From Candidatus Hydrogenisulfobacillus filiaventi (GTDB lineage Bacteria > Bacillota > Sulfobacillia > Sulfobacillales > R501), in contig LR778114.1 of assembly GCA_902809825.1 (NCBI GenBank), forward strand, positions 2,108,001-2,172,000: a stretch of 64,000 nucleotides of DNA, read 5' to 3'. This document shows positions 1 through 64,000 of this stretch, in pieces. Made by a program: the position numbers and the translations under genes. Every line of letters starts with the position of its first letter. The stretch's first letter is position 1. Below the pieces are notes generated by a model that saw nothing but the letters and a program-made list of their open reading frames with translations, searched no databases and had not been told where the DNA came from.

Positions 1-665
1 CCCATGCCGGTCTGCACCTCGTCCACCAGGAACAGGCAGCCGTGGTCCCGGCAGAGCCGCTCCACCTCGCGCAGGAAGCCGGCCGGGGGGACCACTACCC
101 CGTTTTCCCCCTGAATGGGCTCGATCAGCACCGCCGCCGCCGGGGTCTCCTCCAGTTTGGCGGCCAGGGTGGTGGCATCCCCGAAGGGAAACTCGTCAAA
201 CCCCTCCAGCATGGGCCGGAAGGGATCCTGCAGGGCGGGCTGGCGGGTGGCGGCCAGGGCTCCCATGGTCCGGCCGTGGAACCCGCCCCGGGCCGCCAGG
301 ATCACCGTGCGTCCCCGCGCCCGGCCCCACTTGCGCACCAGCTTGATGGCAGCCTCATTGGCCTCCGCCCCGCTGTTACCGAAATAGACCTGCATGCCCC
401 CCGACAAGGCCTGCAGCCGGGCCGCCAGGGCTTCGGCCGCCGGATTGTGGAAGTAGTTGGAGGTGTGCAACAGGCTCAGTGCGCCCTCCAACCGCGCCCG
501 CAGGCCGGGATGATTGTGGCCGAGGGCGCTGGCCCCGATTCCGGCCAGGAAATCCCAATAAGCGCGCCCGTGGTCATCGTAAACCCGCAGGCCTTCCCCC
601 CGCACCAGGGTCACGGGAAACCGCCGGTAAATGGGTACCCAGGGATCCGTCTGCTCCCCGCTCAT
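1..665 (-). CDS. argD: acetylornithine aminotransferase, C-terminal part cut by the window edge
   Basis: PLP-dependent class III aminotransferase of arginine synthesis; it converts N-acetylglutamate semialdehyde to N-acetylornithine. About 221 codons are visible, from the ATG at 665 (MSGEQTDPWVPIYRRF) to the window edge. Family motifs seen: a glycine-rich GIGASALGHNHP segment, YFGNSGAEANEAAIKL (PLP phosphate binding), GGFHGRTMGALAATR, and the PLP-ring aspartate region FLVDEVQTGMG just before the edge. The PLP lysine lies beyond the window. It is the last visible gene of argC-argJ-argB-argD, 33 bases after argB. Confidence 0.93.
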   Translation of the reverse strand, partial: MSGEQTDPWVPIYRRFPVTLVRGEGLRVYDDHGRAYWDFLAGIGASALGHNHPGLRARLEGALSLLHTSNYFHNPAAEALAARLQALSGGMQVYFGNSGAEANEAAIKLVRKWGRARGRTVILAARGGFHGRTMGALAATRQPALQDPFRPMLEGFDEFPFGDATTLAAKLEETPAAAVLIEPIQGENGVVVPPAGFLREVERLCRDHGCLFLVDEVQTGM

Positions 666-698
666 GACCATCCTCCCCCCGAAGGGCCACCCGGCCCC

Positions 699-1442
699 TT
701 AGATGGGGGCGATGGTGGTGCCGGCTGCGGCGCTCAGCCGGCCGACCCGCACCGTCCCCACCCCCGCCTCCAGGGCGAACAACGCTGCCTCCAGCTTCGG
801 GACCATGCCGGTATGGGCCCGGCCTTCCTCCATCCAGCGGCGGGCGGTGGCGGCGTCCAGCCGCTCCACCACGCTGGCCGGATCCTCCGGATCCGACCGC
901 ACCCCCCCGCTATCGGTGTAGAACACCAGGGCATCCGCGCCCGCCAGCGCCGCCACATGCGCCGCCGCCCAGTCACCGTTGCAGTTCAGCACCTGCCCCG
1001 GACGGCTGCGGTCCAGCGCCAACGGCGCCACCACCGGCACCAGTCCGAGGTGCAAAAGCGCCTGGAGCAGGCGGGCACGCCCGCCGGTGATGCGGCCGAC
1101 ATGCCCCAATTCCGGTACCGGGTCCGCCTCCAGCAGGCCGTCATCGGCGCCGTTGAGGCCTACCGCCGGCACCCCCCGCGCCTCCAGGGCCGCCACCAGG
1201 GCGGTGTTGACCCGCCCCGACAGCACCTCCACCACCACTTCCAGGGCGGCCGGGCTGGTGACCCGCTGCCCGCGGACGAACCGGACCGGCTCCTGCAGCC
1301 GGGCCTGGGCCCGGCTGATGGCTGCGCCGCCGCCGTGCACCACCACCACGCTCTGTCCGGACCGGACCGCCGCCTCCACTTCCTCCAGCCACGGGTCGGC
1401 GCCGCCCAGCACGCTGCCCCCGACCTTGACCACCACCAGCAT
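699..1442 (-). CDS. argB: acetylglutamate kinase
   Basis: 247-residue amino-acid kinase that phosphorylates N-acetylglutamate, the second step of arginine synthesis. The N-terminus MLVVVKVGGSVLGG is the ATP-binding K-x-G-G-S loop, followed by HGGGAAIS (substrate loop) and LNCNGDWAAAHVA. The length is slightly below the usual 260-300 residues. The ATG at 1442 has GGAGGG 6 bases upstream. It sits between argJ and argD in one transcription unit; feedback inhibition by arginine cannot be judged from the sequence. Confidence 0.94.
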   Translation of the reverse strand: MLVVVKVGGSVLGGADPWLEEVEAAVRSGQSVVVVHGGGAAISRAQARLQEPVRFVRGQRVTSPAALEVVVEVLSGRVNTALVAALEARGVPAVGLNGADDGLLEADPVPELGHVGRITGGRARLLQALLHLGLVPVVAPLALDRSRPGQVLNCNGDWAAAHVAALAGADALVFYTDSGGVRSDPEDPASVVERLDAATARRWMEEGRAHTGMVPKLEAALFALEAGVGTVRVGRLSAAAGTTIAPI

Positions 1443-1460
1443 GCTGTCCCTCCGTCCGCC

Positions 1461-2726
1461 TCAGGTCCGGTAGTGGGCATTGATGTGGACATACCCCTCG
1501 GTCAGGTCGCAGCCCCAGGCGGTGGCCGCACCGGGCCCGTCCCCTACCTGCAGTTCGAACACCACTTCCTCCGCCTCCATGGCGCGGGCGGCGGCGGCCT
1601 CATCGAAGGGCAGCGGCCGGCCGTGGTCCAGGAGGGGCATGCCGTTCATGGTCAGGGAGGCGTTCCCCGGATCGAAGGCGTCCCCGACGCTGCCGGCGGC
1701 CGCCAGGACCCGCCCCCAGTTCGGGTCGCGCCCGTAGACCGCCGCCTTTACCAGGGAGGATCCCGCCACCCGCCGCGCCTTCAGGGCGGCATCCGCCTCG
1801 GACGCCGCCCCCCGCACCGTCACGGTCAGCAGGTGGGTCGCCCCTTCGCCGTCGGCGGCGATGGCCCGGGCGGTCTGCACCAGCAGCGCCGTGAGGGCGC
1901 CGGCGAAGCGGCGGCGGTCCTCCGCGCTCAGCACCGCCACCCCGCTGGCCCCGTTGGCCCACGCCAGCACCATGTCGTTGGTGGACTGGTCCCCGTCCAC
2001 CGTCAGGCGGTGCAGGGAACGGTCCACCGCCTCGCGCAGGGCGGCATCCAGGAAGGCCTTCTCCACCGCAGCGTCGGTGGTGATAAACACCAGCATGGTG
2101 GCTAGGCCGGGATGGATCATGCCCGACCCTTTGGCCATCACGCCCAGGCGGACCCGCCCGCCCTCCAGGTCCACCTCCAGGGCCCAGGTCTTAGGGCGGG
2201 TGTCGGTGGTGAGAATGGCCCGCGCCGCCAGCGGCGCGCCCTCCTGGCGGGCCCGCTCATGGCAGGGGGTGGAGCCCGCGGCCATGCCCCGGCAGTTCCC
2301 CAGGCGTTCGCCCAGCTGGCGGATGCCGGCCGCGATGCGGTCCATGGGCATCGGCACCCCGATGACCCCGGTGGAGGCCACCGCCACCCATTCCCGGGGA
2401 GCCCCGATCGCATCCGCCGTCAGCTCCTGCATCCGGCGGGCGTCTGCCTCCCCCGCCTCCCCGGTGACGGCATTGGCGTTGCCGGAGTTCACCACCACCG
2501 CCAGGGCCCGCCCCTGGCGGTGAATCTCCCGGGTCAGGCGCACCGGCGCCGCCTGCACGGCGTTGGTGGTAAAGAGGCCGCTGAAGGTGGCCACCCGATC
2601 CGACAGCAACAGGGCCAGGTCGGGCCGGCCGCCCTGCACCCCGCTGTCCACCCCGTCCGCCCAATAGCCGTAGGGAGCGGCCACATTGGCCCCCTCCAGC
2701 CAGCGCCACGCTTCCGCTTCACCCAC
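1461..2726 (-). CDS. argJ: bifunctional ornithine acetyltransferase / N-acetylglutamate synthase
   Basis: 421-residue ArgJ, which recycles the acetyl group from acetylornithine to glutamate. The self-cleavage region reads KGSGMIHPGLATMLVF; the Thr of ATML is the expected nucleophile generated when the proenzyme splits into alpha and beta chains. The GTG start at 2726 (MGEAEAWRWLEG) has GGAGGACG upstream. It lies 16 bases after argC and 18 before argB. No argA-type synthase is visible here, so ArgJ probably also supplies acetylglutamate. Confidence 0.95.
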   Translation of the reverse strand: MGEAEAWRWLEGANVAAPYGYWADGVDSGVQGGRPDLALLLSDRVATFSGLFTTNAVQAAPVRLTREIHRQGRALAVVVNSGNANAVTGEAGEADARRMQELTADAIGAPREWVAVASTGVIGVPMPMDRIAAGIRQLGERLGNCRGMAAGSTPCHERARQEGAPLAARAILTTDTRPKTWALEVDLEGGRVRLGVMAKGSGMIHPGLATMLVFITTDAAVEKAFLDAALREAVDRSLHRLTVDGDQSTNDMVLAWANGASGVAVLSAEDRRRFAGALTALLVQTARAIAADGEGATHLLTVTVRGAASEADAALKARRVAGSSLVKAAVYGRDPNWGRVLAAAGSVGDAFDPGNASLTMNGMPLLDHGRPLPFDEAAAARAMEAEEVVFELQVGDGPGAATAWGCDLTEGYVHINAHYRT

Positions 2727-2742
2727 GCCGTCGTCCTCCGTT

Positions 2743-3735
2743 TCAGTCCACCCGCAGCCCGAGGTCGGCCGGCCAGCCCATCCAGCGGTTGAGATGCTGC
2801 ACCGCCTGCCCGGCCGCCCCTTTGCCCAGGTTATCGATGGTCACATAACACACCAGGGTCCCGTTGCGGCCGTCCCGGGCCACCGCCAGCTCTGCGGCAT
2901 TGGTCCCGTATACCCGCCGGGTGCTGGGCATGACCCCCTCCGGCAGGACGGCCACAAAGGGATTGCCGGCATAAAAGGCCGTCCACTCCCGGCGGACGCG
3001 ATCGGGATCCGCCTCCGCCCCCGGCCAGTAGATGGTCAGCTCAATCCCCCGGTCCATGGGCATCAGGTGGGGCTGGAAGACCACCGGTGCACCCCAGGTG
3101 CCCTCCATTTCGGCGGTGTGCCGGTGCCCGCCGGGGGTGGAATACGCCACCACGTTGGCGTCCATTTCCGCCGCCATCAGGTCGGCACGCAGGGCCCGGC
3201 CTGCACCGCTGACGCCGGACTTTCCGTCCACCAGCACCAGGCCCGGCCGCACCCCGGACCGCACCAGGGGTCCCATGGCCAGGAAGAAGGCGGTCGGATA
3301 GCAGCCCGGATTGCCGAGGATGCGCGCCTCCCCGGCCGCAAACCCGGGGTCGTCGGCGTAGCCGTTAACCGACAGAGGCAGCAGGTCCGGGGCCGGATGC
3401 GGACCGTAGTAGGCCTCATAGCGCGCGCGGTCCCGGAAGCGGAAATCGGCCCCCAGATCGATGACCCGGCTGCCGGCCGCCACCAGTTCCGCGGTCAGGG
3501 CCGCCCCTTCCTTGTTGGGCAGGGCCAGGAACACCACCTCCGCCCCCGCCCGGGGCAGGTCCCCCGGCTCCACGAACCGTTCCGGCAGACCGGGGGAACG
3601 GAAATAGGAGGCTACGGGGCGGCCGGCCTCGCCGCGGGATGCCACCGCCACCACCTCGACCCGGGGATGGCGCGCCAGGATGCGGACCAGCTCCCGCCCC
3701 GAATAGCCGGTCGCTCCGGCTACCGCCACTCGCAC
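2743..3735 (-). CDS. argC: N-acetyl-gamma-glutamyl-phosphate reductase
   Basis: 330-residue NADPH-dependent reductase, third step of arginine synthesis. The N-terminal Rossmann motif is VAGATGYSGRELVRIL, and the active-site cysteine (Cys145) is in the conserved GNPGCYPTAF. The GTG start at 3735 is preceded by GAGGTG at 5-6 bases. It is the first gene of the arg operon; a -10 hexamer and a perfect ARG box lie immediately upstream, so repression by an ArgR-type regulator is expected. Confidence 0.95.
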   Translation of the reverse strand: MRVAVAGATGYSGRELVRILARHPRVEVVAVASRGEAGRPVASYFRSPGLPERFVEPGDLPRAGAEVVFLALPNKEGAALTAELVAAGSRVIDLGADFRFRDRARYEAYYGPHPAPDLLPLSVNGYADDPGFAAGEARILGNPGCYPTAFFLAMGPLVRSGVRPGLVLVDGKSGVSGAGRALRADLMAAEMDANVVAYSTPGGHRHTAEMEGTWGAPVVFQPHLMPMDRGIELTIYWPGAEADPDRVRREWTAFYAGNPFVAVLPEGVMPSTRRVYGTNAAELAVARDGRNGTLVCYVTIDNLGKGAAGQAVQHLNRWMGWPADLGLRVD

Positions 3736-3755
3736 GTGATCACCTCAGCCCAGGC

Positions 3756-3769
3756 TGCATTTTTATGCA
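3756..3769. promoter_or_regulatory. ARG box (ArgR operator) in front of argC
   Basis: TGCATTTTTATGCA has perfect 5-base arms around four T residues and fits the ArgR/AhrC half-site pattern TGNAT-W4-ATNCA. It lies 21 bases upstream of the argC start and just downstream of a -10 hexamer, so it should cover the transcription start. Only one clear 14-bp box is visible; the adjacent AT-rich bases (3771-3780) may hold a weak second half-site. Confidence 0.75.
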
Positions 3770-3772
3770 GGA

Positions 3773-3778
3773 ATTATA
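3773..3778 (-). promoter_or_regulatory. argC: -10 hexamer of the argCJBD promoter
   Basis: Read on the minus strand this is TATAAT, a perfect consensus, placed about 40 bases before the argC GTG inside the 45-base gap after ilvE. No good -35 hexamer is seen 17 bases upstream (TGGCTG matches 2 of 6), which suits a promoter dominated by its -10 and controlled by the overlapping ARG box. Confidence 0.55.
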
Positions 3779-3780
3779 CA

Positions 3781-4698
3781 TCATTCCACCGGGGTCAGCC
3801 ATTCCCCGTAACGGGGATCCCGGCCGCGCACCACGTCAAAGTAAGCAGCCTGCAGGCGGGCCGCCACCGGCCCTACCGTCCCCCGGCCGACGGGCCGGCC
3901 GTCGACGGCGACAATCGGGGCCACCTGCACCCCGGTGCCGGTCAGCATCAGCTCATCCGCCACGAACAGTTCCGTGCGGTCGATATGACGCTCCTCCACC
4001 GCGTATCCGAGGTCCCGGGCCAGGCGCAGCACGCTGTCACGGGTGATGCCCTCCAGCAGGTTGTCGGTGACCGGCGGGGTGGCGATGCGGCCGTCGCGCA
4101 CCATGAGGAGATTGGCGGCACTGCCCTCGGACACATGCCCGTCCTCGGTCAGCATGATGCAGTCATCGTAACCGCCGGCGTGGGCATCGGAGACCGAGAG
4201 CGCCGTGTTGACGTAGGATCCCGTGATCTTGGCCCGGGCGGGGATGGCGTTGTCATCGGTGCGGCGCCAGGAGGAAACCGTCACGCGGATGCCGTCGGTG
4301 GGCAGGTAGTCCCCCAGGGGAACGGCGAAGATGCCTAGGGCGTCCCCGATCCCGTCCAGGGTCACCTTGATGACGGGGTCGGCCTTAAAGGCCAGCGGCC
4401 GGATGTACACATCCTCCTGAAACGGATGGCGGCGCAACAGCTCCACCGTCACCGCCATCAGCTCCTCGACCGTATGGCCGGGATCGATGCGCATAATGCG
4501 GCAGGAGTTGAGGAAACGTTCGTAGTGCTCCCGCAGACGGAAGATGTACAGCTGTCCCTGGTCGGGGTTGAAGTAGGCCCGGATGCCCTCAAAGCAACCG
4601 GTGCCGTAGTTCAAGGCATGGGTGGCGATGTTGACCTGGGCCTGATCCAACGGCAGGAACTGCCGCTGGAAATAGGCGGGATAGGACACTCCTCTCAT
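3781..4698 (-). CDS. ilvE: branched-chain amino acid aminotransferase
   Basis: Class IV PLP aminotransferase, about 305 residues, for valine, leucine and isoleucine transamination. Motifs: THALNYGTGCFEGIRAY near the N-terminus, the PLP lysine in ARAKITGSYVN, and GHVSEGSAANLLMV plus GITRDSVLRLA typical of IlvE. Start choice is uncertain. The ATG at 4698 is given, but the in-frame GTG at 4689 has a better-spaced GGAAGGG (9 bases). A TTG at 4710 also exists and lacks a ribosome binding site. It is co-oriented with argC but ends only 45 bases before it, where argC has its own promoter. Confidence 0.92.
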   Translation of the reverse strand: MRGVSYPAYFQRQFLPLDQAQVNIATHALNYGTGCFEGIRAYFNPDQGQLYIFRLREHYERFLNSCRIMRIDPGHTVEELMAVTVELLRRHPFQEDVYIRPLAFKADPVIKVTLDGIGDALGIFAVPLGDYLPTDGIRVTVSSWRRTDDNAIPARAKITGSYVNTALSVSDAHAGGYDDCIMLTEDGHVSEGSAANLLMVRDGRIATPPVTDNLLEGITRDSVLRLARDLGYAVEERHIDRTELFVADELMLTGTGVQVAPIVAVDGRPVGRGTVGPVAARLQAAYFDVVRGRDPRYGEWLTPVE

Positions 4699-4764
4699 CC
4701 CTTCCGGCAAAAAGCATGGGAGGCCGTACGGCCGGGCGCCCGCGAGGCGGACAAGCTTACCGCC

Positions 4765-4773
4765 ATGTTAGCA
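4765..4773 (-). promoter_or_regulatory. ilvE: possible extended -10 element for ilvE
   Basis: Minus-strand TGCTAACAT matches the extended -10 pattern TGnTAnnAT, about 70 bases before ilvE and within the 100-base gap after glnA. No convincing -35 is seen. Tentative. Confidence 0.3.
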
Positions 4774-4809
4774 TGCCCGGCGTCCGCCGTCGCGCCGGAA
4801 GTGCGGGAC

Positions 4810-6150
4810 CTAATACAGGCTGAGGTACTGTTCCCGTTCCCAGTCGTGCACCTGCATGCGGTACACGTCCCACTCGATGCGCTTGGCCTCCACGAAACGG
4901 TGGAAGATGTACTCGCCTAGGGCCTCCCGCACCACATCGTCCTCCGTGAGCTCGTTCAAGGCCTCCTCCAGGCTGGTGGGCAGGTATTCGATGCCCATCT
5001 CCTGCCGCTCGGCCTCACTCATGCGGTACAGGTTCCGGGTCACCGGCGGAGGCGCATCCAGGCGGTGCCGGATCCCGTCCAGGCCGGCCTTGAGGCTGAC
5101 AGCGGCGGTGAGGTAAGGATTGGTGGCGGGGTCGGGGGAACGCAGCTCGATGCGGGTGGCCTCCCCCCGCGCGGCCGGGACCCGGATCATGGGGCTACGG
5201 TTGGCCATCGACCAGGCGATGTACACCGGCGCCTCGTAGCCCGGCACCAGCCGCTTGTAACTGTTGACCAGCGGGCTGGTGACCGCGGTCATACCGCGGG
5301 CGTGGCGGATGAGACCGGCGATATAGCGCGAGGCCAGGCGGGAAATCCCTTCGGGATGGCGGGGGTCAAAGAAGGCGTTGGTTTCCCCCTCCCACAGCGA
5401 CTGGTGCAGATGCAGGCCTGACCCGTTGATGCCGGCGATGGGCTTCGGCATGAAGGTGGCATGCACCCCGTAAAGGGGCGCCACCGCCCGCACCAGGTAG
5501 CGGAAGATGGTCAGGTGGTCGGCGGTGGTGAGGGCATCGTTGACGCCGAGGTCGATCTCATGCTGGCCGGGGGCGACCTCGTGGTGGGTGGACTCGACCG
5601 CCAGCCCCATGGCGTTGAGAGCCGCCACCATGGCACGGCAGGCCTCCTCCCCGGCATCCGCCGGCACCAGGTCGAAATAACCGGCCTGGTCCAGGGTGCG
5701 GACCGAGGGTTTGCCGTCCCCGTCGTGCTGGAACAGGAAGAATTCCGGTTCGGCCCCCATGCGCATGCGGTAGCCCATGGCCTCGGCCTCATGCAACACA
5801 CGCTTCAGGGTCGTGCGGGGACAGCCAGCAAAGGCACTGCCGTCGGGCATATAAACATCACATAGCAGGATGGCGGTCTGCCCGCCGCCCTCCCGCCCGC
5901 CCACCTCAGGCGGCAGCAGCACCCAGGTGTCGGGATCAGGGCGGAGGAACACGTCCACCTCCTCGGTGCGCACGAAGCCCTCTACGGAAGACCCGTCGAT
6001 CATGAGCCCCTGTTCCAGCACCCGGGGCAGGGTGTCGGCGGGCACCCCCACCCCCTTGATGACCCCTAGGATATCGGTGTACAGAAGCCGCACCAGGCGC
6101 ACGTCGGCCGCCCGGGCCCGCTCCACCACGTCACTCGCCGAAAGCCCCAT
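4810..6150 (-). CDS. glnA: glutamine synthetase type I
   Basis: About 446 residues, GSI-alpha size; ATP-dependent amidation of glutamate. Motifs: MIDGSSVEGFVRTEEVD (N-terminal latch region), AEPEFFLF (metal ligands), GSGLHLHQSLW, RVPAARGEATRIELRSPDPATNPYL, and the C-terminal REQYLSLY. No adenylylation-type tyrosine signature (NLYDLP) is visible, as expected for the alpha subtype. The ATG at 6150 is preceded by AGGGGGA at a good distance; an upstream GTG at 6165 would overlap that ribosome binding site and is rejected. Confidence 0.95.
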   Translation of the reverse strand: MGLSASDVVERARAADVRLVRLLYTDILGVIKGVGVPADTLPRVLEQGLMIDGSSVEGFVRTEEVDVFLRPDPDTWVLLPPEVGGREGGGQTAILLCDVYMPDGSAFAGCPRTTLKRVLHEAEAMGYRMRMGAEPEFFLFQHDGDGKPSVRTLDQAGYFDLVPADAGEEACRAMVAALNAMGLAVESTHHEVAPGQHEIDLGVNDALTTADHLTIFRYLVRAVAPLYGVHATFMPKPIAGINGSGLHLHQSLWEGETNAFFDPRHPEGISRLASRYIAGLIRHARGMTAVTSPLVNSYKRLVPGYEAPVYIAWSMANRSPMIRVPAARGEATRIELRSPDPATNPYLTAAVSLKAGLDGIRHRLDAPPPVTRNLYRMSEAERQEMGIEYLPTSLEEALNELTEDDVVREALGEYIFHRFVEAKRIEWDVYRMQVHDWEREQYLSLY

Positions 6151-6218
6151 CGTCGTCCCCCTCACGCCGTCGGCAGCCCGGCCGCCCTGCCGGGCCCACG
6201 GGACATTTTCCCACCTGC

Positions 6219-6224
6219 AGTATA
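6219..6224 (-). promoter_or_regulatory. glnA: probable -10 hexamer of glnA promoter
   Basis: Minus-strand TATACT (5 of 6), about 70 bases before the glnA ATG; GGGACT 17 bases upstream matches the -35 consensus at 3 of 6. No TnrA/GlnR-type palindrome is seen. Confidence 0.35.
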
Positions 6225-6282
6225 GCGGAAGGGAAGCGTAAAGTCCCGCCGGGCGGCTGCGGGCTCCCTGCCGCCGGGCTGC

Positions 6283-7395
6283 CTAGCTCCCGATCAGGGC
6301 GGCGGCCCGCTCCCGCGCCCGTTCCCGGATGCGGACGATCTCGGCTTCGTCGATGGCCCGCTCGAAGCGGCGCAGCCCGGCCAGGCGGAATCCGTGCCGG
6401 GCCGCTAGAGCGCGGATGACGGCCACCCGCTCCACCTCTACCTCCGGGCCCAGGGTAAAGGGTTCCAGGCGGCCCTCCAGGGCCAGGGTCATGGTTTCCG
6501 CCATGCAGGCCTCCACCATCCGGGGCGGGAACCCGAAGTCGAAACCCATGTCCGCCCGCTCCCCCGGCACCTCGATCACCCCGCCGTCGGTCACCAGGAC
6601 ATCCGGCCGTTCCACGTGGATCCGGGCGGACAAGTTGCGGGGCCGCGCCACATCCGTTACCACCGCCCCCGGCTTCAGGTCGGCAGGGTCCACAATCGCC
6701 TCCGGCGCCGAGGACACCGCCACCAGGATGTCAGCCCGGCGCACTGCCGTCCCGATGTCCGCCGTGGTCTGCACCATCAGATCCCGGCCCCGTGCGCGGG
6801 CATCCGACTGCAAAGCGGCGGCCAACGTCTGCAAAGGCTCCTGTCGCCGCGCCACCAGTGTCATCCGCGGCACCTGCCCCGCCAGGATGGTGCTCACCGC
6901 GCGCCCGATGGAACCGGTGGCACCCAGCACCGTCACCTCGGCGGCAGCCGGGTCAACTCCCATCCGGCGGGCAGCGGCCAGGGTACCGTCCACGGCGGTG
7001 GCCGCGGTGAGGGAATTGCCGGTGGTAACGGGAATGCGCAAGCGGCTGGCCAGGCTCACGCCCCGATCCCCCGCGATCTTGGTGAAGGCTCCCAGCCCCA
7101 GGATTTCCGCCCCCAGGTCCTCCGCCAGGCGTCCTGCCTTCTCCAGCCGGCCCAACACCCAGGCATAGGGCGACTCCAGCAGCACCCGGGGGGTAAGGGG
7201 CAGCGCGATGAGCCAGCCTTCCAGCTCCTCGCCCGTGGCCGCCGACACCACCCCCTGCACATGCCCCACCACCATAGGAGACACATGCTTAAAGGCTGCC
7301 TCCACCAGGCGCGGGGGCAGGTGCCGGGTCACCGGGAACTTGCGGGCAAAGTCGTCGAAGCGTAGCGGATGGATGATGAAGGCAAAACGTCGCAC
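6283..7395 (-). CDS. acyl-ACP reductase-like / predicted amino acid dehydrogenase (COG5322 type)
   Basis: 370 residues. The layout resembles cyanobacterial long-chain acyl-ACP reductase (AAR): FIIHPL start, LGAFTKI around residue 101, TTGNS at about 124, Rossmann motif VLGATGSIGRAV (156-167), ARPRNLS, TDGGVIEVPGE, and Cys297 in MVEACMAETM, matching the position of the AAR catalytic cysteine. It is an NAD(P)-dependent oxidoreductase. Whether it makes fatty aldehydes here is unknown, because no aldehyde-deforming oxygenase is nearby. The GTG start at 7395 has GGGAGGGA upstream. It lies 117 bases from glnA, with a separate candidate operator in front. The family outside cyanobacteria is poorly characterised. 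Confidence 0.7.
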   Translation of the reverse strand: MRRFAFIIHPLRFDDFARKFPVTRHLPPRLVEAAFKHVSPMVVGHVQGVVSAATGEELEGWLIALPLTPRVLLESPYAWVLGRLEKAGRLAEDLGAEILGLGAFTKIAGDRGVSLASRLRIPVTTGNSLTAATAVDGTLAAARRMGVDPAAAEVTVLGATGSIGRAVSTILAGQVPRMTLVARRQEPLQTLAAALQSDARARGRDLMVQTTADIGTAVRRADILVAVSSAPEAIVDPADLKPGAVVTDVARPRNLSARIHVERPDVLVTDGGVIEVPGERADMGFDFGFPPRMVEACMAETMTLALEGRLEPFTLGPEVEVERVAVIRALAARHGFRLAGLRRFERAIDEAEIVRIRERARERAAALIGS

Positions 7396-7426
7396 GGGAA
7401 TCCCTCCCGACCGTCATATGCACATC

Positions 7427-7438
7427 ATTGTGCACAAT
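7427..7438. promoter_or_regulatory. 12-bp perfect palindrome upstream of the AAR-like gene
   Basis: ATTGTGCACAAT is a perfect dyad about 32 bases before the GTG start at 7395 and within the gap before the tRNA. It may be an operator for the minus-strand gene. The regulator is not identifiable. Confidence 0.35.
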
Positions 7439-7483
7439 TCTAACACGAAACCCGGATAGCCCGGGACCCGCCGGGCCCGCCCC

Positions 7484-7512
7484 TTGTCTTTCCCTAATGG
7501 GCGTGCTAAGAT
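7484..7512 (+). promoter_or_regulatory. promoter of tRNA-Arg
   Basis: TTGTCT (4 of 6) and TAAGAT (4 of 6) are separated by 17 bases. The -10 ends 11 bases before the mature tRNA 5' end at 7524. Confidence 0.5.
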
Positions 7513-7523
7513 AATCGCTGCTT

Positions 7524-7598
7524 GCGCCCGTGGTGAAGTGGATATCACGCAGGCCTCCGGAGCCTGAATCTGGGGTTCGAGTCCCTACGGGCGCACCA
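7524..7598 (+). tRNA. tRNA-Arg (anticodon CCG)
   Basis: Cloverleaf seen directly: acceptor GCGCCCG pairs with CGGGCGC, followed by discriminator A and an encoded CCA. The anticodon arm CAGGC-CTCCGGA-GCCTG gives anticodon CCG (decodes CGG). The T arm is GGGGTTCGAGTCCC-like, with a short variable loop. It is a single gene, not part of a tRNA cluster. No copy of its 3' end that would mark an integrated element was noticed elsewhere in the window. Confidence 0.95.
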
Positions 7599-7605
7599 CC
7601 TTTGC

Positions 7606-7629
7606 CGCCGCCGGCATCCGCCGGCGGCG
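7606..7629 (+). terminator. hairpin after tRNA-Arg
   Basis: CGCCGCCGGC and GCCGGCGGCG form a perfect 10-bp stem with loop ATCC, 8 bases after the tRNA CCA. Only a weak T stretch (TTCT) follows. It also sits at the 3' end of the convergent methyltransferase gene, so it may serve both. Confidence 0.5.
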
Positions 7630-7644
7630 TTCTGCATCCGGCCG

Positions 7645-9153
7645 TCACGACCGGGGCTTGCGTCCGATAGTCACATACCCCTGCATCGGGGCGCGCTGCT
7701 CCTCGGGGCTGGTATGAGCCACCCACTGCGGGCCCTCACGGGCCAGGCGGTCCAGCAGCTTCCACCGTTCCCGGTAGGGCAGCCGGGCCAGGATATTCTG
7801 AAAGAAGGCGGCTCCTTTCAACACGAAGGTCAGGAACGCCTCCGGGTCGGAAGCCACCGTACGCACCTGCCAGCGGCGGCTCCTGACCTCAACCAGGCCG
7901 GCCTGCCGGTAGAGGGTCTCCACCTCCGCCAGCGGCAGCCCCTGGCGTTCACCCGGAGCCACCCCCAGCTGAGCGGCGAGCTGGATGAGGGGCCGGAACC
8001 AGGCAGCGACCATGGGAATCTGCAGAAAGTTGTTGGATCCGTCCGAGTTGCCGGTCAGGAGCTGCCCCCCCGGCCGGAGCACCCGGGCCATCTCGGCCAC
8101 GGCCCGGGGCGCATCCGTCCAGTGCAGCACCAGCACCGCAATGACCACGTCAAACCGGCCAGGGGGAAACGGGAGGGCTTCCGCCACGCCTTGCACCAGC
8201 CGCACCCGACCGGCACCGCGGGCGGCCCGTTTCGCTCCCAAGGCGGCCAGCAGGGCTGCCGAGGGCTCTAACGCCACCAGCTCGCCGCCCGCCGCCGCGA
8301 CGCGCTCGGCCAGACCCGCATCGAAGGTCACCCGGCCGGTTCCGGCCCCTACCTCCAGCACCCGGGCCCCCGGCGGCAGCACCAGCTGGTCCAGCGCCTG
8401 CCGGGTAACGGCCTGAACGTCGGGATTCACCGCATGAAAGACGCGGTCATAGTCCGTTTCCCCGAAAATGACCCAGCGTTGGGCATTAGCCCGCCAGGCG
8501 AACTCCCCCGCAGCCTCCAGGGCCGCCCGCAGGCGGTTCAGCACCGTGCGGCCGTCCGGGGTCAGCTCCACCCAGTCGCCTGACCCGTCGCTGAAGCGCC
8601 GGACCCACCCGGCCTCCAGATAGACGGCCAGGGCGGGAGCCAAGGTCCGGTCCGACCACGGGCGATGGGCCACCCCCAGCAGGAAATCCTGCTCGCGCAT
8701 GCGCCCGAAATACGCCAGGGCATTAAAATCCTCATGACAAGTGATGACCCCGTAGTACCAGCCGGCAGCCCGCAGGCCGGCGGGCTCGCCCGTTATCCAC
8801 CGCCGGAAGCGGGCCGCCGCCGCCTCCGCATCCGGCCGGCCCACCCGGCGCATCCCCAACCGTTGCTGAGCAGCATATAAGGCCGTGCCGGTGAGAAGGT
8901 CGGCAAAGACGCTCTCCACGTACGCCGCCGGCATCGGCCGGCTGGGAAACAGGGCCTGCTGTGCGAGCGCCTGTTGCGTCCAGCGGGCAGCCTCCGCCTC
9001 CAGGATACCGTCGGCCTCGCCGCTGATTTCCTCCTCCGCCTGCCCGTTCATCCAGGTGTCCAACACCACCCCGGCGGTCAGGGCCCGGCCAATAATGCCA
9101 TGGATGGTCTGCATCGCCTGGCAGAGCGCGGCTTCCAGTGCCGGATCCGCCAT
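7645..9153 (-). CDS. SAM-dependent class I methyltransferase with an uncharacterised N-terminal region
   Basis: About 502 residues. The C-terminal half is a methyltransferase: motif I VLEVGAGTGRVTFDAGL, acidic loop LVALEPSAALL, FDVVIAVLVLHWTD, and MARVLRPGGQLLTGNSDG, as in the UbiE/type 11 family. The N-terminal ~220 residues are mostly helical with a possible winged-helix stretch (residues ~160-215) and no recognised family. The substrate is unknown. The ATG at 9153 has AGGTG 4 bases upstream; the ATG at 9165 has no site. It is transcribed towards the tRNA. Confidence 0.75.
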   Translation of the reverse strand: MADPALEAALCQAMQTIHGIIGRALTAGVVLDTWMNGQAEEEISGEADGILEAEAARWTQQALAQQALFPSRPMPAAYVESVFADLLTGTALYAAQQRLGMRRVGRPDAEAAAARFRRWITGEPAGLRAAGWYYGVITCHEDFNALAYFGRMREQDFLLGVAHRPWSDRTLAPALAVYLEAGWVRRFSDGSGDWVELTPDGRTVLNRLRAALEAAGEFAWRANAQRWVIFGETDYDRVFHAVNPDVQAVTRQALDQLVLPPGARVLEVGAGTGRVTFDAGLAERVAAAGGELVALEPSAALLAALGAKRAARGAGRVRLVQGVAEALPFPPGRFDVVIAVLVLHWTDAPRAVAEMARVLRPGGQLLTGNSDGSNNFLQIPMVAAWFRPLIQLAAQLGVAPGERQGLPLAEVETLYRQAGLVEVRSRRWQVRTVASDPEAFLTFVLKGAAFFQNILARLPYRERWKLLDRLAREGPQWVAHTSPEEQRAPMQGYVTIGRKPRS

Positions 9154-9283
9154 AAGGCACCTCATCCCCTGTTTTAGGGGAGTATAGAGGATACGGCCTG
9201 CCGAACCCTGTCGTCTGGTGCCAAAAGTTGTGCAAAAGTGCGGGTGGTAGCCGGCGGCACCGGCCCGTCCGCCCCCGCCTGCT

Positions 9284-9433
9284 TCAATAGTCGCACCATT
9301 CCGCCAGCGCCCGCCAGGCCAGCCGTGCCCGCCGCGGCAGGCGCCGGACCATACGCACCGCCCGCCTCAGCTTCCGCTGCACCCGTTCCGGCCAGGCGGC
9401 CAGAGCCGCCCGCCATGCCGCCAACCGCACCAT
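9284..9433 (-). CDS. small arginine-rich protein (49 aa), hypothetical
   Basis: The ATG at 9433 follows a perfect AGGAGG at 6 bases. The 49-residue product begins MVRLAAWRAALAAWPERV and is rich in Arg, Ala, Leu and Trp with heptad-like spacing, which suggests a basic amphipathic helix. It ends in EWCDY before TGA. It lies 130 bases upstream of the methyltransferase on the same strand. No family is recognised; the case rests on the ribosome binding site and composition. Confidence 0.4.
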   Translation of the reverse strand: MVRLAAWRAALAAWPERVQRKLRRAVRMVRRLPRRARLAWRALAEWCDY

Positions 9434-9668
9434 ACCGCGCCTCCTGCACCTTCTTCTGCCGCCTACTCTGCCATGGCGGCAGAGGAACCGCTATCCGCCT
9501 TCAGGGGCAGGGAAAAGCTGAGCACGTAGGCAGAACCGGGTTCCGTCCCCAGGTACCTGCATCGCGGCCGCTCCCGACGGGTCTGCCCCCCAGAGCCCAC
9601 CGCCCGGGGGCCAATCGCCCAAGGCTCCCCTCTGCAGGGCCGCGACCCCTGTAGGACAAGGCACCAGG

Positions 9669-9806
9669 TTAGGTCCGGGCGGCCTGCATGGCGGCACCTC
9701 GCAGCGACCAGCTAAAGTCCTGCCACCGGGAAGACTCTGATCCCTCCTCTCCGAACAAGGGCAGCAGGATCGTGGCCAGCACGGCCAGGTAGGCCACCAT
9801 CGTCAT
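9669..9806 (-). CDS. small membrane-associated protein (45 aa), hypothetical
   Basis: The ATG at 9806 has AAGGAGG 10 bases upstream. The product starts MTMVAYLAVLATILLPLFG, one hydrophobic span, then an acidic, Trp-containing tail (EEGSESSRWQDFSW). It lies upstream of the 49-residue ORF on the same strand. No family is recognised. Confidence 0.4.
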   Translation of the reverse strand: MTMVAYLAVLATILLPLFGEEGSESSRWQDFSWSLRGAAMQAART

Positions 9807-9823
9807 GGCCCCGTCGCCTCCTT

Positions 9824-9848
9824 CTGACACAAAAGCCTGACACAAAAG
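9824..9848 (+). repeat. short direct repeat
   Basis: CTGACACAAAAG occurs twice in tandem, separated by one base (9824-9835 and 9837-9848), just upstream of the 45-residue ORF on the minus strand. The role is unknown. Confidence 0.6.
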
Positions 9849-9852
9849 GCCG

Positions 9853-10460
9853 GGATGCCCGCAGGCGTCCTGGCCCCGCGTCAGAAAGGGTACAGCGTAG
9901 CGATCTGCCCGACTCTCCAGACCATAACCGTCAGGCCCAGCGCCCGGAATGGCTCGATGGCCCGGTGTCGGGTCCGACGCCGGAGGATCGCGTCGGCCGC
10001 CAACGCGCCCACGCCCAGCCGGCTAACCCCAGCTGGGCGGCCGCCAGCTCGGCGACGCTTGCCGCCAACCTGCCCTCCGGGACGCGAAATCCTTTTCAGT
10101 GCTCGGTCGTGCGCCGCCCCCTCCTCCTCGTAGCCCGCCCGGCGGTCGGATTCCGCCGGTGGTGCGCCCAAACCGCCAACTCCAATGTGACCTACGCTAT
10201 AAGAGCCGCCCGTCCGGCAAGTAGGCGAGTCTGTCCTTCTCCGATGCCTCTCATGCATTGTCCCTGGGCGTCGAACGGTGTCGCCCGATTTACGTTGCGG
10301 AAGGTGAAGATGCTTGTAAAACTGTCTTTAGCACCCTACCTAAAGCATCTTCGGCTAGGGCTAGCTTCCGGAGCCTGGCGGACAGCACAGGCCGAAAAAC
10401 CTCTCTCCGAATCCGATGGTGGCACCCCTCTAATCATCACCAGGTCTCAAAAACCGGATG
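9853..10460. other. region without a recognised gene
   Basis: About 600 bases between the small ORFs and the secreted-protein gene. Open frames exist on both strands, but none gives a protein-like sequence or has a ribosome binding site. The 3' part becomes AT-richer and contains the inverted repeat at 10306-10352. It is probably decayed accessory DNA. Confidence 0.5.
10306..10352. repeat. perfect 10-bp inverted repeat
   Basis: GAAGATGCTT (10306-10315) and AAGCATCTTC (10343-10352) are exact inverted copies around 27 bases. Shorter outer arms (GGAAG/CTTCC) extend the pairing. It is not followed by a T run, so it is not an obvious terminator. It may be a structured end of a lost mobile element or an RNA fold. 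Confidence 0.45.
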
Positions 10461-10464
10461 CCAT

Positions 10465-10493
10465 TTCTGAAAGGGACAAGAATACGCTATAGT
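10465..10493 (+). promoter_or_regulatory. possible promoter in AT-rich DNA
   Basis: TTCTGA (3 of 6), a 17-base spacer and TATAGT (5 of 6) precede the small membrane ORF and the secreted-protein gene. Tentative. Confidence 0.3.
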
Positions 10494-10535
10494 AAATACC
10501 CCACCAATGGGGAGAGAAACGGGAAAAAACTTGTG

Positions 10536-10706
10536 TTGTTTATAGTGATAATTGGGGCGTGGCTGGGAATATTAGGCGTTTTACAGCACAATATTTCTGA
10601 ACTACCTCCTTGTCGTACTTCAATGCCACCTAGCCCATTCAGAAAGGAAGGAACGGCTTTATGCGCGCGTCAAATCGATGGATTTTGGGTACCCTGGTTG
10701 GAGTGA
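10536..10706 (+). CDS. possible small membrane ORF
   Basis: An open frame with possible GTG/TTG starts near 10536 encodes a hydrophobic span (LFIVIIGAWLGILGVL) followed by a Pro/Cys-containing tail, ending at 10706. It overlaps the next gene by 46 bases, which argues against it or suggests decay. The start is uncertain. Confidence 0.2.
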   Translation: MFIVIIGAWLGILGVLQHNISELPPCRTSMPPSPFRKEGTALCARQIDGFWVPWLE

Positions 10707-11005
10707 TGGGAGTCACATTGATGCCTATATCTCGTGCGGCGAGTTCTTCCATTGTCGCGTCCTTTTTACCTTTTCAAAAGGCAGGCCGCGTTTCGCCAGG
10801 GAGACCGCAAAATGCGATTCCTCCGTCGCCGCCTCATTTGGCTGTCCCTCCGTCTGGTTTTAATCCTTTAGTGGCAACGCCGACGCAATTGGCACGCTAT
10901 GGGTTTCCCCCGCGGCCAAAAGGGGGGAAGGCGCTCGCGGAATGGCAATGGGCTATGCAACATGCTAAAAAGTGGGTGCCGCCGAATCCTCAACCAGGAG
11001 CCTGA
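10661..11005 (+). CDS. short secreted protein, probably truncated (resembles the N-terminal part of bacterial G1-type peptidases)
   Basis: 114 residues. Signal peptide MRASNRWILGTLVGVMGVTL ending near ISRAASS, then a Pro-rich linker and a segment containing TPTQLARYGFPPRP and LAEWQWAMQHAKKWVPP. I recall this type of segment from the leader regions of bacterial eqolisin (G1) peptidases; that is recollection, not a search. No NWxGY-type catalytic core follows: the frame stops at 11005, 64 bases before an IS256 element. The ATG at 10661 has AAGGAA upstream. The sequence is clearly AT-richer than neighbouring genes, suggesting acquisition. Confidence 0.5.
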   Translation: MRASNRWILGTLVGVMGVTLMPISRAASSSIVASFLPFQKAGRVSPGRPQNAIPPSPPHLAVPPSGFNPLVATPTQLARYGFPPRPKGGKALAEWQWAMQHAKKWVPPNPQPGA

Positions 11006-11068
11006 GTTCCGAAATGTGGTGGAATTTTCGGAGGCCTAAGCCGGGATCTTCCTGGACAGCAACGCCAT

Positions 11069-12358
11069 GGTCGTGTTTCCTGAGGGTGTCCCACCCATTC
11101 AGGAAGGAGTGCAACCATGGCTGACGTTCGTGGGAACCTGGATGAGCTGGTGCGCAAGATGGGAGCCGACCCGGAGTTTCTCCGCCAGACGCTGGAGTGG
11201 CTGCTCCAGCCACTCATGGAGGCGGAGCTGACCGACCGGATTGGGGCCGACCGGGACCGACCGCACCCCATCCGCGTGACCTACCGGCATGGCCGGCGCC
11301 CCCGGGACTGGGACACCCGGCTCGGGACTGTGCATCTGCCGATCCCGAAGTTGCGCCAGGGGCGTGATGTCCCCGGCTGTCTCGAGCCGCGGACGCGCAG
11401 CGAACAGGCCTTGGTCTCCGTCATCCAGGAGGCTGACGTGAACGGCGTCCGCACCCGGAAAGTTGACCAACGGGTACAGGCCCGCGGGCTGGAGGGGGTC
11501 CCTAAGCGCACGGTGTCCCGGGTCGCCCAGGAGTTGGATGCCCGCATCACGGCCTTCCGGGAGCGACCGCTCACCGGCCGGTATCCCTATGTGCGGCTCG
11601 ATGCCCGCTACGTGAAAGTCCGGGACGGGGACCGCGTATTCAGCATGGCGCTCGTGGTCGCCATCGGGGTGCGCGCAACCGGGGAGCGGGCAGTCCTGGG
11701 CTTTGACTGGGGCTGGAGCGAAGCAGCGGCGTGCGGGACGGACTTGCTGCGGCGTCTCCGGGCACGCGGCTTAAGCGGGGTCCTCCTGGTCATCAGCGAT
11801 GCCCACCGGGGCCTGCAGCAAGCCATTCAGGCGATCTTCCAGGGCGTCATGTGGCAGCGGTGCCGGCTGCATGTCCTGCGGAATCTGCTGAGCACGGTGC
11901 CCCGCTCGGCCCAGGCCATGGTGGCCGCCCTCGTCCGGACGATCTTCGCCCCAGCCACGCAGGCGCACGCCCGACTGCCACGGCAGGCCGTGAGCGAGCG
12001 GTTGCGCTCCCGGTTCCCCGCGGCGGCCACGCTGCTCGCGGACGCGGCCGAGGACGTCCTGGCCTACCTGGCCTTCCCGCCTGAACACGGGCGGCAACTC
12101 CACTCCACGAACCCGTTGGAGCGGCTGAATCGCGAGCTGGCCCGGCGGTGCGACGTCGTCGGGATCTTCCCGAATGCCGCTGCGGTGCTCCGTTTGGCCG
12201 GCGCCGTTCTCCTCGAGCAGCAAGACGAGTGGGCCACCGCGCCCCGGCGGTCCTGCAGCCAGACGTCGATGGAGAAGCTGCAGCCCCGCTACCAGACGGC
12301 CTTGACAGCCGCTAACGGGGCTCGCTAAGGTGAGGCCAACACCTCAGGAAACGCGGCC
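11069..12358 (+). mobile_element. IS256-family insertion sequence (about 1.29 kb)
   Basis: One transposase gene is bounded by imperfect inverted repeats: GGTCGTGTTTCCTGAGG at 11069 and, on the other strand, GGCCGCGTTTCCTGAGG ending at 12358 (15 of 17 identical). The flanking 8-mers (AACGCCAT and TTTTCCCA) do not match, so no target duplication is visible and the exact ends are provisional. Confidence 0.7.
11117..12328 (+). CDS. IS256-family transposase
   Basis: 403 residues, full length for the family, no internal stop. The DDE triad is in place: Asp162 in VRLDARYVKV, Asp228 in VISDAHRGL and Glu335 in STNPLERLNREL; the CRLH motif after the second Asp is also typical. The ATG at 11117 is preceded by AGGAAGGAGTGCAACC. 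The element is probably still active or recently active, unlike the other mobile remnants here. Confidence 0.93.
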   Translation: MADVRGNLDELVRKMGADPEFLRQTLEWLLQPLMEAELTDRIGADRDRPHPIRVTYRHGRRPRDWDTRLGTVHLPIPKLRQGRDVPGCLEPRTRSEQALVSVIQEADVNGVRTRKVDQRVQARGLEGVPKRTVSRVAQELDARITAFRERPLTGRYPYVRLDARYVKVRDGDRVFSMALVVAIGVRATGERAVLGFDWGWSEAAACGTDLLRRLRARGLSGVLLVISDAHRGLQQAIQAIFQGVMWQRCRLHVLRNLLSTVPRSAQAMVAALVRTIFAPATQAHARLPRQAVSERLRSRFPAAATLLADAAEDVLAYLAFPPEHGRQLHSTNPLERLNRELARRCDVVGIFPNAAAVLRLAGAVLLEQQDEWATAPRRSCSQTSMEKLQPRYQTALTAANGAR

Positions 12359-12616
12359 TTTTCCCACCACACTCTGGGACTCTATCCATCGCCAGGGCGT
12401 CTGTGAGAGCCGACGGCCCCGTGGATCTGTATGGGCCTGCCCCTCAACTGGTATGGCCGGGAGCGTCGGTCACTTCAGGATGCGCTCCTCCAGGACCGGG
12501 TTTGCGGATGCTCGGCCGACTCGAACGGTAGTGCTGGTGACCCAGGGGGTGGAAGCCGGTCCCGACGGGTCTGTCCCGCTAGGACCCGCCATACCTTTCC
12601 GAGGGAGGGGACCGCC
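12359..12616 (+). other. gap after the insertion sequence
   Basis: About 258 bases. Open frames are present but none resembles a known protein, and none visibly continues the truncated gene on the other side of the element. The 3' end supplies the ribosome binding site (GAGGGAGGGG) of the next gene. Confidence 0.4.
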
Positions 12617-12889
12617 GTGGACTGGCAGGTTATGCTGAGCACCTTCGGCCTCATCTTTCTGGCCGAGCTGGGGGACAAAACCCAGCTCACCACCATGATG
12701 CTGGCCGCGCAGAGCCGGGCCGCCTGGTCGGTATTCCTGGGGGCCGCCACCGCCCTGGCCGTCAGTGCTCTGCTGGGTGCCCTTCTGGGGCAGGTGGTGA
12801 CGCGCCTGGTTCCGGCCCACTACATCCATCTGGGGGCCGGGGTGGCGTTCGTGGTACTGGGGGCCCTGCTCATCGCCGGCAAGGTCTGA
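12617..12889 (+). CDS. half-size GDT1/TMEM165 (UPF0016) membrane protein
   Basis: 90 residues with one UPF0016 domain. The signature E-x-G-D-K-T is present as AELGDKTQL (Glu17, Asp20, Lys21) in the first membrane helix, followed by two more helices. The family exports Mn2+ or Ca2+; full transporters need two such domains. Only one copy is here, so it would act as a homodimer or with a partner elsewhere. The GTG start at 12617 has GAGGGAGGGG upstream. Longer upstream in-frame starts are not protein-like. Confidence 0.75.
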   Translation: MDWQVMLSTFGLIFLAELGDKTQLTTMMLAAQSRAAWSVFLGAATALAVSALLGALLGQVVTRLVPAHYIHLGAGVAFVVLGALLIAGKV

Positions 12890-12904
12890 GGCGGCACGAA
12901 TCCA

Positions 12905-12922
12905 GCCCGGCTTCAGCCGGGC
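12905..12922 (+). terminator. hairpin after the GDT1-like gene
   Basis: GCCCGGC and GCCGGGC form a perfect 7-bp stem with loop TTCA, 15 bases after the stop. No T run follows, so termination strength is doubtful. Confidence 0.35.
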
Positions 12923-13011
12923 CTGCCCGGCAGCGTGCTATGATGAGGCGGACCATTCCCGGGGGCCCGCCGGGGCCCCGCCTGGGAACGGCAGCAGAAG
13001 GAGGCCTTAGC

Positions 13012-13908
13012 GTGCGCGTGCTGATTACAGGCGGGTCCGGCTTCATCGGGAGCGCGCTCGGTCGTCGCCTGACCGGGATGGGCATGGAAGTGGTGGTGGC
13101 GGACCTGCGCCCCAGCCGGGACCCCCGCGTCACCCTGGTGCAAGGCGACCTGCGGGACGCGGCCGTAGTCGAGGAGGCCCTGCAGCCCGGCACTGAGGCG
13201 GTGGTCCACCTGGCCGCCTTCACCTCGGTGCTGAAATCCCTCACCGACCCCCATGGCGTGTACCGCACCAACCTGGAGATGACAGCCAACCTGCTCGAGC
13301 GGGCACGGCTGGTGGGCGCGCGCCGGTTCGTCTTCGCCTCCACCAATGCCATCGTAGGCGACGTCGGACGGACGCCCATTCACGAACGCATGCCGCTGGA
13401 GCCGCTCACTCCGTACGGGGCCACCAAGGCAGCGGCGGAGATGCTCATGAGCGCCTATACCCACGCCTACGGCGTACGGGGTGTGGCCTTGCGCCTGACC
13501 AACGTCTACGGCACCGGGATGCAGCACAAGGACAGCATCGTTCCCCGCTTGATGCGGGCCGCCCTGCAGGGAGGCTCCATCGACATCTACGGCGACGGGG
13601 AGCAGGTCCGGGACTACATCTATCTCGACGACGTGGTGGAGGCCTTCGTCCTAGCCCTCACCCGGGACTGGATCGGTCCCGTGACCATCGGCTTCGGGGA
13701 ATCGGTCTCGGTCAACACCCTGCATGCCCTGGCCCGCGAAGCCACCGGACGCCCCATCGGCGCCCGCTATGTGGACCCCAAACCCGGGGAGATGCCGGCG
13801 GTGGTGGTGGATACCAGCTACGCCCGCAGCCTGGGCTTCCGGCCGGAGACCGCTCTGACGGAGGGGCTGCGCCGGGTTTGGGAGGACTTCCGGGCCCGCC
13901 CCGCTTGA
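13012..13908 (+). CDS. NAD-dependent epimerase/dehydratase (extended SDR)
   Basis: 298 residues. The N-terminal NAD motif is GGSGFIGSALGRRL, catalytic YGATK (Tyr-x3-Lys) lies near residue 140, ASTNAIVGD carries the serine/threonine partner, and RDYIYLDDVVEAF is typical of sugar-nucleotide epimerases. It is related to UDP-glucose 4-epimerases, but the substrate is not assignable. The GTG at 13012 has AAGGAGG 7 bases upstream. Convergent with the YfhO-like gene, 15 bases apart. Confidence 0.85.
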   Translation: MRVLITGGSGFIGSALGRRLTGMGMEVVVADLRPSRDPRVTLVQGDLRDAAVVEEALQPGTEAVVHLAAFTSVLKSLTDPHGVYRTNLEMTANLLERARLVGARRFVFASTNAIVGDVGRTPIHERMPLEPLTPYGATKAAAEMLMSAYTHAYGVRGVALRLTNVYGTGMQHKDSIVPRLMRAALQGGSIDIYGDGEQVRDYIYLDDVVEAFVLALTRDWIGPVTIGFGESVSVNTLHALAREATGRPIGARYVDPKPGEMPAVVVDTSYARSLGFRPETALTEGLRRVWEDFRARPA

Positions 13909-13923
13909 GTGCCGCCCTTCCCC

Positions 13924-16524
13924 CTAGCGCGGCCGGCGCCGGAAGGTGCCGGCCGCCAGTGTCAACAGCAGCACAAGCCCGGCCCCCGAACCGGCCAACC
14001 CCCACACCACCGATGCCGGGCGGTAATAGAACTGCACCCGCTCCCGGCCGGCGGGCAGGTTCACTGCCTGCAGCACCCCGTCCGGCGTCACCGGCACCGT
14101 CCGGCCCGGTCCCCGTGCCCGACCGGTCGCATCCAGCGGCGTCACCACCGCCTGCCATCCCGGCTGATAGGTCTCGCTGCGCACCAGCCGCACCGGCCCC
14201 TCGGCAGCGACGTCGTAGGCCGCCTGCCCCTGCGGTCCGGCGCCCGCCGGCACGGCCGCGGCCGCCCCTTCCACCCAGTAGCCGGGGCCGGGGTTGCGGT
14301 TCTGGAAGATCGCATAGTCCCGGGCAAAGAGACCGCGGTATCGCCAAGCCGCCGGACTGAGGCCGCCGGCCAGGGGGCCGGGCAGCAGGCGACGCGCCTT
14401 GCCCTGCCCTAGGGCCAGACTGGCGGTGAGGGCCACCTTCACCGGGCGGGGGGCCTGCACCAGCAGGGCAATGCCTTGTAGGCGGGCCTGGAGGCGGATG
14501 CCGGCCGCAGCGCCCCGCCCCGGCAGCCGGGTGACGGCGGGATCCACCCACCGCTCCCTCCCGTCCGCCTCCAGCACCCCCAGGCGCCAGCCCCCTACCG
14601 GCAGCCGTTCCCGGGGGGCGGGCAGAAGGGTGAGGGCGGTCACCGTCCACGACCGGCCCAGGAACCAGCTCCAGGCCCGCGCGCCCGGCAGGGTCCAGCC
14701 GGCGCGGAGGCGGGGGCCGCCGGTCGCACTGGTCAGGGACTGGGCCAGGTAGGGCGGCGGGATCAGCAGGACCCCGAGGTTGAGGCGGGTACGCAGGGGA
14801 CCGTTCAGCCAGGCCGGGTCCAGGGTCGCCTGGACGTGGCTGCCGGTAGCGCGCTGATAGGAGGCGGCCACCAGGGAGCCGTAACCCTGCACACTGGGCA
14901 GGCCGGTGAGGATGTTGAGGTCGGGCTGGCCCAGGGCGTCCATCAGGCTGTAGTGGTACAGACGGGGATTGTACACCGCAAACCGGTCCCGGCCGGCCAG
15001 GGCCTGCAAGGCCGCAGCCGCTGCGGGACGCCCGGTGGCAGGCGACAGGCGGGGCGCGCCGATCCAGTATTGGGCCCCGTCAAACAGCCCCAAGTCGAGG
15101 GCGGTAAACACCACCAGCACCTGCAGGCGCCGGCGGGACCCGCAGCGGCCCAGCCCGGCCGTTACTGCCGCCGCCCCCAGCGCCAGAGCACTACTTCCCG
15201 CCACATAGCCCCAGGTGTGGGCGGCCACGACCGGCACCGCCACCAGCCGGCCGGCGAGGAGCGCCACCCCGAACGCCGCCAGCAGGGCGGCCGCCGGGCG
15301 CCACGCCGGACGTTGCCCGGGCGGGGCGTCCAGCCGTTCATCCACCCAGACGGCAAACAGTGCCGCGAGGGCGAAATCCACCCAGAACAGGTTGCGATTC
15401 TGGGCCCGCAAGCCGTTCAGCACCGGAATGTGATACAGCACCAGCCCCAGCGGGGTGTGGTCCCCCAGTGCCCACAGCAGGCCGATCCCGCCCAGCAGGT
15501 ACCAGATGCCCACGGCTTCACGGCCGGCACGGGTACGCAGGCGGGGGGCCAGCTCCAGCGCCGCCGCCACCGGCAGCAGTCCGCTGTACCAGGTGATTTC
15601 CGGCAGATTGAGACGCCCGACGTAGTGCATCGGCATCCAGAAAAAGCCGTATCCCCCCTGCACATAGGGCACCAGCCCCAGGGCCAGCGCCGGCAGGGGC
15701 AGGGACATGGAGGCAAAGAAGGCGTAAGAGGCCCGCGCCCGCTGGGACAGCCGGATGAAAGCCTCCCCGGGCACCCATTGGACTGCCCCCACCGCCAGTG
15801 CCAGCAGACCCGCCGCCGCCAGCCGCAGGGCCAGCCGCCGCCGCCGGCCGGGGGGAACCTCCCGCCACCAGCGCAGGCTCAGGACCAGGAGGAAGACGGC
15901 ACCGTAGGCGATGGCCTCGGGACTGCCGGTCAGGATGATGAGGCCCCCGACTGCCCCCGCGGCCGCCAGGGCCCGTTGCATCTCCCGGCCGTTTCCGGCC
16001 CGCAGCAGGCTTTTCACGGCCAGGGCCGCCCACGGCAGCCAGGCTACGCCTTCCACTGTCTCCACATGCACCATCTGGGAGACCAGAAAGCCGCCATAGG
16101 CAAACGTGGCCGCCCCCAGGAAGGCCGCCGGCCGGGAACGCCCGTCGCTCCGGAGAAAGCGGTAGAAACCGGTGGCGGCCAGGGCGTAGGTGACCGCCAG
16201 GTTAAGACTCCAGGCCAGGTAGGCCGGTAACACTGCGAACAGCCAGGTGAGCGGATAGGCCGCTCCCGCGTTGAAGCCGGCCAGCAGGGGCGTACCGCTC
16301 CACAGGTAGGGGTCCCAAAGCGGCAGGTGACCGCTGCGCAAGGCAGCCCCGCTTAACACCCGTAGGGGAAAGTTCTGAATCAGGTTGTCCCCGTTCAGCA
16401 CCGGCTCCCCCAACGCCCAGCGCAGAAGGAAGAACAGAAAGGGGAGACCGGCTAGCAGCGCGATGACTCCGGCCTCGCCTCCCCGCCGCCGGGCGGCCGG
16501 GGACTCCGTATCCCGTCCCCGCAT
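13924..16524 (-). CDS. YfhO-like multi-pass membrane protein
   Basis: 866 residues. A dozen or more hydrophobic segments fill the first ~480 residues, with the family motif LPLWDPYLWSGTPLLAGF near residue 70. A soluble C-terminal domain and one last membrane span (~840-860) follow. YfhO-family proteins are GT-C-like membrane proteins linked to glycosylation of polymers such as teichoic acids; the acceptor is unknown here. The ATG follows directly on the stop codon of the upstream glycosyltransferase, so the two are translationally coupled. Confidence 0.75.
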   Translation of the reverse strand: MRGRDTESPAARRRGGEAGVIALLAGLPFLFFLLRWALGEPVLNGDNLIQNFPLRVLSGAALRSGHLPLWDPYLWSGTPLLAGFNAGAAYPLTWLFAVLPAYLAWSLNLAVTYALAATGFYRFLRSDGRSRPAAFLGAATFAYGGFLVSQMVHVETVEGVAWLPWAALAVKSLLRAGNGREMQRALAAAGAVGGLIILTGSPEAIAYGAVFLLVLSLRWWREVPPGRRRRLALRLAAAGLLALAVGAVQWVPGEAFIRLSQRARASYAFFASMSLPLPALALGLVPYVQGGYGFFWMPMHYVGRLNLPEITWYSGLLPVAAALELAPRLRTRAGREAVGIWYLLGGIGLLWALGDHTPLGLVLYHIPVLNGLRAQNRNLFWVDFALAALFAVWVDERLDAPPGQRPAWRPAAALLAAFGVALLAGRLVAVPVVAAHTWGYVAGSSALALGAAAVTAGLGRCGSRRRLQVLVVFTALDLGLFDGAQYWIGAPRLSPATGRPAAAAALQALAGRDRFAVYNPRLYHYSLMDALGQPDLNILTGLPSVQGYGSLVAASYQRATGSHVQATLDPAWLNGPLRTRLNLGVLLIPPPYLAQSLTSATGGPRLRAGWTLPGARAWSWFLGRSWTVTALTLLPAPRERLPVGGWRLGVLEADGRERWVDPAVTRLPGRGAAAGIRLQARLQGIALLVQAPRPVKVALTASLALGQGKARRLLPGPLAGGLSPAAWRYRGLFARDYAIFQNRNPGPGYWVEGAAAAVPAGAGPQGQAAYDVAAEGPVRLVRSETYQPGWQAVVTPLDATGRARGPGRTVPVTPDGVLQAVNLPAGRERVQFYYRPASVVWGLAGSGAGLVLLLTLAAGTFRRRPR

Positions 16525-17556
16525 TTAAATGGTCCGGAACCAGCTCTTGAAGATCACCCGGGCGTAGTGGTAGCCGTACAGCAGGTTGTGCCCCTTTTTG
16601 GTGGTGCCCGAGGTCCGGGGCCGCATGGAGGCGGGCCGTTCCACCACCCGGAATCCCTGCCGCATGGCCAGGAGCAGGAGTTCGGCGGCATGGTACTGGT
16701 CTTCGGTCAGCCGGAGCCGCTCCAGCACCTCGACCTTGATGGCCCGGAAGCCGTTGGAGGAGTCGGAGATGGGCTGTTTGGTCAGGCGCTGGATCAGCCA
16801 CCCGAAGAAGTGCACCCCCAACACCCGCACCGGGTCGTCCGCCTCATAGGTGCCCAGGCGCCGCGAGCCCTGCACGTAGTCGGCCTCCCCGCTCAAAAGC
16901 GGCTCCACCAGGGCGGGCATCTCCGAGGGGATGTACTGGCCGTCTGCGTCCAGGGTCACCACGTAACGGGCCCCATGGGCGATGGCCAGGCGGTAGCCGA
17001 CGCGCAGGGCCGCCCCCTGTCCGCGGTTCACCCGCACCATGGCCACATAGTCGCCGTGCCGGCGCACCACGGCATCGGTGCCGTCCCGGCTGCCGTCGAC
17101 CACCACCAGCACGCTGACCGGCAACCCGTGGACGGTACGCGGAATAGCCGCCAGCACCCCGCCGATGTTGTCCGCCTCATAATAAGCGGGGATTACCACC
17201 GTGACCGGGTTGAAGGTCACCGGCCCGTATTCCCGGGCAAAATCCTCCACCGCCTGTTCGTCCACCAGCTGATTGATGACCCGGAAGGCCTGCTCAGCCC
17301 GCCGCCGGGCCGCGGCCAGGGCCAGGGCCAGCACCACCGCCGCCGCCAGCAGGATCGCGGTGAGGCCGTCGACCAGGCCCAGGTTGTAGCGCCCCAGAGT
17401 GCGCAGCGCTGCCGCCACCGGCGCCGGGTCCAGCCCCGCTGCCGCCCAAAGGCCGGCCAGCACCCAGGGCCAGACCGCCCGCGTCCGCCCCTCAAACCAG
17501 GTCAGGAAGAGCGTTCCCGCTAACAGCAACACGGCCACGATCCGCACGGCCATCAT
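16525..17556 (-). CDS. family 2 glycosyltransferase (polyprenyl-phosphate sugar transferase type)
   Basis: 343 residues. Two membrane segments (~5-20 and 60-85) precede a GT-A domain: VTVVIPAYYEADNIGGVL, VVDGSRDGTDAV, the DxD-type motif TLDADGQY, and QGSRRLGTYE. It resembles DPM1/dolichol-phosphate mannose synthases. Gene order with YfhO suggests it makes a lipid-linked sugar donor for that protein. It starts 28 bases after the flippase-like gene. Confidence 0.85.
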   Translation of the reverse strand: MMAVRIVAVLLLAGTLFLTWFEGRTRAVWPWVLAGLWAAAGLDPAPVAAALRTLGRYNLGLVDGLTAILLAAAVVLALALAAARRRAEQAFRVINQLVDEQAVEDFAREYGPVTFNPVTVVIPAYYEADNIGGVLAAIPRTVHGLPVSVLVVVDGSRDGTDAVVRRHGDYVAMVRVNRGQGAALRVGYRLAIAHGARYVVTLDADGQYIPSEMPALVEPLLSGEADYVQGSRRLGTYEADDPVRVLGVHFFGWLIQRLTKQPISDSSNGFRAIKVEVLERLRLTEDQYHAAELLLLAMRQGFRVVERPASMRPRTSGTTKKGHNLLYGYHYARVIFKSWFRTI

Positions 17557-17584
17557 GATTGCGCTTCCACCCTTTCGCGTTGAA

Positions 17585-18643
17585 TCAGCCCGCCTGCGGC
17601 GGTTCGGGATCCGGGCCCCGGCTGAAACGCCAGGCCACGACCGCCGGCCGCAGACGTCCGGCCCAGTAAGCCAGGGACCAGATGCTCACCGCTGCCAGGT
17701 TGAGCAGGTGAAAGGTGAGGGCCAGCAGCAACGCCGAAGGCAGGTGCACACCCACCAGGCTTAAGGCCAGCACCCACCAGGCATCGGAGGTTCCCACCCC
17801 CGCCACGCCTTGCACCGGAACCACCATAAACAGGGAATAGAGCACCATGGCCGCGGCCACGGCGGTAAATCCCACCGGCACCCCCAACCCGCGGGCCAGG
17901 ACGTAATAAAAAGCGGCCGCACTGGCCTTCATGCCCAGGGTGAGCAGGGAAAACCCGGCCAGCTGAGCCGGCCCCCATCCCCGGAAGACGGCGGCGGCCT
18001 GGCTCAGGAAGCGGGCCAGCTGCGGGCGCGCATGCAGGTGCGCGGCCAGCCCCGGCTGCCACCGCGCCCGCGTGGCCCACAACCCGGCAGCCGCCAGGAG
18101 CAAACCCGCGGCCGCCAGCACGCCCTCCACCACCGGAAGGCGGGCGCCGTCCGGCAGGAACCACGCCGCCACCCCCAGTGCCAGTACCGCGGACCAGCCC
18201 ACGTCCAGCAGACGGGACCCCAGTGCCAGCCCGATGCCGGTGCCGGCGGAGATGCCCAGCGGGCGCAAATAAACCGGCAGGAGCAGCTCGCCGCTCCCGC
18301 CGGGGAAAACCGTACAGGTCATCGAATAAGCCGCCACCGGTGCAAACCAGAAGCCGGCGCCCCGCCGCGACCGGGCCATCGCCTGGAAACGGGCCGCCCG
18401 CAGGCCAAGGAAGGCCCCCTGCAGCAGCACGGCCAGCAGCAGCACTGGCAAGGGGAGATGGGCCCACGCCCGGCTCACCTGCGCCCACGAGAGCCGGTGC
18501 AGGAAGAGGGCCAGGAACCCGACGCCAAGCACCGCCACCGCGGCGGTGGCCCAGCGCCGGCCGGCGGTGCGCCGCCCGCGCGCCGGAAACCCGCCAGGTT
18601 GGGGACCGCCCGCTCCGGCTACGGCCGGTGCCTTGCTGCTCAC
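17585..18643 (-). CDS. lysylphosphatidylglycerol synthase-TM/UPF0104 family membrane protein (flippase-like)
   Basis: 352 residues with a proline-rich N-terminus and about eight membrane segments. Family features include TVFPGGSGELLLPVYL, RLLDVGWSAVLALG, and VPVQGVAGVGTSDAWW near the C-terminus. The soluble transferase domain of MprF is absent. Such proteins are often beside glycosyltransferases and are proposed to flip lipid-linked substrates. GTG start. It is the first gene of a three-gene envelope-glycan operon. Confidence 0.75.
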   Translation of the reverse strand: MSSKAPAVAGAGGPQPGGFPARGRRTAGRRWATAAVAVLGVGFLALFLHRLSWAQVSRAWAHLPLPVLLLAVLLQGAFLGLRAARFQAMARSRRGAGFWFAPVAAYSMTCTVFPGGSGELLLPVYLRPLGISAGTGIGLALGSRLLDVGWSAVLALGVAAWFLPDGARLPVVEGVLAAAGLLLAAAGLWATRARWQPGLAAHLHARPQLARFLSQAAAVFRGWGPAQLAGFSLLTLGMKASAAAFYYVLARGLGVPVGFTAVAAAMVLYSLFMVVPVQGVAGVGTSDAWWVLALSLVGVHLPSALLLALTFHLLNLAAVSIWSLAYWAGRLRPAVVAWRFSRGPDPEPPQAG

Positions 18644-18727
18644 AGTGTGCTTGCCCCCCCGGACTAACGCCTACGTGCGTCCGCTCCGAGGATACCGCCG
18701 GAAGCACTGCCACAAACTGAAGAGTGC

Positions 18728-19447
18728 CTAAACAAACGCCCGGCCGGTCAGCCCGCGGACGAGCCGGATCGCGGCCGCCGGCCCCAAGACCGCCGCCACC
18801 GCCAGGGCCAGCTTCCGCACCCAACGCGCGGTCCACCAGAGACCCGGCCCGCCGGCGCACCAGGCCGGATGCCCGCCCCACCGCCAGGCCGCCCCGGCCG
18901 CCAGCCCTGCCAGCGCCGCCGCCGCGCCCGCCTGGAGGCTGGCTCCGTGCCTGCGGACGGCCGGCACCATCACTCCAGTGACGGCCACTACCCATACCAG
19001 GAGGAAGCCGGGCCCGCTGACCAGCGGGGCCCACCACGGCTCCAGGCCGGCCAGGAGGCCGAAACCGGCCCCGGCCAGCAGCGGGACCGGATGCAACCGC
19101 CAGGACCCGCCTGCCGGCCGCCGGTTCCGGTGCAGGACCCAGCCGGTGCTGGCGGCCGCCAGCACCAGCACCCCCGGAAGCCACCACGGGACTACCAGCA
19201 GCGCGGCCCCGGCAGCAGCCGCTACTTCCGGCCAGGGCGGCGCCTCCGGCCAGGCGCGGGCAATCAGCCCCGGATCGCCCATGGTCGCCAGGGCCGCGGC
19301 CCGGGCCTCCCTTTCCGGCAGGCCGCGCGCCCGCTCTTCCTCATAGGCCATTTGCAGGTGGCTGAACAACTCCCGGCGCACCGCCGCCGCCCGCCGGTTG
19401 GAACGGATGCCAGCCGTGGCCGCCTCCAGATACTCATACCAGTCCAC
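18728..19447 (-). CDS. HAAS-domain membrane protein paired with PadR
   Basis: 239 residues. The N-terminal ~75 residues (YLEAATAGIRSNRRAAAVRR to TMGDPGLIARAW) form the HAAS/DUF1700-type helical domain; the rest has about five membrane segments. The GTG at 19447 lies inside the end of padR (14-base overlap), with GGGAGGTG upstream. HAAS proteins are cognate partners of PadR regulators in Bacillota and probably sense an envelope signal. Upstream in-frame starts are shadows of padR. Confidence 0.75.
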   Translation of the reverse strand: MDWYEYLEAATAGIRSNRRAAAVRRELFSHLQMAYEEERARGLPEREARAAALATMGDPGLIARAWPEAPPWPEVAAAAGAALLVVPWWLPGVLVLAAASTGWVLHRNRRPAGGSWRLHPVPLLAGAGFGLLAGLEPWWAPLVSGPGFLLVWVVAVTGVMVPAVRRHGASLQAGAAAALAGLAAGAAWRWGGHPAWCAGGPGLWWTARWVRKLALAVAAVLGPAAAIRLVRGLTGRAFV

Positions 19448-19778
19448 CGGCGGGCACCTCCCCCGGCACCAGGCAGCGGTCCACGGCCCGCGATCGGCGC
19501 AGCCAGAGCTCCCGTTCCTGTTCCAGTGCCCGCCGGCCGTTGTCGGTGAGGGCATATTCCCGCACCCGGCGCCCGCCGGGCGAGGTGGTCCAGCGCCCGG
19601 CCACCAGTCCCTGACGTTCGAGCTGGTGCAGCACCGGATAGAGGGTACCCTCCTTGAAACTCAACTCGCCCCCCGACCGGCCCTCCACCCAGCGGGCGAT
19701 GCCGTAGCCATGCCGGGGTTCCTCCTCCAGGGCCCGCAGGACTAGCAGGGTAGGGACCGACGGGACCAGGGCATCCAT
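19434..19778 (-). CDS. PadR-family transcriptional regulator
   Basis: 114 residues, normal length. Winged-helix features: LLVLRALEEEPRHGYGIARWV, GELSFKEGTLYPVLHQLERQGLV and RREYALT-like wing sequence GGRRVREYALTDNGRR, then a C-terminal dimerisation helix. The ATG at 19778 has GGGGGAGG at 7 bases. A 10-bp palindrome overlaps its own promoter, which suggests autoregulation. Confidence 0.9.
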   Translation of the reverse strand: MDALVPSVPTLLVLRALEEEPRHGYGIARWVEGRSGGELSFKEGTLYPVLHQLERQGLVAGRWTTSPGGRRVREYALTDNGRRALEQERELWLRRSRAVDRCLVPGEVPAGGLV

Positions 19779-19811
19779 GCCCGAGCCTCCCCCTTCCGTC
19801 AGACTTGTACC

Positions 19812-19842
19812 TAGTATACTATGCTGAAACGGCATTCGACAA
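19812..19842 (-). promoter_or_regulatory. padR promoter with overlapping palindrome
   Basis: Minus strand: -35 TTGTCG (4 of 6, 19837-19842), 18-base spacer, -10 TATACT (5 of 6, 19813-19818). The perfect palindrome TAGTATACTA (19812-19821) covers the -10 and is the natural candidate for PadR binding. Confidence 0.55.
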
Positions 19843-19920
19843 GCCCGGCCGCCCGTCATGGGGACCGGGGTGCCGTGCGAGGGACCGCATCCCGCCCGGC
19901 GCAGACGAGGAGGCGGTTAT

Positions 19921-20170
19921 GAAGCTGGTGGCGTGGGCGCTGCACCACGATCCCGTACGTGCGGGCCAACCGCGTGGTCAGCCGGTGCAGGGCGTCCTGG
20001 CGGATGTGCGCCACCCGGGTGCGCAACCGGGCGAAGCGGCGGCGGGTCGCCCGCCAATGCCGGCTACCCCGTTGCCGGCGGGGTCAGCTCCCGGTTCAGA
20101 CGGGCGAGGGTCCGGAGCGCCTTCCGCGCGGTCCCTGATGGCCGGGGACATGAGCCGGGTCTGGGATCCC
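19921..20170 (-). pseudogene. remnant of an IS200/IS605-family tnpB
   Basis: Read on the minus strand, a segment contains TRRRFARLRTRVAHIRQDAL then HRLTTRLARTYGIVV, the characteristic middle of TnpB/OrfB. The preceding part (RKALRTLARLNREL) is in another frame. The expected ...VEDL active-site strand is lost after GIVV, and no zinc ribbon or downstream half is present. At least one frameshift and a 3' truncation make it non-functional. Confidence 0.7.
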
Positions 20171-20706
20171 GGCAGTCCGGACGTGCGTTGGATCGCGCCT
20201 TCGCGGCGCTGCTGCGGTTCCTCCGGACCACGCCCGGCCGCCGGCAAGCCCGGCCTATCGACGTTAACGTCCTCTCCCCGGTCGGGGACCACATCCTGCG
20301 CACCATCCTCCGCTGGCGGCGGGCTGCCGGGGATTCCGCCGGCCCGTCCGGCCCGCACGTCGAGGCAGGTCGGGGGCACGAAATGTTCCCCAAGGTTTCC
20401 CTGGCCTTGTGGGACCTGCCGAATCACGCCTACAAGGCCCCGAGCCAAGGGCCTCTCCGGGCCAGGCTATTCCCGGCCGTCACCGGGCCGCGGATTATCC
20501 CCGGTGCCGGCTGCCTGTATAATCCAGCGGCGGATCGGGGCGGCAACCAGCTGGATGCCCTGGTCTGCGCCCGGGCCCTGGCGGATTGCACGACCGGCTC
20601 CGGCCTTCTCCTGCTCGGGGAGGACGGCTGGGCCTACCTGGGCACGCCGGCCCCGGCAGGTTTTGACCCGGCGGCAGCCAACGCCCGGATCCGGGCCGGC
20701 CGCTGA
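20171..20706 (+). pseudogene. C-terminal remnant of a DUF429 (RNase H-like) protein
   Basis: The reading frame ending at 20706 gives DUF429-like features: LLRFLRTTPGRRQ, LSPVGDHILRTILRW, EMFPKVSLALWDLP-x-YK, and the C-terminal NQLDALVCARALA with EDGWAYLGTP. The N-terminal third is missing; the frame runs backward into antisense TnpB sequence, so the long open frame is a chimera without a sensible start. Family assignment is by remembered pattern. Confidence 0.5.
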
Positions 20707-20717
20707 AGCCGGACGGT

Positions 20718-21452
20718 CTAGGCTCCTGCCCGGGCCGCCGGAGCCACCGCCGCCTCGGCCAGGATCCGCTGCACCAGCGCGATCAGGGTGTGATAGACGG
20801 TCGCCTGCCCTTCCTGGATGCGCGGCACATGCTGATTGGTCACCGTGATGCAGTAGTCAACCGCGGGGGAGCGGGCCATCTCCCCGCCATCGTAGCCGGA
20901 AAGCCCGATGGTGATGAGACCCTGGCGCTTGGCCTGCACCAGACCGGCCAGTACATTGGCGGAATTGCCGCTGGTGGAGATACCAAAGGCGATGTCCCCC
21001 GGCCGCCCGAAGGCGATCACCTGCCGCACGAAGATATTCTCAAAGCCCACGTCGTTGGCGATGGCCGTCACCGCCGCCACATCGTGGGTCAGCACCAGCG
21101 CCGGCAGAGGCCGCCAGCCCGGCAGGCAGGGCCAGGACAGCTCTGAGGCCAGGTCCTGGGCGTCGGTGCTGCTGCCGCCGTTGCCGAGGGCCAGCAGGAC
21201 CGCCCCCCGCGCGAACGCCGCCGCCATCACCTTCGCCACCTCCACGATGCGGGCCTGGTCGCGCTGCCAAAGGTCCCGGCGCAAGGCCACCGTCTCTTCC
21301 GCCTTTTCCACCGTGGACCGGCGCACCTGATCCAGGAGGGCCCGCAGGTCCTCCCGGACCCCCCCGAACAGCTCCGGATAGAAGAGGCGGTCATATTCGG
21401 AGGCCTCTTCCGGCCCCCGCTCCGCCCCGCCCGGGCGTCCCGGTTCAGACAT
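20718..21452 (-). CDS. SIS-domain protein, phosphoheptose isomerase-like (GmhA type)
   Basis: 244 residues. The SIS core is LLALGNGGSSTDAQDLASEL with GISTSGNSANVLAGLVQAK, as in GmhA sedoheptulose-7-phosphate isomerases. An N-terminal ~70-residue extension precedes it. The ATG at 21452 overlaps the hypC-like gene by 8 bases and has GGAGGGG upstream. It is the last gene of the hypF operon; no heptose pathway genes are nearby, so a role in hydrogenase maturation or regulation is more likely than LPS heptose synthesis. Confidence 0.8.
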   Translation of the reverse strand: MSEPGRPGGAERGPEEASEYDRLFYPELFGGVREDLRALLDQVRRSTVEKAEETVALRRDLWQRDQARIVEVAKVMAAAFARGAVLLALGNGGSSTDAQDLASELSWPCLPGWRPLPALVLTHDVAAVTAIANDVGFENIFVRQVIAFGRPGDIAFGISTSGNSANVLAGLVQAKRQGLITIGLSGYDGGEMARSPAVDYCITVTNQHVPRIQEGQATVYHTLIALVQRILAEAAVAPAARAGA

Positions 21453-21696
21453 CGAGGGTCCCCTCCTCCACCACCGCCAGCGCCACCCCGCCATGGACCA
21501 GCACCAGCATGCCCGGACGCACCGACCCCACCAGGGTGACGTCCACCTCCACCAGTCCTCGCGGCCCCCAGGCCCGCGCCCATCCCCCATCCGGACCGAC
21601 TGAGCGGATCCGGAGCGCTTCCGCGGCATCGGAGCAGGTCAGGCAGACAGGCACACGGTCCCTGGCCTTTGCCGGCAGATCGAGGTACCAGCTCAT
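21445..21696 (-). CDS. hypC: HypC/HupF-type hydrogenase maturation chaperone, N-terminally extended
   Basis: 83 residues. The C-terminal half fits HypC: a small beta barrel with RPGMLVLVHGGVALAVVEE. Canonical HypC begins Met-Cys; here the cysteine is internal (Cys18, in VCLTCSDAAEALRI, with Cys21 close by). I recall such CxTCSD-type HypC relatives from actinobacterial group 5 [NiFe]-hydrogenase loci. It overlaps the upstream SIS gene by 4 bases and the downstream one by 8. Confidence 0.7.
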   Translation of the reverse strand: MSWYLDLPAKARDRVPVCLTCSDAAEALRIRSVGPDGGWARAWGPRGLVEVDVTLVGSVRPGMLVLVHGGVALAVVEEGTLDV

Positions 21697-22289
21697 GCCA
21701 TCCGCCCCTCCTCCAGGAAGACGTGTACCAGCTCGTACAGCACGTGCACCAGCGTCTCCAACACCTCCTGCACCAGCAGAGGATCACAGGAGGGGACTAC
21801 AAACAGGTAGTCCGGCCGGCATTCCGCCAGTCCTTCGCCCGGCAGGCCCGATAAGGCCAGGGTCAGGAGGCCGTGCTCCCGCGCCCAGGTCACCCCCCGG
21901 GCCACGTCCTCGTCCGCCCCGTCATCGGAGAAGGCTACCACCAGGTCGTCCGGACGGGCCAGCAGCGCAAGCCCGTCCCGGTAGCGATCCCGGGCCACAG
22001 TGGGCGCGGCGGCCAGCAGGGCGTTATCGTTGGCCAGGCATAGCCCGGGCAGGGCACGGTTGCCGACGATTACCGGGTGCACGAACTCCACCGCCACGTG
22101 CTGGGCGTCGGTCACCCAGTGCCCGCTGCCGAAGCTGAGGAGCCGTCCGCCCCGCCGGAAACGCCCGGCCATGGCGTAACAAGCGCGGGCGATGCGATCC
22201 GCCTCCTCCCGGAAAAACGCGCGGGGCAGTTCCTGACTGCGGCGGAAGCGCTCCTCCGCCACCGCGGTCAGTTCCGCGTCCGTGATCAT
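21693..22289 (-). CDS. SIS-domain protein between hypF and hypC
   Basis: 198 residues. SIS-like: GRLLSFGSGHWVTDAQHVAVEF in place of the GmhA GNGGSA loop, and VAFSDDGADEDVARGV in place of the STSGNS loop, so the phosphosugar-binding serines are partly lost. It is paralogous to the last gene of the operon, and the two could form a heteromer. It overlaps hypF by 4 bases (ATGA) and hypC by 4. Function unknown. Confidence 0.7.
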   Translation of the reverse strand: MITDAELTAVAEERFRRSQELPRAFFREEADRIARACYAMAGRFRRGGRLLSFGSGHWVTDAQHVAVEFVHPVIVGNRALPGLCLANDNALLAAAPTVARDRYRDGLALLARPDDLVVAFSDDGADEDVARGVTWAREHGLLTLALSGLPGEGLAECRPDYLFVVPSCDPLLVQEVLETLVHVLYELVHVFLEEGRMA

Positions 22290-24601
22290 CCCCCGTTCCC
22301 CCTTCCCTCCCGGAGCCGGGCCGCCGCCACGGCCAGCTGCCCGTAGGCCAGCCCCCCGTCATTGGGGGGGACCTGGTGATTGACCAGCACGGTGAGGCCG
22401 GCGGCCGTCAGGCGGCGGTACAGGCAGCCGGTCAGGAGCCGGTTCTGGAATACCCCGCCGCCTAAGGCCACCTCCTCCAGTCCGGTGGTCTGCCGCACCG
22501 CCTGGACCGCCTCTTCCAGCAGAGCGGCCACCGTGGCGTGGAAGCGGGCCGCCGCCAGCGGGACCGGATCCCGGCCGGCCAGCAGCGCCTCCGCCGCCGG
22601 CCACAGATCCAGGACCAGCCCTCCGTCCCGCCCCCGCCGGAGGCGGTAAGGATAGGGCGGGACCGGGGCCGCGTCCGCGATTGCCTCCAGCTCCATGGCC
22701 GCCTGCCCCTCATAGCTCACTACCGACCGGATGCCCAGCAGGGCCGCCGCCAGGTCGAACCAGCGGCCCAGGCTGGTGGTCCACGGGCAATAGGGGCCGT
22801 CGAGCAGGCGGACCACCGCCTGCGCCGCCTCCGGCCCCATCCCCGCCGGGCGCCGCCGCGGGTCCGCCAGCACCTCCGGCCCCCGCAGCCGGTAGGCGGC
22901 GGCCAGCCCCACCCGCCACGGCTCCCGAATGGCCTCCTCCCCGCCAGGAAGGGGCAACGGGGCCAGATGCGCCACCCGCCGGTAGCCGGCCAGGCTGGCG
23001 ACCAGGATCTCCCCGCCCCAGAGGGTGCCGTCCTCCCCATAGCCCGTCCCGTCCGCCGCCACCCCGATGACCGGCCCCTGCCGTCCGTGTTCGGCCAGCA
23101 CCGCGGCGATATGGGCATGGTGATGCTGAACGGCGAGACGTTCGAGCCCGCTCTCCTCCGCCAGCCGGGTGGAGAGATACCGCGGATGCAGGTCGTGCAC
23201 CACCACCTCCGGGGTGATAGCGAACAGGCGGCGGAAGTGGCGGATGCCGGCCTGCAGCGCCTCCAGGGTCTCCAGCGTCTCCAGGTCGCCGAGATACTGA
23301 CTCACAAAGGCCCGTTCGCCCTCCCCCAGGGCAAAGGTGCTTTTTTCCTGACCGCCCACCGCCAACAGCGGACGCGGGGTCCCCGGCCGCAGGGGCAGCA
23401 CGTCCGGCACGTAGCCCCGTGCCCGCCGCAGTAGCTGGAGATGCCCGTCCGGACCGGACTGGGCTACGGAGTCGTCACAGCGGACATGGATGGGCCGGTT
23501 GTGGTCCAGAAAGGCGTCCGCCACCCCGCCCAGCCGGGCGTGCGCTTCGGCGGTGTCGGCCACGATCGGCTGTCCCGAGATGTTGCCGCTGGTCATGACC
23601 AGGGCCGGGAATCCCCCCTGCCGGCGCACCGCATCCAACAGCAGGTAGTGGAGGGGGGTATAGGCGAGCATCACCCCGACCGTCGGGTAGGGCGCAGAGA
23701 CCTCCGGCGCCAGCGGCGCCCCGGACCGCCGGGGCAGCAGCAGGATGGGCCGGGCAGGCGAGGTCAGCGCGGCCTGTTCGGCGGCCGTCATCCGGACCAG
23801 CACCGCAGCGGTGTCCGAGTCCAGGGCCATCACCGCCAGGGGTTTGTGGGGACGCCGCTTGCGCGCCCGCAACCGGGCCACCGCCCGCCCATCGGCGGGA
23901 TGCACGGCCAGGTGGTAGCCGCCCAGCCCTTTCACGGCGACAATCGCCCCGCTCAGCAGGGCTGCGGCGGCCCGCTCGAACACCGCCTCCCCTTCCACCA
24001 CCTCCCCCGCCAGCTCCAGCCAGGCCCGGGGTCCGCATTCCGGACAGGCGTCAGGCTGGGCGTGGAAGCGGCGGTCACCGGGATCCTCATACTCCGCCCG
24101 GCAGCGCGGGCACATCGCGAAGGCTGCCATGGTCGTAAAGGGGCGGTCATAGGGGACATCCCGGATGATGGTAAAGCGGGGCCCGCAATCCGTGCAGTTG
24201 ATGAAGGGATAGTGATAGCGGCGGTCGGACGGGTCGAAGAGCTCCTGAAGGCAGGCGGGGCAGACGGCGGCGTCGGGCCGCACCAGCGTATCCTTGACCG
24301 CCCCGGCAGCACTTTCCGCCACCCGGAACTCCCGCTCCCCCCGGGGCGGGACCGGTTCCGCACCCACCCGGTCGATGCGGGCCAACGGCGGCGCTTCCAG
24401 CGACAAGGCCTCCAGAAACGCCGCCAGGGCCCGGGGATCCCCCTCCACCTCCGCCGTGACCCCGCGGCTATGGTTGCGGACAAATCCGCCCAGGCTGTAA
24501 CGGCGGGCCAGACGGTAGACGAAGGGGCGGAAACCGACCCCCTGGACGATCCCCTGCACCTCCACCCGCCAACGGTCCACCGACGGCCCGCCTGCTGCCA
24601 T
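22286..24601 (-). CDS. hypF: carbamoyltransferase HypF
   Basis: 771 residues; makes the thiocarboxamide on HypE that becomes the cyanide ligands of the [NiFe] site. Domains: acylphosphatase (VQGVGFRPFVYRLARRY, ~20-40), two zinc fingers (CPACLQE...CTDCG and CPRCRAE...CPECG), a YrdC-like domain (VAVKGLGGYHLAV, KRRPHKPLAVM, MTSGNISGQPIV), and a Kae1-like domain (VQHHHAHIAAVLAEHG, VAADGTGYGEDGTLWGGE, ALGGGVFQNRLL). The ATG at 24601 has AAGGGGG upstream. It is the first gene of hypF-SIS-hypC-SIS. The hydrogenase itself is outside the window. Confidence 0.95.
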   Translation of the reverse strand: MAAGGPSVDRWRVEVQGIVQGVGFRPFVYRLARRYSLGGFVRNHSRGVTAEVEGDPRALAAFLEALSLEAPPLARIDRVGAEPVPPRGEREFRVAESAAGAVKDTLVRPDAAVCPACLQELFDPSDRRYHYPFINCTDCGPRFTIIRDVPYDRPFTTMAAFAMCPRCRAEYEDPGDRRFHAQPDACPECGPRAWLELAGEVVEGEAVFERAAAALLSGAIVAVKGLGGYHLAVHPADGRAVARLRARKRRPHKPLAVMALDSDTAAVLVRMTAAEQAALTSPARPILLLPRRSGAPLAPEVSAPYPTVGVMLAYTPLHYLLLDAVRRQGGFPALVMTSGNISGQPIVADTAEAHARLGGVADAFLDHNRPIHVRCDDSVAQSGPDGHLQLLRRARGYVPDVLPLRPGTPRPLLAVGGQEKSTFALGEGERAFVSQYLGDLETLETLEALQAGIRHFRRLFAITPEVVVHDLHPRYLSTRLAEESGLERLAVQHHHAHIAAVLAEHGRQGPVIGVAADGTGYGEDGTLWGGEILVASLAGYRRVAHLAPLPLPGGEEAIREPWRVGLAAAYRLRGPEVLADPRRRPAGMGPEAAQAVVRLLDGPYCPWTTSLGRWFDLAAALLGIRSVVSYEGQAAMELEAIADAAPVPPYPYRLRRGRDGGLVLDLWPAAEALLAGRDPVPLAAARFHATVAALLEEAVQAVRQTTGLEEVALGGGVFQNRLLTGCLYRRLTAAGLTVLVNHQVPPNDGGLAYGQLAVAAARLREGRGNGG

Positions 24602-24792
24602 CACCGCTCGCCCCCTTGAACGCACCGGGAACCCGGCGGCCCCCGGTGGCGCGCAGGACTGAATCGTTGGCATTCTGTTATTCAATGTGTTTGAACTTTA
24701 CCGCGGCCTTGTCCGGGTGTCAACTAGGCCTTTTTGCCGGTTCCCTTCCGACAACCGGCCGCCCTGAGGGGCAGCCGGCGGTCCCGTCCGGC

Positions 24793-26205
24793 CTATCCCT
24801 GCCCGCTGAGGGCGAACGCGGCCAGTTCGCTTACCACCTCGTTCAAGGTTGGGGGGGATGGATGCTCGCGGCAATGTCGTCCATCGTACCACCCCGGGTA
24901 ATGACCTGGGTGGCCCCGTGGATGAGCTCCCCGGCGTTGCGGCCGATGACCTGGAGGCCATAGGGGCGGTGATCGGCGGGATCCCAGCCCATCTGGGCGA
25001 AGCCTTGCAGATCCCCGACAATGCGGGCCCGGGCATCCTGCGCATACGGCCAGCGGGTAACCCGCCAGCCGGGATGGTCCGCCAGGTCCCGGCTGTCCGC
25101 CCCCACTGCCGCAATCTCAGGGTCGGAAAAGATCACGTGCGGCACCACGGGCAGGGGCTCCACCGGCAGCCCCAACAGGTGCCGGGCCGCCAGCTGGGAT
25201 TGGCGGGTGGCCGCGTGGGCCAGCATAATGCCCCCGTTGACATCCCCGGGTGCATAGATGTGCGGCACTGCCGTGCGGGAGGCGGCGTCCACCGGCACTT
25301 CCGCCCGTGGACCCAGCCGGATGCCGGCCCGCTCCCAGGCCAGGCCGGCGGTATTGGGACGCCGGCCCACGGCCACCAGCACCTGGTCCCCGGTCAGGCG
25401 GGCCGGCTCCTGGCCCTCCTGCCGGTAGTGGACCTCCCAGGCGCCGGAGGCGGGATGCCGGATGGCGTCCACCCGCACCCCGGTGTGCACATCCCCGGTT
25501 CCTGGTCCTGCCAGGCCGCGACCAGGGCTGCCGCCACCGCCGGATCCTCCGTCATGAGCAGGCGGGGCGCCTTCTCCAGAATGCGCACATGGGAACCGAA
25601 CCGCGCGAACAGGGTGCCCAGCTCACAGCCGATGTACCCCCTGCCCACGATCAGCAGTTCCCGCGGGATGCGGTCCAGGTTTAAGGCCTGCTCCCCGGTC
25701 CGGATGGCCGGATCATCCGCGCCCGGCACCGGCAGGGGACCGGAGACCGACTCGGGTGCGGCCAGGAAGGCCCCGGCCTCGAGCTCCAGCTCCGCGCCGT
25801 CCGCCGTCCGGACCTGCAGATGATGCGCATCGAGAAAGTCCGCCTGGCCGGGGATGACCGTGATGCCCGGGCGGGCGGCGGCTTCCGCCGCACCGGCCAG
25901 CCGTGCCTGCAGGATGGCCTGCTTGCAGGCCCGCAGGCGTTCCAGATCCACCGTGCCGGGTATCGCCCCCCGGATGCCGAAGCGTCTGGCTTCCGCTGCC
26001 ATCCGCAGCCCCGCCGCTGTCCCCAGGAAGATCTTCGATGGGATGCAACCCTCAAACAGGCAGGTTCCCCCGCGACCCTCCCCCGTTCCCCAGTCGCCAC
26101 CCGCTTGCCGGCCCGCGCCAGCCGCTGCGCGCCTGGGGTCGCTCCCGGTCCGCCGCCGATGGTCACCACGTCGTAGGCTGTGTGCGCTATCCCCCTCACC
26201 TCCAT
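24793..26205 (-). pseudogene. FAD/NAD-dependent disulfide oxidoreductase (mercuric reductase/Lpd family), three frameshifts
   Basis: Pieced together from three frames: N-terminal FAD motif VTIGGGPGATPG, then GGTCLFEGCIPSK (redox CxxxxC), LLIVGRGYIGCELGTLFARF (NAD site), GDVNGGIMLAHAA (FAD), and a C-terminal dimerisation domain ending near FALSGQG at 24793. The frame changes near 26075-26095, near 25500 and at the run of seven G at 24851-24857. All three lie in or beside homopolymers. The enzyme would be about 465 residues if repaired. It is either a recent pseudogene or carries sequencing errors. Confidence 0.75.
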
Positions 26206-26363
26206 CTCCTCTGGTATGACCTATCCTGACTGTCCGTTGAAGCCGGGAAAGCTCCGGCTGCAACCGCCTGTGACCCTGCGGTCACAGACCCGCCATCACG
26301 GCGCCACAGGAGGACGCTACGGTAAAGGCATCGGCAGAGGAACTGCCAGGGGAGGCGACGATC

Positions 26364-26606
26364 ATGATGGGCTGGGTATGGGGAAATGCATTCGGCGGCT
26401 GGTGGTGGATGGGCTTGCTGCACCTGGCGTGGGTAACCGGCATCATCCTGCTGCTGGTCTGGGCGGTGCCGCGTATCCTGCGGCGCAGCGGCGGGCCTGC
26501 CGAGACCCCGCCGGCGGATCCGCTGGCGCAGCTGAAGTTGCGGTTGGCACGGGGGGAGATCACCCCCGACGAATACGAGGAGTTGCGGGCCCATCTCCGC
26601 GGGTGA
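26364..26606 (+). CDS. SHOCT-domain small membrane protein
   Basis: 80 residues: one Trp-rich membrane helix (LLHLAWVTGIILLLVWAVP) and a C-terminal SHOCT motif (DPLAQLKLRLARGEITPDEY followed by EELRAHL). The ATG has GGGGAGGCG upstream. SHOCT motifs mediate oligomerisation in many small membrane proteins; the function is unknown. Confidence 0.8.
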   Translation: MMGWVWGNAFGGWWWMGLLHLAWVTGIILLLVWAVPRILRRSGGPAETPPADPLAQLKLRLARGEITPDEYEELRAHLRG

Positions 26607-26747
26607 AGGGTCCCGGGCAGACCGAGGGGCACGGTCACGGCCGTGCCCCTTCGTCTCCCGATTCGCGCCGCTCTACCGGCCCCCCGTCAGGAAGCCGGCC
26701 CGTCCGGGCACACTAGGGGAAACGGACAACGGGCGGTGGGGCGCGGC

Positions 26748-26933
26748 GTGTGGGAGGAACTGGCGGTGATTACCAGCGGCTTCGGAGGGGTCATGGCCCT
26801 GGTGTGGTGGGGGCTGACCCGCTGGCCGCCGGAGGAGATAGGGCTGGACCCCCGAAAGACCCGGATACCGCGGGGCTGGCGGGTGATCCGGGGCCGGCGC
26901 GGCGGTCCATGCCGATCGCGCATAACCCCATGA
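26748..26933 (+). CDS. possible small membrane protein, hypothetical
   Basis: About 61 residues from a GTG at 26748: WEELAVITSGFGGVMALVWW, one membrane span, then a basic tail. No clear ribosome binding site is present, and an alternative GTG exists at 26736. It lies 141 bases after the SHOCT gene. The composition is protein-like, but the evidence is weak. Confidence 0.35.
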   Translation: MWEELAVITSGFGGVMALVWWGLTRWPPEEIGLDPRKTRIPRGWRVIRGRRGGPCRSRITP

Positions 26934-27031
26934 GATACTAATGCCACCGGGGTATAGTAAGGACAGCAACGGATGCCGGCTGCCCGCCGGCGGGTCCGGG
27001 AATCCGCACCGCATACCCGAGGAGGTACAGC

Positions 27032-27271
27032 ATGGCGGTTATCGTGTACACCACGCCCACCTGCCGCTGGTGCAAAGCGGCCAAGACCTACCTGAGCACC
27101 CACAAGGTGCCGTACCGCGAGGTGGACCTGACCCGTCACCCGGAGGCGGTGCAGGATGTCATGCGCAAGACCGGACAGACCGGCGTGCCGGTGATTGTGG
27201 TCAACGGCCGGGCGGTGGTCGGCTTCGACCGTCCGCGGCTGGCCCAGCTGCTAGGTCTGCGCGACGCCTGA
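27032..27271 (+). CDS. glutaredoxin-like protein
   Basis: 79 residues of a thioredoxin fold. The active site is CRWC (Cys11, Cys14), and the cis-proline is in TGVPVIVVNG. It resembles NrdH/YruB-type redoxins rather than classical glutaredoxin. The ATG follows GAGGAGG at 6-7 bases. It is a single gene with a hairpin terminator. Confidence 0.88.
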   Translation: MAVIVYTTPTCRWCKAAKTYLSTHKVPYREVDLTRHPEAVQDVMRKTGQTGVPVIVVNGRAVVGFDRPRLAQLLGLRDA

Positions 27272-27277
27272 GGCCGG

Positions 27278-27305
27278 GGCCGGCGCGCGATCCTGCGCGC
27301 CGGCC
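27278..27305. terminator. bidirectional hairpin between the redoxin and SQR-like genes
   Basis: GGCCGGCGCGC and GCGCGCCGGCC form a perfect 11-bp stem with a 6-base loop between two convergent stops (27271 and 27315). No strong T run is present on either side. Confidence 0.55.
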
Positions 27306-27314
27306 TTGGCATCC

Positions 27315-28511
27315 TCAGGAGCGGCTGATGAGGTCGGTGCCGGCCAGCCAGCGCGGCAGACGCAGACCATGGGCCGAAATCCCCCATTCCTTGAAGATGG
27401 GGGTGTTCACGAAGGCATAAGCCAGGGCTTCCTTAGCCAGGGGCCACGTGCGGCCCAACGACGCTTCGCGCACCTCCTCATTCCAGAGGCTGCGGCGCAC
27501 AAACAGCCCTTCGCCCCCGCCCAGATCGAGCACACAGCTCATCTCATGCACATACTCGCGCTCCGGCCCGCTCACCGCCCCCAGGTCGCGGGCCAGGTTG
27601 TAGGCGGCCACCTCCGCCTGCAGCATGGCGGTGTGCCCCTGCTTGGGCCCCTCGAACCCCACCGCGCTGCCGGCCACGAAGACATCCGGATGCCGCTTAG
27701 CGCGCATAGTCTTGTCGGTCTCGATCCAGCCGCGGGGATTGTCCCCGGCCAGCGCCCGCTGCGCCTCATGCCCCCGGAAGGGCGGCAGCAGGATGGTGAG
27801 GCGGGATTCCAGCTCGGTGTCATCGCCCAACACCACCCGGTCGGCCTCCACCCGCTTAATGGTCACCGGCCCCCGGCGGGTGATGCCGCGCTCCGCAAAC
27901 GTCCGCACCATGAACTCGCCCGCCTCCGGTCCGGCCGGCGCCCACATCCGGGGGAGGGGATCCACAAACTGGATGGGACCCTCCTGGTGCAGGCGGGCCA
28001 TGCGGCCCTGCAGGGCCAGGGCCACTTCAAAGGCCGGACCCCCGGTCTGGACGTTCTGGCAGAAGCCCACCACCGCCGGCCCGCCCGTGTACTGCTCGAG
28101 CGCCGCCCGCAGGCGCAGGGCCTCCTCGCCGTTACACACCGAATAGCCGTATTCCGCCAGTCCCGGGATCTCCTCGGGCGCCAGCCGCTCCCCTAACGCC
28201 ACCACCAGCTTGTCGTAGGCGAGATCGCCCTCGGTCGTGGATACCGTCCGCGCCTCCGGGTCGATCCCGGTGACGGCCGCTGCCCGGAATTCGATCCCCA
28301 AGCGGCGGTAGGTGGGAGCCAGGTCGAAGGTGATGTGCTTCAGGTCCTGTTCCCCGAACGCCACCCCCACCAGGGAGGGCCGGTAGAGAAACTGCGGATC
28401 CTTGGCCACCACCGTGATGGTGTGCTGAGGCAGGTTGCGCAAATGGCGCCGCAGGCGCACGGCGGTGATAAGCCCGCCGAAGCCGCTGCCGGCAATGACA
28501 ATCCTGGCCAA
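27315..28511 (-). CDS. sqr: sulfide:quinone oxidoreductase-like flavoprotein
   Basis: 398 residues. The N-terminal FAD motif is IVIAGSGFGGLITAVRL. Three cysteines sit where SQR has its redox set: Cys126 (GYSVCNGEEAL), Cys151 (VVGFCQNVQTGGPAFE) and Cys326 (EMSCVLDLGGGEG). FVAGSAVGFEGPKQGHTAML is the second flavin contact, and a C-terminal amphipathic region could dock on the membrane. Expected reaction: sulfide oxidation with quinone reduction. The subtype cannot be fixed, and a related type II NADH dehydrogenase is less likely given the cysteines. Confidence 0.75.
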   Translation of the reverse strand: MARIVIAGSGFGGLITAVRLRRHLRNLPQHTITVVAKDPQFLYRPSLVGVAFGEQDLKHITFDLAPTYRRLGIEFRAAAVTGIDPEARTVSTTEGDLAYDKLVVALGERLAPEEIPGLAEYGYSVCNGEEALRLRAALEQYTGGPAVVGFCQNVQTGGPAFEVALALQGRMARLHQEGPIQFVDPLPRMWAPAGPEAGEFMVRTFAERGITRRGPVTIKRVEADRVVLGDDTELESRLTILLPPFRGHEAQRALAGDNPRGWIETDKTMRAKRHPDVFVAGSAVGFEGPKQGHTAMLQAEVAAYNLARDLGAVSGPEREYVHEMSCVLDLGGGEGLFVRRSLWNEEVREASLGRTWPLAKEALAYAFVNTPIFKEWGISAHGLRLPRWLAGTDLISRS

Positions 28512-28670
28512 CGGGAATCCCCTTTCCCGGCCGGACCCCCCGGAGCGGGTCCGGCCACCTGCAATTGTTTTGCGTGCTGCCCGTATTCTATCCGAGCGGC
28601 CGGTTCAGCCGTAACGGCCACCACGCGCCTGTGGACGCGACCCTGGTCCACCCCCGCCTACCGCACCGGC

Positions 28671-29312
28671 CTAGGACGGAGGCATTACGCCCGTCACGGC
28701 CTGCTCCAGCCGGGGGGTCACCAGCGCTCCCTGGATCACCTTGCGCACGCGCCCGTGGGGGCCGATCAGCACCAGCGTGGGCAATTCGGACAGCACCCAC
28801 TGCTGTTGGGTCACGGGCAGGGCCACATAGGCATGGATGGCGGGGGGCAGGGCATAGCGGGCCCGGTAGGCCCGCATGGTGGCCGCCATAGCCGCCACAT
28901 CCTCCGGCGGCCCGCTGCCGTCCTGACCGCTGAAGGGGGGATATTCCGGACCAGGGTCAGCGATGCCGCCATGGGGGGAGATGTCGACCAGGTCGACCGC
29001 CACCCCGGGCAGGCGGGCGATGCGGGGCAGGGCGTAACGGTCCTCCCACCCGCAGTACCGGCACCACGAGGCCATGGCCTCCACCACCGTGAGCCGGCGG
29101 CCGCGGGTCAGGGCCGCCGGCTGGTTGTTGAGGTTATGCACCGGCAGCCGGGACCAGGGAAACGGCTGTCCTACCGCGATCACCGCCGGCGCTGCCGGCG
29201 CCGGGGCCGGCTCCACCGCAGGCGGCGGGAGGTGGCGGCGTGCCAGGCTATAGGCGGTGACCGCGGCGGCGAGCACGCCAGCTGCCACCCCGGCTACGAT
29301 GCCCCATCGCAT
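28671..29312 (-). CDS. membrane-anchored thioredoxin-like protein (TlpA/ResA type)
   Basis: 213 residues. An N-terminal anchor helix (GIVAGVAAGVLAAAVTAYSL), a Pro/Ala linker and a thioredoxin domain with CRYC (Cys84, Cys87) in MASWCRYCGWEDRYALP; cis-proline in SELPTLVLIGPHG. Exported disulfide reductase. It may serve cytochrome or sulfur proteins, and it lies upstream of the SQR-like gene on the same strand, 159 bases apart. Confidence 0.8.
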   Translation of the reverse strand: MRWGIVAGVAAGVLAAAVTAYSLARRHLPPPAVEPAPAPAAPAVIAVGQPFPWSRLPVHNLNNQPAALTRGRRLTVVEAMASWCRYCGWEDRYALPRIARLPGVAVDLVDISPHGGIADPGPEYPPFSGQDGSGPPEDVAAMAATMRAYRARYALPPAIHAYVALPVTQQQWVLSELPTLVLIGPHGRVRKVIQGALVTPRLEQAVTGVMPPS

Positions 29313-29706
29313 CCCGCTTCCTCCTTCGCGTTGTTGCCGCTATGCTAGCCCAACCCGGCCGGAGGGGACAAGCCGGCGGCGCCGGCCGGCGGCAAATGGG
29401 CCCGCCGCCCTATTTTCCGCCCCTCCCCGGCCGCCGGGCCCACCCGTTTCCGCCGGCGCCCCCGCGCCCCTGATCCCGCCGGCCTATCCGGAGCCCCCCT
29501 GGTCCCCGCATCCTAGGCGCACCGCCGGCAGATAGGGCGGGCGGGCAATTTCGGGCCGGTGCGCCCCGTCCTACGGTTAAGGCGGCTTCCGGCCGCCACC
29601 CGGCCGGCTGCCCGCGCCAGCGGGAGCCGGCTATCGGCATCCGATGCAGCCGATCCTGCCGGACCGGAAACCGGAACGGAACGGGGAACGAAAAGGAGGG
29701 ACTCCC
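29313..29706. other. GC-rich intergenic region
   Basis: About 390 bases between the divergent TlpA-like and secreted-protein genes. Many short C and G runs and overlapping dyads of GCCGGC are present, but no convincing promoter hexamers, ORF or RNA. The last 10 bases give AAGGAGG for the next gene. Confidence 0.5.
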
Positions 29707-30135
29707 ATGCGTCGCCTGCCGCGCAAGACCCTTAAAGTGCTGGGGCCGCTCGCCCTCACCGTCCTGCTGGGCGGATCCGCCTACGCCTTCATGGCCAACA
29801 ACAACGTCCACCAGTCGAGCGCCGGTTCCGGCCAGGGCACCATCACCGGCTACACGGTGAGCGGTGTGACCTACAACCTGAGCCAGTACGCCCCTGACCC
29901 TGACCACCTCACCAGCGTCTCCTTCGTCCTCACGCCGGCCCCCGGCGGCAAGCCGGCCGACCAGGTAGCAGTCTGGTTCAACGGCAACAAGAGCAATGTC
30001 GCCAACTCCGCGGGCGGGGAATGCCGCATGATCGGCCGGCCCGCCCCCAACGGTGCCGAAAACTGGACCTGCAGCATCGGCTGGGACCAGCAGGCGCAGC
30101 CGTCCCTGCAGCTGGACGTGGCCGCCGCCCATTAA
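29707..30135 (+). CDS. exported protein, probable SipW-processed substrate
   Basis: 142 residues. The signal peptide is MRRLPRKTLKVLGPLALTVL plus LGGSAYAFM, followed by a mature domain rich in Gly, Ser, Thr and Asn (GYTVSGVTYNLSQYAP, SVSFVLTP, ECRMIGR, ENWTCSIGW) with two cysteines that could pair. The layout resembles TasA/camelysin-type surface proteins, and the next gene is a SipW-type peptidase. The ATG at 29707 has AAGGAGG at 7 bases. Confidence 0.65.
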   Translation: MRRLPRKTLKVLGPLALTVLLGGSAYAFMANNNVHQSSAGSGQGTITGYTVSGVTYNLSQYAPDPDHLTSVSFVLTPAPGGKPADQVAVWFNGNKSNVANSAGGECRMIGRPAPNGAENWTCSIGWDQQAQPSLQLDVAAAH

Positions 30136-30225
30136 GGCGGCCGCTGGAGCCGGCGGGGCCGGCCAGCGGTCCCGCCCCGCTCCCGTCCCGGCTGCCCGGC
30201 CTCCGGTCCCGGAAGGGGGTCAACC

Positions 30226-30624
30226 GTGAACAGGCGCCGGACATTCCTGCAGGTCCTGGGCACCCTCCTGGGCGTGAGCCTGGGGATCGTGCTCTGGACC
30301 CAATTCGCCCCTCCGGCCCTCGGGGGGCGCACCTCGGTGCTGGTGGTCAACGGGACCAGCATGCTGCCCCGTTTCCGGAGCGGGGACCTGGTGGTGGTCC
30401 GCCGGGCAGCCCGCTACCCGGTCGGAAGCCTGGCCGCCTACCACGCCGTCCCGTATCACGCCGTGTTCTTTCATCAAATCATTGCCCGCCAGGGCCACCG
30501 TTTCGTCTTTCAGGGCATCAACAACCCCGCCCCGGACCCCTATCATCCCACCCGGCAGCAGATTGTAGGCCGTTTCTGGTTCATGGTGCCCGGAGCGGGC
30601 CGCTGGCTGGCCTTTTGGCGCTAG
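30226..30624 (+). CDS. SipW-type (ER-type) signal peptidase I
   Basis: 132 residues. Membrane anchor at 7-28; the catalytic serine is Ser45 in VNGTSMLPRFRSGDLVVV. Instead of the bacterial lysine, His83 in FFHQIIARQ fills the base position, as in SipW and archaeal/ER-type enzymes. NPAPDPYHP is the C-terminal acidic box. GTG start after GGAAGGGGG. The neighbours (exported protein before, DUF5305 after) match known SipW loci. Confidence 0.85.
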   Translation: MNRRRTFLQVLGTLLGVSLGIVLWTQFAPPALGGRTSVLVVNGTSMLPRFRSGDLVVVRRAARYPVGSLAAYHAVPYHAVFFHQIIARQGHRFVFQGINNPAPDPYHPTRQQIVGRFWFMVPGAGRWLAFWR

Positions 30625-30702
30625 CCCCTTCCATCCGCCCTGCTGGTGGTGGAGGTAACGGCGCTCCTGACCATCCTCACAAACAGAAGGAGGCGGAAAC
30701 AG

Positions 30703-31851
30703 ATGGGTCAACCGGCCAAAGATGCGGCGGGCTCCCGAGCGCCGGCGGCCTTCTCCCCCACCCAGGCCGCTGCGGCCACCCTGGCTGCTGTGGCGGTGGG
30801 AGCCGCCGCATCCGGGGTGTGGGCCTTCTCGACCCCGGCCACCGTGCAGCAGCCGGATACGGTGAGCTACCGGCAGAGCGGGCGCTTCAGCTATGACGCC
30901 GCCACCGCCCGGAATATCGTCTATCCCGCAGGCCGTCTGACATCGCCGGCTCCCATCTTTTCCCCGCTGGTGTCGTCGGTCGCCGTCCGCTTCGCCTACC
31001 GTCTCACCGTCCCCCAGGGCCGCGTGGAAGGCGGCCGGGCCGGACTGGAGGCGGTGCTGTCCAGCAGCAACGGCTGGACCCGGCGCTGGCCGCTGGCCCC
31101 GCCCCTTCCCTTCCACGGGGCCTCCGCCACCGTCACCGGGACCCTCCACGTATCCGGCCTCTTCGCCACCATCGCGCAGGTGCAATCCCTGACCAAGGAC
31201 ACTACCGACTCCTACACCCTGTCGCTGGTGCCGCAGGTGCAGGCCCAGGCCGTTGCCGGCACCCGCCTCCTCACGCCCGTGTTCCATCCCGTCCTGCGCT
31301 TCTTCATCCAACCCAGCTGGCTGCAACTCACCCTGCCGGCCAGTGCCTCCGCCGGCGCCATCCTGCACCCGCTCGCGTCCCGCAGCGTCGCCTTCCCGGT
31401 AACGGTCGCCCACACGGTGAACCTCCTGGGCCATCCGGTCCCGGCGCCCTTCCTGCGCGTTACCGCCCCCCTGCTGGCCTTCCTGACCGCGGCCGGGGCC
31501 GGCCTGCTCCTCCGGACGGAGGCACGCCGGTTGCAACAGTTGGGCGAGACCAGCCGTGTGGCCCGCCAATACCGGGGCCTGCTGGTCGACGTCGACAGCC
31601 TGCCCTTCTCGCCTACCGCCCGCAGCATCCGCGTCGGATCCATCGAAGGGCTGGTCAAGCTGGCGGAGCAATGTGAGCGCATGATCCTCCACGCCCGCGG
31701 GGAGGAGGGCCAGCACCTCTATCTCCTGGAGAACGTGGGCGAGAGCTATTACTGCATCCTGCATGAGGATGCCCCGCCCCCGCCGGTCCGGACGGTGCCC
31801 GCCCCGGCAGCGGAGACCCGGGGCGCGCCGGCGGCCCCGCCTGTCTCCTGA
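30703..31851 (+). CDS. DUF5305-like membrane protein
   Basis: 382 residues. An N-terminal membrane helix (AAATLAAVAVGAAASGVWAF), a ~220-residue extracytoplasmic beta-rich domain with the DUF5305-like segments VAVRFAYRLTVPQGRVEGG and SSSNGWTRRWPLAPP, a second helix near 265-285 (APLLAFLTAAGAGLLL), and a cytoplasmic tail. DUF5305 proteins accompany SipW in Bacillota and archaea and may assist assembly of the surface protein. The ATG at 30703 has AAGGAGG at 9 bases. Confidence 0.7.
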   Translation: MGQPAKDAAGSRAPAAFSPTQAAAATLAAVAVGAAASGVWAFSTPATVQQPDTVSYRQSGRFSYDAATARNIVYPAGRLTSPAPIFSPLVSSVAVRFAYRLTVPQGRVEGGRAGLEAVLSSSNGWTRRWPLAPPLPFHGASATVTGTLHVSGLFATIAQVQSLTKDTTDSYTLSLVPQVQAQAVAGTRLLTPVFHPVLRFFIQPSWLQLTLPASASAGAILHPLASRSVAFPVTVAHTVNLLGHPVPAPFLRVTAPLLAFLTAAGAGLLLRTEARRLQQLGETSRVARQYRGLLVDVDSLPFSPTARSIRVGSIEGLVKLAEQCERMILHARGEEGQHLYLLENVGESYYCILHEDAPPPPVRTVPAPAAETRGAPAAPPVS

Positions 31852-31892
31852 GGGGGTCCGGCCCCGTTTATCCCGAGGAGGGGACACCGGCC

Positions 31893-33677
31893 ATGGACGG
31901 CCGTGACTCCGCAGGCCTCCTGGGCCTGCTGGCGGAAGTGCTGCAGCACCGCACCCTGCACCATGTGTACCAGCCCATCTGGTCGCTGCCCCATGGCACG
32001 CTGCTGGGGTATGAGGCCCTGGCCCGCCCGCCGGGAGGGACGGTCCCGGAAGCGCTCTGGGACCTGGCCGCCGCCACCCGCTGGTGGCCGGAGCTGGACC
32101 TCCTGGCCCTGGAAAGGGCCCTGCGGGGTGGCCGGCATCTCCCGGGCCGGCTGTTTCTCAATGTCTCCGCCCGCTTCCTCGAACTGGAGGGCGAAACCCG
32201 GGAACGGGCCCTCAGCCTGTTTGCCCGCTACCGCCCCCGGCTGGACACGGTCGCCTTGGAGATCACCGAGACCGCGCTGACGGATGCCATCCGGGCCAGT
32301 GCCGGGGCCCGCTTCTGGCAGGGGCGGGGCGTAGCGCTGGCCCTGGATGATGCCGGGACCGGCGCCAGCCTGCCGGAACGGGTACCCCTGCTGCGGCCCG
32401 ATTTCGTGAAAATCGACCGGGAGCTCACCCGACGGTGGGCGGGCGGGGAGCCCGAGCCCCTGCTGCAGTGGAGCAGCTGGGCCCGCACCATCGGTGCCGG
32501 CATCATCGCGGAGGGAGTGGAGGATCGCCATGCCCTGGCCGGGCTGACCCTGCTGACCCCCCTGGCGGTGCAGGGGTTCGCCCTGGGCCCGCCACGCCCG
32601 CCGGAAGCGTGGACACCGGAAGAGATGGCACGCTGGGCGCCGCCGGGCCCGCCGGCCGCCGTCCCGGCCGGAGGCCCGCCCCGCCCGCCCGCCCTGCCCG
32701 AGGCGGACCAGGACGCCTGGTTCTGGCGCCGGCACCGCCGGACGGAACGGCTGCTGGCCCTGGCGCGCGACCTCACCGTGCCCGTGCTGGTGGCCGGCTG
32801 GTTTCTCCATCCCGCCCACCACCTGCCGCTTTCCCTCCCGCCGCTGCTGGCCGGGGCAGCCGGCATCGGCTGGAGCCTGGGTGCCACCTGGTATACCGGG
32901 CGCCACCGGGAGGTCAACCCCTGGTGGGGGTACGGATCCACCGCTGCGGACGCCTTCTGGACCGCCGCCTGGATCGCGGCCACCGGCGGCAGGGTTAGCC
33001 CCTATCTGCCGCTGCTGTTCTGGCAGGTACTATGGGCGCTTATCCGGCTGCCGCGGGGGGCGGCAGCCGCGGCCATCACCCTGCTGGTGGGCCTCTACGC
33101 GCTGGAAACGGGGGCGGTGAACACCATGGCCCTCTACCTGGCAGTCATGGTGGGCACCATCGCCGTCTGGAAGCGGCTGTTCGAAAAAGAGGCGGACAGC
33201 CAGGTGCGCGACAGCGAGACCGGATGGCTGGCGCGGGAATACGGCACCTTCCTCCTGGAGCAGGCCCTGCGCGCGGGAACGGCGGTGGCTGCCATCCTTC
33301 TGGATGTGGACCCTCCCCCGGGCGGGGACAGCAGCCCCGAACCGGCGGTGCTCCGGACCCTCGGCAGCCTCTGCGAGGCCACCCTAAGCGGGGAGCACGC
33401 CCTCATCCGCTACAGCGGGCGGGAAGTGCTGGTGCTATGCCCGGCCTGCGATCCGGGCACGGCGGCGGGAGCCGCCGACCGCCTGCGGCAGGCCGTCAGC
33501 CACACCGCCTTTCCCCTCTGGGGACAACACGGCCGCCTCCACCTGACCATCAGCGCCGGGGTGGCGGTGGCCTGTCCCGGCACTGGCGTGCAGGCACTCC
33601 TGGAGGCGGCGGAGGCAGCCCTGGCCCAGGCCGCTGCCCGACGTAACGCCACCGTCACCGCTGCCCCGGCGGGCTAG
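31893..33677 (+). CDS. EAL-domain protein with membrane segments and a degenerate GGDEF domain
   Basis: 594 residues. N-terminal EAL domain (1-~235): GYEALARP, ALEITETALTD, LALDDAGTGASL, FVKIDRELT and IIAEGVEDRHAL, so most catalytic residues of a c-di-GMP phosphodiesterase are present. Four or more membrane spans follow (~285-425), then a GGDEF-like domain in which the signature is SGREV, so cyclase activity is unlikely. The EAL-first order is the reverse of the usual GGDEF-EAL arrangement. The ATG has GAGGAGGGG upstream. Its 3' end overlaps the convergent VKOR-like gene by 23 bases. Confidence 0.8.
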   Translation: MDGRDSAGLLGLLAEVLQHRTLHHVYQPIWSLPHGTLLGYEALARPPGGTVPEALWDLAAATRWWPELDLLALERALRGGRHLPGRLFLNVSARFLELEGETRERALSLFARYRPRLDTVALEITETALTDAIRASAGARFWQGRGVALALDDAGTGASLPERVPLLRPDFVKIDRELTRRWAGGEPEPLLQWSSWARTIGAGIIAEGVEDRHALAGLTLLTPLAVQGFALGPPRPPEAWTPEEMARWAPPGPPAAVPAGGPPRPPALPEADQDAWFWRRHRRTERLLALARDLTVPVLVAGWFLHPAHHLPLSLPPLLAGAAGIGWSLGATWYTGRHREVNPWWGYGSTAADAFWTAAWIAATGGRVSPYLPLLFWQVLWALIRLPRGAAAAAITLLVGLYALETGAVNTMALYLAVMVGTIAVWKRLFEKEADSQVRDSETGWLAREYGTFLLEQALRAGTAVAAILLDVDPPPGGDSSPEPAVLRTLGSLCEATLSGEHALIRYSGREVLVLCPACDPGTAAGAADRLRQAVSHTAFPLWGQHGRLHLTISAGVAVACPGTGVQALLEAAEAALAQAAARRNATVTAAPAG

Positions 33678-34068
33678 CCCGGCGGGCGCCCGCCGCCAGT
33701 AGGCGGCTTACCGCCCAACCCGCCAGTCCCACTTGCGCTACCGTGCACCAGAGGCAGAGGTGACCGGCCGCCACCTCGTTGCCGACGGCCCACCCCAGGC
33801 CGAGGAGACCAGCCACCGCCCAGACGGCCGAGCGTCCCAGCCGGGTACACCCGGCCGCCGCCCACAGGAAGCCCCAGCCCCAGACCGGAATCCCGGCCAC
33901 TGCCCCCGTCGCCAGCACCGCCCGGCAGTCGACCAGCCCGTTGTCCGGGCAGCCGGTAGGCACGGAGAGGGCAGTGGCTGCCGCCCCTGCCAACCCGATG
34001 AGCAGAAGAAACGGCCAAACCAGCTGTAGCCCGACCCGCCGGCGCCCGGCCGGCTTGCCGGTGATCAT
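33655..34068 (-). CDS. vitamin K epoxide reductase (VKOR)-family membrane protein
   Basis: 137 residues with four membrane helices. Cysteines match VKOR: a loop pair Cys40 and Cys48 (GCPDNGLVDCRAVL) and the active-site CLWC (Cys105, Cys108) in GHLCLWCTVAQ. It would oxidise exported dithiols using quinone. No fused thioredoxin domain is present; the TlpA-like protein 4 kb away could be a partner. The ATG at 34068 follows GGAGGGGGA at 7 bases. Confidence 0.75.
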   Translation of the reverse strand: MITGKPAGRRRVGLQLVWPFLLLIGLAGAAATALSVPTGCPDNGLVDCRAVLATGAVAGIPVWGWGFLWAAAGCTRLGRSAVWAVAGLLGLGWAVGNEVAAGHLCLWCTVAQVGLAGWAVSRLLAAGARRASPPGQR

Positions 34069-34415
34069 CCGCCATTCCCCCTCCCTCGACACCCGGCGTG
34101 CCGGACAGCGGACCCGGCGATCACCGGTGGCCGCCTCCATCGTAACGGGCCCGGCCGGGCGCAGAAATGGGCCGCTCAGGCCATCCGGGCCCGCAGCCCC
34201 CGGGCCGCGCGTCCCCTGGGCCGCATGTCCTATGTTTTACAATTTCAGGATACCCAGTCAGGAATTTCCCCTGCCGCTGTCGAAATAGTTCATAATGGCT
34301 ATCAACCGCACCGGGGACGGCGCGGCCTGCCCGGTGGGCCCGGGGGCGCCATGATGCCTGCCGTGCCCTCGCCCGGCTCCCCTGACACGCTACCCGGCAG
34401 AGGAGGGTGCACCCG

Positions 34416-35132
34416 ATGGTGGATACGGGTACCTTCACTCAAATCGTGGTCGTAGGACGTTCCAGCATGCTATGCCAGACCCTGGCGCGCTGGCTGAGCG
34501 AAATCGGCAACGGGACGGCCAGGGTGCTGGAGCCCTCGGGCCTGGCCGCGGCCACCGCGGCCGATGCCATCCTGCTCCTATTGGAGGACGAAGCGGATCT
34601 CGCCCTGCTGCAACGTCTTTCCGCCCTCCCGGCCGGCTCCCGGCCGCACCGCCTGCTCCTGTTTCCGGAACTGCACTGGCCGCTGATGGAACGGGCCGCG
34701 CACGCGGGGCACGTGGACGCCATCATCGGCCCCCCGGTCTCCGCCCGCCTGGTCCGGAGGGTCTTGGACCTGATGGCCGGCTGCACCCACCACCCCCGTC
34801 CGCTCTGGGTGCTCGCGGGAGGCATGCCCGACGTGCTGCCGGACGCTGGTCCCCTGCCGCCGTCCGGGGCGCCCCCGGGCGGCCCGGTGTCCCTCACCCC
34901 GCGGGAACGGGGAATCCTGACCCTCCTCGACCGCGACTACAGCAACCAGGAGATTGCCCGCCTGCTGGTGATCTCCCCCCATACGGTCAAGCGCCGCCTC
35001 GAGCACCTCTTCCGCACGCTGGCGGTCAGTTCCCGCATGGAGGCCGTACATATCGCCCACCGCAACGGGCTCCTGCGCACCCGCCGGACGGACGCCGCCG
35101 GCCAGCCGCGGGCGGGCTGCTCCGCGCCGTAA
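34416..35132 (+). CDS. LuxR-type response regulator-like transcription factor
   Basis: 238 residues. An N-terminal receiver-like fold (QIVVVGRSSMLCQTLARWL, LLLLEDEADL) lacks an obvious phosphoacceptor aspartate pattern; the C-terminal HTH is LTPRERGILTLLDRDYSNQE plus IARLLVISPHTVKRRLEHLF. The ATG at 34416 has AGGAGGG at 9 bases. It points towards the lipoate cluster but is convergent with it. The target is unknown. Confidence 0.8.
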   Translation: MVDTGTFTQIVVVGRSSMLCQTLARWLSEIGNGTARVLEPSGLAAATAADAILLLLEDEADLALLQRLSALPAGSRPHRLLLFPELHWPLMERAAHAGHVDAIIGPPVSARLVRRVLDLMAGCTHHPRPLWVLAGGMPDVLPDAGPLPPSGAPPGGPVSLTPRERGILTLLDRDYSNQEIARLLVISPHTVKRRLEHLFRTLAVSSRMEAVHIAHRNGLLRTRRTDAAGQPRAGCSAP

Positions 35133-35147
35133 TCAGCCGGGCATGCG

Positions 35148-35188
35148 GGGGCCGGCCCCGCCTCCGCCCGGAAGCCGGGGCCGGCCCC
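35148..35188. repeat. duplicated 12-bp palindrome between convergent genes
   Basis: GGGGCCGGCCCC occurs at 35148-35159 and 35177-35188, in the 63-base gap between the LuxR-type gene and the lipoyl synthase. Each copy is self-complementary and the two can also pair with each other. It may act as a bidirectional terminator, though no T run is visible. Confidence 0.5.
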
Positions 35189-35195
35189 GACCGGC

Positions 35196-36155
35196 CTAGA
35201 GTACCGAGCAGCACTGCTGGTGGTAGCGGGCGGTCACGCCCTGACTACGGGCATAGGCGATGGTGGCCGGCAGGGGGTAGGCGATGCTTTGTACCCCCAC
35301 GTCCACTGCATAGCGCTCCATGGCCTCCTTCACCGGGCCCGGGGGCTTGGCGCATCCCAGGGAGATGGGCATCTCCGGCATCATCAGCCGGGCCGCGGCG
35401 AGCACCCGCGCCACGTCCTCCGCCGGCACCGGCGGCAGGCCCGCCATCGCGGTGCCAGGCAGTGGCTCCAGCACCACAATCACCAGCTGAGCGGCCCCCT
35501 CCTCCTGGATCATGCGCAGGGCCTCGAACTCGCCCCGGATGCGCCCGTAGTGCAGGCCCACCACCACATGCGGTACGGCAGCCAGACCGTTTTCCGCCAG
35601 GAGCCGCAGGGACTCCCGGTATGCCTCCACCGTACGATCCAGATGGTAGACCTCACGGATGGTGTCATTGTCCCCGATGATATCCAGCAGCACCTGGTCC
35701 ACCCCGGCCGCCTTCAAGCCGCGGGCCACCTCCGGCCGCACCAGGCCGGAGTGGACCAGCACCCGCATGCCCTGCGCCTTCAGTTCCGCCAGGGCGTCAA
35801 GGAAACGGTCCAGGGGGACGGTGCCGTCCTCCAGGCACCCGCCGCTGACCAGGACCCCCTCCGCCCCCTGCTGGGCCAGTTCGATGCCGAGGCTGCGGAA
35901 GCGGGCGGGGCTTTTGGCTGCGTGCATACTCTGCAGGATGCGGGTGCCGCAATGGTCGCACTTAAGGGCGCAGGCGCTGCCGGTGACGCTGATGGTCTCA
36001 AAGTGATGCGGCTCGTTGCGGTACTCCCCGCCGTCGTAATGCTTCTGGCTGGGGGCCGCGAAGAGGATTTCGGCCGGGAAATGGGCGCGGCTGGTGGCGC
36101 GGGCGCGCGCCACCAGGTCCTCCACCCGTTCCTCAAGCCAGTTCGCTGTGCTCAT
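35196..36155 (-). CDS. radical SAM lipoyl synthase subunit (LipS1/LipS2 type)
   Basis: 319 residues. The [4Fe-4S]-SAM motif is CALKCDHC (Cys63, 67, 70) followed by GVLVSGGCLEDG, and the C-terminus carries a CC pair (QQCCSVL). It is related to BioB/LipA-type radical SAM enzymes. With its neighbour it matches the two-protein LipS1/LipS2 system that inserts two sulfurs into octanoyl-carrier. Which of the two it is cannot be settled by eye. The ATG at 36155 overlaps the upstream gene by 23 bases. Last gene of the operon. Confidence 0.75.
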   Translation of the reverse strand: MSTANWLEERVEDLVARARATSRAHFPAEILFAAPSQKHYDGGEYRNEPHHFETISVTGSACALKCDHCGTRILQSMHAAKSPARFRSLGIELAQQGAEGVLVSGGCLEDGTVPLDRFLDALAELKAQGMRVLVHSGLVRPEVARGLKAAGVDQVLLDIIGDNDTIREVYHLDRTVEAYRESLRLLAENGLAAVPHVVVGLHYGRIRGEFEALRMIQEEGAAQLVIVVLEPLPGTAMAGLPPVPAEDVARVLAAARLMMPEMPISLGCAKPPGPVKEAMERYAVDVGVQSIAYPLPATIAYARSQGVTARYHQQCCSVL

Positions 36156-37284
36156 CATCGTCCGCACCCGCCCAATCGCCCCAGAGTTGTTGGCGGATCT
36201 CCTCCAGGTCGGCCGCATTCGGCAGGAAGGGGAAGTTCCGCAGCGGCTGGCTGGGCCGTCCGTTGCCGTAAGGGCGGTTGCAGGCGGTCTCCCCTGCGTG
36301 GTCGGGGCAGCCGGAGGTCATGAAAGGCCGGCCGGAATCCACGACGGCCTTCAGTTCCTCCGCCGGCAGGCCGTAGTCCACCACCTGGCCCAGGCGGTTG
36401 AAGCGGAAGTGCTCCAGACCCCATCCGCGCTCGTTGATGAGGTAGCGGCCGAGCTGGCAGCGGCGGTACTGTCCCATGGGCGGTTGCGGCCAGTCCTGCA
36501 GCAGGGTGCCGGGCTCGGGGTTGAAGGAGAAGAGGTGGGTCTCCACCCCCATGTCCTGGGCCTTCTGCACCGCGGCCAGCAGCTCGGCCTCCGTCTCGCC
36601 CAGCCCCACCACCAGGTGGATGCCCACCGTACCCGGGGGGAAGACGGTGGTAGCCTGCTCCACCACCCACCAGAAGTGGTCCCAGCGGTGCGGCCCCCGC
36701 ACCGGCAGGCCCCGGTGCTGGTTGAAGAGCTCCTCGGTGGCGGCGTCGATGGCCACATCCACCCGGTCGGCTCCGGCGTCGCGGATAGCCTCCAGCTGGC
36801 TGCGGTCCTTGATGAGCGTAGCGGTGATGAGACCGGAGATGAGGAGATGGCTACGCTCCCGGAAGCGGCGGATGATCTGCAGGGAGTCGGGTAGGGAGCG
36901 GCGGTTGGCCAGCATGCCCACGCACACCCGCTTCATCTGGTGGCGCATGGTGTTGGCGCGGTCGATAAGGTCGTCCACCTCCACCACCGGCCACTTGACC
37001 CGGATGAAGGTCCCCTCCTCCCGGGTCACCGGGCGCTCGCGGGACATACCGCAATACGAGCAGTTGGCGGTGCAGTTTTCGGGATAGGTGGTGAGGACGT
37101 TCAGCCCGTGCAGCTCAGTTTCCGGCCGGGCGAATTTGCCCTTCTCGTAGCCGAGGGTGATGGCGCCGGCCAGGGAGGTCTGGACATAGCGGGGGCTTTC
37201 GTACCGCTCCTCCAGCGGCGGGCGGTCCTCCACATCCTGGGCCACTTCCCGCACCACGCGCAGGGTGCCTTTCTCGGTCTTCAT
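36133..37284 (-). CDS. radical SAM lipoyl synthase subunit (LipS1/LipS2 type, long form)
   Basis: 383 residues. Radical SAM motif CTANCSYC (Cys71, 75, 78); a C-terminal cysteine pair in SGCPDHAGETACNRPYGN could ligate the auxiliary cluster that donates sulfur. HLVVGLGETEAEL is a typical radical SAM barrel strand. The ATG at 37284 overlaps the lipoate ligase stop by 4 bases (ATGA-type coupling). Together with the next gene it would replace classical LipA, which is not seen here. Confidence 0.78.
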   Translation of the reverse strand: MKTEKGTLRVVREVAQDVEDRPPLEERYESPRYVQTSLAGAITLGYEKGKFARPETELHGLNVLTTYPENCTANCSYCGMSRERPVTREEGTFIRVKWPVVEVDDLIDRANTMRHQMKRVCVGMLANRRSLPDSLQIIRRFRERSHLLISGLITATLIKDRSQLEAIRDAGADRVDVAIDAATEELFNQHRGLPVRGPHRWDHFWWVVEQATTVFPPGTVGIHLVVGLGETEAELLAAVQKAQDMGVETHLFSFNPEPGTLLQDWPQPPMGQYRRCQLGRYLINERGWGLEHFRFNRLGQVVDYGLPAEELKAVVDSGRPFMTSGCPDHAGETACNRPYGNGRPSQPLRNFPFLPNAADLEEIRQQLWGDWAGADDDEHSELA

Positions 37285-38375
37285 CCAGCTAACGCCCCTT
37301 TCGGGTCGGATTGGCTGCCCAGGGCCCGGGTCAGCACGGATACCCAGTCGGCCGGTTCCACGCCCAGATAGCGGGGGGCGTCGGCTTGCCGGTAATGGGC
37401 GATGACAATGGCCTCCAGCGCCTCCGGGTCGGCCGGCGCCTCCTTCAGGGCAGCCTCCAGATCCAGGACCGCCCGCTCGGGATAGACGAAGAAGTCGCCG
37501 GTGAGAAAAGCCCGCCGGATGCGGCCGGCCTTGCGGTCCACCACCAGGTGGGCGCGCAGGAGGCCCCCTGGCGCCTTATAGGCGGCGGATACCAGCTCCT
37601 GCCCGGCGGGGGCGCGCCGGCGGTCGATCCATTCCGGACGGGCGAAGTCGTCCCGGACGCGCCCCCATTCCTCCTCTTCATAAGAGGTGAGGGAACCCGG
37701 TTCCACCGCCACCCCCAGCACTTCCTCCACCGCCGACACCATAGCGGCCTTGACCGCGTCCAGGGTGGGGGCGTACCCGAGGATCTCGCGCATGGTGACA
37801 ATCCGCTGCCGGTAGGAATCCACCAGTTTATCGGTGAGCTTCTCGATCGGCAGGCGCAGCACATGGAGCATGGTCTCGATATCGAAATCCACCAGGATAG
37901 TGCCCTGGTAGATCATGGCGCTGCCCCATTCCGCACCCCCGGTGCCCGAGATCTTCCGGCCGCCCACCTCGATATCGTTGAGGGGCCGGAACTGGGCGGG
38001 GATGCCCCAGTGCTCCAGGGTGCGCACCACAATCGCGGAGAGACGGCGGTAGACGGTGTTGGGGTCCGGCGGCAGGCGGGTATCCGCCTTGGACAGGCTG
38101 ATCTCCCACCCCAGCTGCCGGGCGTCCATGTAGATGGCGCCGCCCCCGGTCACCCGCCGGTTCACCTCCACCCCCCGCTCGGCGCAGGCCGCCCGGTCGA
38201 CTTCCAGGTCCACGGCCTGGTGATACCCCACCAGGGCGGCGTGGGGGCGGAACTCCATGAAGCGGAGGGTATCGGGAGCCCGGCCGGCGGATCGGGCCCG
38301 CATCACCGCCAGGTCCAGCGCCATCTGCTGCCACGCCGGCATGGGCCCCGGATCGAGCAGCCGCCAGCGGTCCAT
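37281..38375 (-). CDS. lipoate/octanoate-protein ligase with C-terminal domain
   Basis: 364 residues. A BPL/LPL catalytic domain: NRRVTGGGAIYMD (lipoyl-AMP loop) and NDIEVGGRKISGTGGAEW with the catalytic lysine (GRKISG). The C-terminal ~100 residues (GGLLRAHLVVDRKAGRIRRA) form the LplA accessory domain needed for acyl activation, here in the same chain. It starts 1 base after the carrier-protein stop. Expected to load octanoate or lipoate on the adjacent GcvH-like protein. Confidence 0.85.
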   Translation of the reverse strand: MDRWRLLDPGPMPAWQQMALDLAVMRARSAGRAPDTLRFMEFRPHAALVGYHQAVDLEVDRAACAERGVEVNRRVTGGGAIYMDARQLGWEISLSKADTRLPPDPNTVYRRLSAIVVRTLEHWGIPAQFRPLNDIEVGGRKISGTGGAEWGSAMIYQGTILVDFDIETMLHVLRLPIEKLTDKLVDSYRQRIVTMREILGYAPTLDAVKAAMVSAVEEVLGVAVEPGSLTSYEEEEWGRVRDDFARPEWIDRRRAPAGQELVSAAYKAPGGLLRAHLVVDRKAGRIRRAFLTGDFFVYPERAVLDLEAALKEAPADPEALEAIVIAHYRQADAPRYLGVEPADWVSVLTRALGSQSDPKGALAG

Positions 38376-38810
38376 TTAGAGCTCCTCCGTTTCCAGTTCC
38401 GCCAGCATGGCGCGGTAGCGCTCGGGGCCCATGAGGCGGCTGACCGCGAATCCGGCCGGCACGGCCGGCTTCACCTTGATCAGCCAGCCCTTGTGATAGG
38501 GATCCTGGTTCACCACCCCGGGGGCCTCCTCAACGGCCTCGTTGGCCGCGATCACCACCCCGTCGAAGGGCGCGTAAAGCTGGCCGACCCACTTGCCCGA
38601 TTCCAGGCTGCCCCAGGGTTCCCCGGCCTTCAGCTCCGTGCCCGGCTTAGGCAGGGACACATAGAGGATGTCCCCGGCGGAGTCCTGTACGTAGTCGGTG
38701 ACCCCCATGGTAATCACCGCATCCTCCACCTGCGACCACTGATGGTACTGGTCATAGAAGCGGTCCTCCAGCACCTGCCAGCGGACGGGGACCGACTTGT
38801 TGAGCGCCAT
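38376..38810 (-). CDS. GcvH-like lipoyl carrier protein (LbpA type)
   Basis: 144 residues. Lipoyl domain with the modified lysine Lys73 in WGSLESGKWVGQLYAPFDG, and GVTDYVQDSAGDILYVSLP before it, as in glycine-cleavage H proteins. There are no gcvT/gcvP genes here. It lies among lipoate ligases and LipS-type synthases, the arrangement known for LbpA, the lipoyl carrier of the sHdr sulfur-oxidation pathway. The ATG at 38810 has AAAGGAG at 7 bases. A dual H-protein role cannot be excluded. Confidence 0.8.
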   Translation of the reverse strand: MALNKSVPVRWQVLEDRFYDQYHQWSQVEDAVITMGVTDYVQDSAGDILYVSLPKPGTELKAGEPWGSLESGKWVGQLYAPFDGVVIAANEAVEEAPGVVNQDPYHKGWLIKVKPAVPAGFAVSRLMGPERYRAMLAELETEEL

Positions 38811-38899
38811 GGTCTTGCTCCTTTCCCCGGCGGCAGCGCGCAACAGGCATAGACATGCCCGGGACGCCGGCGGCGCCGGATTGCGGAATGTGTCGGAAC

Positions 38900-39874
38900 T
38901 TAGCGTCCGGCCCTGGAGAGGGAGCCGGAAGCTTCCAGAAGGTCGGGCAGGGCGGCGTATGGGCCGCCGCGGGCAGCCAGCTGCTCCACGGCCGCCAGGT
39001 CCAGGGGAACCGGCAGGGACTCGTTGAGGCCCCAGATCGCCAGCAGGCGGCGGGCGGCGGTATCCACCTCGGCGATAAGCATGCGGCCGTCCGCCAGGGG
39101 TAGGGCCCGCACGAAAACGCCTTCCCGCACCTTTACCTGCTGCATCCGGCCGCTCAGCCGCTCCTGAGCCAGCCAGTCCGGATCGATCAGGGAGCGGCCC
39201 ACAGCCGCCACCGGGTCACGCCAGCGCTCCCAGGGCACCGGGCGGACCTCCCCGCCGAGATACGCCGCGTAGGTGCCTGCCAGCCCCTCCATCACCGCTT
39301 GCATGGATAGCTCCGCGAAGGCAGGATAGCGGCGCAGGGTGGTCAGCTGCCGCCGCATGCTGTCCCGGAAGGCGCTCCGGAACGCCGGGTGGGGGCTTGC
39401 CCGCACCTCCGCCATGCGGTCGACCGGGAAATCCAGTAGCAGGTTGCCGACCACCACCGCCATGTCGCCGATGTACCCGCCCCCGTTGCCGGAGACCTTG
39501 CGACCGTCAACCAGGATATCCGCGGGTTCCCGCAGCTCAGCATCCAGTCCCTGCTCCCGGAGGTAGCCGACCACCGGTTCCAGGGCCTGGCGGTACCACC
39601 CGCCGGGCGTGCGGTTGCGGCCCGCGGGGCGGAGGATGACCTGATAGAAGATTTGGCGGTCGTCCAGGTAGACCAGCGTGCCCCCTACCTTACGGCGGAC
39701 CACCGGTACCCCGGCAGCCGGGTCCACGTCGGCCAGGTCCTGATGCCGGCCGATGCAGACGTACGGCGAGGTGGGCCAGCAGAGCACCACCCCTTCCTCC
39801 CCCATCACCGGCAGCGCGTGGTAGAGGGCCTGCGAGGTCAACCAGTCGACGGGACCGGCCAGGTAGATGGGCAT
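38900..39874 (-). CDS. second lipoate-protein ligase-like protein
   Basis: 324 residues. The same fold as the other ligase but divergent: VVRRKVGGTLVYLDDRQIFY in place of RRVTGGGAIYMD, and DILVDGRKVSGNGGGYIGDM with the catalytic lysine. The C-terminal part contains VKVREGVFVRALPLADGRML, a possible accessory domain. First gene of the lipoate cluster, 89 bases before the carrier. The ATG at 39874 (or GTG 39877) follows GGGGATGATC. It may be an octanoyltransferase or an amidotransferase instead. Confidence 0.75.
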   Translation of the reverse strand: MPIYLAGPVDWLTSQALYHALPVMGEEGVVLCWPTSPYVCIGRHQDLADVDPAAGVPVVRRKVGGTLVYLDDRQIFYQVILRPAGRNRTPGGWYRQALEPVVGYLREQGLDAELREPADILVDGRKVSGNGGGYIGDMAVVVGNLLLDFPVDRMAEVRASPHPAFRSAFRDSMRRQLTTLRRYPAFAELSMQAVMEGLAGTYAAYLGGEVRPVPWERWRDPVAAVGRSLIDPDWLAQERLSGRMQQVKVREGVFVRALPLADGRMLIAEVDTAARRLLAIWGLNESLPVPLDLAAVEQLAARGGPYAALPDLLEASGSLSRAGR

Positions 39875-39916
39875 CACGGGCGATCATCCCCACCACTTTT
39901 TGACGGTTCGAGAAAT

Positions 39917-39922
39917 ACTATA
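39917..39922 (-). promoter_or_regulatory. likely -10 of the lipoate cluster promoter
   Basis: Minus-strand TATAGT (5 of 6) lies in a notably AT-rich 80-base stretch (39890-39970), 43 bases before the first ligase. No good -35 at 17 bases. Confidence 0.4.
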
Positions 39923-40064
39923 AACACAACGGTTTCATTTTCCCGATGGTAAATGTAATTGGTCCATTGTTCCTAATTATGGCCCGGACTGCCGGCCGGG
40001 GGCGGTAATCCGGCGGCGCCGGCAGGTGGGGACGCCGACGCCGGGTCTGTCGCCGCCGTTTGAA

Positions 40065-40352
40065 CTATTCCGCGCCGGCGTCCTGCCGGACCGAAAACCG
40101 CAGCTGGTGGCTGCGGGGGAACTCCCGGTCGATGGCGTCCCGCAGGAGGCGGAGGGCCTCGTCCTCCCCTACCTCCCAGCGGTGGTGTTCAAAGCCGGCT
40201 TCCGCCACCACCAGTGAACCCGGTCCCAGACGGGTGATGGTGACGGAACGGTCCTTTTTGAAGCTCAGGAGCTCCAGCCGGTAACCGGGCTTGAGGCGCC
40301 GGATCATGCCGGTCGCGGTACGCACAGCATTGGAGGCCGAGATCATGCCCAC
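40065..40352 (-). CDS. conserved small protein, unknown function
   Basis: About 95 residues, basic then acidic: IRRLKPGYRLELLSFKKDRS, SVTITRLGPGSLVVAEAGFE, then HHRWEVGEDEALRLLRDAID. It looks like a small alpha/beta protein; no family is recognised. The start is uncertain: GTG at 40352 has AAGGTG at 6 bases, with alternatives at 40346 (ATG) and 40361 (GTG). It is divergent from the winged-helix gene. Confidence 0.5.
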   Translation of the reverse strand: MGMISASNAVRTATGMIRRLKPGYRLELLSFKKDRSVTITRLGPGSLVVAEAGFEHHRWEVGEDEALRLLRDAIDREFPRSHQLRFSVRQDAGAE

Positions 40353-40435
40353 GGTTGTCACCTTCTATCCCCGAGCCTACCATACCCGTGGACGGCCGAT
40401 GCAACCGGCCGCGGGGCGCAGTGCCAAGGAGGGAT

Positions 40436-40813
40436 ATGACGGTGGCGCGGGATGCCTCCGACCTCGAGTACTGGCGGGCCTTCTTCCAGGAACACCCGCT
40501 TGCCTACCAGGTTCTGAAGCACACCTGGACCTACGGCCCTGATACCCCCACCATCATCCGCAAGCGCTTGCTGGGTCATCGGAGCGGGGTGGGGGTGGAG
40601 GTCATCCGCGAGGCCTATGCCCTGCTGCTGGAGGCCGGGCTGGTCGAGCGCATGCCCGGCAAGGAGCTGGACCGTAACCAGCTCACATCCTCGGTTAAGA
40701 AGACCCTCAAGCGGCGGGCGAAATACCATACCCCGCGCAAGACCCATACCTACTACCGGCTGAGCCGGACCGGCGAACTGGTGGCCCGGGCCCTCATTCA
40801 CGCGGAGGGTTAG
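40436..40813 (+). CDS. winged-helix protein, DUF2250-like
   Basis: 125 residues. A helix-turn-helix-type layout: YQVLKHTWTYGPDTPTIIRK, VIREAYALLLEAGLVER, then a wing and YYRLSRTGELVARAL, matching archaeal/Sulfobacillus-type DUF2250 proteins as I recall them. The start ATG at 40436 sits close to AAGGAGGG; the GTG 6 bases later is better spaced. It ends 4 bases inside the convergent hemerythrin gene. Confidence 0.6.
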   Translation: MTVARDASDLEYWRAFFQEHPLAYQVLKHTWTYGPDTPTIIRKRLLGHRSGVGVEVIREAYALLLEAGLVERMPGKELDRNQLTSSVKKTLKRRAKYHTPRKTHTYYRLSRTGELVARALIHAEG

Positions 40814-41277
40814 GCGCCTGTTCCCGCGTCCTCCTGCTGCCGGCGCCCTTGCACCAGGTTGCGGATGAGACCGCGCTCGCCGGGGGAGACGTTGCGCTCC
40901 GCCTCGGGATACAGGCTCTCGTTTTCATGCTCCACATGCTGGACCAGCAGCAGGCGCAGGCGGGCGGCGCTCTGCCGGGCCAGGTCGGCAAGACCCGCGC
41001 GCGCGTATTCCAGCACCTGTTCGTTCAGGCGGAGGATGGCCAGGTGCTCGGCCACATGGTGGCGCACGTTCTCGGCATCCTCGCCATGCTGTTCCAGGAA
41101 GGGCAGCAGGATCTCCTCCTCATCCCGGAAATGCCGGGACAGCAGGCCGGCAAAACCGGCCTCCTCCGCCACCACGTCCGCCGGCGCCTCCACCGCCATG
41201 CGGTCGAGGATGCGCAGCAGATGGTCGTGATCCTCTTCAAAGATGGCCCAAACCTTGTCCGGGGTCCGGCTCCCCAT
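40810..41277 (-). CDS. hemerythrin-domain protein
   Basis: 155 residues, a four-helix bundle with the diiron ligand pattern EEDHDHLL, SRHFRDEEEILLPFLEQH, VRHHVAEHLAIL and LVQHVEHENESLYPEAE. It binds O2, NO or iron in related proteins. The ATG at 41277 follows GGAGGTG at 9 bases. Longer upstream frames are not protein-like. Confidence 0.88.
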   Translation of the reverse strand: MGSRTPDKVWAIFEEDHDHLLRILDRMAVEAPADVVAEEAGFAGLLSRHFRDEEEILLPFLEQHGEDAENVRHHVAEHLAILRLNEQVLEYARAGLADLARQSAARLRLLLVQHVEHENESLYPEAERNVSPGERGLIRNLVQGRRQQEDAGTGA

Positions 41278-41344
41278 CCCCGACCGCACCTCCCCGCGCT
41301 CCGTAGTCCGGCGCCGTCCGCGGGCACCGTTGCCTCCCTTCTGT

Positions 41345-41350
41345 AGTATA
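41345..41350 (-). promoter_or_regulatory. -10 hexamer upstream of hemerythrin gene
   Basis: Minus-strand TATACT, 67 bases before the ATG; no matching -35. An inverted repeat GGTCAA/TTGACC lies further upstream, near 41410-41435. Confidence 0.35.
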
Positions 41351-41566
41351 AGGGGGCGGGGCCGGACCCGGGGCCGCAGGCTCCTGGTTGTACCGCCTGC
41401 CACGGGAATTGGGTCAATAGGCCCTGGATCGGTTGACCGTTGGGCCCGGTTGGGCCGCCTACGCGACAGGTCCGGACGTCTATGCGGCGCCGGCCGGATC
41501 CTATGGTCAAGTTCAAACTGAACCGGCGTCCGATCCCATCCCGAACCGCGGTGCAACCGTTCCGGC

Positions 41567-42064
41567 TCAGCTGTTCACGGCCACCGCATCCCAGGATTCA
41601 TCCAGGACTGCCCCATCCGGTTCGAGCCGGAACAGAAAGGAGGCATAACCGGTCCGCGGATTGAAGTACAAGCGATCGCCCGCCATCCCCCGCAACGGCA
41701 CCACCGGAATCCAGTCCAGACCCCGGTAGGCGGTGGATCGTACCGGCCGGGCCGGATATCCCAGCCGGCGGGAGACCGCGCCGAGGTTGACGGGGACCTC
41801 CACGTCGACGTAATAGCTGCCGTCAGGGCCCCCACGGGCGGGTCCATACGAATAGTATCCGGGCAGGGTATCACTGGCCAGGTCGGCCTTATGTCCCGTC
41901 AGGGTGAGGATCCCGGCGGCAATGGTGGGCCCGGCAAGGGTCCGGGTGTCCAGCACCTGCTGCACGGGCCCGGGCATGGCGCCAATGGCGTGTCCGGACC
42001 GCGGCCCGCCGCAGCCGGCCAGCAGTGCCGCCGCCAGGGCCAGGCCCGGCAACCTCCTCCGCAT
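41567..42064 (-). CDS. putative lipoprotein, unknown function
   Basis: 165 residues. Lipoprotein signal MRRRLPGLALAAALLAGCGG with lipobox LAGC, then a domain with DGSYYVDVEVPVNLGAVSRR and RLYFNPRTGYASFLFRLEPD. No family is recognised. It is followed by a ~290-base gap towards the hemerythrin gene, in which nothing but the -10 and the short inverted repeat was seen. Confidence 0.65.
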   Translation of the reverse strand: MRRRLPGLALAAALLAGCGGPRSGHAIGAMPGPVQQVLDTRTLAGPTIAAGILTLTGHKADLASDTLPGYYSYGPARGGPDGSYYVDVEVPVNLGAVSRRLGYPARPVRSTAYRGLDWIPVVPLRGMAGDRLYFNPRTGYASFLFRLEPDGAVLDESWDAVAVNS

Positions 42065-42145
42065 GGGCAGACCGCCCCCCTCCCCGCCCGGCCGGCGGCG
42101 CCGGAGCGCCACCTCTGCCGGAGCCTTATGCGGGGGGAAGGGGGC

Positions 42146-42478
42146 CTATGCCTGCCGGCTGAGGGTGGCCAAATCGGCCGCCACCCCCCGCTGCAGCATG
42201 CGCCGGAAGAGGCGCAGAGCAGCCCGGGCGGCCCACCAGGGATGCTCGAGGCTGGTGGGCCGCCCATGCTCCACCGTGAGATGGCTGAGGATGGACGATG
42301 AATACGCGGCGGCCGGGGCCAGTCCCAGGTACCACCAGGCCCCGGTGAGTGCGAAGAGCAGCGCACTCAGCAAGCCGAGGCCGATGCCGGCGAAGTGCCA
42401 GAGGCGGGTGCCGGTGCGGCTGTGGCCTTCCAGGTAGTGACGCCAGAAGGCTTCGAAGTCCGGCGCGGTCGCGCCCAT
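42146..42478 (-). CDS. DUF962/Mpo1-like membrane protein
   Basis: 110 residues. FWRHYLEGHSRTGTRLWHFAG is the family signature; two to three membrane helices follow, with a conserved-looking histidine (SHLTVEHGRP). Yeast Mpo1 is a 2-hydroxy fatty acid dioxygenase; the bacterial role is unknown. The ATG at 42478 has AAGGAGG at 6 bases. Confidence 0.75.
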   Translation of the reverse strand: MGATAPDFEAFWRHYLEGHSRTGTRLWHFAGIGLGLLSALLFALTGAWWYLGLAPAAAYSSSILSHLTVEHGRPTSLEHPWWAARAALRLFRRMLQRGVAADLATLSRQA

Positions 42479-42750
42479 GGTTCTCCTCCTTCCGCTCGCG
42501 GGCAGTCCGGCGCCGGAGGCTTCCGGCTCCGGGGCAAGGAATTCGCCGTCTGCCGAAGGAGTCCTGCCGGCCCGATCCTACTGGTTCCCCGGACTGGAAC
42601 CGCATAAAATGTTAAGAACATTCGCGGCCATTGCCCGGGCCCCGGTCGCCGCCCGGCACAACTGTCGGACAAATGGCGACGATTCCCGGGTAAATATGTT
42701 CGCGATGTCACGAAGTAGTTTGGATAGACGAAATTTTTACGCGAATCATC

Positions 42751-42779
42751 TGGAATCCGGGTTCAAAGTTTGCTATGAT
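42751..42779 (+). promoter_or_regulatory. nuoA: promoter of the nuo operon
   Basis: TGGAAT (3 of 6), 17-base spacer, TATGAT (5 of 6), 78 bases before nuoA and in an AT-rich stretch (42660-42800). A TTCGCG/CGCGAA inverted pair lies just upstream (42700-42745) and might bind a regulator. Confidence 0.45.
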
Positions 42780-42856
42780 GCCGATACACTGGCTGAGAAT
42801 TCTCCATCTTTGTACTATCCCCAGGCCTAACCCTGCAGGGTGTGAACGGAGGACAT

Positions 42857-43210
42857 ATGGTCACCAGCATAGTGGGTTATATCGCCCTCGGCCTCTTCCT
42901 GCCGGTGTCGATGTTCATGATCGGGGGCTTTCTGGGGCGGAACCGGAAGAAGCGCGAGAAGGAGCAGCTCCGCGCCTACGAGTCGGGCACGGTGCCGGTC
43001 GGGGACACCTGGCGGCCGCAGATGGTGCGGTACTACCGCTACGCCCTGTTGTTCGTCATCTTCGACGCCGAGGTAGCCTTCCTATACCCCTGGGTGGCCG
43101 CGTCCAACGGGCTGCCGCGTCTGGACTGGTGGGAAGCGCTGGTCTTCGTCGTACTGCTGCTGTGGGGCCTGGCCTACGCCTGGCGGAAGGGGGCAATGGA
43201 ATGGATCTGA
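42857..43210 (+). CDS. nuoA: NADH-quinone oxidoreductase subunit A
   Basis: 117 residues, three membrane helices. Family motifs: [20 protein letters not shown] and [14 protein letters not shown]. It is part of the membrane arm at the quinone junction. The ATG at 42857 has GGAGGACAT upstream. First gene of the nuo operon; it overlaps nuoB by 10 bases. Confidence 0.95.
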
Positions 43211-43839
43211 ACCTCCCGATCAAAACCACTGCCCACGCGCCCGATGCGGACGGGGCGGAAGAGGCGATCAAGAAGGGGGTCTTCTTCGGGCGCCTTGAAC
43301 AGCTGCTGGGGTGGGCGCAGAAGTCCTCCCTGTGGCCGATGACCTTCGGACTGGCCTGTTGCGCCATCGAGATGATGACCGTGGGCTCCTCCAACTACGA
43401 CATCGACCGCTTCGGCATGGTCTTCCGGGCCAGCCCGCGGCAGGCCGACGTCATGATCGTCTCCGGCACCGTCACCCAAAAGATGGCGCCCATCCTGCAC
43501 CGCCTGTACCTGCAAATGCCTGAGCCGCGCTACGTCATCGCCATGGGCGCCTGCGCCATTTCGGGGGGGCCGTTCTATGACGTCTACAGCGTGGTCAAGG
43601 GCGTCGACAAGATCGTGCCGGTCGACGTGTACGTCCCCGGTTGCCCGCCGCGGCCGGAGGCGCTGATGTGGGGGTTGTTCAAGCTGCAGGAGAAGATCAC
43701 GGGCCGGAAGGTGATCCCGGAAGTCCGTCAGCCGGCCCCGGCACGGGAGTTCCCGTTCTGGACCGCGGCCGACGAGGCGGCGGAAGCCGCGCAGACGGAA
43801 CCGGAAGCGGCCGCCACCGGCGGGGAGGCGGAAGCGTGA
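43201..43839 (+). CDS. nuoB: NADH-quinone oxidoreductase subunit B
   Basis: 212 residues. Ligands of cluster N2 are seen: [21 protein letters not shown], and [14 protein letters not shown]. It passes electrons to quinone. An acidic Ala/Glu-rich tail of about 35 residues extends past the core. The ATG is inside the end of nuoA. Confidence 0.96.
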
Positions 43840-44267
43840 CCAAGGTCGAGGTCGAACTGGCGCAGCTGCAGGAGGTGGCGGCTTCCTTTGTGCGGGACGG
43901 CTACATCGAGCCGGTGATGCACACGGCGGTCGACCGCCTGGACCACCTGGAGCTGGTCTATCTCCTGCGCCGGCCGCGGCCCGAAGGCGGCCGCATCCTG
44001 GACGAGGATGAGGTGTTGCTGCGCACCCGAGTGCCCGCCAACAAGCCGGAGGCGCCTTCGCTGGTTGCCATCCTGCCTGGCCTCGAATTCCAGGAGCGGG
44101 AGGTCTACGACCTATTCGGGGTACGGTATCACGGCCACCCCGATCTGCGGCGCATCCTCCTGCCGGAAAGCTACCACGGCCATCCCCTGCGGAAGTCGTA
44201 CACCAACATCGACGGGACGGTAGGGCAGGCTCCCGAGGAAGTGGAGCCCGGCGAACTCGAAATCTAG
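43836..44267 (+). CDS. nuoC: NADH-quinone oxidoreductase subunit C
   Basis: 143 residues. Signature [25 protein letters not shown] is in place, and the C-terminal YTNIDGTV leads to NuoD. GTG start overlapping nuoB by 4 bases (GTGA). Confidence 0.93.
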
Positions 44268-44306
44268 TCGCAGACGCGGCGACATAACGGAGGAGCGAGT
44301 GGGGAC

Positions 44307-45407
44307 GTGAGCGTGAAAGAGGAGACCCTGACCCTGAGCCTGGGTCCCCAACACCCGAGCACCCATGGCGTGTTCCGCATGGTGCTCCAGCTGGAAGGCG
44401 AGCGCGTCATCGACGTCGTCCCCCACATGGGCTACCTGCACCGCGGGTTCGAGAAACTGGCCGAGCGCCGCACGGTGGTGCAATACCAGCCCTATCCCGA
44501 CCGGTGGGACTACTTGTCGGCCATGTTCAACGAATCCGCCTACATCGGGGCGGTGGAGGCCCTGGCCGGCATCGAGGCGCCGCCGCGGGCCCAGTACCTC
44601 CGGGCCCTGGTGATGGAGATGAACCGCATCTCCAGTCACCTGCTGTTCTTCGGCACCTTCCTGCTGGATGTAGGGGCCCTCTCCCCCTTCCTGTATGCCT
44701 TCCGGGAACGGGAGATGATCCTGGACCTCTTCATGGAGCTGTGCGGCGCGCGCCTTACCTACAACTACCTGCGCATCGGCGGGGTCGGCTGGGACGCGAC
44801 CCCCAAGTGGCTGCACAAGGTGGCCAAGGCGGTGCCGTACTTCCGCAAGAAGATCCAGGAGTACCGCTGGCTGGTCGACGACAACCCTATCTTCCGCTAC
44901 CGCACAGAGCGGGTAGGCGTACTCGACACCGGGCTGGCGCAGCGGCTAGCCATCACCGGACCTGTGGCCCGCGGGTCGGGGGTGAACATCGACCTGCGCC
45001 GGGACCGTCCCTATGGCATCTATGGCGAGCTCGACGTCCCGGTGGCGGTGGAGCATGGGGGCGATGTCTGGTCCCGCTACCTGGTGCGGATGGAGGAGAT
45101 GGAGAATTCCCTCACCCTCATCGAGCAGATCCTGGACCGCATGCCCGCCGGGCCCATCATGGGCAAGGTGCCCAAGAACGTGCGCCTGCCGGCCGGTGAG
45201 GCGTATTACGCCGTGGAAAGCCCGCGGGGCGAGCTGGGGGTCTACCTGGTGGGCGACGGCAGCGCCAACGCCTACCGGATGAAGGTGCGCCCGCCGACGA
45301 TGATCAACCTGCACGCCCTGAAGCCGATGCTGGTCGGGCACATGGTCGCCGACGCCGTGGTAATCCTGGGCAGCATCGACATCGTCCTGGGGGAGGTGGA
45401 CCGCTGA
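44307..45407 (+). CDS. nuoD: NADH-quinone oxidoreductase subunit D
   Basis: 366 residues. The quinone-site motif is LGPQHPSTHGVFRMVLQLEG, with PHMGYLHRGFEKLAERRT, MNRISSHLLFFGTF and a C-terminal GSIDIVLGEVDR. It is related to [NiFe]-hydrogenase large subunits but lacks the metal cysteines. GTG start; the spacing to GGAGGAGCGAG is long, so the GTG two codons later is possible. Confidence 0.95.
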   Translation: MSVKEETLTLSLGPQHPSTHGVFRMVLQLEGERVIDVVPHMGYLHRGFEKLAERRTVVQYQPYPDRWDYLSAMFNESAYIGAVEALAGIEAPPRAQYLRALVMEMNRISSHLLFFGTFLLDVGALSPFLYAFREREMILDLFMELCGARLTYNYLRIGGVGWDATPKWLHKVAKAVPYFRKKIQEYRWLVDDNPIFRYRTERVGVLDTGLAQRLAITGPVARGSGVNIDLRRDRPYGIYGELDVPVAVEHGGDVWSRYLVRMEEMENSLTLIEQILDRMPAGPIMGKVPKNVRLPAGEAYYAVESPRGELGVYLVGDGSANAYRMKVRPPTMINLHALKPMLVGHMVADAVVILGSIDIVLGEVDR

Positions 45408-46339
45408 TGCATACCTGGCTCCTGCGGCTGTTGCCGCTGGCCTATCCGGTGGGAGCGGCCCTGGTCATCCCCGGCATCGCTGCCATGCTGCTGTGGTATG
45501 AACGCCGGCTGCTGGCCCGCTACCAGGTCCGCCTGGGGCCCAACCGGGTGGGACCGCAAGGGTTGCTGCAATCCTTCGCCGATATCCTGAAACTGTTGTC
45601 CAAGGAGGACATCATCCCCACTACGGTGGATGAGCGGCTGTTCCGCTGGGCACCGGTGTTGAGCTTCGCACCGGTCTTCATCAGCTTCGCAGCCCTGCCC
45701 GCGCTCACCCCGCGGCCGATGAACATCGCCATCCTGTTCATCTCCGCGGTCCTGAGCCTGGAGGTGCTGGGGGTCATCGCTGCCGGGTACGGCTCGCACA
45801 GCAAGTACGCCCTTATCGGCGGGCTGCGCGCGGCTGCCCAGATGGTAAGCTACGAGGTGCCCCTCACCCTGGCGGTAATGGGAGCCGCCATGGCGGCCGG
45901 AACCCTGAACCTGGCCCGCATCGTCCAGGCCCAGCATCACGTGTGGTACCTGTTCTCGCAACCGCTGGGTGCCATCATCTTTCTCATTGCGGGGATGGCC
46001 GAAGCGCAGCGCCCGCCCTTCGACCTGGCGGAGGCGGAATCGGAGCTGGTAGCCGGCTACCATGTGGAGTACAGCGGGGTGCGGTTCGCCCTCTTCGTGC
46101 TGGCGGAATACTCGCACATGTTCTTCCTGGCCTGGCTCATGAGCGTGCTCTACCTGGGCGGGGGCGGCGTCATCGCCATGGCCGTCAAGATCTTCATTCT
46201 CATCTCCATCATCATCTGGATGCGGGCCACCATGCCCCGCATCCGGGCCGACGAGCTGATGACCCTGGGCTGGAAGATCCTGATCCCGCTGGCTTCGGCC
46301 AACTTCATCTGGGTCATCCTGCCCAAGGCCCTGTCCTGA
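45407..46339 (+). CDS. nuoH: NADH-quinone oxidoreductase subunit H
   Basis: 310 residues, eight membrane helices. Key motifs: RLGPNRVGPQGLLQSFADIL, PFDLAEAESELVAGYHVEYS, and an acidic loop near the quinone channel. It starts on the last base of the nuoD stop (TGATG). Confidence 0.95.
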   Translation: MHTWLLRLLPLAYPVGAALVIPGIAAMLLWYERRLLARYQVRLGPNRVGPQGLLQSFADILKLLSKEDIIPTTVDERLFRWAPVLSFAPVFISFAALPALTPRPMNIAILFISAVLSLEVLGVIAAGYGSHSKYALIGGLRAAAQMVSYEVPLTLAVMGAAMAAGTLNLARIVQAQHHVWYLFSQPLGAIIFLIAGMAEAQRPPFDLAEAESELVAGYHVEYSGVRFALFVLAEYSHMFFLAWLMSVLYLGGGGVIAMAVKIFILISIIIWMRATMPRIRADELMTLGWKILIPLASANFIWVILPKALS

Positions 46340-46372
46340 TCCCGCATCACCCGTGAAAGGAGCGTCCGGCTG

Positions 46373-46813
46373 ATGGCCCCGGAGACGAAGAAGCGCCGTG
46401 TCCCCTCGTTCCGGTATCTGAAGCGCCTCGGCAGCGGCCTCGTCAAGGGCCTGGCCGTGACCACCGTCCATCTGGGCCGCCGGCCCATCACGCGGGTCTA
46501 TCCGGAAGCCAAGGCCTACAGCCCCGAGCGCTTCCGGGGGATCCACAACCTGGTGGCCGACGAGTGCATCGTCTGCCAGGCGTGCGCCCGCATCTGCCCG
46601 ACCCAGTGCTTCACCATCGTGGGGCACCGGGGACCGGACCGGCGCTTTATCCTGGAGCAATTCGACATCGACTATAACCGCTGCATGTTCTGCAACCTCT
46701 GCGTGGAGGTCTGCCCGCCCAAGTGCCTCACCATGGGCAATGAGTTTGAGGTGGGCGTCAATGATCGCGTTAATCTCGTCTTCCACGTGGATGCCTTGAA
46801 AGTGGAGAGGTGA
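46373..46813 (+). CDS. nuoI: NADH-quinone oxidoreductase subunit I
   Basis: 146 residues with two 4Fe-4S motifs: CIVCQACARICP and CMFCNLCVEVCP. In an enzyme without NuoEFG these clusters are the entry point for electrons, so an external donor must dock here. The ATG has AAAGGAG upstream. Confidence 0.95.
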   Translation: MAPETKKRRVPSFRYLKRLGSGLVKGLAVTTVHLGRRPITRVYPEAKAYSPERFRGIHNLVADECIVCQACARICPTQCFTIVGHRGPDRRFILEQFDIDYNRCMFCNLCVEVCPPKCLTMGNEFEVGVNDRVNLVFHVDALKVER

Positions 46814-46818
46814 AGACC

Positions 46819-47337
46819 ATGGCCATCCTGTACGGCCTGACGGCCGCGGCGGCGGTTGCGCTGGGCATCTGGGTCTTCCTCAGCAACCGCGCCATTGTGG
46901 CCGGTTTCGCCCTGGTGGGGGTCATGGTGCTGGTGGGGCTCCTGTTCTGGGAGCTGGGCAGCCCGATGCTGGCGGGACTGCAGGTGCTGGTGTACGCCGG
47001 CGGGGTGCTGGTGACCATGCTGTTCGTCATCATGCTGGCATCCAGTAACGAGGTGCTGCGGCCCAACTCCAAAGGCTGGCTGCTGAGCTGGGTGCTGGTG
47101 CCCCTGGCGGGCTGGGTGGCCTACCGCCATTATCCCCGCCACATCACCCACATCGGCGGCGCCGCCCTCGGGCACTGGCTGCTGGCCCGCAACGGCGTGG
47201 CCTTTGAAATGATGGCCATGCTGCTGCTGGCCGCGCTGGCCACCGCCATCGTCATTCACGTCGCCCCCGCCATCCGGCCGGTGGAAGCCGGCCGGGACCC
47301 GGCGCCCGGCGGGAGCGACCCCGACCCTCGGCATTAA
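46819..47337 (+). CDS. nuoJ: NADH-quinone oxidoreductase subunit J
   Basis: 172 residues, five membrane helices. VLVYAGGVLVTMLFVIMLAS holds the conserved YAG segment of the pi-bulge helix. The ATG at 46819 has GGAGAGG at 8 bases; a GTG at 46810 overlapping nuoI is the alternative. nuoK does not follow, as it would in most operons. Confidence 0.93.
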   Translation: MAILYGLTAAAAVALGIWVFLSNRAIVAGFALVGVMVLVGLLFWELGSPMLAGLQVLVYAGGVLVTMLFVIMLASSNEVLRPNSKGWLLSWVLVPLAGWVAYRHYPRHITHIGGAALGHWLLARNGVAFEMMAMLLLAALATAIVIHVAPAIRPVEAGRDPAPGGSDPDPRH

Positions 47338-47368
47338 CCCGTCCCGGGACTGATAAGGAGAGGTAGCC

Positions 47369-49042
47369 ATGTTGTGGGCACTGACCATGCTTCCCATCGC
47401 CTCCGGTATCCTGGTCAGCCTGACCCGCAAGGCCTGGGGCTTCGTCCTGGCGATGGTGGTCGGGATTGTGCTGGTGGGTCTGGCCGCCTACGGCGTGGCA
47501 CATCCCCTCACCCCCGTCCGTTACGTCTACTGGAACCTGGACGGCATCCGCTTCAGCCTCAGCCTGACCAGCGGGCACCTGCTGGCCTGGATGGCCCTGA
47601 CCACCACCGTGGTCCATCTCATGGCCCAGGTCTATGCGCACGGATACCTGGACGGCGATCCCCTGCGGGAACGCTTCGCCGGCTTCCTGGAAGCCTTCGC
47701 CGGCGGCATGCTGCTCTTTGTCAGCGCCGCCAACCTGTTTACCGCCTACATCGGCTGGGAGGTCATGGGCCTGGGGTCCTTCCTCCTCATCGGCCACTAT
47801 CAGCACTGGCGGGAGGCCCGCTTCGGGGCCACCCAGGCCTTTGCCCTGACGCGGATTGGGGATGCCGCCTTCCTGGCGGCGGTGGCCTGGGGCATGAGTC
47901 ATCATGTCTCCACCTTAGCTGCCCTCAACCGGTCGGGCCCGCCGATCATCATCTGGCTGCTGGTGCTGGCCATCTTCACCAAATCGGCCCAGGGCCCCTT
48001 CCTGTCCTGGCTGATCGGGGCCATGGCCGGTCCCACCCCGGCCAGCGCCCTCATCCACGCCGCCACCATGGTGGCCGCGGGTCCCTTCCTGCTGGTCCGG
48101 TTGTTCCCGCTGCTCGACCGTTCGCCGGCCCTCATGACCACCCTGGTGGTGGTGGGCGGAGTGACGGCGGTGTGGGCCGGATACCAGGGCGCGGCCGCCA
48201 AGGCGGTCAAAGAACTGCTGGCCTACTCCACGGTCAGTCAGCTCGGCCTGATGCTGCTGGCATTGGGCGTGGGCTCGCCCCGGGCGGCCTTCGCCCTCCT
48301 GATTGCACACGCTGCCTTTAAGTCCCTGCTCTTCTTCCTGGCCGGCATCGCCACCCACCGCGCCGACTCCACCCTCCTGGAACGGGTGGGCGGCACCCTC
48401 TCCCAGCCTATGCTGGCGGCCTTCTATGCTATCGGCGCGCTGGCGGTAGCCGGTCTGCCGCCAACGGCCGGCTTCTGGGCTAAGGACCAGGTGGCGGCCG
48501 CGGCGGCTCACGCCGGACTGCTGGCCGGGGTGCTGGCCATGCTGGCGGCCCTGGTGGGCGGCGCCTACGCCGGCCGTCTGACCGCCTCCCTCTTCCGCGC
48601 CCCACGCCGGGCGGAGCACCTGCATCCGGTGAACCCCTGGCAGGCCTGGGCCGGTCTGCCCCTGGCCCTGGTGGCCCTGGGCGGGGTGGCCGGTCTGCCC
48701 GACCCCGTGCATACGGGCCTGGCCGCGGACGCCGGTATCGGCACTACCGCCATCGACCTGCTGGCGGTCATCCTGGGCGCGGCTGCCGGCTTCCTGGCCG
48801 CCGGCCCCTTCCCGGCCCTGGCGGCCATGCCGTGGGTCCCGGCTTGGCGGGGCTTCTGGGCGGTAGGCGAGGGCATGCGCATGGTGGAAATCGTACTGCA
48901 CGCCGCGGCCGCCTGGCCCCTGCGGGTGGTACGGCACCTGGCACGGCTCGGCCTCTTCACCGCCCGTGGCCGGGCACAGTGGTACGCGGCCCTTACCAGC
49001 CTCTTCCTGACCGCGCTGGTCGGGTGGGCGTTCATTCACTAG
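47369..49042 (+). CDS. nuoL: NADH-quinone oxidoreductase subunit L
   Basis: 557 residues, antiporter-like. AYIGWEVMGLGSFLLIGHY carries the conserved glutamate, TKSAQGPFLSWLIGAMAGPT the lysine, and ALIHAATMVAAGPFLLV is also typical. It is shorter than the ~610 residues of E. coli NuoL, with a reduced C-terminal lateral-helix region. Confidence 0.93.
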   Translation: MLWALTMLPIASGILVSLTRKAWGFVLAMVVGIVLVGLAAYGVAHPLTPVRYVYWNLDGIRFSLSLTSGHLLAWMALTTTVVHLMAQVYAHGYLDGDPLRERFAGFLEAFAGGMLLFVSAANLFTAYIGWEVMGLGSFLLIGHYQHWREARFGATQAFALTRIGDAAFLAAVAWGMSHHVSTLAALNRSGPPIIIWLLVLAIFTKSAQGPFLSWLIGAMAGPTPASALIHAATMVAAGPFLLVRLFPLLDRSPALMTTLVVVGGVTAVWAGYQGAAAKAVKELLAYSTVSQLGLMLLALGVGSPRAAFALLIAHAAFKSLLFFLAGIATHRADSTLLERVGGTLSQPMLAAFYAIGALAVAGLPPTAGFWAKDQVAAAAAHAGLLAGVLAMLAALVGGAYAGRLTASLFRAPRRAEHLHPVNPWQAWAGLPLALVALGGVAGLPDPVHTGLAADAGIGTTAIDLLAVILGAAAGFLAAGPFPALAAMPWVPAWRGFWAVGEGMRMVEIVLHAAAAWPLRVVRHLARLGLFTARGRAQWYAALTSLFLTALVGWAFIH

Positions 49043-49060
49043 GAAAGCGGGGTTGAGTCC

Positions 49061-50395
49061 GTGCTGATCGCCCTTATCGTGGTCCCTCTGGTGCTGGCGG
49101 CGCTGGCCCCCGCCTTCAAGGGACGCCTGTGGCTGGCGGGGCTGGTGATGCTGGCCCTGACGGCGGTCGCCACCCGGACCGAGCAGACGGTCACCGTCCC
49201 CTGGTGGCCGCCCCTCCACCTGAGCCTGGCGCTGGTGACCAATGCCACCAATGTCCCCCTGCTGTGGCTGTCAGCGGTGCTGCTGCTGGCGGTGGGCTTT
49301 GTAGAGGAGGAGCTGCCCACTCCCTCCCCCAGTCTCGTGCTGATCGCCATTGCCGGTGCCAACCTGGCCTTCACCGCCACCGCGCCGCTGATGTTCTTCC
49401 TGGGCTTTGAGCTGGCGGTGCTGCCCTTCTACCTGCTCATCTACCTGGTCGGCGGGCCTCAGCGGCGGCGGGCGGCACTCTTCTTCCTGGCCTTCTCGGC
49501 CACCGCCTCGGTGCCCCTGCTGTGGGGGATGATCTGGCTCACCATCCACGGGGTTACCATCTTCCACCCGGCGCGGGTGCCGCTGGCGGTGCAGGAAGGG
49601 GTCTACCTGGCCCTGCTACTGACCTGGGCTATCAAGACCCCGTTGTGGCCCTTCCACGTCTGGCTGCCGCGGGCTCACGGCCAGGCCTCGACCCCCGTGT
49701 CCATGCTGCTGGCCGGCATCTCCCTGAAGATCGCCCCGTACGGGCTCATCCTGGCGGACATCGCCTTCCCGGCCGCCGCCCGGGCGCTGGCACCCTGGCT
49801 GGCCCTCTGGGGCGGCGCCAATGTCCTGGCGGGGGGCCTGCTGGCCCTGGGCCGGCGGGACCTCAAGGAAACGGTAGCGTACAGTTCCCTGGCCTCGATG
49901 GGTTTCGTCATCATCGGCCTCGCGGTCAACACCCCCTTCGCCCGGGAAATGGCCATCCTGGTCATGGTCGGGCATGGGGTGGCCTCGGCCTTCCTCTTCT
50001 GGGCCACCGGCGCCATCGCCCACCGGACCGGCACCCGCCAGCTCGACAAGCTGGCCGGCCTCTATGTGGGCTCCCCGGACCTGGCCCGTTGGATGACCCT
50101 GGGGGTACTCGGCTACATGGGCATGCCCGGCCTCGCCCTCTTCCCCGGCGAGGTGGGCGTCATTACCGCCGCCATCGGCCGCTACCCGTGGGCGGTGGGG
50201 CTGGCCCTGGTCGGCTGGCTGGTGGCGGCGGCGGTCTGGATCCGGGTCCTGGCCCGGATCCGGTTCGGCCAGCAGGGCCCGGTGGCGGTCGGGCATCATC
50301 CCCGTCTGGGGCCCGTCCCCGGCCTGCTGACGGCCTCGATGGCTGCAATGGGGGTGGCCCTGCCCTGGGTCACCGCCCTCTGGAACTGGAGGTGA
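49061..50395 (+). CDS. nuoM: NADH-quinone oxidoreductase subunit M
   Basis: 444 residues, antiporter-like. The conserved glutamate is in FFLGFELAVLPFYLLIY, and lysines in AIKTPLWPFHVWLPRAHGQA and ETVAYSSLASMGFV. GTG start 18 bases after nuoL. Confidence 0.93.
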   Translation: MLIALIVVPLVLAALAPAFKGRLWLAGLVMLALTAVATRTEQTVTVPWWPPLHLSLALVTNATNVPLLWLSAVLLLAVGFVEEELPTPSPSLVLIAIAGANLAFTATAPLMFFLGFELAVLPFYLLIYLVGGPQRRRAALFFLAFSATASVPLLWGMIWLTIHGVTIFHPARVPLAVQEGVYLALLLTWAIKTPLWPFHVWLPRAHGQASTPVSMLLAGISLKIAPYGLILADIAFPAAARALAPWLALWGGANVLAGGLLALGRRDLKETVAYSSLASMGFVIIGLAVNTPFAREMAILVMVGHGVASAFLFWATGAIAHRTGTRQLDKLAGLYVGSPDLARWMTLGVLGYMGMPGLALFPGEVGVITAAIGRYPWAVGLALVGWLVAAAVWIRVLARIRFGQQGPVAVGHHPRLGPVPGLLTASMAAMGVALPWVTALWNWR

Positions 50396-50399
50396 CGGT

Positions 50400-51728
50400 A
50401 TGTCGCTGACGCCCCTGTGGCCGGCCATCATCCTGGCCGCCACCGCGCTGGTCGCCATGCTGGCGGAGATGTTCAACCTGGGGCGGACGCCGGTGGCCGT
50501 CCTCTCCACCGCCGGACTGGCGGCCGCGGCCGTGGCCGTGGTGGAGGAGGCCGCCCGCCACGCCCTGGCCTACGGAATGGCCCCGGTGGCCGTGTTCCTC
50601 ATCGCCCTCGGCGAACTGCTCGTGCTGCTGGTCCCGGACCGCCGCTCGGCGGCCATGGCCAACACCCTCATCGCCTTTCTGGTGCTGGGCGGTTACGTGC
50701 TGCTGACCACCAATAACTGGCTGGTGTTCTGGGTAGGCCTGGAGACCCTCAACATCGCCCTCTACGGGCTGCTGGGCCGCGTGTCCACGGACGCCGCCAC
50801 CGACGAGGCCCTGCTCAAGTTCTTCCTGTTGAGCGGGCTCTTCAGCGCCTTCGCGGTGGCCGGGATCGGGTTTCTGGATGCCGCCACCGGCACCCTGCAC
50901 ATGGTCCCCGCCCACGGCCTGTGGGCCGGAGTCGGCCAGCTGCTCATCCTGTCCGTCATCCTGTTCAAGCTGGGCAGCGTGCCGTTCCACACCTGGGCTC
51001 CGGACACGTACCAGGGCGCCTCCTGGCCCGTCACCCTGACCTTTGCCGTCTTCCCCAAGGTGGCGCTGGGCGGTCTGCTGATCCGCCTGGTGCACCACGG
51101 GCTCCTGGCGGCCATGGGGCAGGAGGGGCTGCTGCTCACCATCCTGGCGATCGCCACCTGGGCGGTGGGCACCCTGGGCGCCTGGCGGCAGACGCTCTCC
51201 CTGAAGCGCATGATCGCCTACTCCGCCATCGCTCAGATGGGCTACATCATCGCCCCGCTGGCCATCGGCAACCTGGAGGCGAGCCTGACCTACCTGCTGA
51301 CCTACGCTGTGCTGACGGCTACCGCCCTGGCGGCCCTGCTGCTGCTGCCGCCCGGGGTGGAGGATGTCAGCCGCACCGAGCTGGCGCGCGAGTATCCGCT
51401 CAGCGCCTGGACCCGGGTCTCGCTGGTGGTGGCCCTGGCCGGCCTGGCCGGCTTCCCCCTCACCATCGGGTTCGTGGGCAAGCTGTATGTCGTGGAGGCG
51501 CTGCTGGCCCGGGATCCCGTGCTCGCGGTCGCCGCCCTGCTGGCCACCGGCTTCTCCTTCCTGTACTACTTCCGCTGGCTGGCGCCGCTGGTGCTGCGGA
51601 AGACGCGGCCGACCCCGGCGCCCCGGCCCAGCGCCCTCTCCGTGGGCGTTACCGTCGTGCTGGGGTGGGCGGTGGCCCTGCTGGGAGTCTGGCCCTATCC
51701 GCTGCTGTGGCTAACCCATACCCCCTGA
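50400..51728 (+). CDS. nuoN: NADH-quinone oxidoreductase subunit N
   Basis: 442 residues, third antiporter-like subunit. FWVGLETLNIALYGLLG, KLGSVPFHTWAPDTYQGA and KRMIAYSAIAQMGYI are typical. It starts 4 bases after the nuoM stop. Confidence 0.93.
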   Translation: MSLTPLWPAIILAATALVAMLAEMFNLGRTPVAVLSTAGLAAAAVAVVEEAARHALAYGMAPVAVFLIALGELLVLLVPDRRSAAMANTLIAFLVLGGYVLLTTNNWLVFWVGLETLNIALYGLLGRVSTDAATDEALLKFFLLSGLFSAFAVAGIGFLDAATGTLHMVPAHGLWAGVGQLLILSVILFKLGSVPFHTWAPDTYQGASWPVTLTFAVFPKVALGGLLIRLVHHGLLAAMGQEGLLLTILAIATWAVGTLGAWRQTLSLKRMIAYSAIAQMGYIIAPLAIGNLEASLTYLLTYAVLTATALAALLLLPPGVEDVSRTELAREYPLSAWTRVSLVVALAGLAGFPLTIGFVGKLYVVEALLARDPVLAVAALLATGFSFLYYFRWLAPLVLRKTRPTPAPRPSALSVGVTVVLGWAVALLGVWPYPLLWLTHTP

Positions 51729-51756
51729 CCTTGGGACCGGAAAGGAGGTTCCGCCC

Positions 51757-52119
51757 GTGTTCATCGCTCCGGGTATCCTGGCCCTGGTGGGCGTCCTGGT
51801 CATCCTGCGCTACCGCCACGCGGTGCTGGCCTTCATGGGATTGGAGATTGTGCTGGCCGCCGCCAACTGGGCCATCCTGGCCGCGGCCCAGGCCTTTGCG
51901 GGCGGGGCCCAGGTGGCCGGGCTGCTGCTCTTCGCTATCCCCCTGGGCGCAGCCGAGGCTGCGATCGGCCTGACCGTGGTCCTGCGCCTGGCGGCCCGTC
52001 ACCACACCATCGACCTGACCACCTTCGCCCGCCTGGGCGAGCGCCGCAAGGCGCCAACGGTGCCGGCGGCCTCGTCCGCCTCCGCCCCCGTGCGCAGCGC
52101 CTCCGGGGAATCCGCCTGA
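51757..52119 (+). CDS. nuoK: NADH-quinone oxidoreductase subunit K, displaced to the operon end
   Basis: 120 residues. Three helices; both conserved glutamates are seen, in FMGLEIVLAAANW and LGAAEAAIGLTVVL. A ~35-residue Ala/Ser-rich tail is extra. GTG start with AAAGGAGG at 8 bases. In most bacteria nuoK lies between nuoJ and nuoL; here it comes last. Confidence 0.9.
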   Translation: MFIAPGILALVGVLVILRYRHAVLAFMGLEIVLAAANWAILAAAQAFAGGAQVAGLLLFAIPLGAAEAAIGLTVVLRLAARHHTIDLTTFARLGERRKAPTVPAASSASAPVRSASGESA

Positions 52120-52134
52120 CGGCGGCCCCGGCAG

Positions 52135-52164
52135 CGGCCCCCGCTCCCGGGCGGGGGCCGTTTT
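52135..52164 (+). terminator. intrinsic terminator of the nuo operon
   Basis: CGGCCCCCGC and GCGGGGGCCG form a perfect 10-bp stem with a 6-base loop, followed by TTTTGT, 15 bases after the nuoK stop. Confidence 0.85.
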
Positions 52165-52179
52165 GTGCGCCCGGACGCC

Positions 52180-52836
52180 TCACCCCCGGGAAACACAGGG
52201 ATGCCCCCGGATCCAGAACCGCCAGGGATAGGCCTGAGCTTCCCCGGCATAAGGAATGTTGACCCGGGGCCCCCGGGCCACCTCCCCGGCCGGCACCGCC
52301 CGCGCCCCCGCCCGGGTCAGGTAGAGCGGCGGCTGCCAGAGGGGCATCCCGTACTGGGCCAGGGTGATCCCCAAGGCCCGGGCCAGGCGCCCGGGTCCGG
52401 CCGTCAGCCGGCAAGGCCGGCCCGGCACCACACCCAGTCCGCTGCGCCGGGCCATGAGGTCGAGGCCCATGACCGGCTCCAACGCCCGCACCAGAATCGC
52501 CTCCGGTTTTCCCTCCGGGGCCGAGACCACATCAAAGCAGTCATACAGGCCGTAGATGCGGTAGATGTAGGCGATGCCCGGCGGTCCGAACATGGCCTCC
52601 GTCCGCCGCGTGCGCCGGCCGCCGTAGGAGTGGGCCCCCCGGTCCTCGGGGCCCCGGTAGGCCTCCACCTCGACGATGCGGCCGGCGGTCACGCCTTCCG
52701 GCGTCTCATGAACCAGCACTAGGCCCAGCAGGGCCCGGGCCAGTTCCAGGGTCCCGAGGGTGAAGAAGGCCCGGTCCACAGGCTCAAATGCCGGCGCCTG
52801 CGGCACCGCCCTCCCGCCCTTGCCGCTGTCCGGCAT
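52180..52836 (-). CDS. DNA-3-methyladenine glycosylase (AAG/MPG family)
   Basis: 218 residues. Family motifs: GRIVEVEAYRGPEDRGAHSY (with the catalytic Glu), MFGPPGIAYIYRIYGLYDCF, RPCRLTAGPGRLARALGI and RGPRVNIPYAGEA. It excises alkylated purines. The start ATG shares a base with the stop of the upstream helical protein (TGATG). Convergent to nuo. Confidence 0.92.
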   Translation of the reverse strand: MPDSGKGGRAVPQAPAFEPVDRAFFTLGTLELARALLGLVLVHETPEGVTAGRIVEVEAYRGPEDRGAHSYGGRRTRRTEAMFGPPGIAYIYRIYGLYDCFDVVSAPEGKPEAILVRALEPVMGLDLMARRSGLGVVPGRPCRLTAGPGRLARALGITLAQYGMPLWQPPLYLTRAGARAVPAGEVARGPRVNIPYAGEAQAYPWRFWIRGHPCVSRG

Positions 52837-53363
52837 CACGGGATCTGCAGCACCTCCCGGCGGTCGCGCAGCGCGTTCTCCAGCGCCGACAGCGCCCCCG
52901 CCACAGGATCAAGCTGGGCGGCATCGGTGTAGGGCCCCATCTCCCGCACCGCCCGCTCCAGCTGTTCGGCCAGGCTCACCAGCAGCCAGTCATACGAGCG
53001 CAGCGTCTCCAGCAGGGTGCGCTCCGCCCGCACCCTCCGCCAGACCCGGTCCCCGGCCGGCATGGCCAGGCCCAGCACCTCGCCCGCGAGGTCCGACAGG
53101 CGGCGGGCCAGGCGTCCGGCCGCCGCCGCCGTCGCCAGCAGCTCCCGGGGCGGCTCCGGCGCCTCCCGGCTGAGCACCGGGATCCGGGTCCGCCGGAACT
53201 CCGCTTCCCGATTGCGCAGCTGCCCGGCGGCGGCGGACAGGGTCTGCGCCACCCGTTGCCGGACCAACAGGTCGTTGGCGCGGATGTCCTCCGGCCGCTC
53301 CCCCTCGCGATAGGCCCCGGCAAACAGGCTGCGCAGGCGCTCGCCGGCATCACCCCCGCTCAT
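52836..53363 (-). CDS. helical protein of unknown function beside the SPFH gene
   Basis: 175 residues, almost entirely helical with heptad-like Leu/Ala spacing (QTLSAAAGQLRNREAEFRR, ERTLLETLRSYDWLLVSLAE). No membrane segment and no recognised family. The start overlaps the SPFH gene by 14 bases and the stop touches the glycosylase start, so the three are cotranscribed. It may be a partner of the SPFH protein. Confidence 0.6.
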   Translation of the reverse strand: MSGGDAGERLRSLFAGAYREGERPEDIRANDLLVRQRVAQTLSAAAGQLRNREAEFRRTRIPVLSREAPEPPRELLATAAAAGRLARRLSDLAGEVLGLAMPAGDRVWRRVRAERTLLETLRSYDWLLVSLAEQLERAVREMGPYTDAAQLDPVAGALSALENALRDRREVLQIP

Positions 53364-54186
53364 GGCGTCCAGCTCCCCCTGCCATGGTACCGTTCCAGCC
53401 CGTCCAGCCCATGTAAAACGGCTCCCCTACCGCCATGTTCGGCGCGGAGACCAGCCCTTTCTCGGCCATGAGCATGGCGGTGTAATAGCGCACCGCGGTG
53501 AGCTCGTCGAGGCCGAAAGCCTTAAGGGCAATGAGGGTCTTCATGAGGTGGTCGCGCGGGAAGACCAGCACCTTGACATCGTTGAGGGTGATGCCGTAGA
53601 CGGCCAGGAATTCGCCCAGGTGAACCTTCACCAGTTCGGTGAGGTCATGGATACGCTCGTTGACCGCTTCCAGGGGCGTGACCTGGATAACCTGGTTGAT
53701 GGCCTGTTCCACCACCGGTGCCGCGTAGGCGTTGACCTCCTTCCCGGTCAGGAAGTGGCCCTGATAGGGCATGTGCTGGACCAGCCTGACCGCGTCCTGC
53801 GGGCTGTCGACATGAATGTAATAGTCCACCGTATAGCCCAGCTCCGCCATCTCGCGCGAGAGGGCCATGCCCTCAGCCTTGAGGAGCAGCTTGGCGCGGG
53901 AGACGTACAAGGCCTCGTATTGCCAGGGGGACTGCCCCCCGTAAAGGGTGTTCTGGACCAGGTTGCCGATGATGAGGCGTTGCGGCGTCTGCACCGGATA
54001 CTGGCCCGTCTCGTACACGTTGAGGATGGCTCCCCGGCTCTTCAATACACAGAACTGGTTGGACTCCACCGTCAACAGGGTACCGTTCTGGATATCGTTG
54101 TTGGGGTAATGGTAGAGCAGGACGTCCGGCCCCATCACCTCCTCGCCCTCGGCGTTCAGGGTACTGATGACATTGCGCAGCGCCAT
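53350..54186 (-). CDS. SPFH/band 7-like protein
   Basis: 278 residues without an N-terminal membrane anchor. N-terminal beta-rich part (GPDVLLYHYPNNDIQNGTLL, TVESNQFCVLKSRGAILNVY, ETGQYPVQTPQ) resembles the SPFH domain of YdjI-type 'virion core' proteins, then helices with EAVNERIHDLTELVKVHLG. C-terminal Gly/Trp tail. It may assemble a scaffold at the membrane. It lies 21 bases downstream of the antiporter gene. Confidence 0.7.
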   Translation of the reverse strand: MALRNVISTLNAEGEEVMGPDVLLYHYPNNDIQNGTLLTVESNQFCVLKSRGAILNVYETGQYPVQTPQRLIIGNLVQNTLYGGQSPWQYEALYVSRAKLLLKAEGMALSREMAELGYTVDYYIHVDSPQDAVRLVQHMPYQGHFLTGKEVNAYAAPVVEQAINQVIQVTPLEAVNERIHDLTELVKVHLGEFLAVYGITLNDVKVLVFPRDHLMKTLIALKAFGLDELTAVRYYTAMLMAEKGLVSAPNMAVGEPFYMGWTGWNGTMAGGAGRHERG

Positions 54187-54207
54187 GGCCGGCGCCCCCT
54201 TCCCTGC

Positions 54208-55446
54208 TCAGATCTCCGCCTCCGCCCCCGCCCGGGCCAAACCCAGCCGGCGGGCCACCCAGCCGGTGGTGGTGGCCTGCCCGCCAAGCGTCACCAGCGC
54301 CGCCGCAAATACCGTCGCCACCATGGTAGCCGCCCCCGGGACCCCGGCCGCCGCCACCGCCCCGGCCAGGGCGGCGGGGATGACGCCCGTCTCCCGCACC
54401 CACATCAACAGGAGGAGCTCGGACCGGCGCCAGGGGGGCCGCCGGACCGGCGCCAGGCTGACCAGCACGGCCAGAGGACGGGCAACCAGCACGAGCACCC
54501 CCGTCACGGCCCAGGGCCCCCACCCGGCGGCGACCAGGGCCCCGGGGGTGATGCGGCTGCCCAACAGGGCGAAAATCAGGGCCCGGAAGACGAACAGCAG
54601 CAGGTTGCCCCAGTGCTCCTCCAGACGCCGGCTGCGGGGCGGCAGCCGGAAGCCGGCCATCCCGGGATTACCGGTCACCAATCCGGCGGTGAAGGCCGCC
54701 AGATAGCCGCTGCCGCCGGCCGTGCCGGCCAGAACCAGGGCGCCCCAGGCCGTCAACACCAGAACCATGGATCCCATGGGACGCAGCCAGGCGCCGCCCC
54801 GGGGCGCGATCAACCAGAGGGCAGCCCACCCGGCCGCTACTCCGACCACGGCGCCAAGGCCCAGCGTACGCAGAAACAGGATGCCTCCGCTTTGCCACGC
54901 CGGCGCAGTGCCATGCAGCGCCGCCGGCAGCAGCACCCCCACCAGAGCCGCCCCCGTCGCGTCATTGAAGGCGGACTCGGCGGTGGCCACCTCCTGCACC
55001 CCGCGCGCGACTGGCACCCGCCGGAAGACCGGGATTAGGCTGGCCGGGTCGGTGGGGGCCAGGATGGCCCCTACCAGCAGGGCCCTGCCCCACGGCCAGC
55101 CCAGCATCCAATGCATGCCGGCCCCGGTCACCGCCGTGCTGACCGCCACCCCTACGGTGGCCAGCAGCGCCACCGACCCCCAGCGGCGGCCCAGCCGAGG
55201 CAGCCGGAGTTCGCGGCCGCCCCAGAACAGGATGACCGCAGTCCCGGCGCTCAGGATGAAGCCGCCGGCGGCGCCACCGGGGCGCCAGTGCAACCAGTCC
55301 AGACCGGCCGGCCCCAGCACCACCCCCCAGAGCAGGAAGGCGGCCACATCGGGGATGTGCGGTCCTTCCGTCAACCGGCTCCAGAGTACCGCACCCGCCA
55401 GCACCGCGGTCACGACGGCCAGCACGGCCGTCCCGCTGCCCGTCAT
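54208..55446 (-). CDS. CPA1-type cation/proton antiporter
   Basis: 412 residues, 12-13 membrane helices. The ion-binding motif is ATAESAFNDATGAALVG (Asn-Asp pair of electroneutral CPA1 exchangers), with LAPTDPASLIPVFRRVP before it. No cytosolic TrkA-type domain. Exchanges Na+ or K+ for H+, useful for pH homeostasis. It starts 3 bases after the stop of the YbjQ-like gene. Confidence 0.85.
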   Translation of the reverse strand: MTGSGTAVLAVVTAVLAGAVLWSRLTEGPHIPDVAAFLLWGVVLGPAGLDWLHWRPGGAAGGFILSAGTAVILFWGGRELRLPRLGRRWGSVALLATVGVAVSTAVTGAGMHWMLGWPWGRALLVGAILAPTDPASLIPVFRRVPVARGVQEVATAESAFNDATGAALVGVLLPAALHGTAPAWQSGGILFLRTLGLGAVVGVAAGWAALWLIAPRGGAWLRPMGSMVLVLTAWGALVLAGTAGGSGYLAAFTAGLVTGNPGMAGFRLPPRSRRLEEHWGNLLLFVFRALIFALLGSRITPGALVAAGWGPWAVTGVLVLVARPLAVLVSLAPVRRPPWRRSELLLLMWVRETGVIPAALAGAVAAAGVPGAATMVATVFAAALVTLGGQATTTGWVARRLGLARAGAEAEI

Positions 55447-55449
55447 GCC

Positions 55450-56250
55450 CTACTCCGCCACCACGACCCACTCGGGTCGCGGCGGCTCCCGATCGGCAAA
55501 CCGTGCCACGGCGGTCCCCTCGGCCCGGAACTCGAACAGAGCCGGGCCCCATTCGTGGGCCTCCTCCACCAACCGCACCCCCAGCACGCCGTCCGCTCCC
55601 GCCAGACTGCCGGCCTGCGCCTCCATGCGGGCCAGGGCCAGTTCGCGCGCATCGTACAGTCCCTCGGTCATCCCGATCAGCTCCACCTGCCCGTGACCCA
55701 CCCGCAGCGCATGCGTCAGGGTCTGATGCCCCAGGGCCCAGACGACGTGCCCCGCCACCACCGAGAGTGGCCGGTAGCCGCCGGTCACCATCGCCCAGAA
55801 GGCGGAGGGGGAGCACAGGCAGGTGAACGGCCGCCCCCCCCGCCCGTGGGGCAGGTCGCCGCGCTCCACCCGCACCGCTGTCCCCTGGGCCAGGACGTCC
55901 GCCACCCCTTCACCCCAGTCATGGCGGCTGCGCACGACCTGGACACCGATCACCCCGTCGGCCCCCACTTCCCGCGCCTCCTCCAGCAGGCGGTCCAGCG
56001 CCGTCTGCCAGGCCTGGGCCACGGCCTGGCTGAGGGCGCTCACCTCCTGGCTGCCCCGGATCCCGAGGGGCGCCGGTCCGAAGTGGTAAACCGCGGTACC
56101 GGAAACCACTGCCACCGGCTCACAGCCGGCCGCCCGCACCAAAGCCAGCTCGTCGGGGCCGAAGGCGGCCGTAAACAAACGCCCGCCCACGCCCTCCCGG
56201 CCCAGGCGGGCGAGGGCCGCCTCCGGCAGGCGGCCTTCCCCTTCCTTCAT
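55450..56250 (-). CDS. YbjQ-like (PF01906) protein with two repeats
   Basis: 266 residues with two YbjQ-type units: residues ~75-110 (QTALDRLLEEAREVGADGVI) and ~205-245 (LYDARELALARMEAQAGSLA then GADGVLGVRL). The canonical vicinal metal-site residues are not obvious. Paralogue of the next gene upstream, which it overlaps by 4 bases. The family is annotated as heavy-metal binding, but its function is not established. Confidence 0.7.
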   Translation of the reverse strand: MKEGEGRLPEAALARLGREGVGGRLFTAAFGPDELALVRAAGCEPVAVVSGTAVYHFGPAPLGIRGSQEVSALSQAVAQAWQTALDRLLEEAREVGADGVIGVQVVRSRHDWGEGVADVLAQGTAVRVERGDLPHGRGGRPFTCLCSPSAFWAMVTGGYRPLSVVAGHVVWALGHQTLTHALRVGHGQVELIGMTEGLYDARELALARMEAQAGSLAGADGVLGVRLVEEAHEWGPALFEFRAEGTAVARFADREPPRPEWVVVAE

Positions 56251-57143
56251 ACCCCCACCCCGCCGGCACCGACCCGGAACACCAGGCGGACCGCGGCCGG
56301 GGCGGCCGGCTGCCCGAAACGGCCCACCGCCGTTCCCGCCGCCACCACGTGGATCACGTGGTCCGTGTGCTCAAAATCCTCAAAAGGTTCCACCGCGATG
56401 TCCACCCCCAGGCCCAGCACCCCGTCCGCCCCCAGCCCGCGGGCGTGTGAGTGCAGGCGGTTTAAGGCCAGGTTGCGCGCCTCATACACCGCATCCGTTA
56501 ACGCCGCCGATTCGCCGGGCACCTGCGCGGCCGGGTCCCAGACCAGGGCCTGGGCGAACACATAATAGCTGGCGGTGCCGAGGGCCAGCCCCAACGGCAT
56601 CAGCCCCTGCTCGAGCAGCCGGGCAAAAGCCGCCGGCGGCATAGCGGCCAGGAAGGGCTCCCCGGGAACAGGCCCGCCGGACGCCGGCCGCACCGCCAGG
56701 CCCTCGGCGCTGGCGACGAGTCGTCCCGCCGGTTCCGGCGAACGGCGGACCTCGATCCGCACCCCCACCACCCCCGCTGCGCCCAGCTGCCGGGCCTCCT
56801 CGCCCAACCGCTCCAGCGCCAGGGTGCGCACACGCTCCTGGGCCCGCGACACCGCCGCCAGCTCCGCCTGCGGTCCCAGGGTGGGTTCCGCCCACTGCGG
56901 ATCCGGCTCCGGCGGGGCGATCTCGAACGCCAGCACGGCCGTCCCGGTAACCGGGGCAGCGGGCAGGAATCCCACCCGGGCCAAAGCCCCGATCGCCCCC
57001 TTGCCCGGGCCTGCCCCCCACCCGCCGGGCCGGGCGGCCAGACGCCCGCCGGCCGCCAGGGGCAGTTCCCCCGCTTCCATCCGCCGGCGGCTGGCGTCCG
57101 CGTCCCAACCGCCGCCCTCCCGGCGCCGTTGCCAGAATCCCAC
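56247..57143 (-). CDS. YbjQ-like (PF01906) protein with two repeats
   Basis: 298 residues, the same double layout: ~100-130 (RVRTLALERLGEEARQLGAA then GVVGVRIEV) and ~215-255 (VYEARNLALNRLHSHARGLG then ADGVLGLGVDI). The N-terminal 60 residues are low in complexity. First gene of the operon with its paralogue, the antiporter, the SPFH protein and the helical protein. Confidence 0.7.
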   Translation of the reverse strand: MGFWQRRREGGGWDADASRRRMEAGELPLAAGGRLAARPGGWGAGPGKGAIGALARVGFLPAAPVTGTAVLAFEIAPPEPDPQWAEPTLGPQAELAAVSRAQERVRTLALERLGEEARQLGAAGVVGVRIEVRRSPEPAGRLVASAEGLAVRPASGGPVPGEPFLAAMPPAAFARLLEQGLMPLGLALGTASYYVFAQALVWDPAAQVPGESAALTDAVYEARNLALNRLHSHARGLGADGVLGLGVDIAVEPFEDFEHTDHVIHVVAAGTAVGRFGQPAAPAAVRLVFRVGAGGVGV

Positions 57144-57288
57144 CGCCGGAGCCTCCCTCCGGCCCCGCTTCGGCCGTCCGTTCCACCGGCATCTTACCGT
57201 TCCGGGCCACGGTCTTCAATTCCGGCCCGGGTACCGGCACAATAAAGCCGCCCACCCGGGGTGAGCGGCTGTAACCAGGGCGCGGGGA

Positions 57289-57474
57289 TCAGGGCTCGGC
57301 CACCGCCACCTTAACCAGATAGCGCTCGCGCTTGCGCGAGTGCTCCCGGTGGCAGGGAATGCATCGTTTGGCCTGCCCGGTCTCCAGCACGTCGTTACGG
57401 GTCAAGGGTTCCCCGCATTCGATGCAGGTCGCCAAGGCCGGCAGGGTCGCCAATCGATGAAGGGCCATGGACAT
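57289..57474 (-). CDS. small zinc-ribbon protein
   Basis: 61 residues. Two CxxC pairs (CIECGEPLTRNDV and RCIPCHREHSRKRERY) form a probable zinc ribbon like those in TraR/DksA-type or phage-linked small proteins. The ATG at 57474 has AGGAGG at 5 bases. No partner is evident; it lies upstream of the YbjQ operon by 145 bases. Confidence 0.65.
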   Translation of the reverse strand: MSMALHRLATLPALATCIECGEPLTRNDVLETGQAKRCIPCHREHSRKRERYLVKVAVAEP

Positions 57475-57658
57475 TACCTCCTCCTGGATGAACCGTCAGG
57501 TCCGGAAATACCGGTGGCCGGTGCCGCCCTGGTCACCGCCGCTATGTGTAAGGTTCATGTAACGTCTTCGGCTATGTTGGTAAGGTATCGCAAGCCGCCG
57601 TCGATGTCAACCGCGAACCGCCCCGCCCTTAGCGACATTTTTCCGGTGAATCTGACGC

Positions 57659-57699
57659 AAAAACGTGGGGCCGGGAGCGCCCCGCTGCTCCCGGCCCCG
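57659..57699 (-). terminator. intrinsic terminator of the 138-residue protein gene
   Basis: On the minus strand GGGGCCGGGAGC and GCTCCCGGCCCC form a perfect 12-bp stem (57668-57699) with an 8-base loop. T5-6 follows 3 bases later (57659-57664). It begins 8 bases after the stop at 57708. Confidence 0.9.
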
Positions 57700-57707
57700 G
57701 CGTACCT

Positions 57708-58124
57708 TCAAACCGGCTGACCGCTGCCGCCCGACGACCACAAACCGAGTTCCGCAGGGGCTGCCGGCTCCTCCACCCGCGTCCATTGCCAGCAGAGGTA
57801 GGCGGTCAGAACCCCCAGCACGTTGGCACGGCCGATGAACCACAGCAGGAGGGATCCCAGGAACCGGGGATAAATACGGGACAGCCAGGTCTGCAGCCGG
57901 GACCGGGCCGCCAGGGACGCGCCCCGCCACATGGCCTCCACCGCCCGGACGGGCACCTCCCGCTCCGGGCTCCAGCCCTGATACCGCCGCCACCGCCGGC
58001 CCACCAACTCCACGACGCGGGCCCGGGCCTTGCGCCGCGCCTCCGGATTGCGGGCCCGGTGGAAACGGAGCGTCCATCCCACCAAGGCCAGAAATTCGTT
58101 TCCGCCCCGCCGTGTCGCCATCAT
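57708..58124 (-). CDS. unknown protein, paralogue of the gene at 60778-61188
   Basis: 138 residues, basic. Shared features with its paralogue: FLALVGWTLRFHRARNP-type start, RRKARARVVELVGRR, WRGASLAARSRLQTW, a membrane segment GRANVLGVLTAYLCWQWTR, and a C-terminal SGGSGQPV. The pattern suggests a cytoplasmic basic domain followed by one or two membrane helices. No family is recognised. Own promoter and terminator. Confidence 0.6.
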   Translation of the reverse strand: MMATRRGGNEFLALVGWTLRFHRARNPEARRKARARVVELVGRRWRRYQGWSPEREVPVRAVEAMWRGASLAARSRLQTWLSRIYPRFLGSLLLWFIGRANVLGVLTAYLCWQWTRVEEPAAPAELGLWSSGGSGQPV

Positions 58125-58640
58125 TTATCCCCCCATGTCGTGCCGTCCCGGCCGTTGACGCGTCCTGTGCCGAGGGACGAGTAAACCGGTCCCGCCCGCT
58201 CCCGGTCAACGGTGTTGCAGGACGGAGGCGCGGCAACCGAGTTGATGTGGATAGGCTCCGGGGGCCCCGACCGAGGCCCGGGAGTTTATGACTATACGTA
58301 TTATACAACTATCCACTTCGGTTTACTAGTACCCCGCCCTAACGGACCGCATTTTCCGCCCGCACGGTCCGCGTCCCGGCCACCAAACGGCCCGGACCCC
58401 GGGAGCCGGTCAGCCGGACTGGCCCGGACCGCCCGACGACCACGGAGGCAGGGCCTGACCGGGCCGCAACGGTGGACCCGGGCGCATCCACAGCTAGCCC
58501 CGGTAGGCGATGAGGAAACCCATCACATGAGCCCGCCCCAGGATTACCAGGACCCCCGCCAGAGGGCCTCGAGGTGGCCTGGCCTGGCGGAACCCTCCTG
58601 CGGCGGGATTAGATGACTTAAGGGTTCGCCATAATTCCCT
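58125..58640. other. intergenic region with one promoter-like site
   Basis: About 515 bases between the 138-residue protein and the secreted pseudogene. It contains a minus-strand TATAAT (58300-58305) in a short AT-rich patch with the palindrome ATACGTAT, probably the promoter of the gene at 58124. The rest is GC-rich and holds no recognisable gene. Confidence 0.5.
58300..58305 (-). promoter_or_regulatory. -10 hexamer (TATAAT) upstream of the 138-residue protein
   Basis: Perfect TATAAT on the minus strand, followed after 2 bases by another TATAGT. TAGTAA lies 17 bases upstream as a weak -35. It is 176 bases before the ATG, leaving a long leader. Confidence 0.4.
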
Positions 58641-58695
58641 TTTGCGGCTGCCGTTAGTCCGACTTTTTCAGTGTTCTCTGATTGGCAACACCAGG

Positions 58696-59163
58696 ATGGT
58701 ATACCATGAAAAGTATTTTAAAATAGCGATAGCTAATGCGGCTTCCGCTGCCGCACTTATAGTTGCGGGAGTTGCGGCAAGTTCATCGAGCCAGGCTAGT
58801 CCACCACCCTTCCTGGTGACTCTTAGTCGCGAGATCGCTATGCGAATGGGCGATCCTCATCCTGTATCTGCAGTTTTCGTGCAGACTACTCGACAAGCTG
58901 CTGAGTTGCGAGTTTCTGGCAATAAGGAAGATTCGAATTCACCGGTATACCTTGTTGTCGTGCATGGACAGTTTCGGGATCCCTATGCCTATGCCGGAAG
59001 GGACTACAATTCCTTCGGGTACAGAAATCAATTTCACCGTTATCCCAGCAACCAGGGGAAATTCTCGATTTCGGGATTTCTAACCAAACATTCAATCTAT
59101 CCTGGTGGGAGTACCTCGCGACCTCAATTTGGGGGCAGGAACGGAATGACCTTGCCGTCCTGA
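58696..59163 (+). pseudogene. exported protein of unknown function, frameshifted
   Basis: Signal peptide from MVYHEKYFKIAIANAASAAA, then a domain LVTLSREIAMRMGDPHPVSA with PVYLVVVHGQFRDP. After that the sensible sequence moves to another frame (MPMPEGTTIPSGTEINFTVI then PATRGNSRFRDF) and then to a third (GISNQTFNLSWWEYLATS). The joined product matches the plan of small secreted proteins with a C-terminal TGxxxDxGIS-like segment that I recall from Actinobacteria and Sulfobacillus. Two frameshifts, near 58985 and 59065. AT-richer than the surroundings; no good ribosome binding site. Confidence 0.6.
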
Positions 59164-59529
59164 TCCGCCGCCGAGGGCGTGTGGAAAACGGACATCAGGT
59201 CCAAAGCCCGCGCATCCAGCCACGTCAACATGGCCGGCAAGGTGAAGGCCCTCGTCGAAGGCCGCCCCGTAGCCGGTCAGGGCGGCAACCGGGCCGGCGC
59301 TACCCCGCCTGCGGCGCGAAGCGGGCGATACCCATCCGGCTTGGCTCCAGGCGCATCTGCCAGCCTTACAAGGCCCCCATGCCGGGCCGCCATGAATTCG
59401 GGTGGTGCTTCGTGAATTGGCGGGGCTCGTCGCCAGTTAGTGGCAACATGTACCATCGAAGGAGGGCGCATTTGACCGAGAAGGTCTTTCCACACACTTG
59501 CCCGACGAAACGGCTGGCGGCCCCTCGAC
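59164..59529. other. region without a recognised gene
   Basis: About 365 bases. The N-terminal catalytic domain expected for the following recombinase is not found here in any frame. GGAGGG-type sites occur, but no protein-like frame follows. Confidence 0.4.
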
Positions 59530-60377
59530 GGCCAGTACGTCAAGCGCCTTTGGTTCCTGGAGGGCTGGCAGGCCGAGACTGACTCGGTCAACACCGCCAT
59601 CCGGGTGTCGACCCGCATGCGGCAGCTGGCCGAGCAGGGCCAGTGGACCAGTGGATGGGCGCCAAACGGGTACCGGTTCGACCCCACGCGCCGGCCGGTG
59701 CCACTGGCCATCGACCCCAAGAAGGCCCGCTGGCTCCATCAGGCGTGCGCCGGGTACCTGGACGCAGGGTCGGCACCACCACCATCGCCGCCCGGCTGAA
59801 CCCCCGCGGCCACCGGCAGCGGGGCGGCCGCCCAACAGCGGCGGACGATGCCAAATCCCATCCTGACCGGACGGCTGGCCTACGGGCGCACATATACCGA
59901 GGCCCGCAAACGGCGGCAGCGGGGTGCCGACGACTTCATGGACATCAGCCTGAGCGATCCCATTCCCGAACTGGTCCTCATGCCACGGGAGCGCGGGGAG
60001 ATAACCATGGACGCATAACCCATTACAACGGCCGGCGGGCGCGGCACCTGCCCCGGCACAGCCGGGCGGAGGCGGGGCCGATGCTGCTCCCGGGCTTGGC
60101 CCGCTGCGCCCACTGTGGAGAGCCGCTGGTGGCGACCGAGGGGTCCACCACCAAGCCCCACAAGGCGTTGGGCCAGAAGCACTACTTCTCCCAGGCGTAT
60201 CCCTGCCCGACCAAGGCCACGCGGGGCACCGGCGCCTGCGACGGGCAACGCACCAGCTTCAGCTCCGCGAAGCGGATGGAACGCACGATGCTGGCAGCCC
60301 TTTCGCACGCGCTGGGCCAGCTGAGCACATCCACGCTCATCGCGCGGAGGTCCGCCAGCAGACCGCGCAGGAGATAA
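59530..60377 (+). pseudogene. large serine recombinase remnant
   Basis: Three coherent blocks in different frames. First is a recombinase domain with IRVSTRMRQLAEQGQWTSGW and APNGYRFDPTRRPV, continuing after a shift near 59765 as VGTTTIAARLNPRGHR. Next, about 59848-60018, is PNPILTGRLAYGRTYTEARK to DDFMDISLSDPIPELVL. Last is a zinc-ribbon block MLLPGLARCAHCGEPLVATE. The catalytic N-terminal domain is missing, and at least three frameshifts are present. It marks a past integrative element. Confidence 0.8.
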
Positions 60378-60777
60378 GCCCCGAAAAGTTCCACAGCCTC
60401 GGTGGCATCCCGAAGGACAGCTGCCCGTCCCGGCCCCGCTCGCCGGTGCCTGCGCCGCCAGCCGTCCGGGAACACGTCGAGCACCCAGGGCCGTCACCCG
60501 CCAGGGCACTGTACCGATGGTACCGATGCGCGGATCGGCCAGAGCGGCCGCCGCCGCGCCGGCTGGCATGCCCAGCGCACCCACCCTGCCGGCACGGCAG
60601 CCGGCCGTCCGACACCCCCGGGTGCGACACCCCCATTCGGGGAGGAGGTCATCAGCATCTACTTCCACCCGTTTCGATGTAGGGTTTTCCCTCCCTTATA
60701 AACCAGGATTCCCGACGGGCAGCAATCCCCGAACTGCTCCAGACGGGTTCAATCCGAGACCACGGTTCCCGGGCACC
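60378..60777. other. region without a recognised gene
   Basis: About 400 bases after the recombinase remnant. Open frames are low-complexity Pro/Arg translations of GC-rich DNA. The coiled-coil C-terminus of the recombinase is not recognisable. Confidence 0.4.
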
Positions 60778-61188
60778 TCATCCTGGCTGCCCACGCCCAC
60801 CGGATGTCCAGGGATCCAAGGCCGCCCGCCGCGCCGGGCGGGGAGGCCGGGTCCACGCCCAGCAGCGGTATGCGGCCAGGATACCCAGTACCGTCGCCCG
60901 CCCCGCCAGCCCCAGCAGGAACCGCCACAGGAACCGGATCACGGGCGGACGCGTTCGCCAGGCTTGCACCCGGGAACGGGCGGCCAGGGCTGCCCCCCTC
61001 CACAGGGCTTCCGGCAGGCCCCCTGGTATCCCGTCCGGTGCCACGCCGCACCGGGCGAAACGGCGGGCCAGAAGGGCCAGCACCTGGTCGCGGGCCTGCC
61101 GCCGGGTGCGGGGCCGGCGGGCCCGGTGAAATTTCAGGCCCCACCGCATAAGGGCCAAGAGTTCACGCTGATCCTCTGGTGCCGCCAT
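60778..61188 (-). CDS. unknown protein, paralogue of the gene at 57708-58124
   Basis: 136 residues. ELLALMRWGLKFHRARRP, RRQARDQVLALLARRF, LWRGAALAARSRVQAW, GRATVLGILAAYRCWAWTR and a C-terminal SGGRGQPG align with the other copy throughout. Probably one or two membrane helices near 85-110. It ends 29 bases upstream of the DUF421 start region on the other side of a decayed island. Confidence 0.6.
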   Translation of the reverse strand: MAAPEDQRELLALMRWGLKFHRARRPRTRRQARDQVLALLARRFARCGVAPDGIPGGLPEALWRGAALAARSRVQAWRTRPPVIRFLWRFLLGLAGRATVLGILAAYRCWAWTRPPRPARRAALDPWTSGGRGQPG

Positions 61189-61217
61189 ATCGTCCCCCCC
61201 TCTCCGCGCCGGCTCCT

Positions 61218-61730
61218 TCAGGCATCGCCGCCTTTCCGGCCGGCTCCCCCGGACCCGGACGCCTTTTCCACACTGATCTCCCCGGTCGGCTCGAGGAGAG
61301 CCCGCTTAACCTCTTCAGGGCTCTGCACCTCCTGCTGACGGAGCTCCATTTGCAAGTCGGCAGAGGAGATGCGTTCCCGGCGCATGGCCGCTGCATCCAC
61401 CTGCCCATCCCGGATGAGCTCGGTGGGGGTGCCCTGAGTGACCCGTTCCAGCCAGCGGAAACGGACATTCAACCAGGTGAGCAGGTACTGGAGCGCCCCC
61501 AAGGCGACGGTAATGGCCACCGCATTGATGAGCGGGGTCTTGGCATCCTCCATGCCGATGGCCACGGCTTCCCCGATCATGATGATGACCGCGAAGTCGA
61601 ACGGCCCCATCTTGGCCAGCGTGCGCTTGCCCATGGCCCGGAAGACCGTCAAGGCCACCAGGTAGAGCACCAGCGTTCGGACCACCAGCTGGCCTACTTC
61701 ACTCCACTCGCCTATTGCCGTGCCGACCAC
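61218..61730 (-). CDS. DUF421 (YetF-like) membrane protein
   Basis: 170 residues. Three membrane helices with VFRAMGKRTLAKMGPFDFAV and IMIGEAVAIGMED, then a cytoplasmic domain with TELIRDGQVDAAAMRRERIS and SADLQMELRQQEV. The GTG at 61730 has GGGAGG at 7 bases; the longer upstream frame is not protein-like. Function unknown; B. subtilis relatives (YetF, YdfS) occur in spores or membranes. Confidence 0.8.
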   Translation of the reverse strand: MVGTAIGEWSEVGQLVVRTLVLYLVALTVFRAMGKRTLAKMGPFDFAVIIMIGEAVAIGMEDAKTPLINAVAITVALGALQYLLTWLNVRFRWLERVTQGTPTELIRDGQVDAAAMRRERISSADLQMELRQQEVQSPEEVKRALLEPTGEISVEKASGSGGAGRKGGDA

Positions 61731-62036
61731 ACCGCCGCCTCCCGTCTGGAGAACCTTGCTGCAGTTGGTAGTATGTCCCGGTCCCGCCGGGCGCAACCGC
61801 GGCCCCGCTGCCACGTGCGCACCGGCTCCTGCGGGCTAGGTGGTCACTACGTCAGTCGACACGCACTGTTCATATGTCGAACAAAAATTCAAGAATAGAA
61901 CAACAAGCAAGCGTTAGTGGTATATTCGTGTCGGTCCTGACGAGCTAGTTCGCACCTTTACCCATCCTGCTCGTGCAGGACCGGCTAACCCCGACCACCC
62001 ATGCTCCCCTGGCGCAGGCACAAAGGGGTGAACGCC
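61731..62036. other. divergent intergenic region
   Basis: About 305 bases between DUF421 and the symporter. An AT-rich core (61860-61935) contains the dyad TGTTC/GAACA (61868-61884) and TATATT on the plus strand near 61920, a candidate -10 for the symporter. No RNA structure was recognised. Confidence 0.4.
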
Positions 62037-63653
62037 ATGCAGTGGTTAATCCTCAGCTTGCTGGCGGTCTATACCGGGGTCCTGGTCTACCTCGGACGCC
62101 TGGGCCGCCGCCGGTCCACCTCCGAAAACTTCATCCACGGCGGCCGGCAATTCTCCGCCTGGCAGGTCTTCTTCATGATCAGCGCCCTCTGGTGCTCGTG
62201 GATCTTCATCGTCGAAATCGAGACCGCCTACCTGTTCGGCGTCTCCGCCGTCTGGTTCGGGGTGGCGGTGGGGGTGATGGCCTTCGTCAGCATTTTCCTG
62301 CTGGCCACCCCCTTCCGGCGCCTGAGCTACGTCACCAACAGCGGCATCCTCGGCCAGCGTTTTGGCACCGGGGCTCGCACCCTCTCCGGGCTGGTCATCG
62401 CCCTCACCTTCCCCATCTTCGCGATGTCCAACGTGCTGGCCGCTGCGGCCTTCCTGCATGTAGTGACCGGCTGGCCGCTGGTGGTCACCCTGGCCGGCAC
62501 CGCGGTGGTGATCCTGGCCTACGCCGTGCTGGGAGGCATCTGGGCGTTGGCCTATACCCAAATCGCCAACTTCGTGGTGATGGCTGCCGGCCTCATCCTG
62601 GCCACGGGGGTCGCCCTGCACGCGGCACCGCCTGCGGAGTGGGCCCGCAACCTGCCGGCCCGCTACCTCTCCTGGACCGGGGTGGGCACCGGCACCATCC
62701 TGGTCTGGCTCTTCTCCGACCTCCTCAACGTGGTGAGTGCCCAGGCCGAGTTCCAGATCCTCACCGCCGCCACCGACATGCGGGTAGCGCAGCGCGGCCT
62801 CAACTGGGCCATGATCTCCATCGCCGTCTTCACGGTGTTGTCCGCCCTGGTGGGGGTGGCGGTGCGGGCGGGGGTGCCGGGCGGCCGCCTCCTGGGCGTG
62901 GTGGCCTTCCCGCTGCTGTACCTGCACCATGCTTCCGCCCCGGTGGTGGCCCTGATGACCCTGGTGGTGTGGGCGGCGGCCCTCACCTGGTCGGCCCCGC
63001 TGCTCTTCTCCGGCGCAGCCAGCCTGGGTGCCGACGTGCTCCGCTATCTGGTGCGCGGCCTCTCCGACCGCACCCGGTTCTGCGTCCAGATCTGCCTGCC
63101 CCTGCAGGCGGCGCTGGTGGTGCTCTATGCCACCATGCGCCCGCAGGACCTGGCCTGGTGGCAGGTGTTCTCCCTGACCATCCGCAACGGCGCCATCTTT
63201 GCCCCCACCGTCGCCCTGCTGGTGTGGCCGGTCGCCGGCCGGGGGGCCGCCGTCACCTCCATCCTGGGCGGAAGCCTGGCCGGATTGGCGTGGAACATGG
63301 CTACCGGCTTTTCCACCACCCGCTTCCTCTACGGCCTGAATCCCATGTGGGTGGGCGCCTCCGCCGGGATCGTGCTGCTGGTCGGCCTCTCGCTCCTGAC
63401 CGCCCGCGGCCGCTACCGCTGGAACGGGGCCGCCTTCCGTCACCACGGCTGGGCGGCCTGGCCTGCCACAGGTCTCCTGGCCCTGCTGGCCGGGCTGCAA
63501 CTGCTGGACTGGCCCGGTCTGGTGCGGACCGCCCTGGCCGGCCCCCTGGTCCTCCTGACTGCGGTCGACCTCCTGCTCCTGGCGTCGCTGCTGGCCCGCC
63601 CGCGGACGGAAGAGTGGGCCAGCGCCGTCAGCACGGCTCCCACCCCCGGCTAA
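62037..63653 (+). CDS. sodium:solute symporter family transporter
   Basis: 538 residues, 13-14 membrane helices. SSS features: SENFIHGGRQFSAWQVFFMI, LGGIWALAYTQIANFVVMAA, SDLLNVVSAQAEFQILTAAT. The substrate is not assignable. The ATG at 62037 has AAGGGG at 9 bases. It is followed 64 bases later by the DsrE-like gene on the same strand, so it may supply a substrate to that pathway. Confidence 0.85.
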   Translation: MQWLILSLLAVYTGVLVYLGRLGRRRSTSENFIHGGRQFSAWQVFFMISALWCSWIFIVEIETAYLFGVSAVWFGVAVGVMAFVSIFLLATPFRRLSYVTNSGILGQRFGTGARTLSGLVIALTFPIFAMSNVLAAAAFLHVVTGWPLVVTLAGTAVVILAYAVLGGIWALAYTQIANFVVMAAGLILATGVALHAAPPAEWARNLPARYLSWTGVGTGTILVWLFSDLLNVVSAQAEFQILTAATDMRVAQRGLNWAMISIAVFTVLSALVGVAVRAGVPGGRLLGVVAFPLLYLHHASAPVVALMTLVVWAAALTWSAPLLFSGAASLGADVLRYLVRGLSDRTRFCVQICLPLQAALVVLYATMRPQDLAWWQVFSLTIRNGAIFAPTVALLVWPVAGRGAAVTSILGGSLAGLAWNMATGFSTTRFLYGLNPMWVGASAGIVLLVGLSLLTARGRYRWNGAAFRHHGWAAWPATGLLALLAGLQLLDWPGLVRTALAGPLVLLTAVDLLLLASLLARPRTEEWASAVSTAPTPG

Positions 63654-63717
63654 GGCCTCCCGCCCTGATCGCACGGACCTGCTGATCCGATTCCGAACGG
63701 AAAGGAAGTGTGCAGCC

Positions 63718-64000
63718 ATGGCTACTGAACCCATCACCCGCCCCGACACCCCCACGGACATCCCCGTCGAGGAGGAGCCCCGGCCCCTGAAGCGGGTTGC
63801 CATCATCTGCCGTGCGGGGACCTACGACACCATGGTCACCGTGCTGGGCTGGGCCCACGCCCTCTGCTTCGACGCGGAGGAGGGGACGGAGGTAAATGTG
63901 CTCTTCACCGCCTGGGCGGCGGAGCTGCTCAAGAAGGGCCATCTCGACCAGGCGGTCTTCCCCCAGGACTGCGCTCCCCGCAAGGAACAGTTCCTGCAGA
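63718..64000 (+). CDS. DsrE/peroxiredoxin-like family protein, cut by the window edge
   Basis: 94 residues are visible. After a Pro/Thr-rich start, KRVAIICRAGTYDTMVTVLG and WAHALCFDAEEGTEVNVLFT match DsrE-family folds (sulfurtransferases of the Dsr/Tus/sHdr systems), with a cysteine in ICRAG and another in CFDAEEG. The ATG at 63718 has AAAGGAAG upstream. Sulfur-trafficking DsrE proteins commonly accompany TusA and Hdr-like genes, which may lie beyond the edge. Confidence 0.7.
   Translation, partial: MATEPITRPDTPTDIPVEEEPRPLKRVAIICRAGTYDTMVTVLGWAHALCFDAEEGTEVNVLFTAWAAELLKKGHLDQAVFPQDCAPRKEQFLQ

Follow-up and report, generated by a model that had tools for sequence, protein, structure and literature searches.

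In the sLpl(AB)-LipS1/LipS2 pathway, the ligase sLpl(AB) takes free octanoate or lipoate as its substrate (PMC10332631), and two radical SAM proteins insert the sulfur, LipS2 at C8 and then LipS1 at C6 (PMC9585515, PMC10332631). In Proteobacteria, LbpA is loaded straight from sLpl(AB), with no further carrier in between (PMC6067878, PMC10332631). Two conserved cysteines, which GcvH does not have, distinguish LbpA (PMC6067878). Lipoyl relay is known from human LIPT1, an LplA-like "half-ligase" that lost activation via its C-terminal region and passes lipoyl from the H protein to E2, and from B. subtilis LipL, which likewise relays lipoyl (PMC7253636). Unknown amidotransferases replacing LipL in Bacillota have been explicitly suspected (PMC10332631).

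We analysed a 64,000-nucleotide stretch (the window, genome positions 2108001–2172000) of the single-contig 2.57 Mb genome of Candidatus Hydrogenisulfobacillus filiaventi. On its minus strand, from 39874 to 35196, five co-directional genes form what we call the block:

38900–39874, minus strand: lig2, the second ligase-like protein (PF21948, 91.6 bits; alignment of 15 orthologues; own clade with SH-aLRT 100; model pLDDT 90)
38376–38810, minus strand: H-protein-like lipoyl carrier (PF01597 (GCV_H), 127 bits; 16 orthologues; cysteine counts; trees)
37281–38375, minus strand: sLpl(AB)-type lipoate/octanoate:protein ligase (PF21948, 150 bits; NF053751 and NF053749 below cut-off; alignments with PDB ligases)
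36133–37284, minus strand: LipS2-type radical SAM protein (NF053743, 212.4 bits; motif comparison)
35196–36158, minus strand: LipS1-type radical SAM protein (NF053742, 234.8 bits; motif comparison)

The genes were tightly packed, with a 4-base overlap between sLpl(AB) and LipS2, an overlap between LipS2 and LipS1, and the carrier adjacent to sLpl(AB). Their order, lig2-carrier-sLpl-LipS2-LipS1, was kept in more than 12 other genomes, from the Sulfobacillus order and from Alicyclobacillus tolerans. Given this conservation, the five-gene arrangement is far beyond chance. A sequence-only reading of this DNA had placed five genes in line at the same positions, and all five ORFs were present there; its radical SAM cysteine motifs, carrier Lys73 and start sites agreed with ours. 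It had also pointed to nearby SQR-like and DsrE-type genes and to the lack of Hdr-like subunits in the window. We recovered the first gene as a pyridine nucleotide-disulphide oxidoreductase at 27315–28511 (PF07992) and the second, with a weak score of 25.1 bits, at genome positions 2171790–2172203, starting at 63790 and running across the window end. The window yielded no sHdr gene; a whole-genome search for shdrB1 matched only two places, both outside it.

With the studied sLpl(AB)-LipS1/LipS2 pathway (PMC10332631; T. kodakarensis, PMC9585515) the block shares the three enzyme types, all ligands and the association with sHdr genomes. Unlike that pathway, it adds a carrier without cysteines and a degenerate second ligase, and the window cluster has no lipT. 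The comparison suggests a variant of the sLpl(AB)-LipS1/S2 pathway, new in its dedicated carrier and its half-broken ligase.

Radical SAM proteins and the sLpl(AB)-type ligase

Against the curated models, LipS1 scored 234.8 bits with NF053742, above the cut-off of 230. LipS2 stayed below its own threshold, with 212.4 bits for NF053743 (cut-off 270), although the match was full-length and the family by far the best.

In LipS1, Cys83-87-90 of the 340-aa ORF correspond to C63-C67-C70 when counted from the ATG at 36158. We recognized the motifs CALKCDHC (CxxxCxxC), PHVVVGLH (His), SLGCAKPP and HQQCCSVL (C-terminal CC). In the motif comparison, all auxiliary-cluster ligands of T. kodakarensis LipS1 (His159, Cys230, Cys276 and Cys277; PMC9585515) were matched. 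LipS2, which we describe as a divergent subgroup of its family, had C71xxxC75xxC78 (CTANCSYC), the auxiliary Cys121 (KRVCVGML) and the pair C326/C335 (SGC-x8-CNRP). All three auxiliary cysteines were present (Cys85, Cys276 and Cys279 in T. kodakarensis; PMC9585515), the last pair being spaced C-x8-C versus C-x2-C in T. kodakarensis. Block-type LipS2 proteins shared the wide spacing, as did L080, L113 and L114; the short spacing was found, where readable, in LipS2 near the true gcvH of sHdr-free class relatives. The sub-threshold score of LipS2 is probably due to this wide spacing. Together, the family scores and the full set of known radical SAM and auxiliary ligands bear out the earlier call of a LipS1/LipS2/sLpl pathway.

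Both ligases of the block matched LplA-B_cat, sLpl(AB) with 150 bits and lig2 with 92 bits. Aligned with PDB ligases, sLpl(AB) had intact RRVTGGG, ND and GRKISG motifs and a C-terminal LplB domain with GDFF, and so had the make-up of an sLpl(AB) lipoate:protein ligase, in which an LplA catalytic domain (GGG loop, ND, lysine) is joined to a C-terminal LplB domain. Its score with the LplB model NF053749 was 47.7 bits (cut-off 65).

The carrier and lig2

The lipoyl lysine of the carrier, Lys84 in the TTG-started ORF, is Lys73 from the ATG at 38810, the start common to the orthologues. Like LbpA (PMC6067878), the carrier is a member of the H-protein family with its lipoyl lysine in ESGKWVG. Unlike LbpA, it has neither of the two defining cysteines (there is no cysteine in the protein), it lies outside the LbpA clade, and true LbpAs are encoded elsewhere in the genome. 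Among the LbpAs collected here, the C-terminal cysteine was found in 30/30, the N-terminal one in 27/30 and both in 27/30. In the block carriers (n = 19) the N-terminal cysteine was never present, a cysteine near the C-terminus occurred once, and no carrier had both.

Carrier trees were built from 59 and 70 H-like proteins, whose short sequences leave the deeper order uncertain. GcvH and LbpA formed separate, well-supported clades in both trees, with the block carriers in neither. LbpA and carriers associated with GlcD/Lut formed one clade (100/99), and the block carriers were outside it. Forcing the window carrier into LbpA cost 44 log units (AU p 0.0006) and forcing it into GcvH 22 units (AU p 0.013); for all block carriers together with LbpA the cost was 21 units (p 0.013). 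A single clade of all 19 block carriers came at no cost and was not rejected (p 0.48), nor was a tree joining GcvH and the 14 window-type carriers as sister groups (p 0.54).

The carrier gene, at 2.146 Mb, lies among assembly genes, and working LbpAs sit with shdr genes. The earlier identification of the carrier with LbpA is ruled out by the missing cysteines, the tree position, the AU test and this location apart from shdr. GcvH is ruled out by the position outside its clade and by a genuine gcvH-gcvP-glyA set elsewhere. Judged by its sequence, the carrier is neither LbpA nor GcvH.

The second ligase had been described as lacking RRVTGGG, and lig2 indeed reads RRKVGGT at this loop. It also has AD in place of ND and an LplB domain without GDFF; Lys127 is kept. 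The solved ligases in our alignments showed GG(G) and an N before the D, and the GDFF segment was kept by sLpl(AB), by this genome's lig3 and by several other ligases. Of the features of a functional ligase (RRxxGGG loop, ND, LplB GDFF, lysine), lig2 retains the lysine alone. Common to the 15 aligned lig2 orthologues were Cys33, His45, Arg61-62, Gly65-66, the invariant Lys127 and the SGN that follows it; the loop read GG[T/S] in 13 of them, [A/C]D was found in all 15, and GDFF in none. GGG was kept by lig2 of G041, G042 and an sHdr-free lineage, so that the loss of activation is unequally marked. These motifs indicate that lig2 is probably an LplA descendant without substrate activation.

The lig2 model matched LplA structures at Z 22–25; at falling Z the structural matches were ligases, LipB and biotin ligases, a comparison that does not separate ligase from transferase. 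In the 15-orthologue alignment, the LipL-type cysteine upstream of the YDL...GRK motif was absent from lig2, which reads REPADILVDGRK, and a LipL identity was dropped because this cysteine motif is missing. A LipL-like protein of the genome (L020:7919-8917) reads AYCEGPYDLVVDGRK at its cysteine motif, and the LipL/octanoyl-GcvH transferase models matched it below cut-off. A scan of viral contigs for lig2 gave no matches. By analogy with human LIPT1, a transferase acting on the carrier is the likeliest role of lig2, with a chance of about even.

sHdr genes and the distribution of the block

The genome encodes five H-like proteins: one with gcvP, three LbpAs and the window carrier. Searching the whole genome for shdr genes, we found them twice, as a type I and a type II cluster (as defined in PMC11582611), about 1 to 1.5 Mb from the window and with their own LbpAs and lig3. 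The type I cluster, shdrC1B1AHC2B2, lies at ~657–664 kb in a region holding two LbpAs, DsrE genes and lig3. The type II cluster, at ~1.096–1.106 Mb, has one LbpA, a fused shdrB3 (Fer4 + CCG), etfBA and a large Fe-S protein. The third ligase, lig3, sits beside LbpA genes and keeps GGG, ND, the lysine and GDFF. From these motifs it appears fully competent; it adjoins LbpA in nearly all sHdr genomes, and among the block genomes of the class G041 alone lacked it.

Near the gcvH of the gcvH-gcvP-glyA set, gcvT was not found in the stretch around gcvH. Genes for LipA and LipB adjoin a 2-oxoacid dehydrogenase E2 gene, and with LipS1/LipS2 also present the genome has both lipoyl synthase systems. Part of what the sequence-only reading had listed against itself is thus present, namely gcvP and LipA/LipB; but GcvH and the carrier fell apart in the trees, and the genome does contain sHdr genes.

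We surveyed 154 genomes of the class, with thresholds of at least 125 bits for the carrier and at least 170 bits for lig2 (one lig2 being a fragment). The carrier, lig2 and block-type LipS1 were found in exactly the same 15 genomes. The gene set, its families and the constant pairing of carrier and lig2 are established at the level of sequence. All 15 had shdrB1. The block was thus present in 15 of the 32 sHdr genomes versus none of the 122 others (Fisher p 2e-12, kinship ignored), and 17 sHdr genomes had none of the three. It occurred with sHdr type I, type II or both, which rules out a tie to one type. In G042 the block lies directly downstream of shdr-lbpA-lbpA, with an inserted FAD oxidoreductase that is probably LipT-like. 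G002 has a related sLpl-LipS2-LipS1 set without block carrier or lig2 alongside. LipA was near-universal in the order (38/42 genomes). In sHdr genomes without the block, LbpA would be lipoylated otherwise, most simply by lig3 and LipA.

A lig2 profile search across 398 genomes of the phylum led to G221 and G258, from another Bacillota lineage. In both, the same five genes recur with GlcD-like and GlcF/LutA-like oxidases and the E2 of a 2-oxoacid dehydrogenase as neighbours, and their lig2 falls inside the window lig2 clade (SH-aLRT 100). In G221 a second H-like carrier is also beside the block; the corresponding stretch of G258 is masked. No shdrB1 homologue was found in either genome at E 1e-15. 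The proposal that the pathway serves sHdr is supported within the class, where the block is confined to sHdr genomes and adjoins shdr-lbpA in G042; the sHdr-negative G221 and G258 show that the pathway is not exclusive to sHdr. Client carriers of G221/G258-type and lactate-type operons grouped with LbpA and the block carriers did not; the distinction between client and block carriers therefore spans two unrelated metabolic contexts.

Relay or direct loading of LbpA

We propose, with evenly divided confidence, that the block is a self-contained lipoyl assembly-and-relay module, in which lipoyl is built on the dedicated carrier and lig2 hands it on to LbpA. Using ATP, sLpl(AB) would activate free octanoate (or lipoate) and attach it to carrier Lys73. 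Sulfur insertion into the octanoyl-carrier, at C8 by LipS2 and at C6 by LipS1, would then yield lipoyl-carrier; for these three enzymes the chemistry would follow from that of published homologues. Finally, lig2 would move lipoyl from the carrier to the three LbpAs of both sHdr complexes. That assembly takes place on the carrier, that lig2 is a transferase and that LbpA is the main client here is what we infer.

Assembly on an H-protein-like carrier and subsequent transfer, as proposed here, is also the scheme of B. subtilis LipM/GcvH/LipL and human LIPT2/GCSH/LIPT1 (PMC7253636), and LIPT1 is an LplA-like half-ligase too, as we propose for lig2. Unlike those systems, the carrier of the block is separate from glycine cleavage, sulfur would come from LipS1/S2, and transfer by lig2 is a proposal.

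The conserved gene order, the position of the carrier with assembly genes, its lack of the LbpA cysteines, its place in the trees outside LbpA and GcvH, its invariable pairing with lig2, the active-site losses of lig2 and the LIPT1/LipL precedent all count for a relay. Finding the block with its own carrier beside a different client set in G221 and G258 would be expected of a general assembly module. Counting against a relay, lig2 lacks a cysteine of the LipL/LipM type where one is known to lie and keeps GGG in some genomes, lig3 could load LbpA directly, the G002 set does without carrier and lig2, and direct loading is known from Proteobacteria.

Alternatively, the carrier could itself be a working lipoyl protein, an extra LbpA-like partner without cysteines in sulfur oxidation or related redox, with lig2 and sLpl(AB) as ordinary ligases for different targets and the LbpAs loaded directly. 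We consider this unlikely. The association with sHdr is strict within the class, but 17 sHdr genomes have no such carrier and sHdr-negative genomes have the same block. The G042 block follows directly on shdr-lbpA-lbpA, but the window carrier is encoded among assembly genes, not shdr genes. Carrier and LbpA share the lipoyl lysine and ESGKWVG, but the carrier has neither of the cysteines to which sulfur binding in LbpA is ascribed. Retention of the catalytic lysine in lig2 would suit an ordinary ligase; its active-site losses would not.

We give still less weight to direct assembly of LbpA by sLpl(AB)/lig3 and LipS1/S2 as in Proteobacteria, with the carrier as a lipoyl reservoir or regulator and lig2 as an accessory or specificity protein. 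The competent-looking lig3 beside LbpA in nearly all sHdr genomes and the proteobacterial precedent (PMC10332631) would fit such a scheme, but it leaves unexplained an inseparable carrier and lig2 pair occurring with LipS1/S2 in two client contexts. A role of the carrier as a mere duplicate of GcvH in glycine cleavage is scarcely credible: it scored 128 with NCBI's GcvH model PRK01202 (cut-off 117) and 113.9, just under 115.85, with TIGR00527, but gcvH exists separately with gcvP and glyA, the AU test keeps the carrier out of the GcvH clade, and its lipoyl loop is KWVG, not KSVSDIY.

Extended beyond this genome, assembly on a dedicated carrier with relay by lig2 would mean that a third class of H-proteins, without metabolic work, is the platform of LipS1/LipS2. 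Depending on the bacterium, an activation-deficient LplA would pass lipoyl on either to sulfur-oxidising LbpA or to the carriers of 2-hydroxyacid oxidases or 2-oxoacid dehydrogenases, independently of glycine cleavage. Our confidence in this wider version falls a little short of even. The block offers five small genes for directly testing LbpA cofactor supply in Gram-positive sulfur oxidisers, and it makes direct assembly versus relay in the LipS1/S2 pathway testable. Should the carrier prove to be an assembly platform and nothing more, it would stand as an H-protein with no metabolic function, and lipoyl relay would be separated from glycine cleavage.

Genes around and within the block

Two genes flank the five-gene lipoate-assembly block in the window:

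Window 40810-41556, hemerythrin-domain protein, upstream of the block
Window 34407-35132, LuxR-type regulator, facing the 3' end of the block

These are possibly redox or regulatory partners of the block, or chance neighbours. Within the block of another genome, G042, an FAD oxidoreductase gene was located between LipS2 and sLpl (L071:11711-12817), and is probably LipT; the window cluster has no LipT-like FAD oxidoreductase gene that might supply electrons to LipS1/S2. The organism's own genome also encoded a LipL/octanoyl-GcvH transferase-like protein (L020:7919-8917, model matches below curated cut-offs), which had the cysteine motif and coexists with LipB.

Blocks and carriers beside oxidase genes

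The block was found together with oxidase and E2 genes in genomes without shdr (sulfur-oxidation) genes:

L113:5293-15174, block and neighbours
L114:3047-14945, block and neighbours
L110:2232-11817, block cut by the contig end, and neighbours

The neighbours were genes for GlcD, for a protein resembling GlcF/LutA and for the E2 component of a 2-oxoacid dehydrogenase. L113 and L110 had also a second H-like carrier.

Oxidoreductase operons with an H-protein-like carrier were recognized in three sHdr-free genomes:

L079:2662-10629 (G002)
L082:6416-17286 (G027)
L123:1-9963 (G264)

They are of a lactate-permease/GlcD type with LutA- and LutB-like Fe-S oxidoreductases, and a lipoate ligase lies beside or near the carrier. 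A literature search for a lipoyl-dependent 2-hydroxyacid oxidation system of this GlcD/Lut-operon kind found nothing, and the operons perhaps represent such a system, as yet undescribed.
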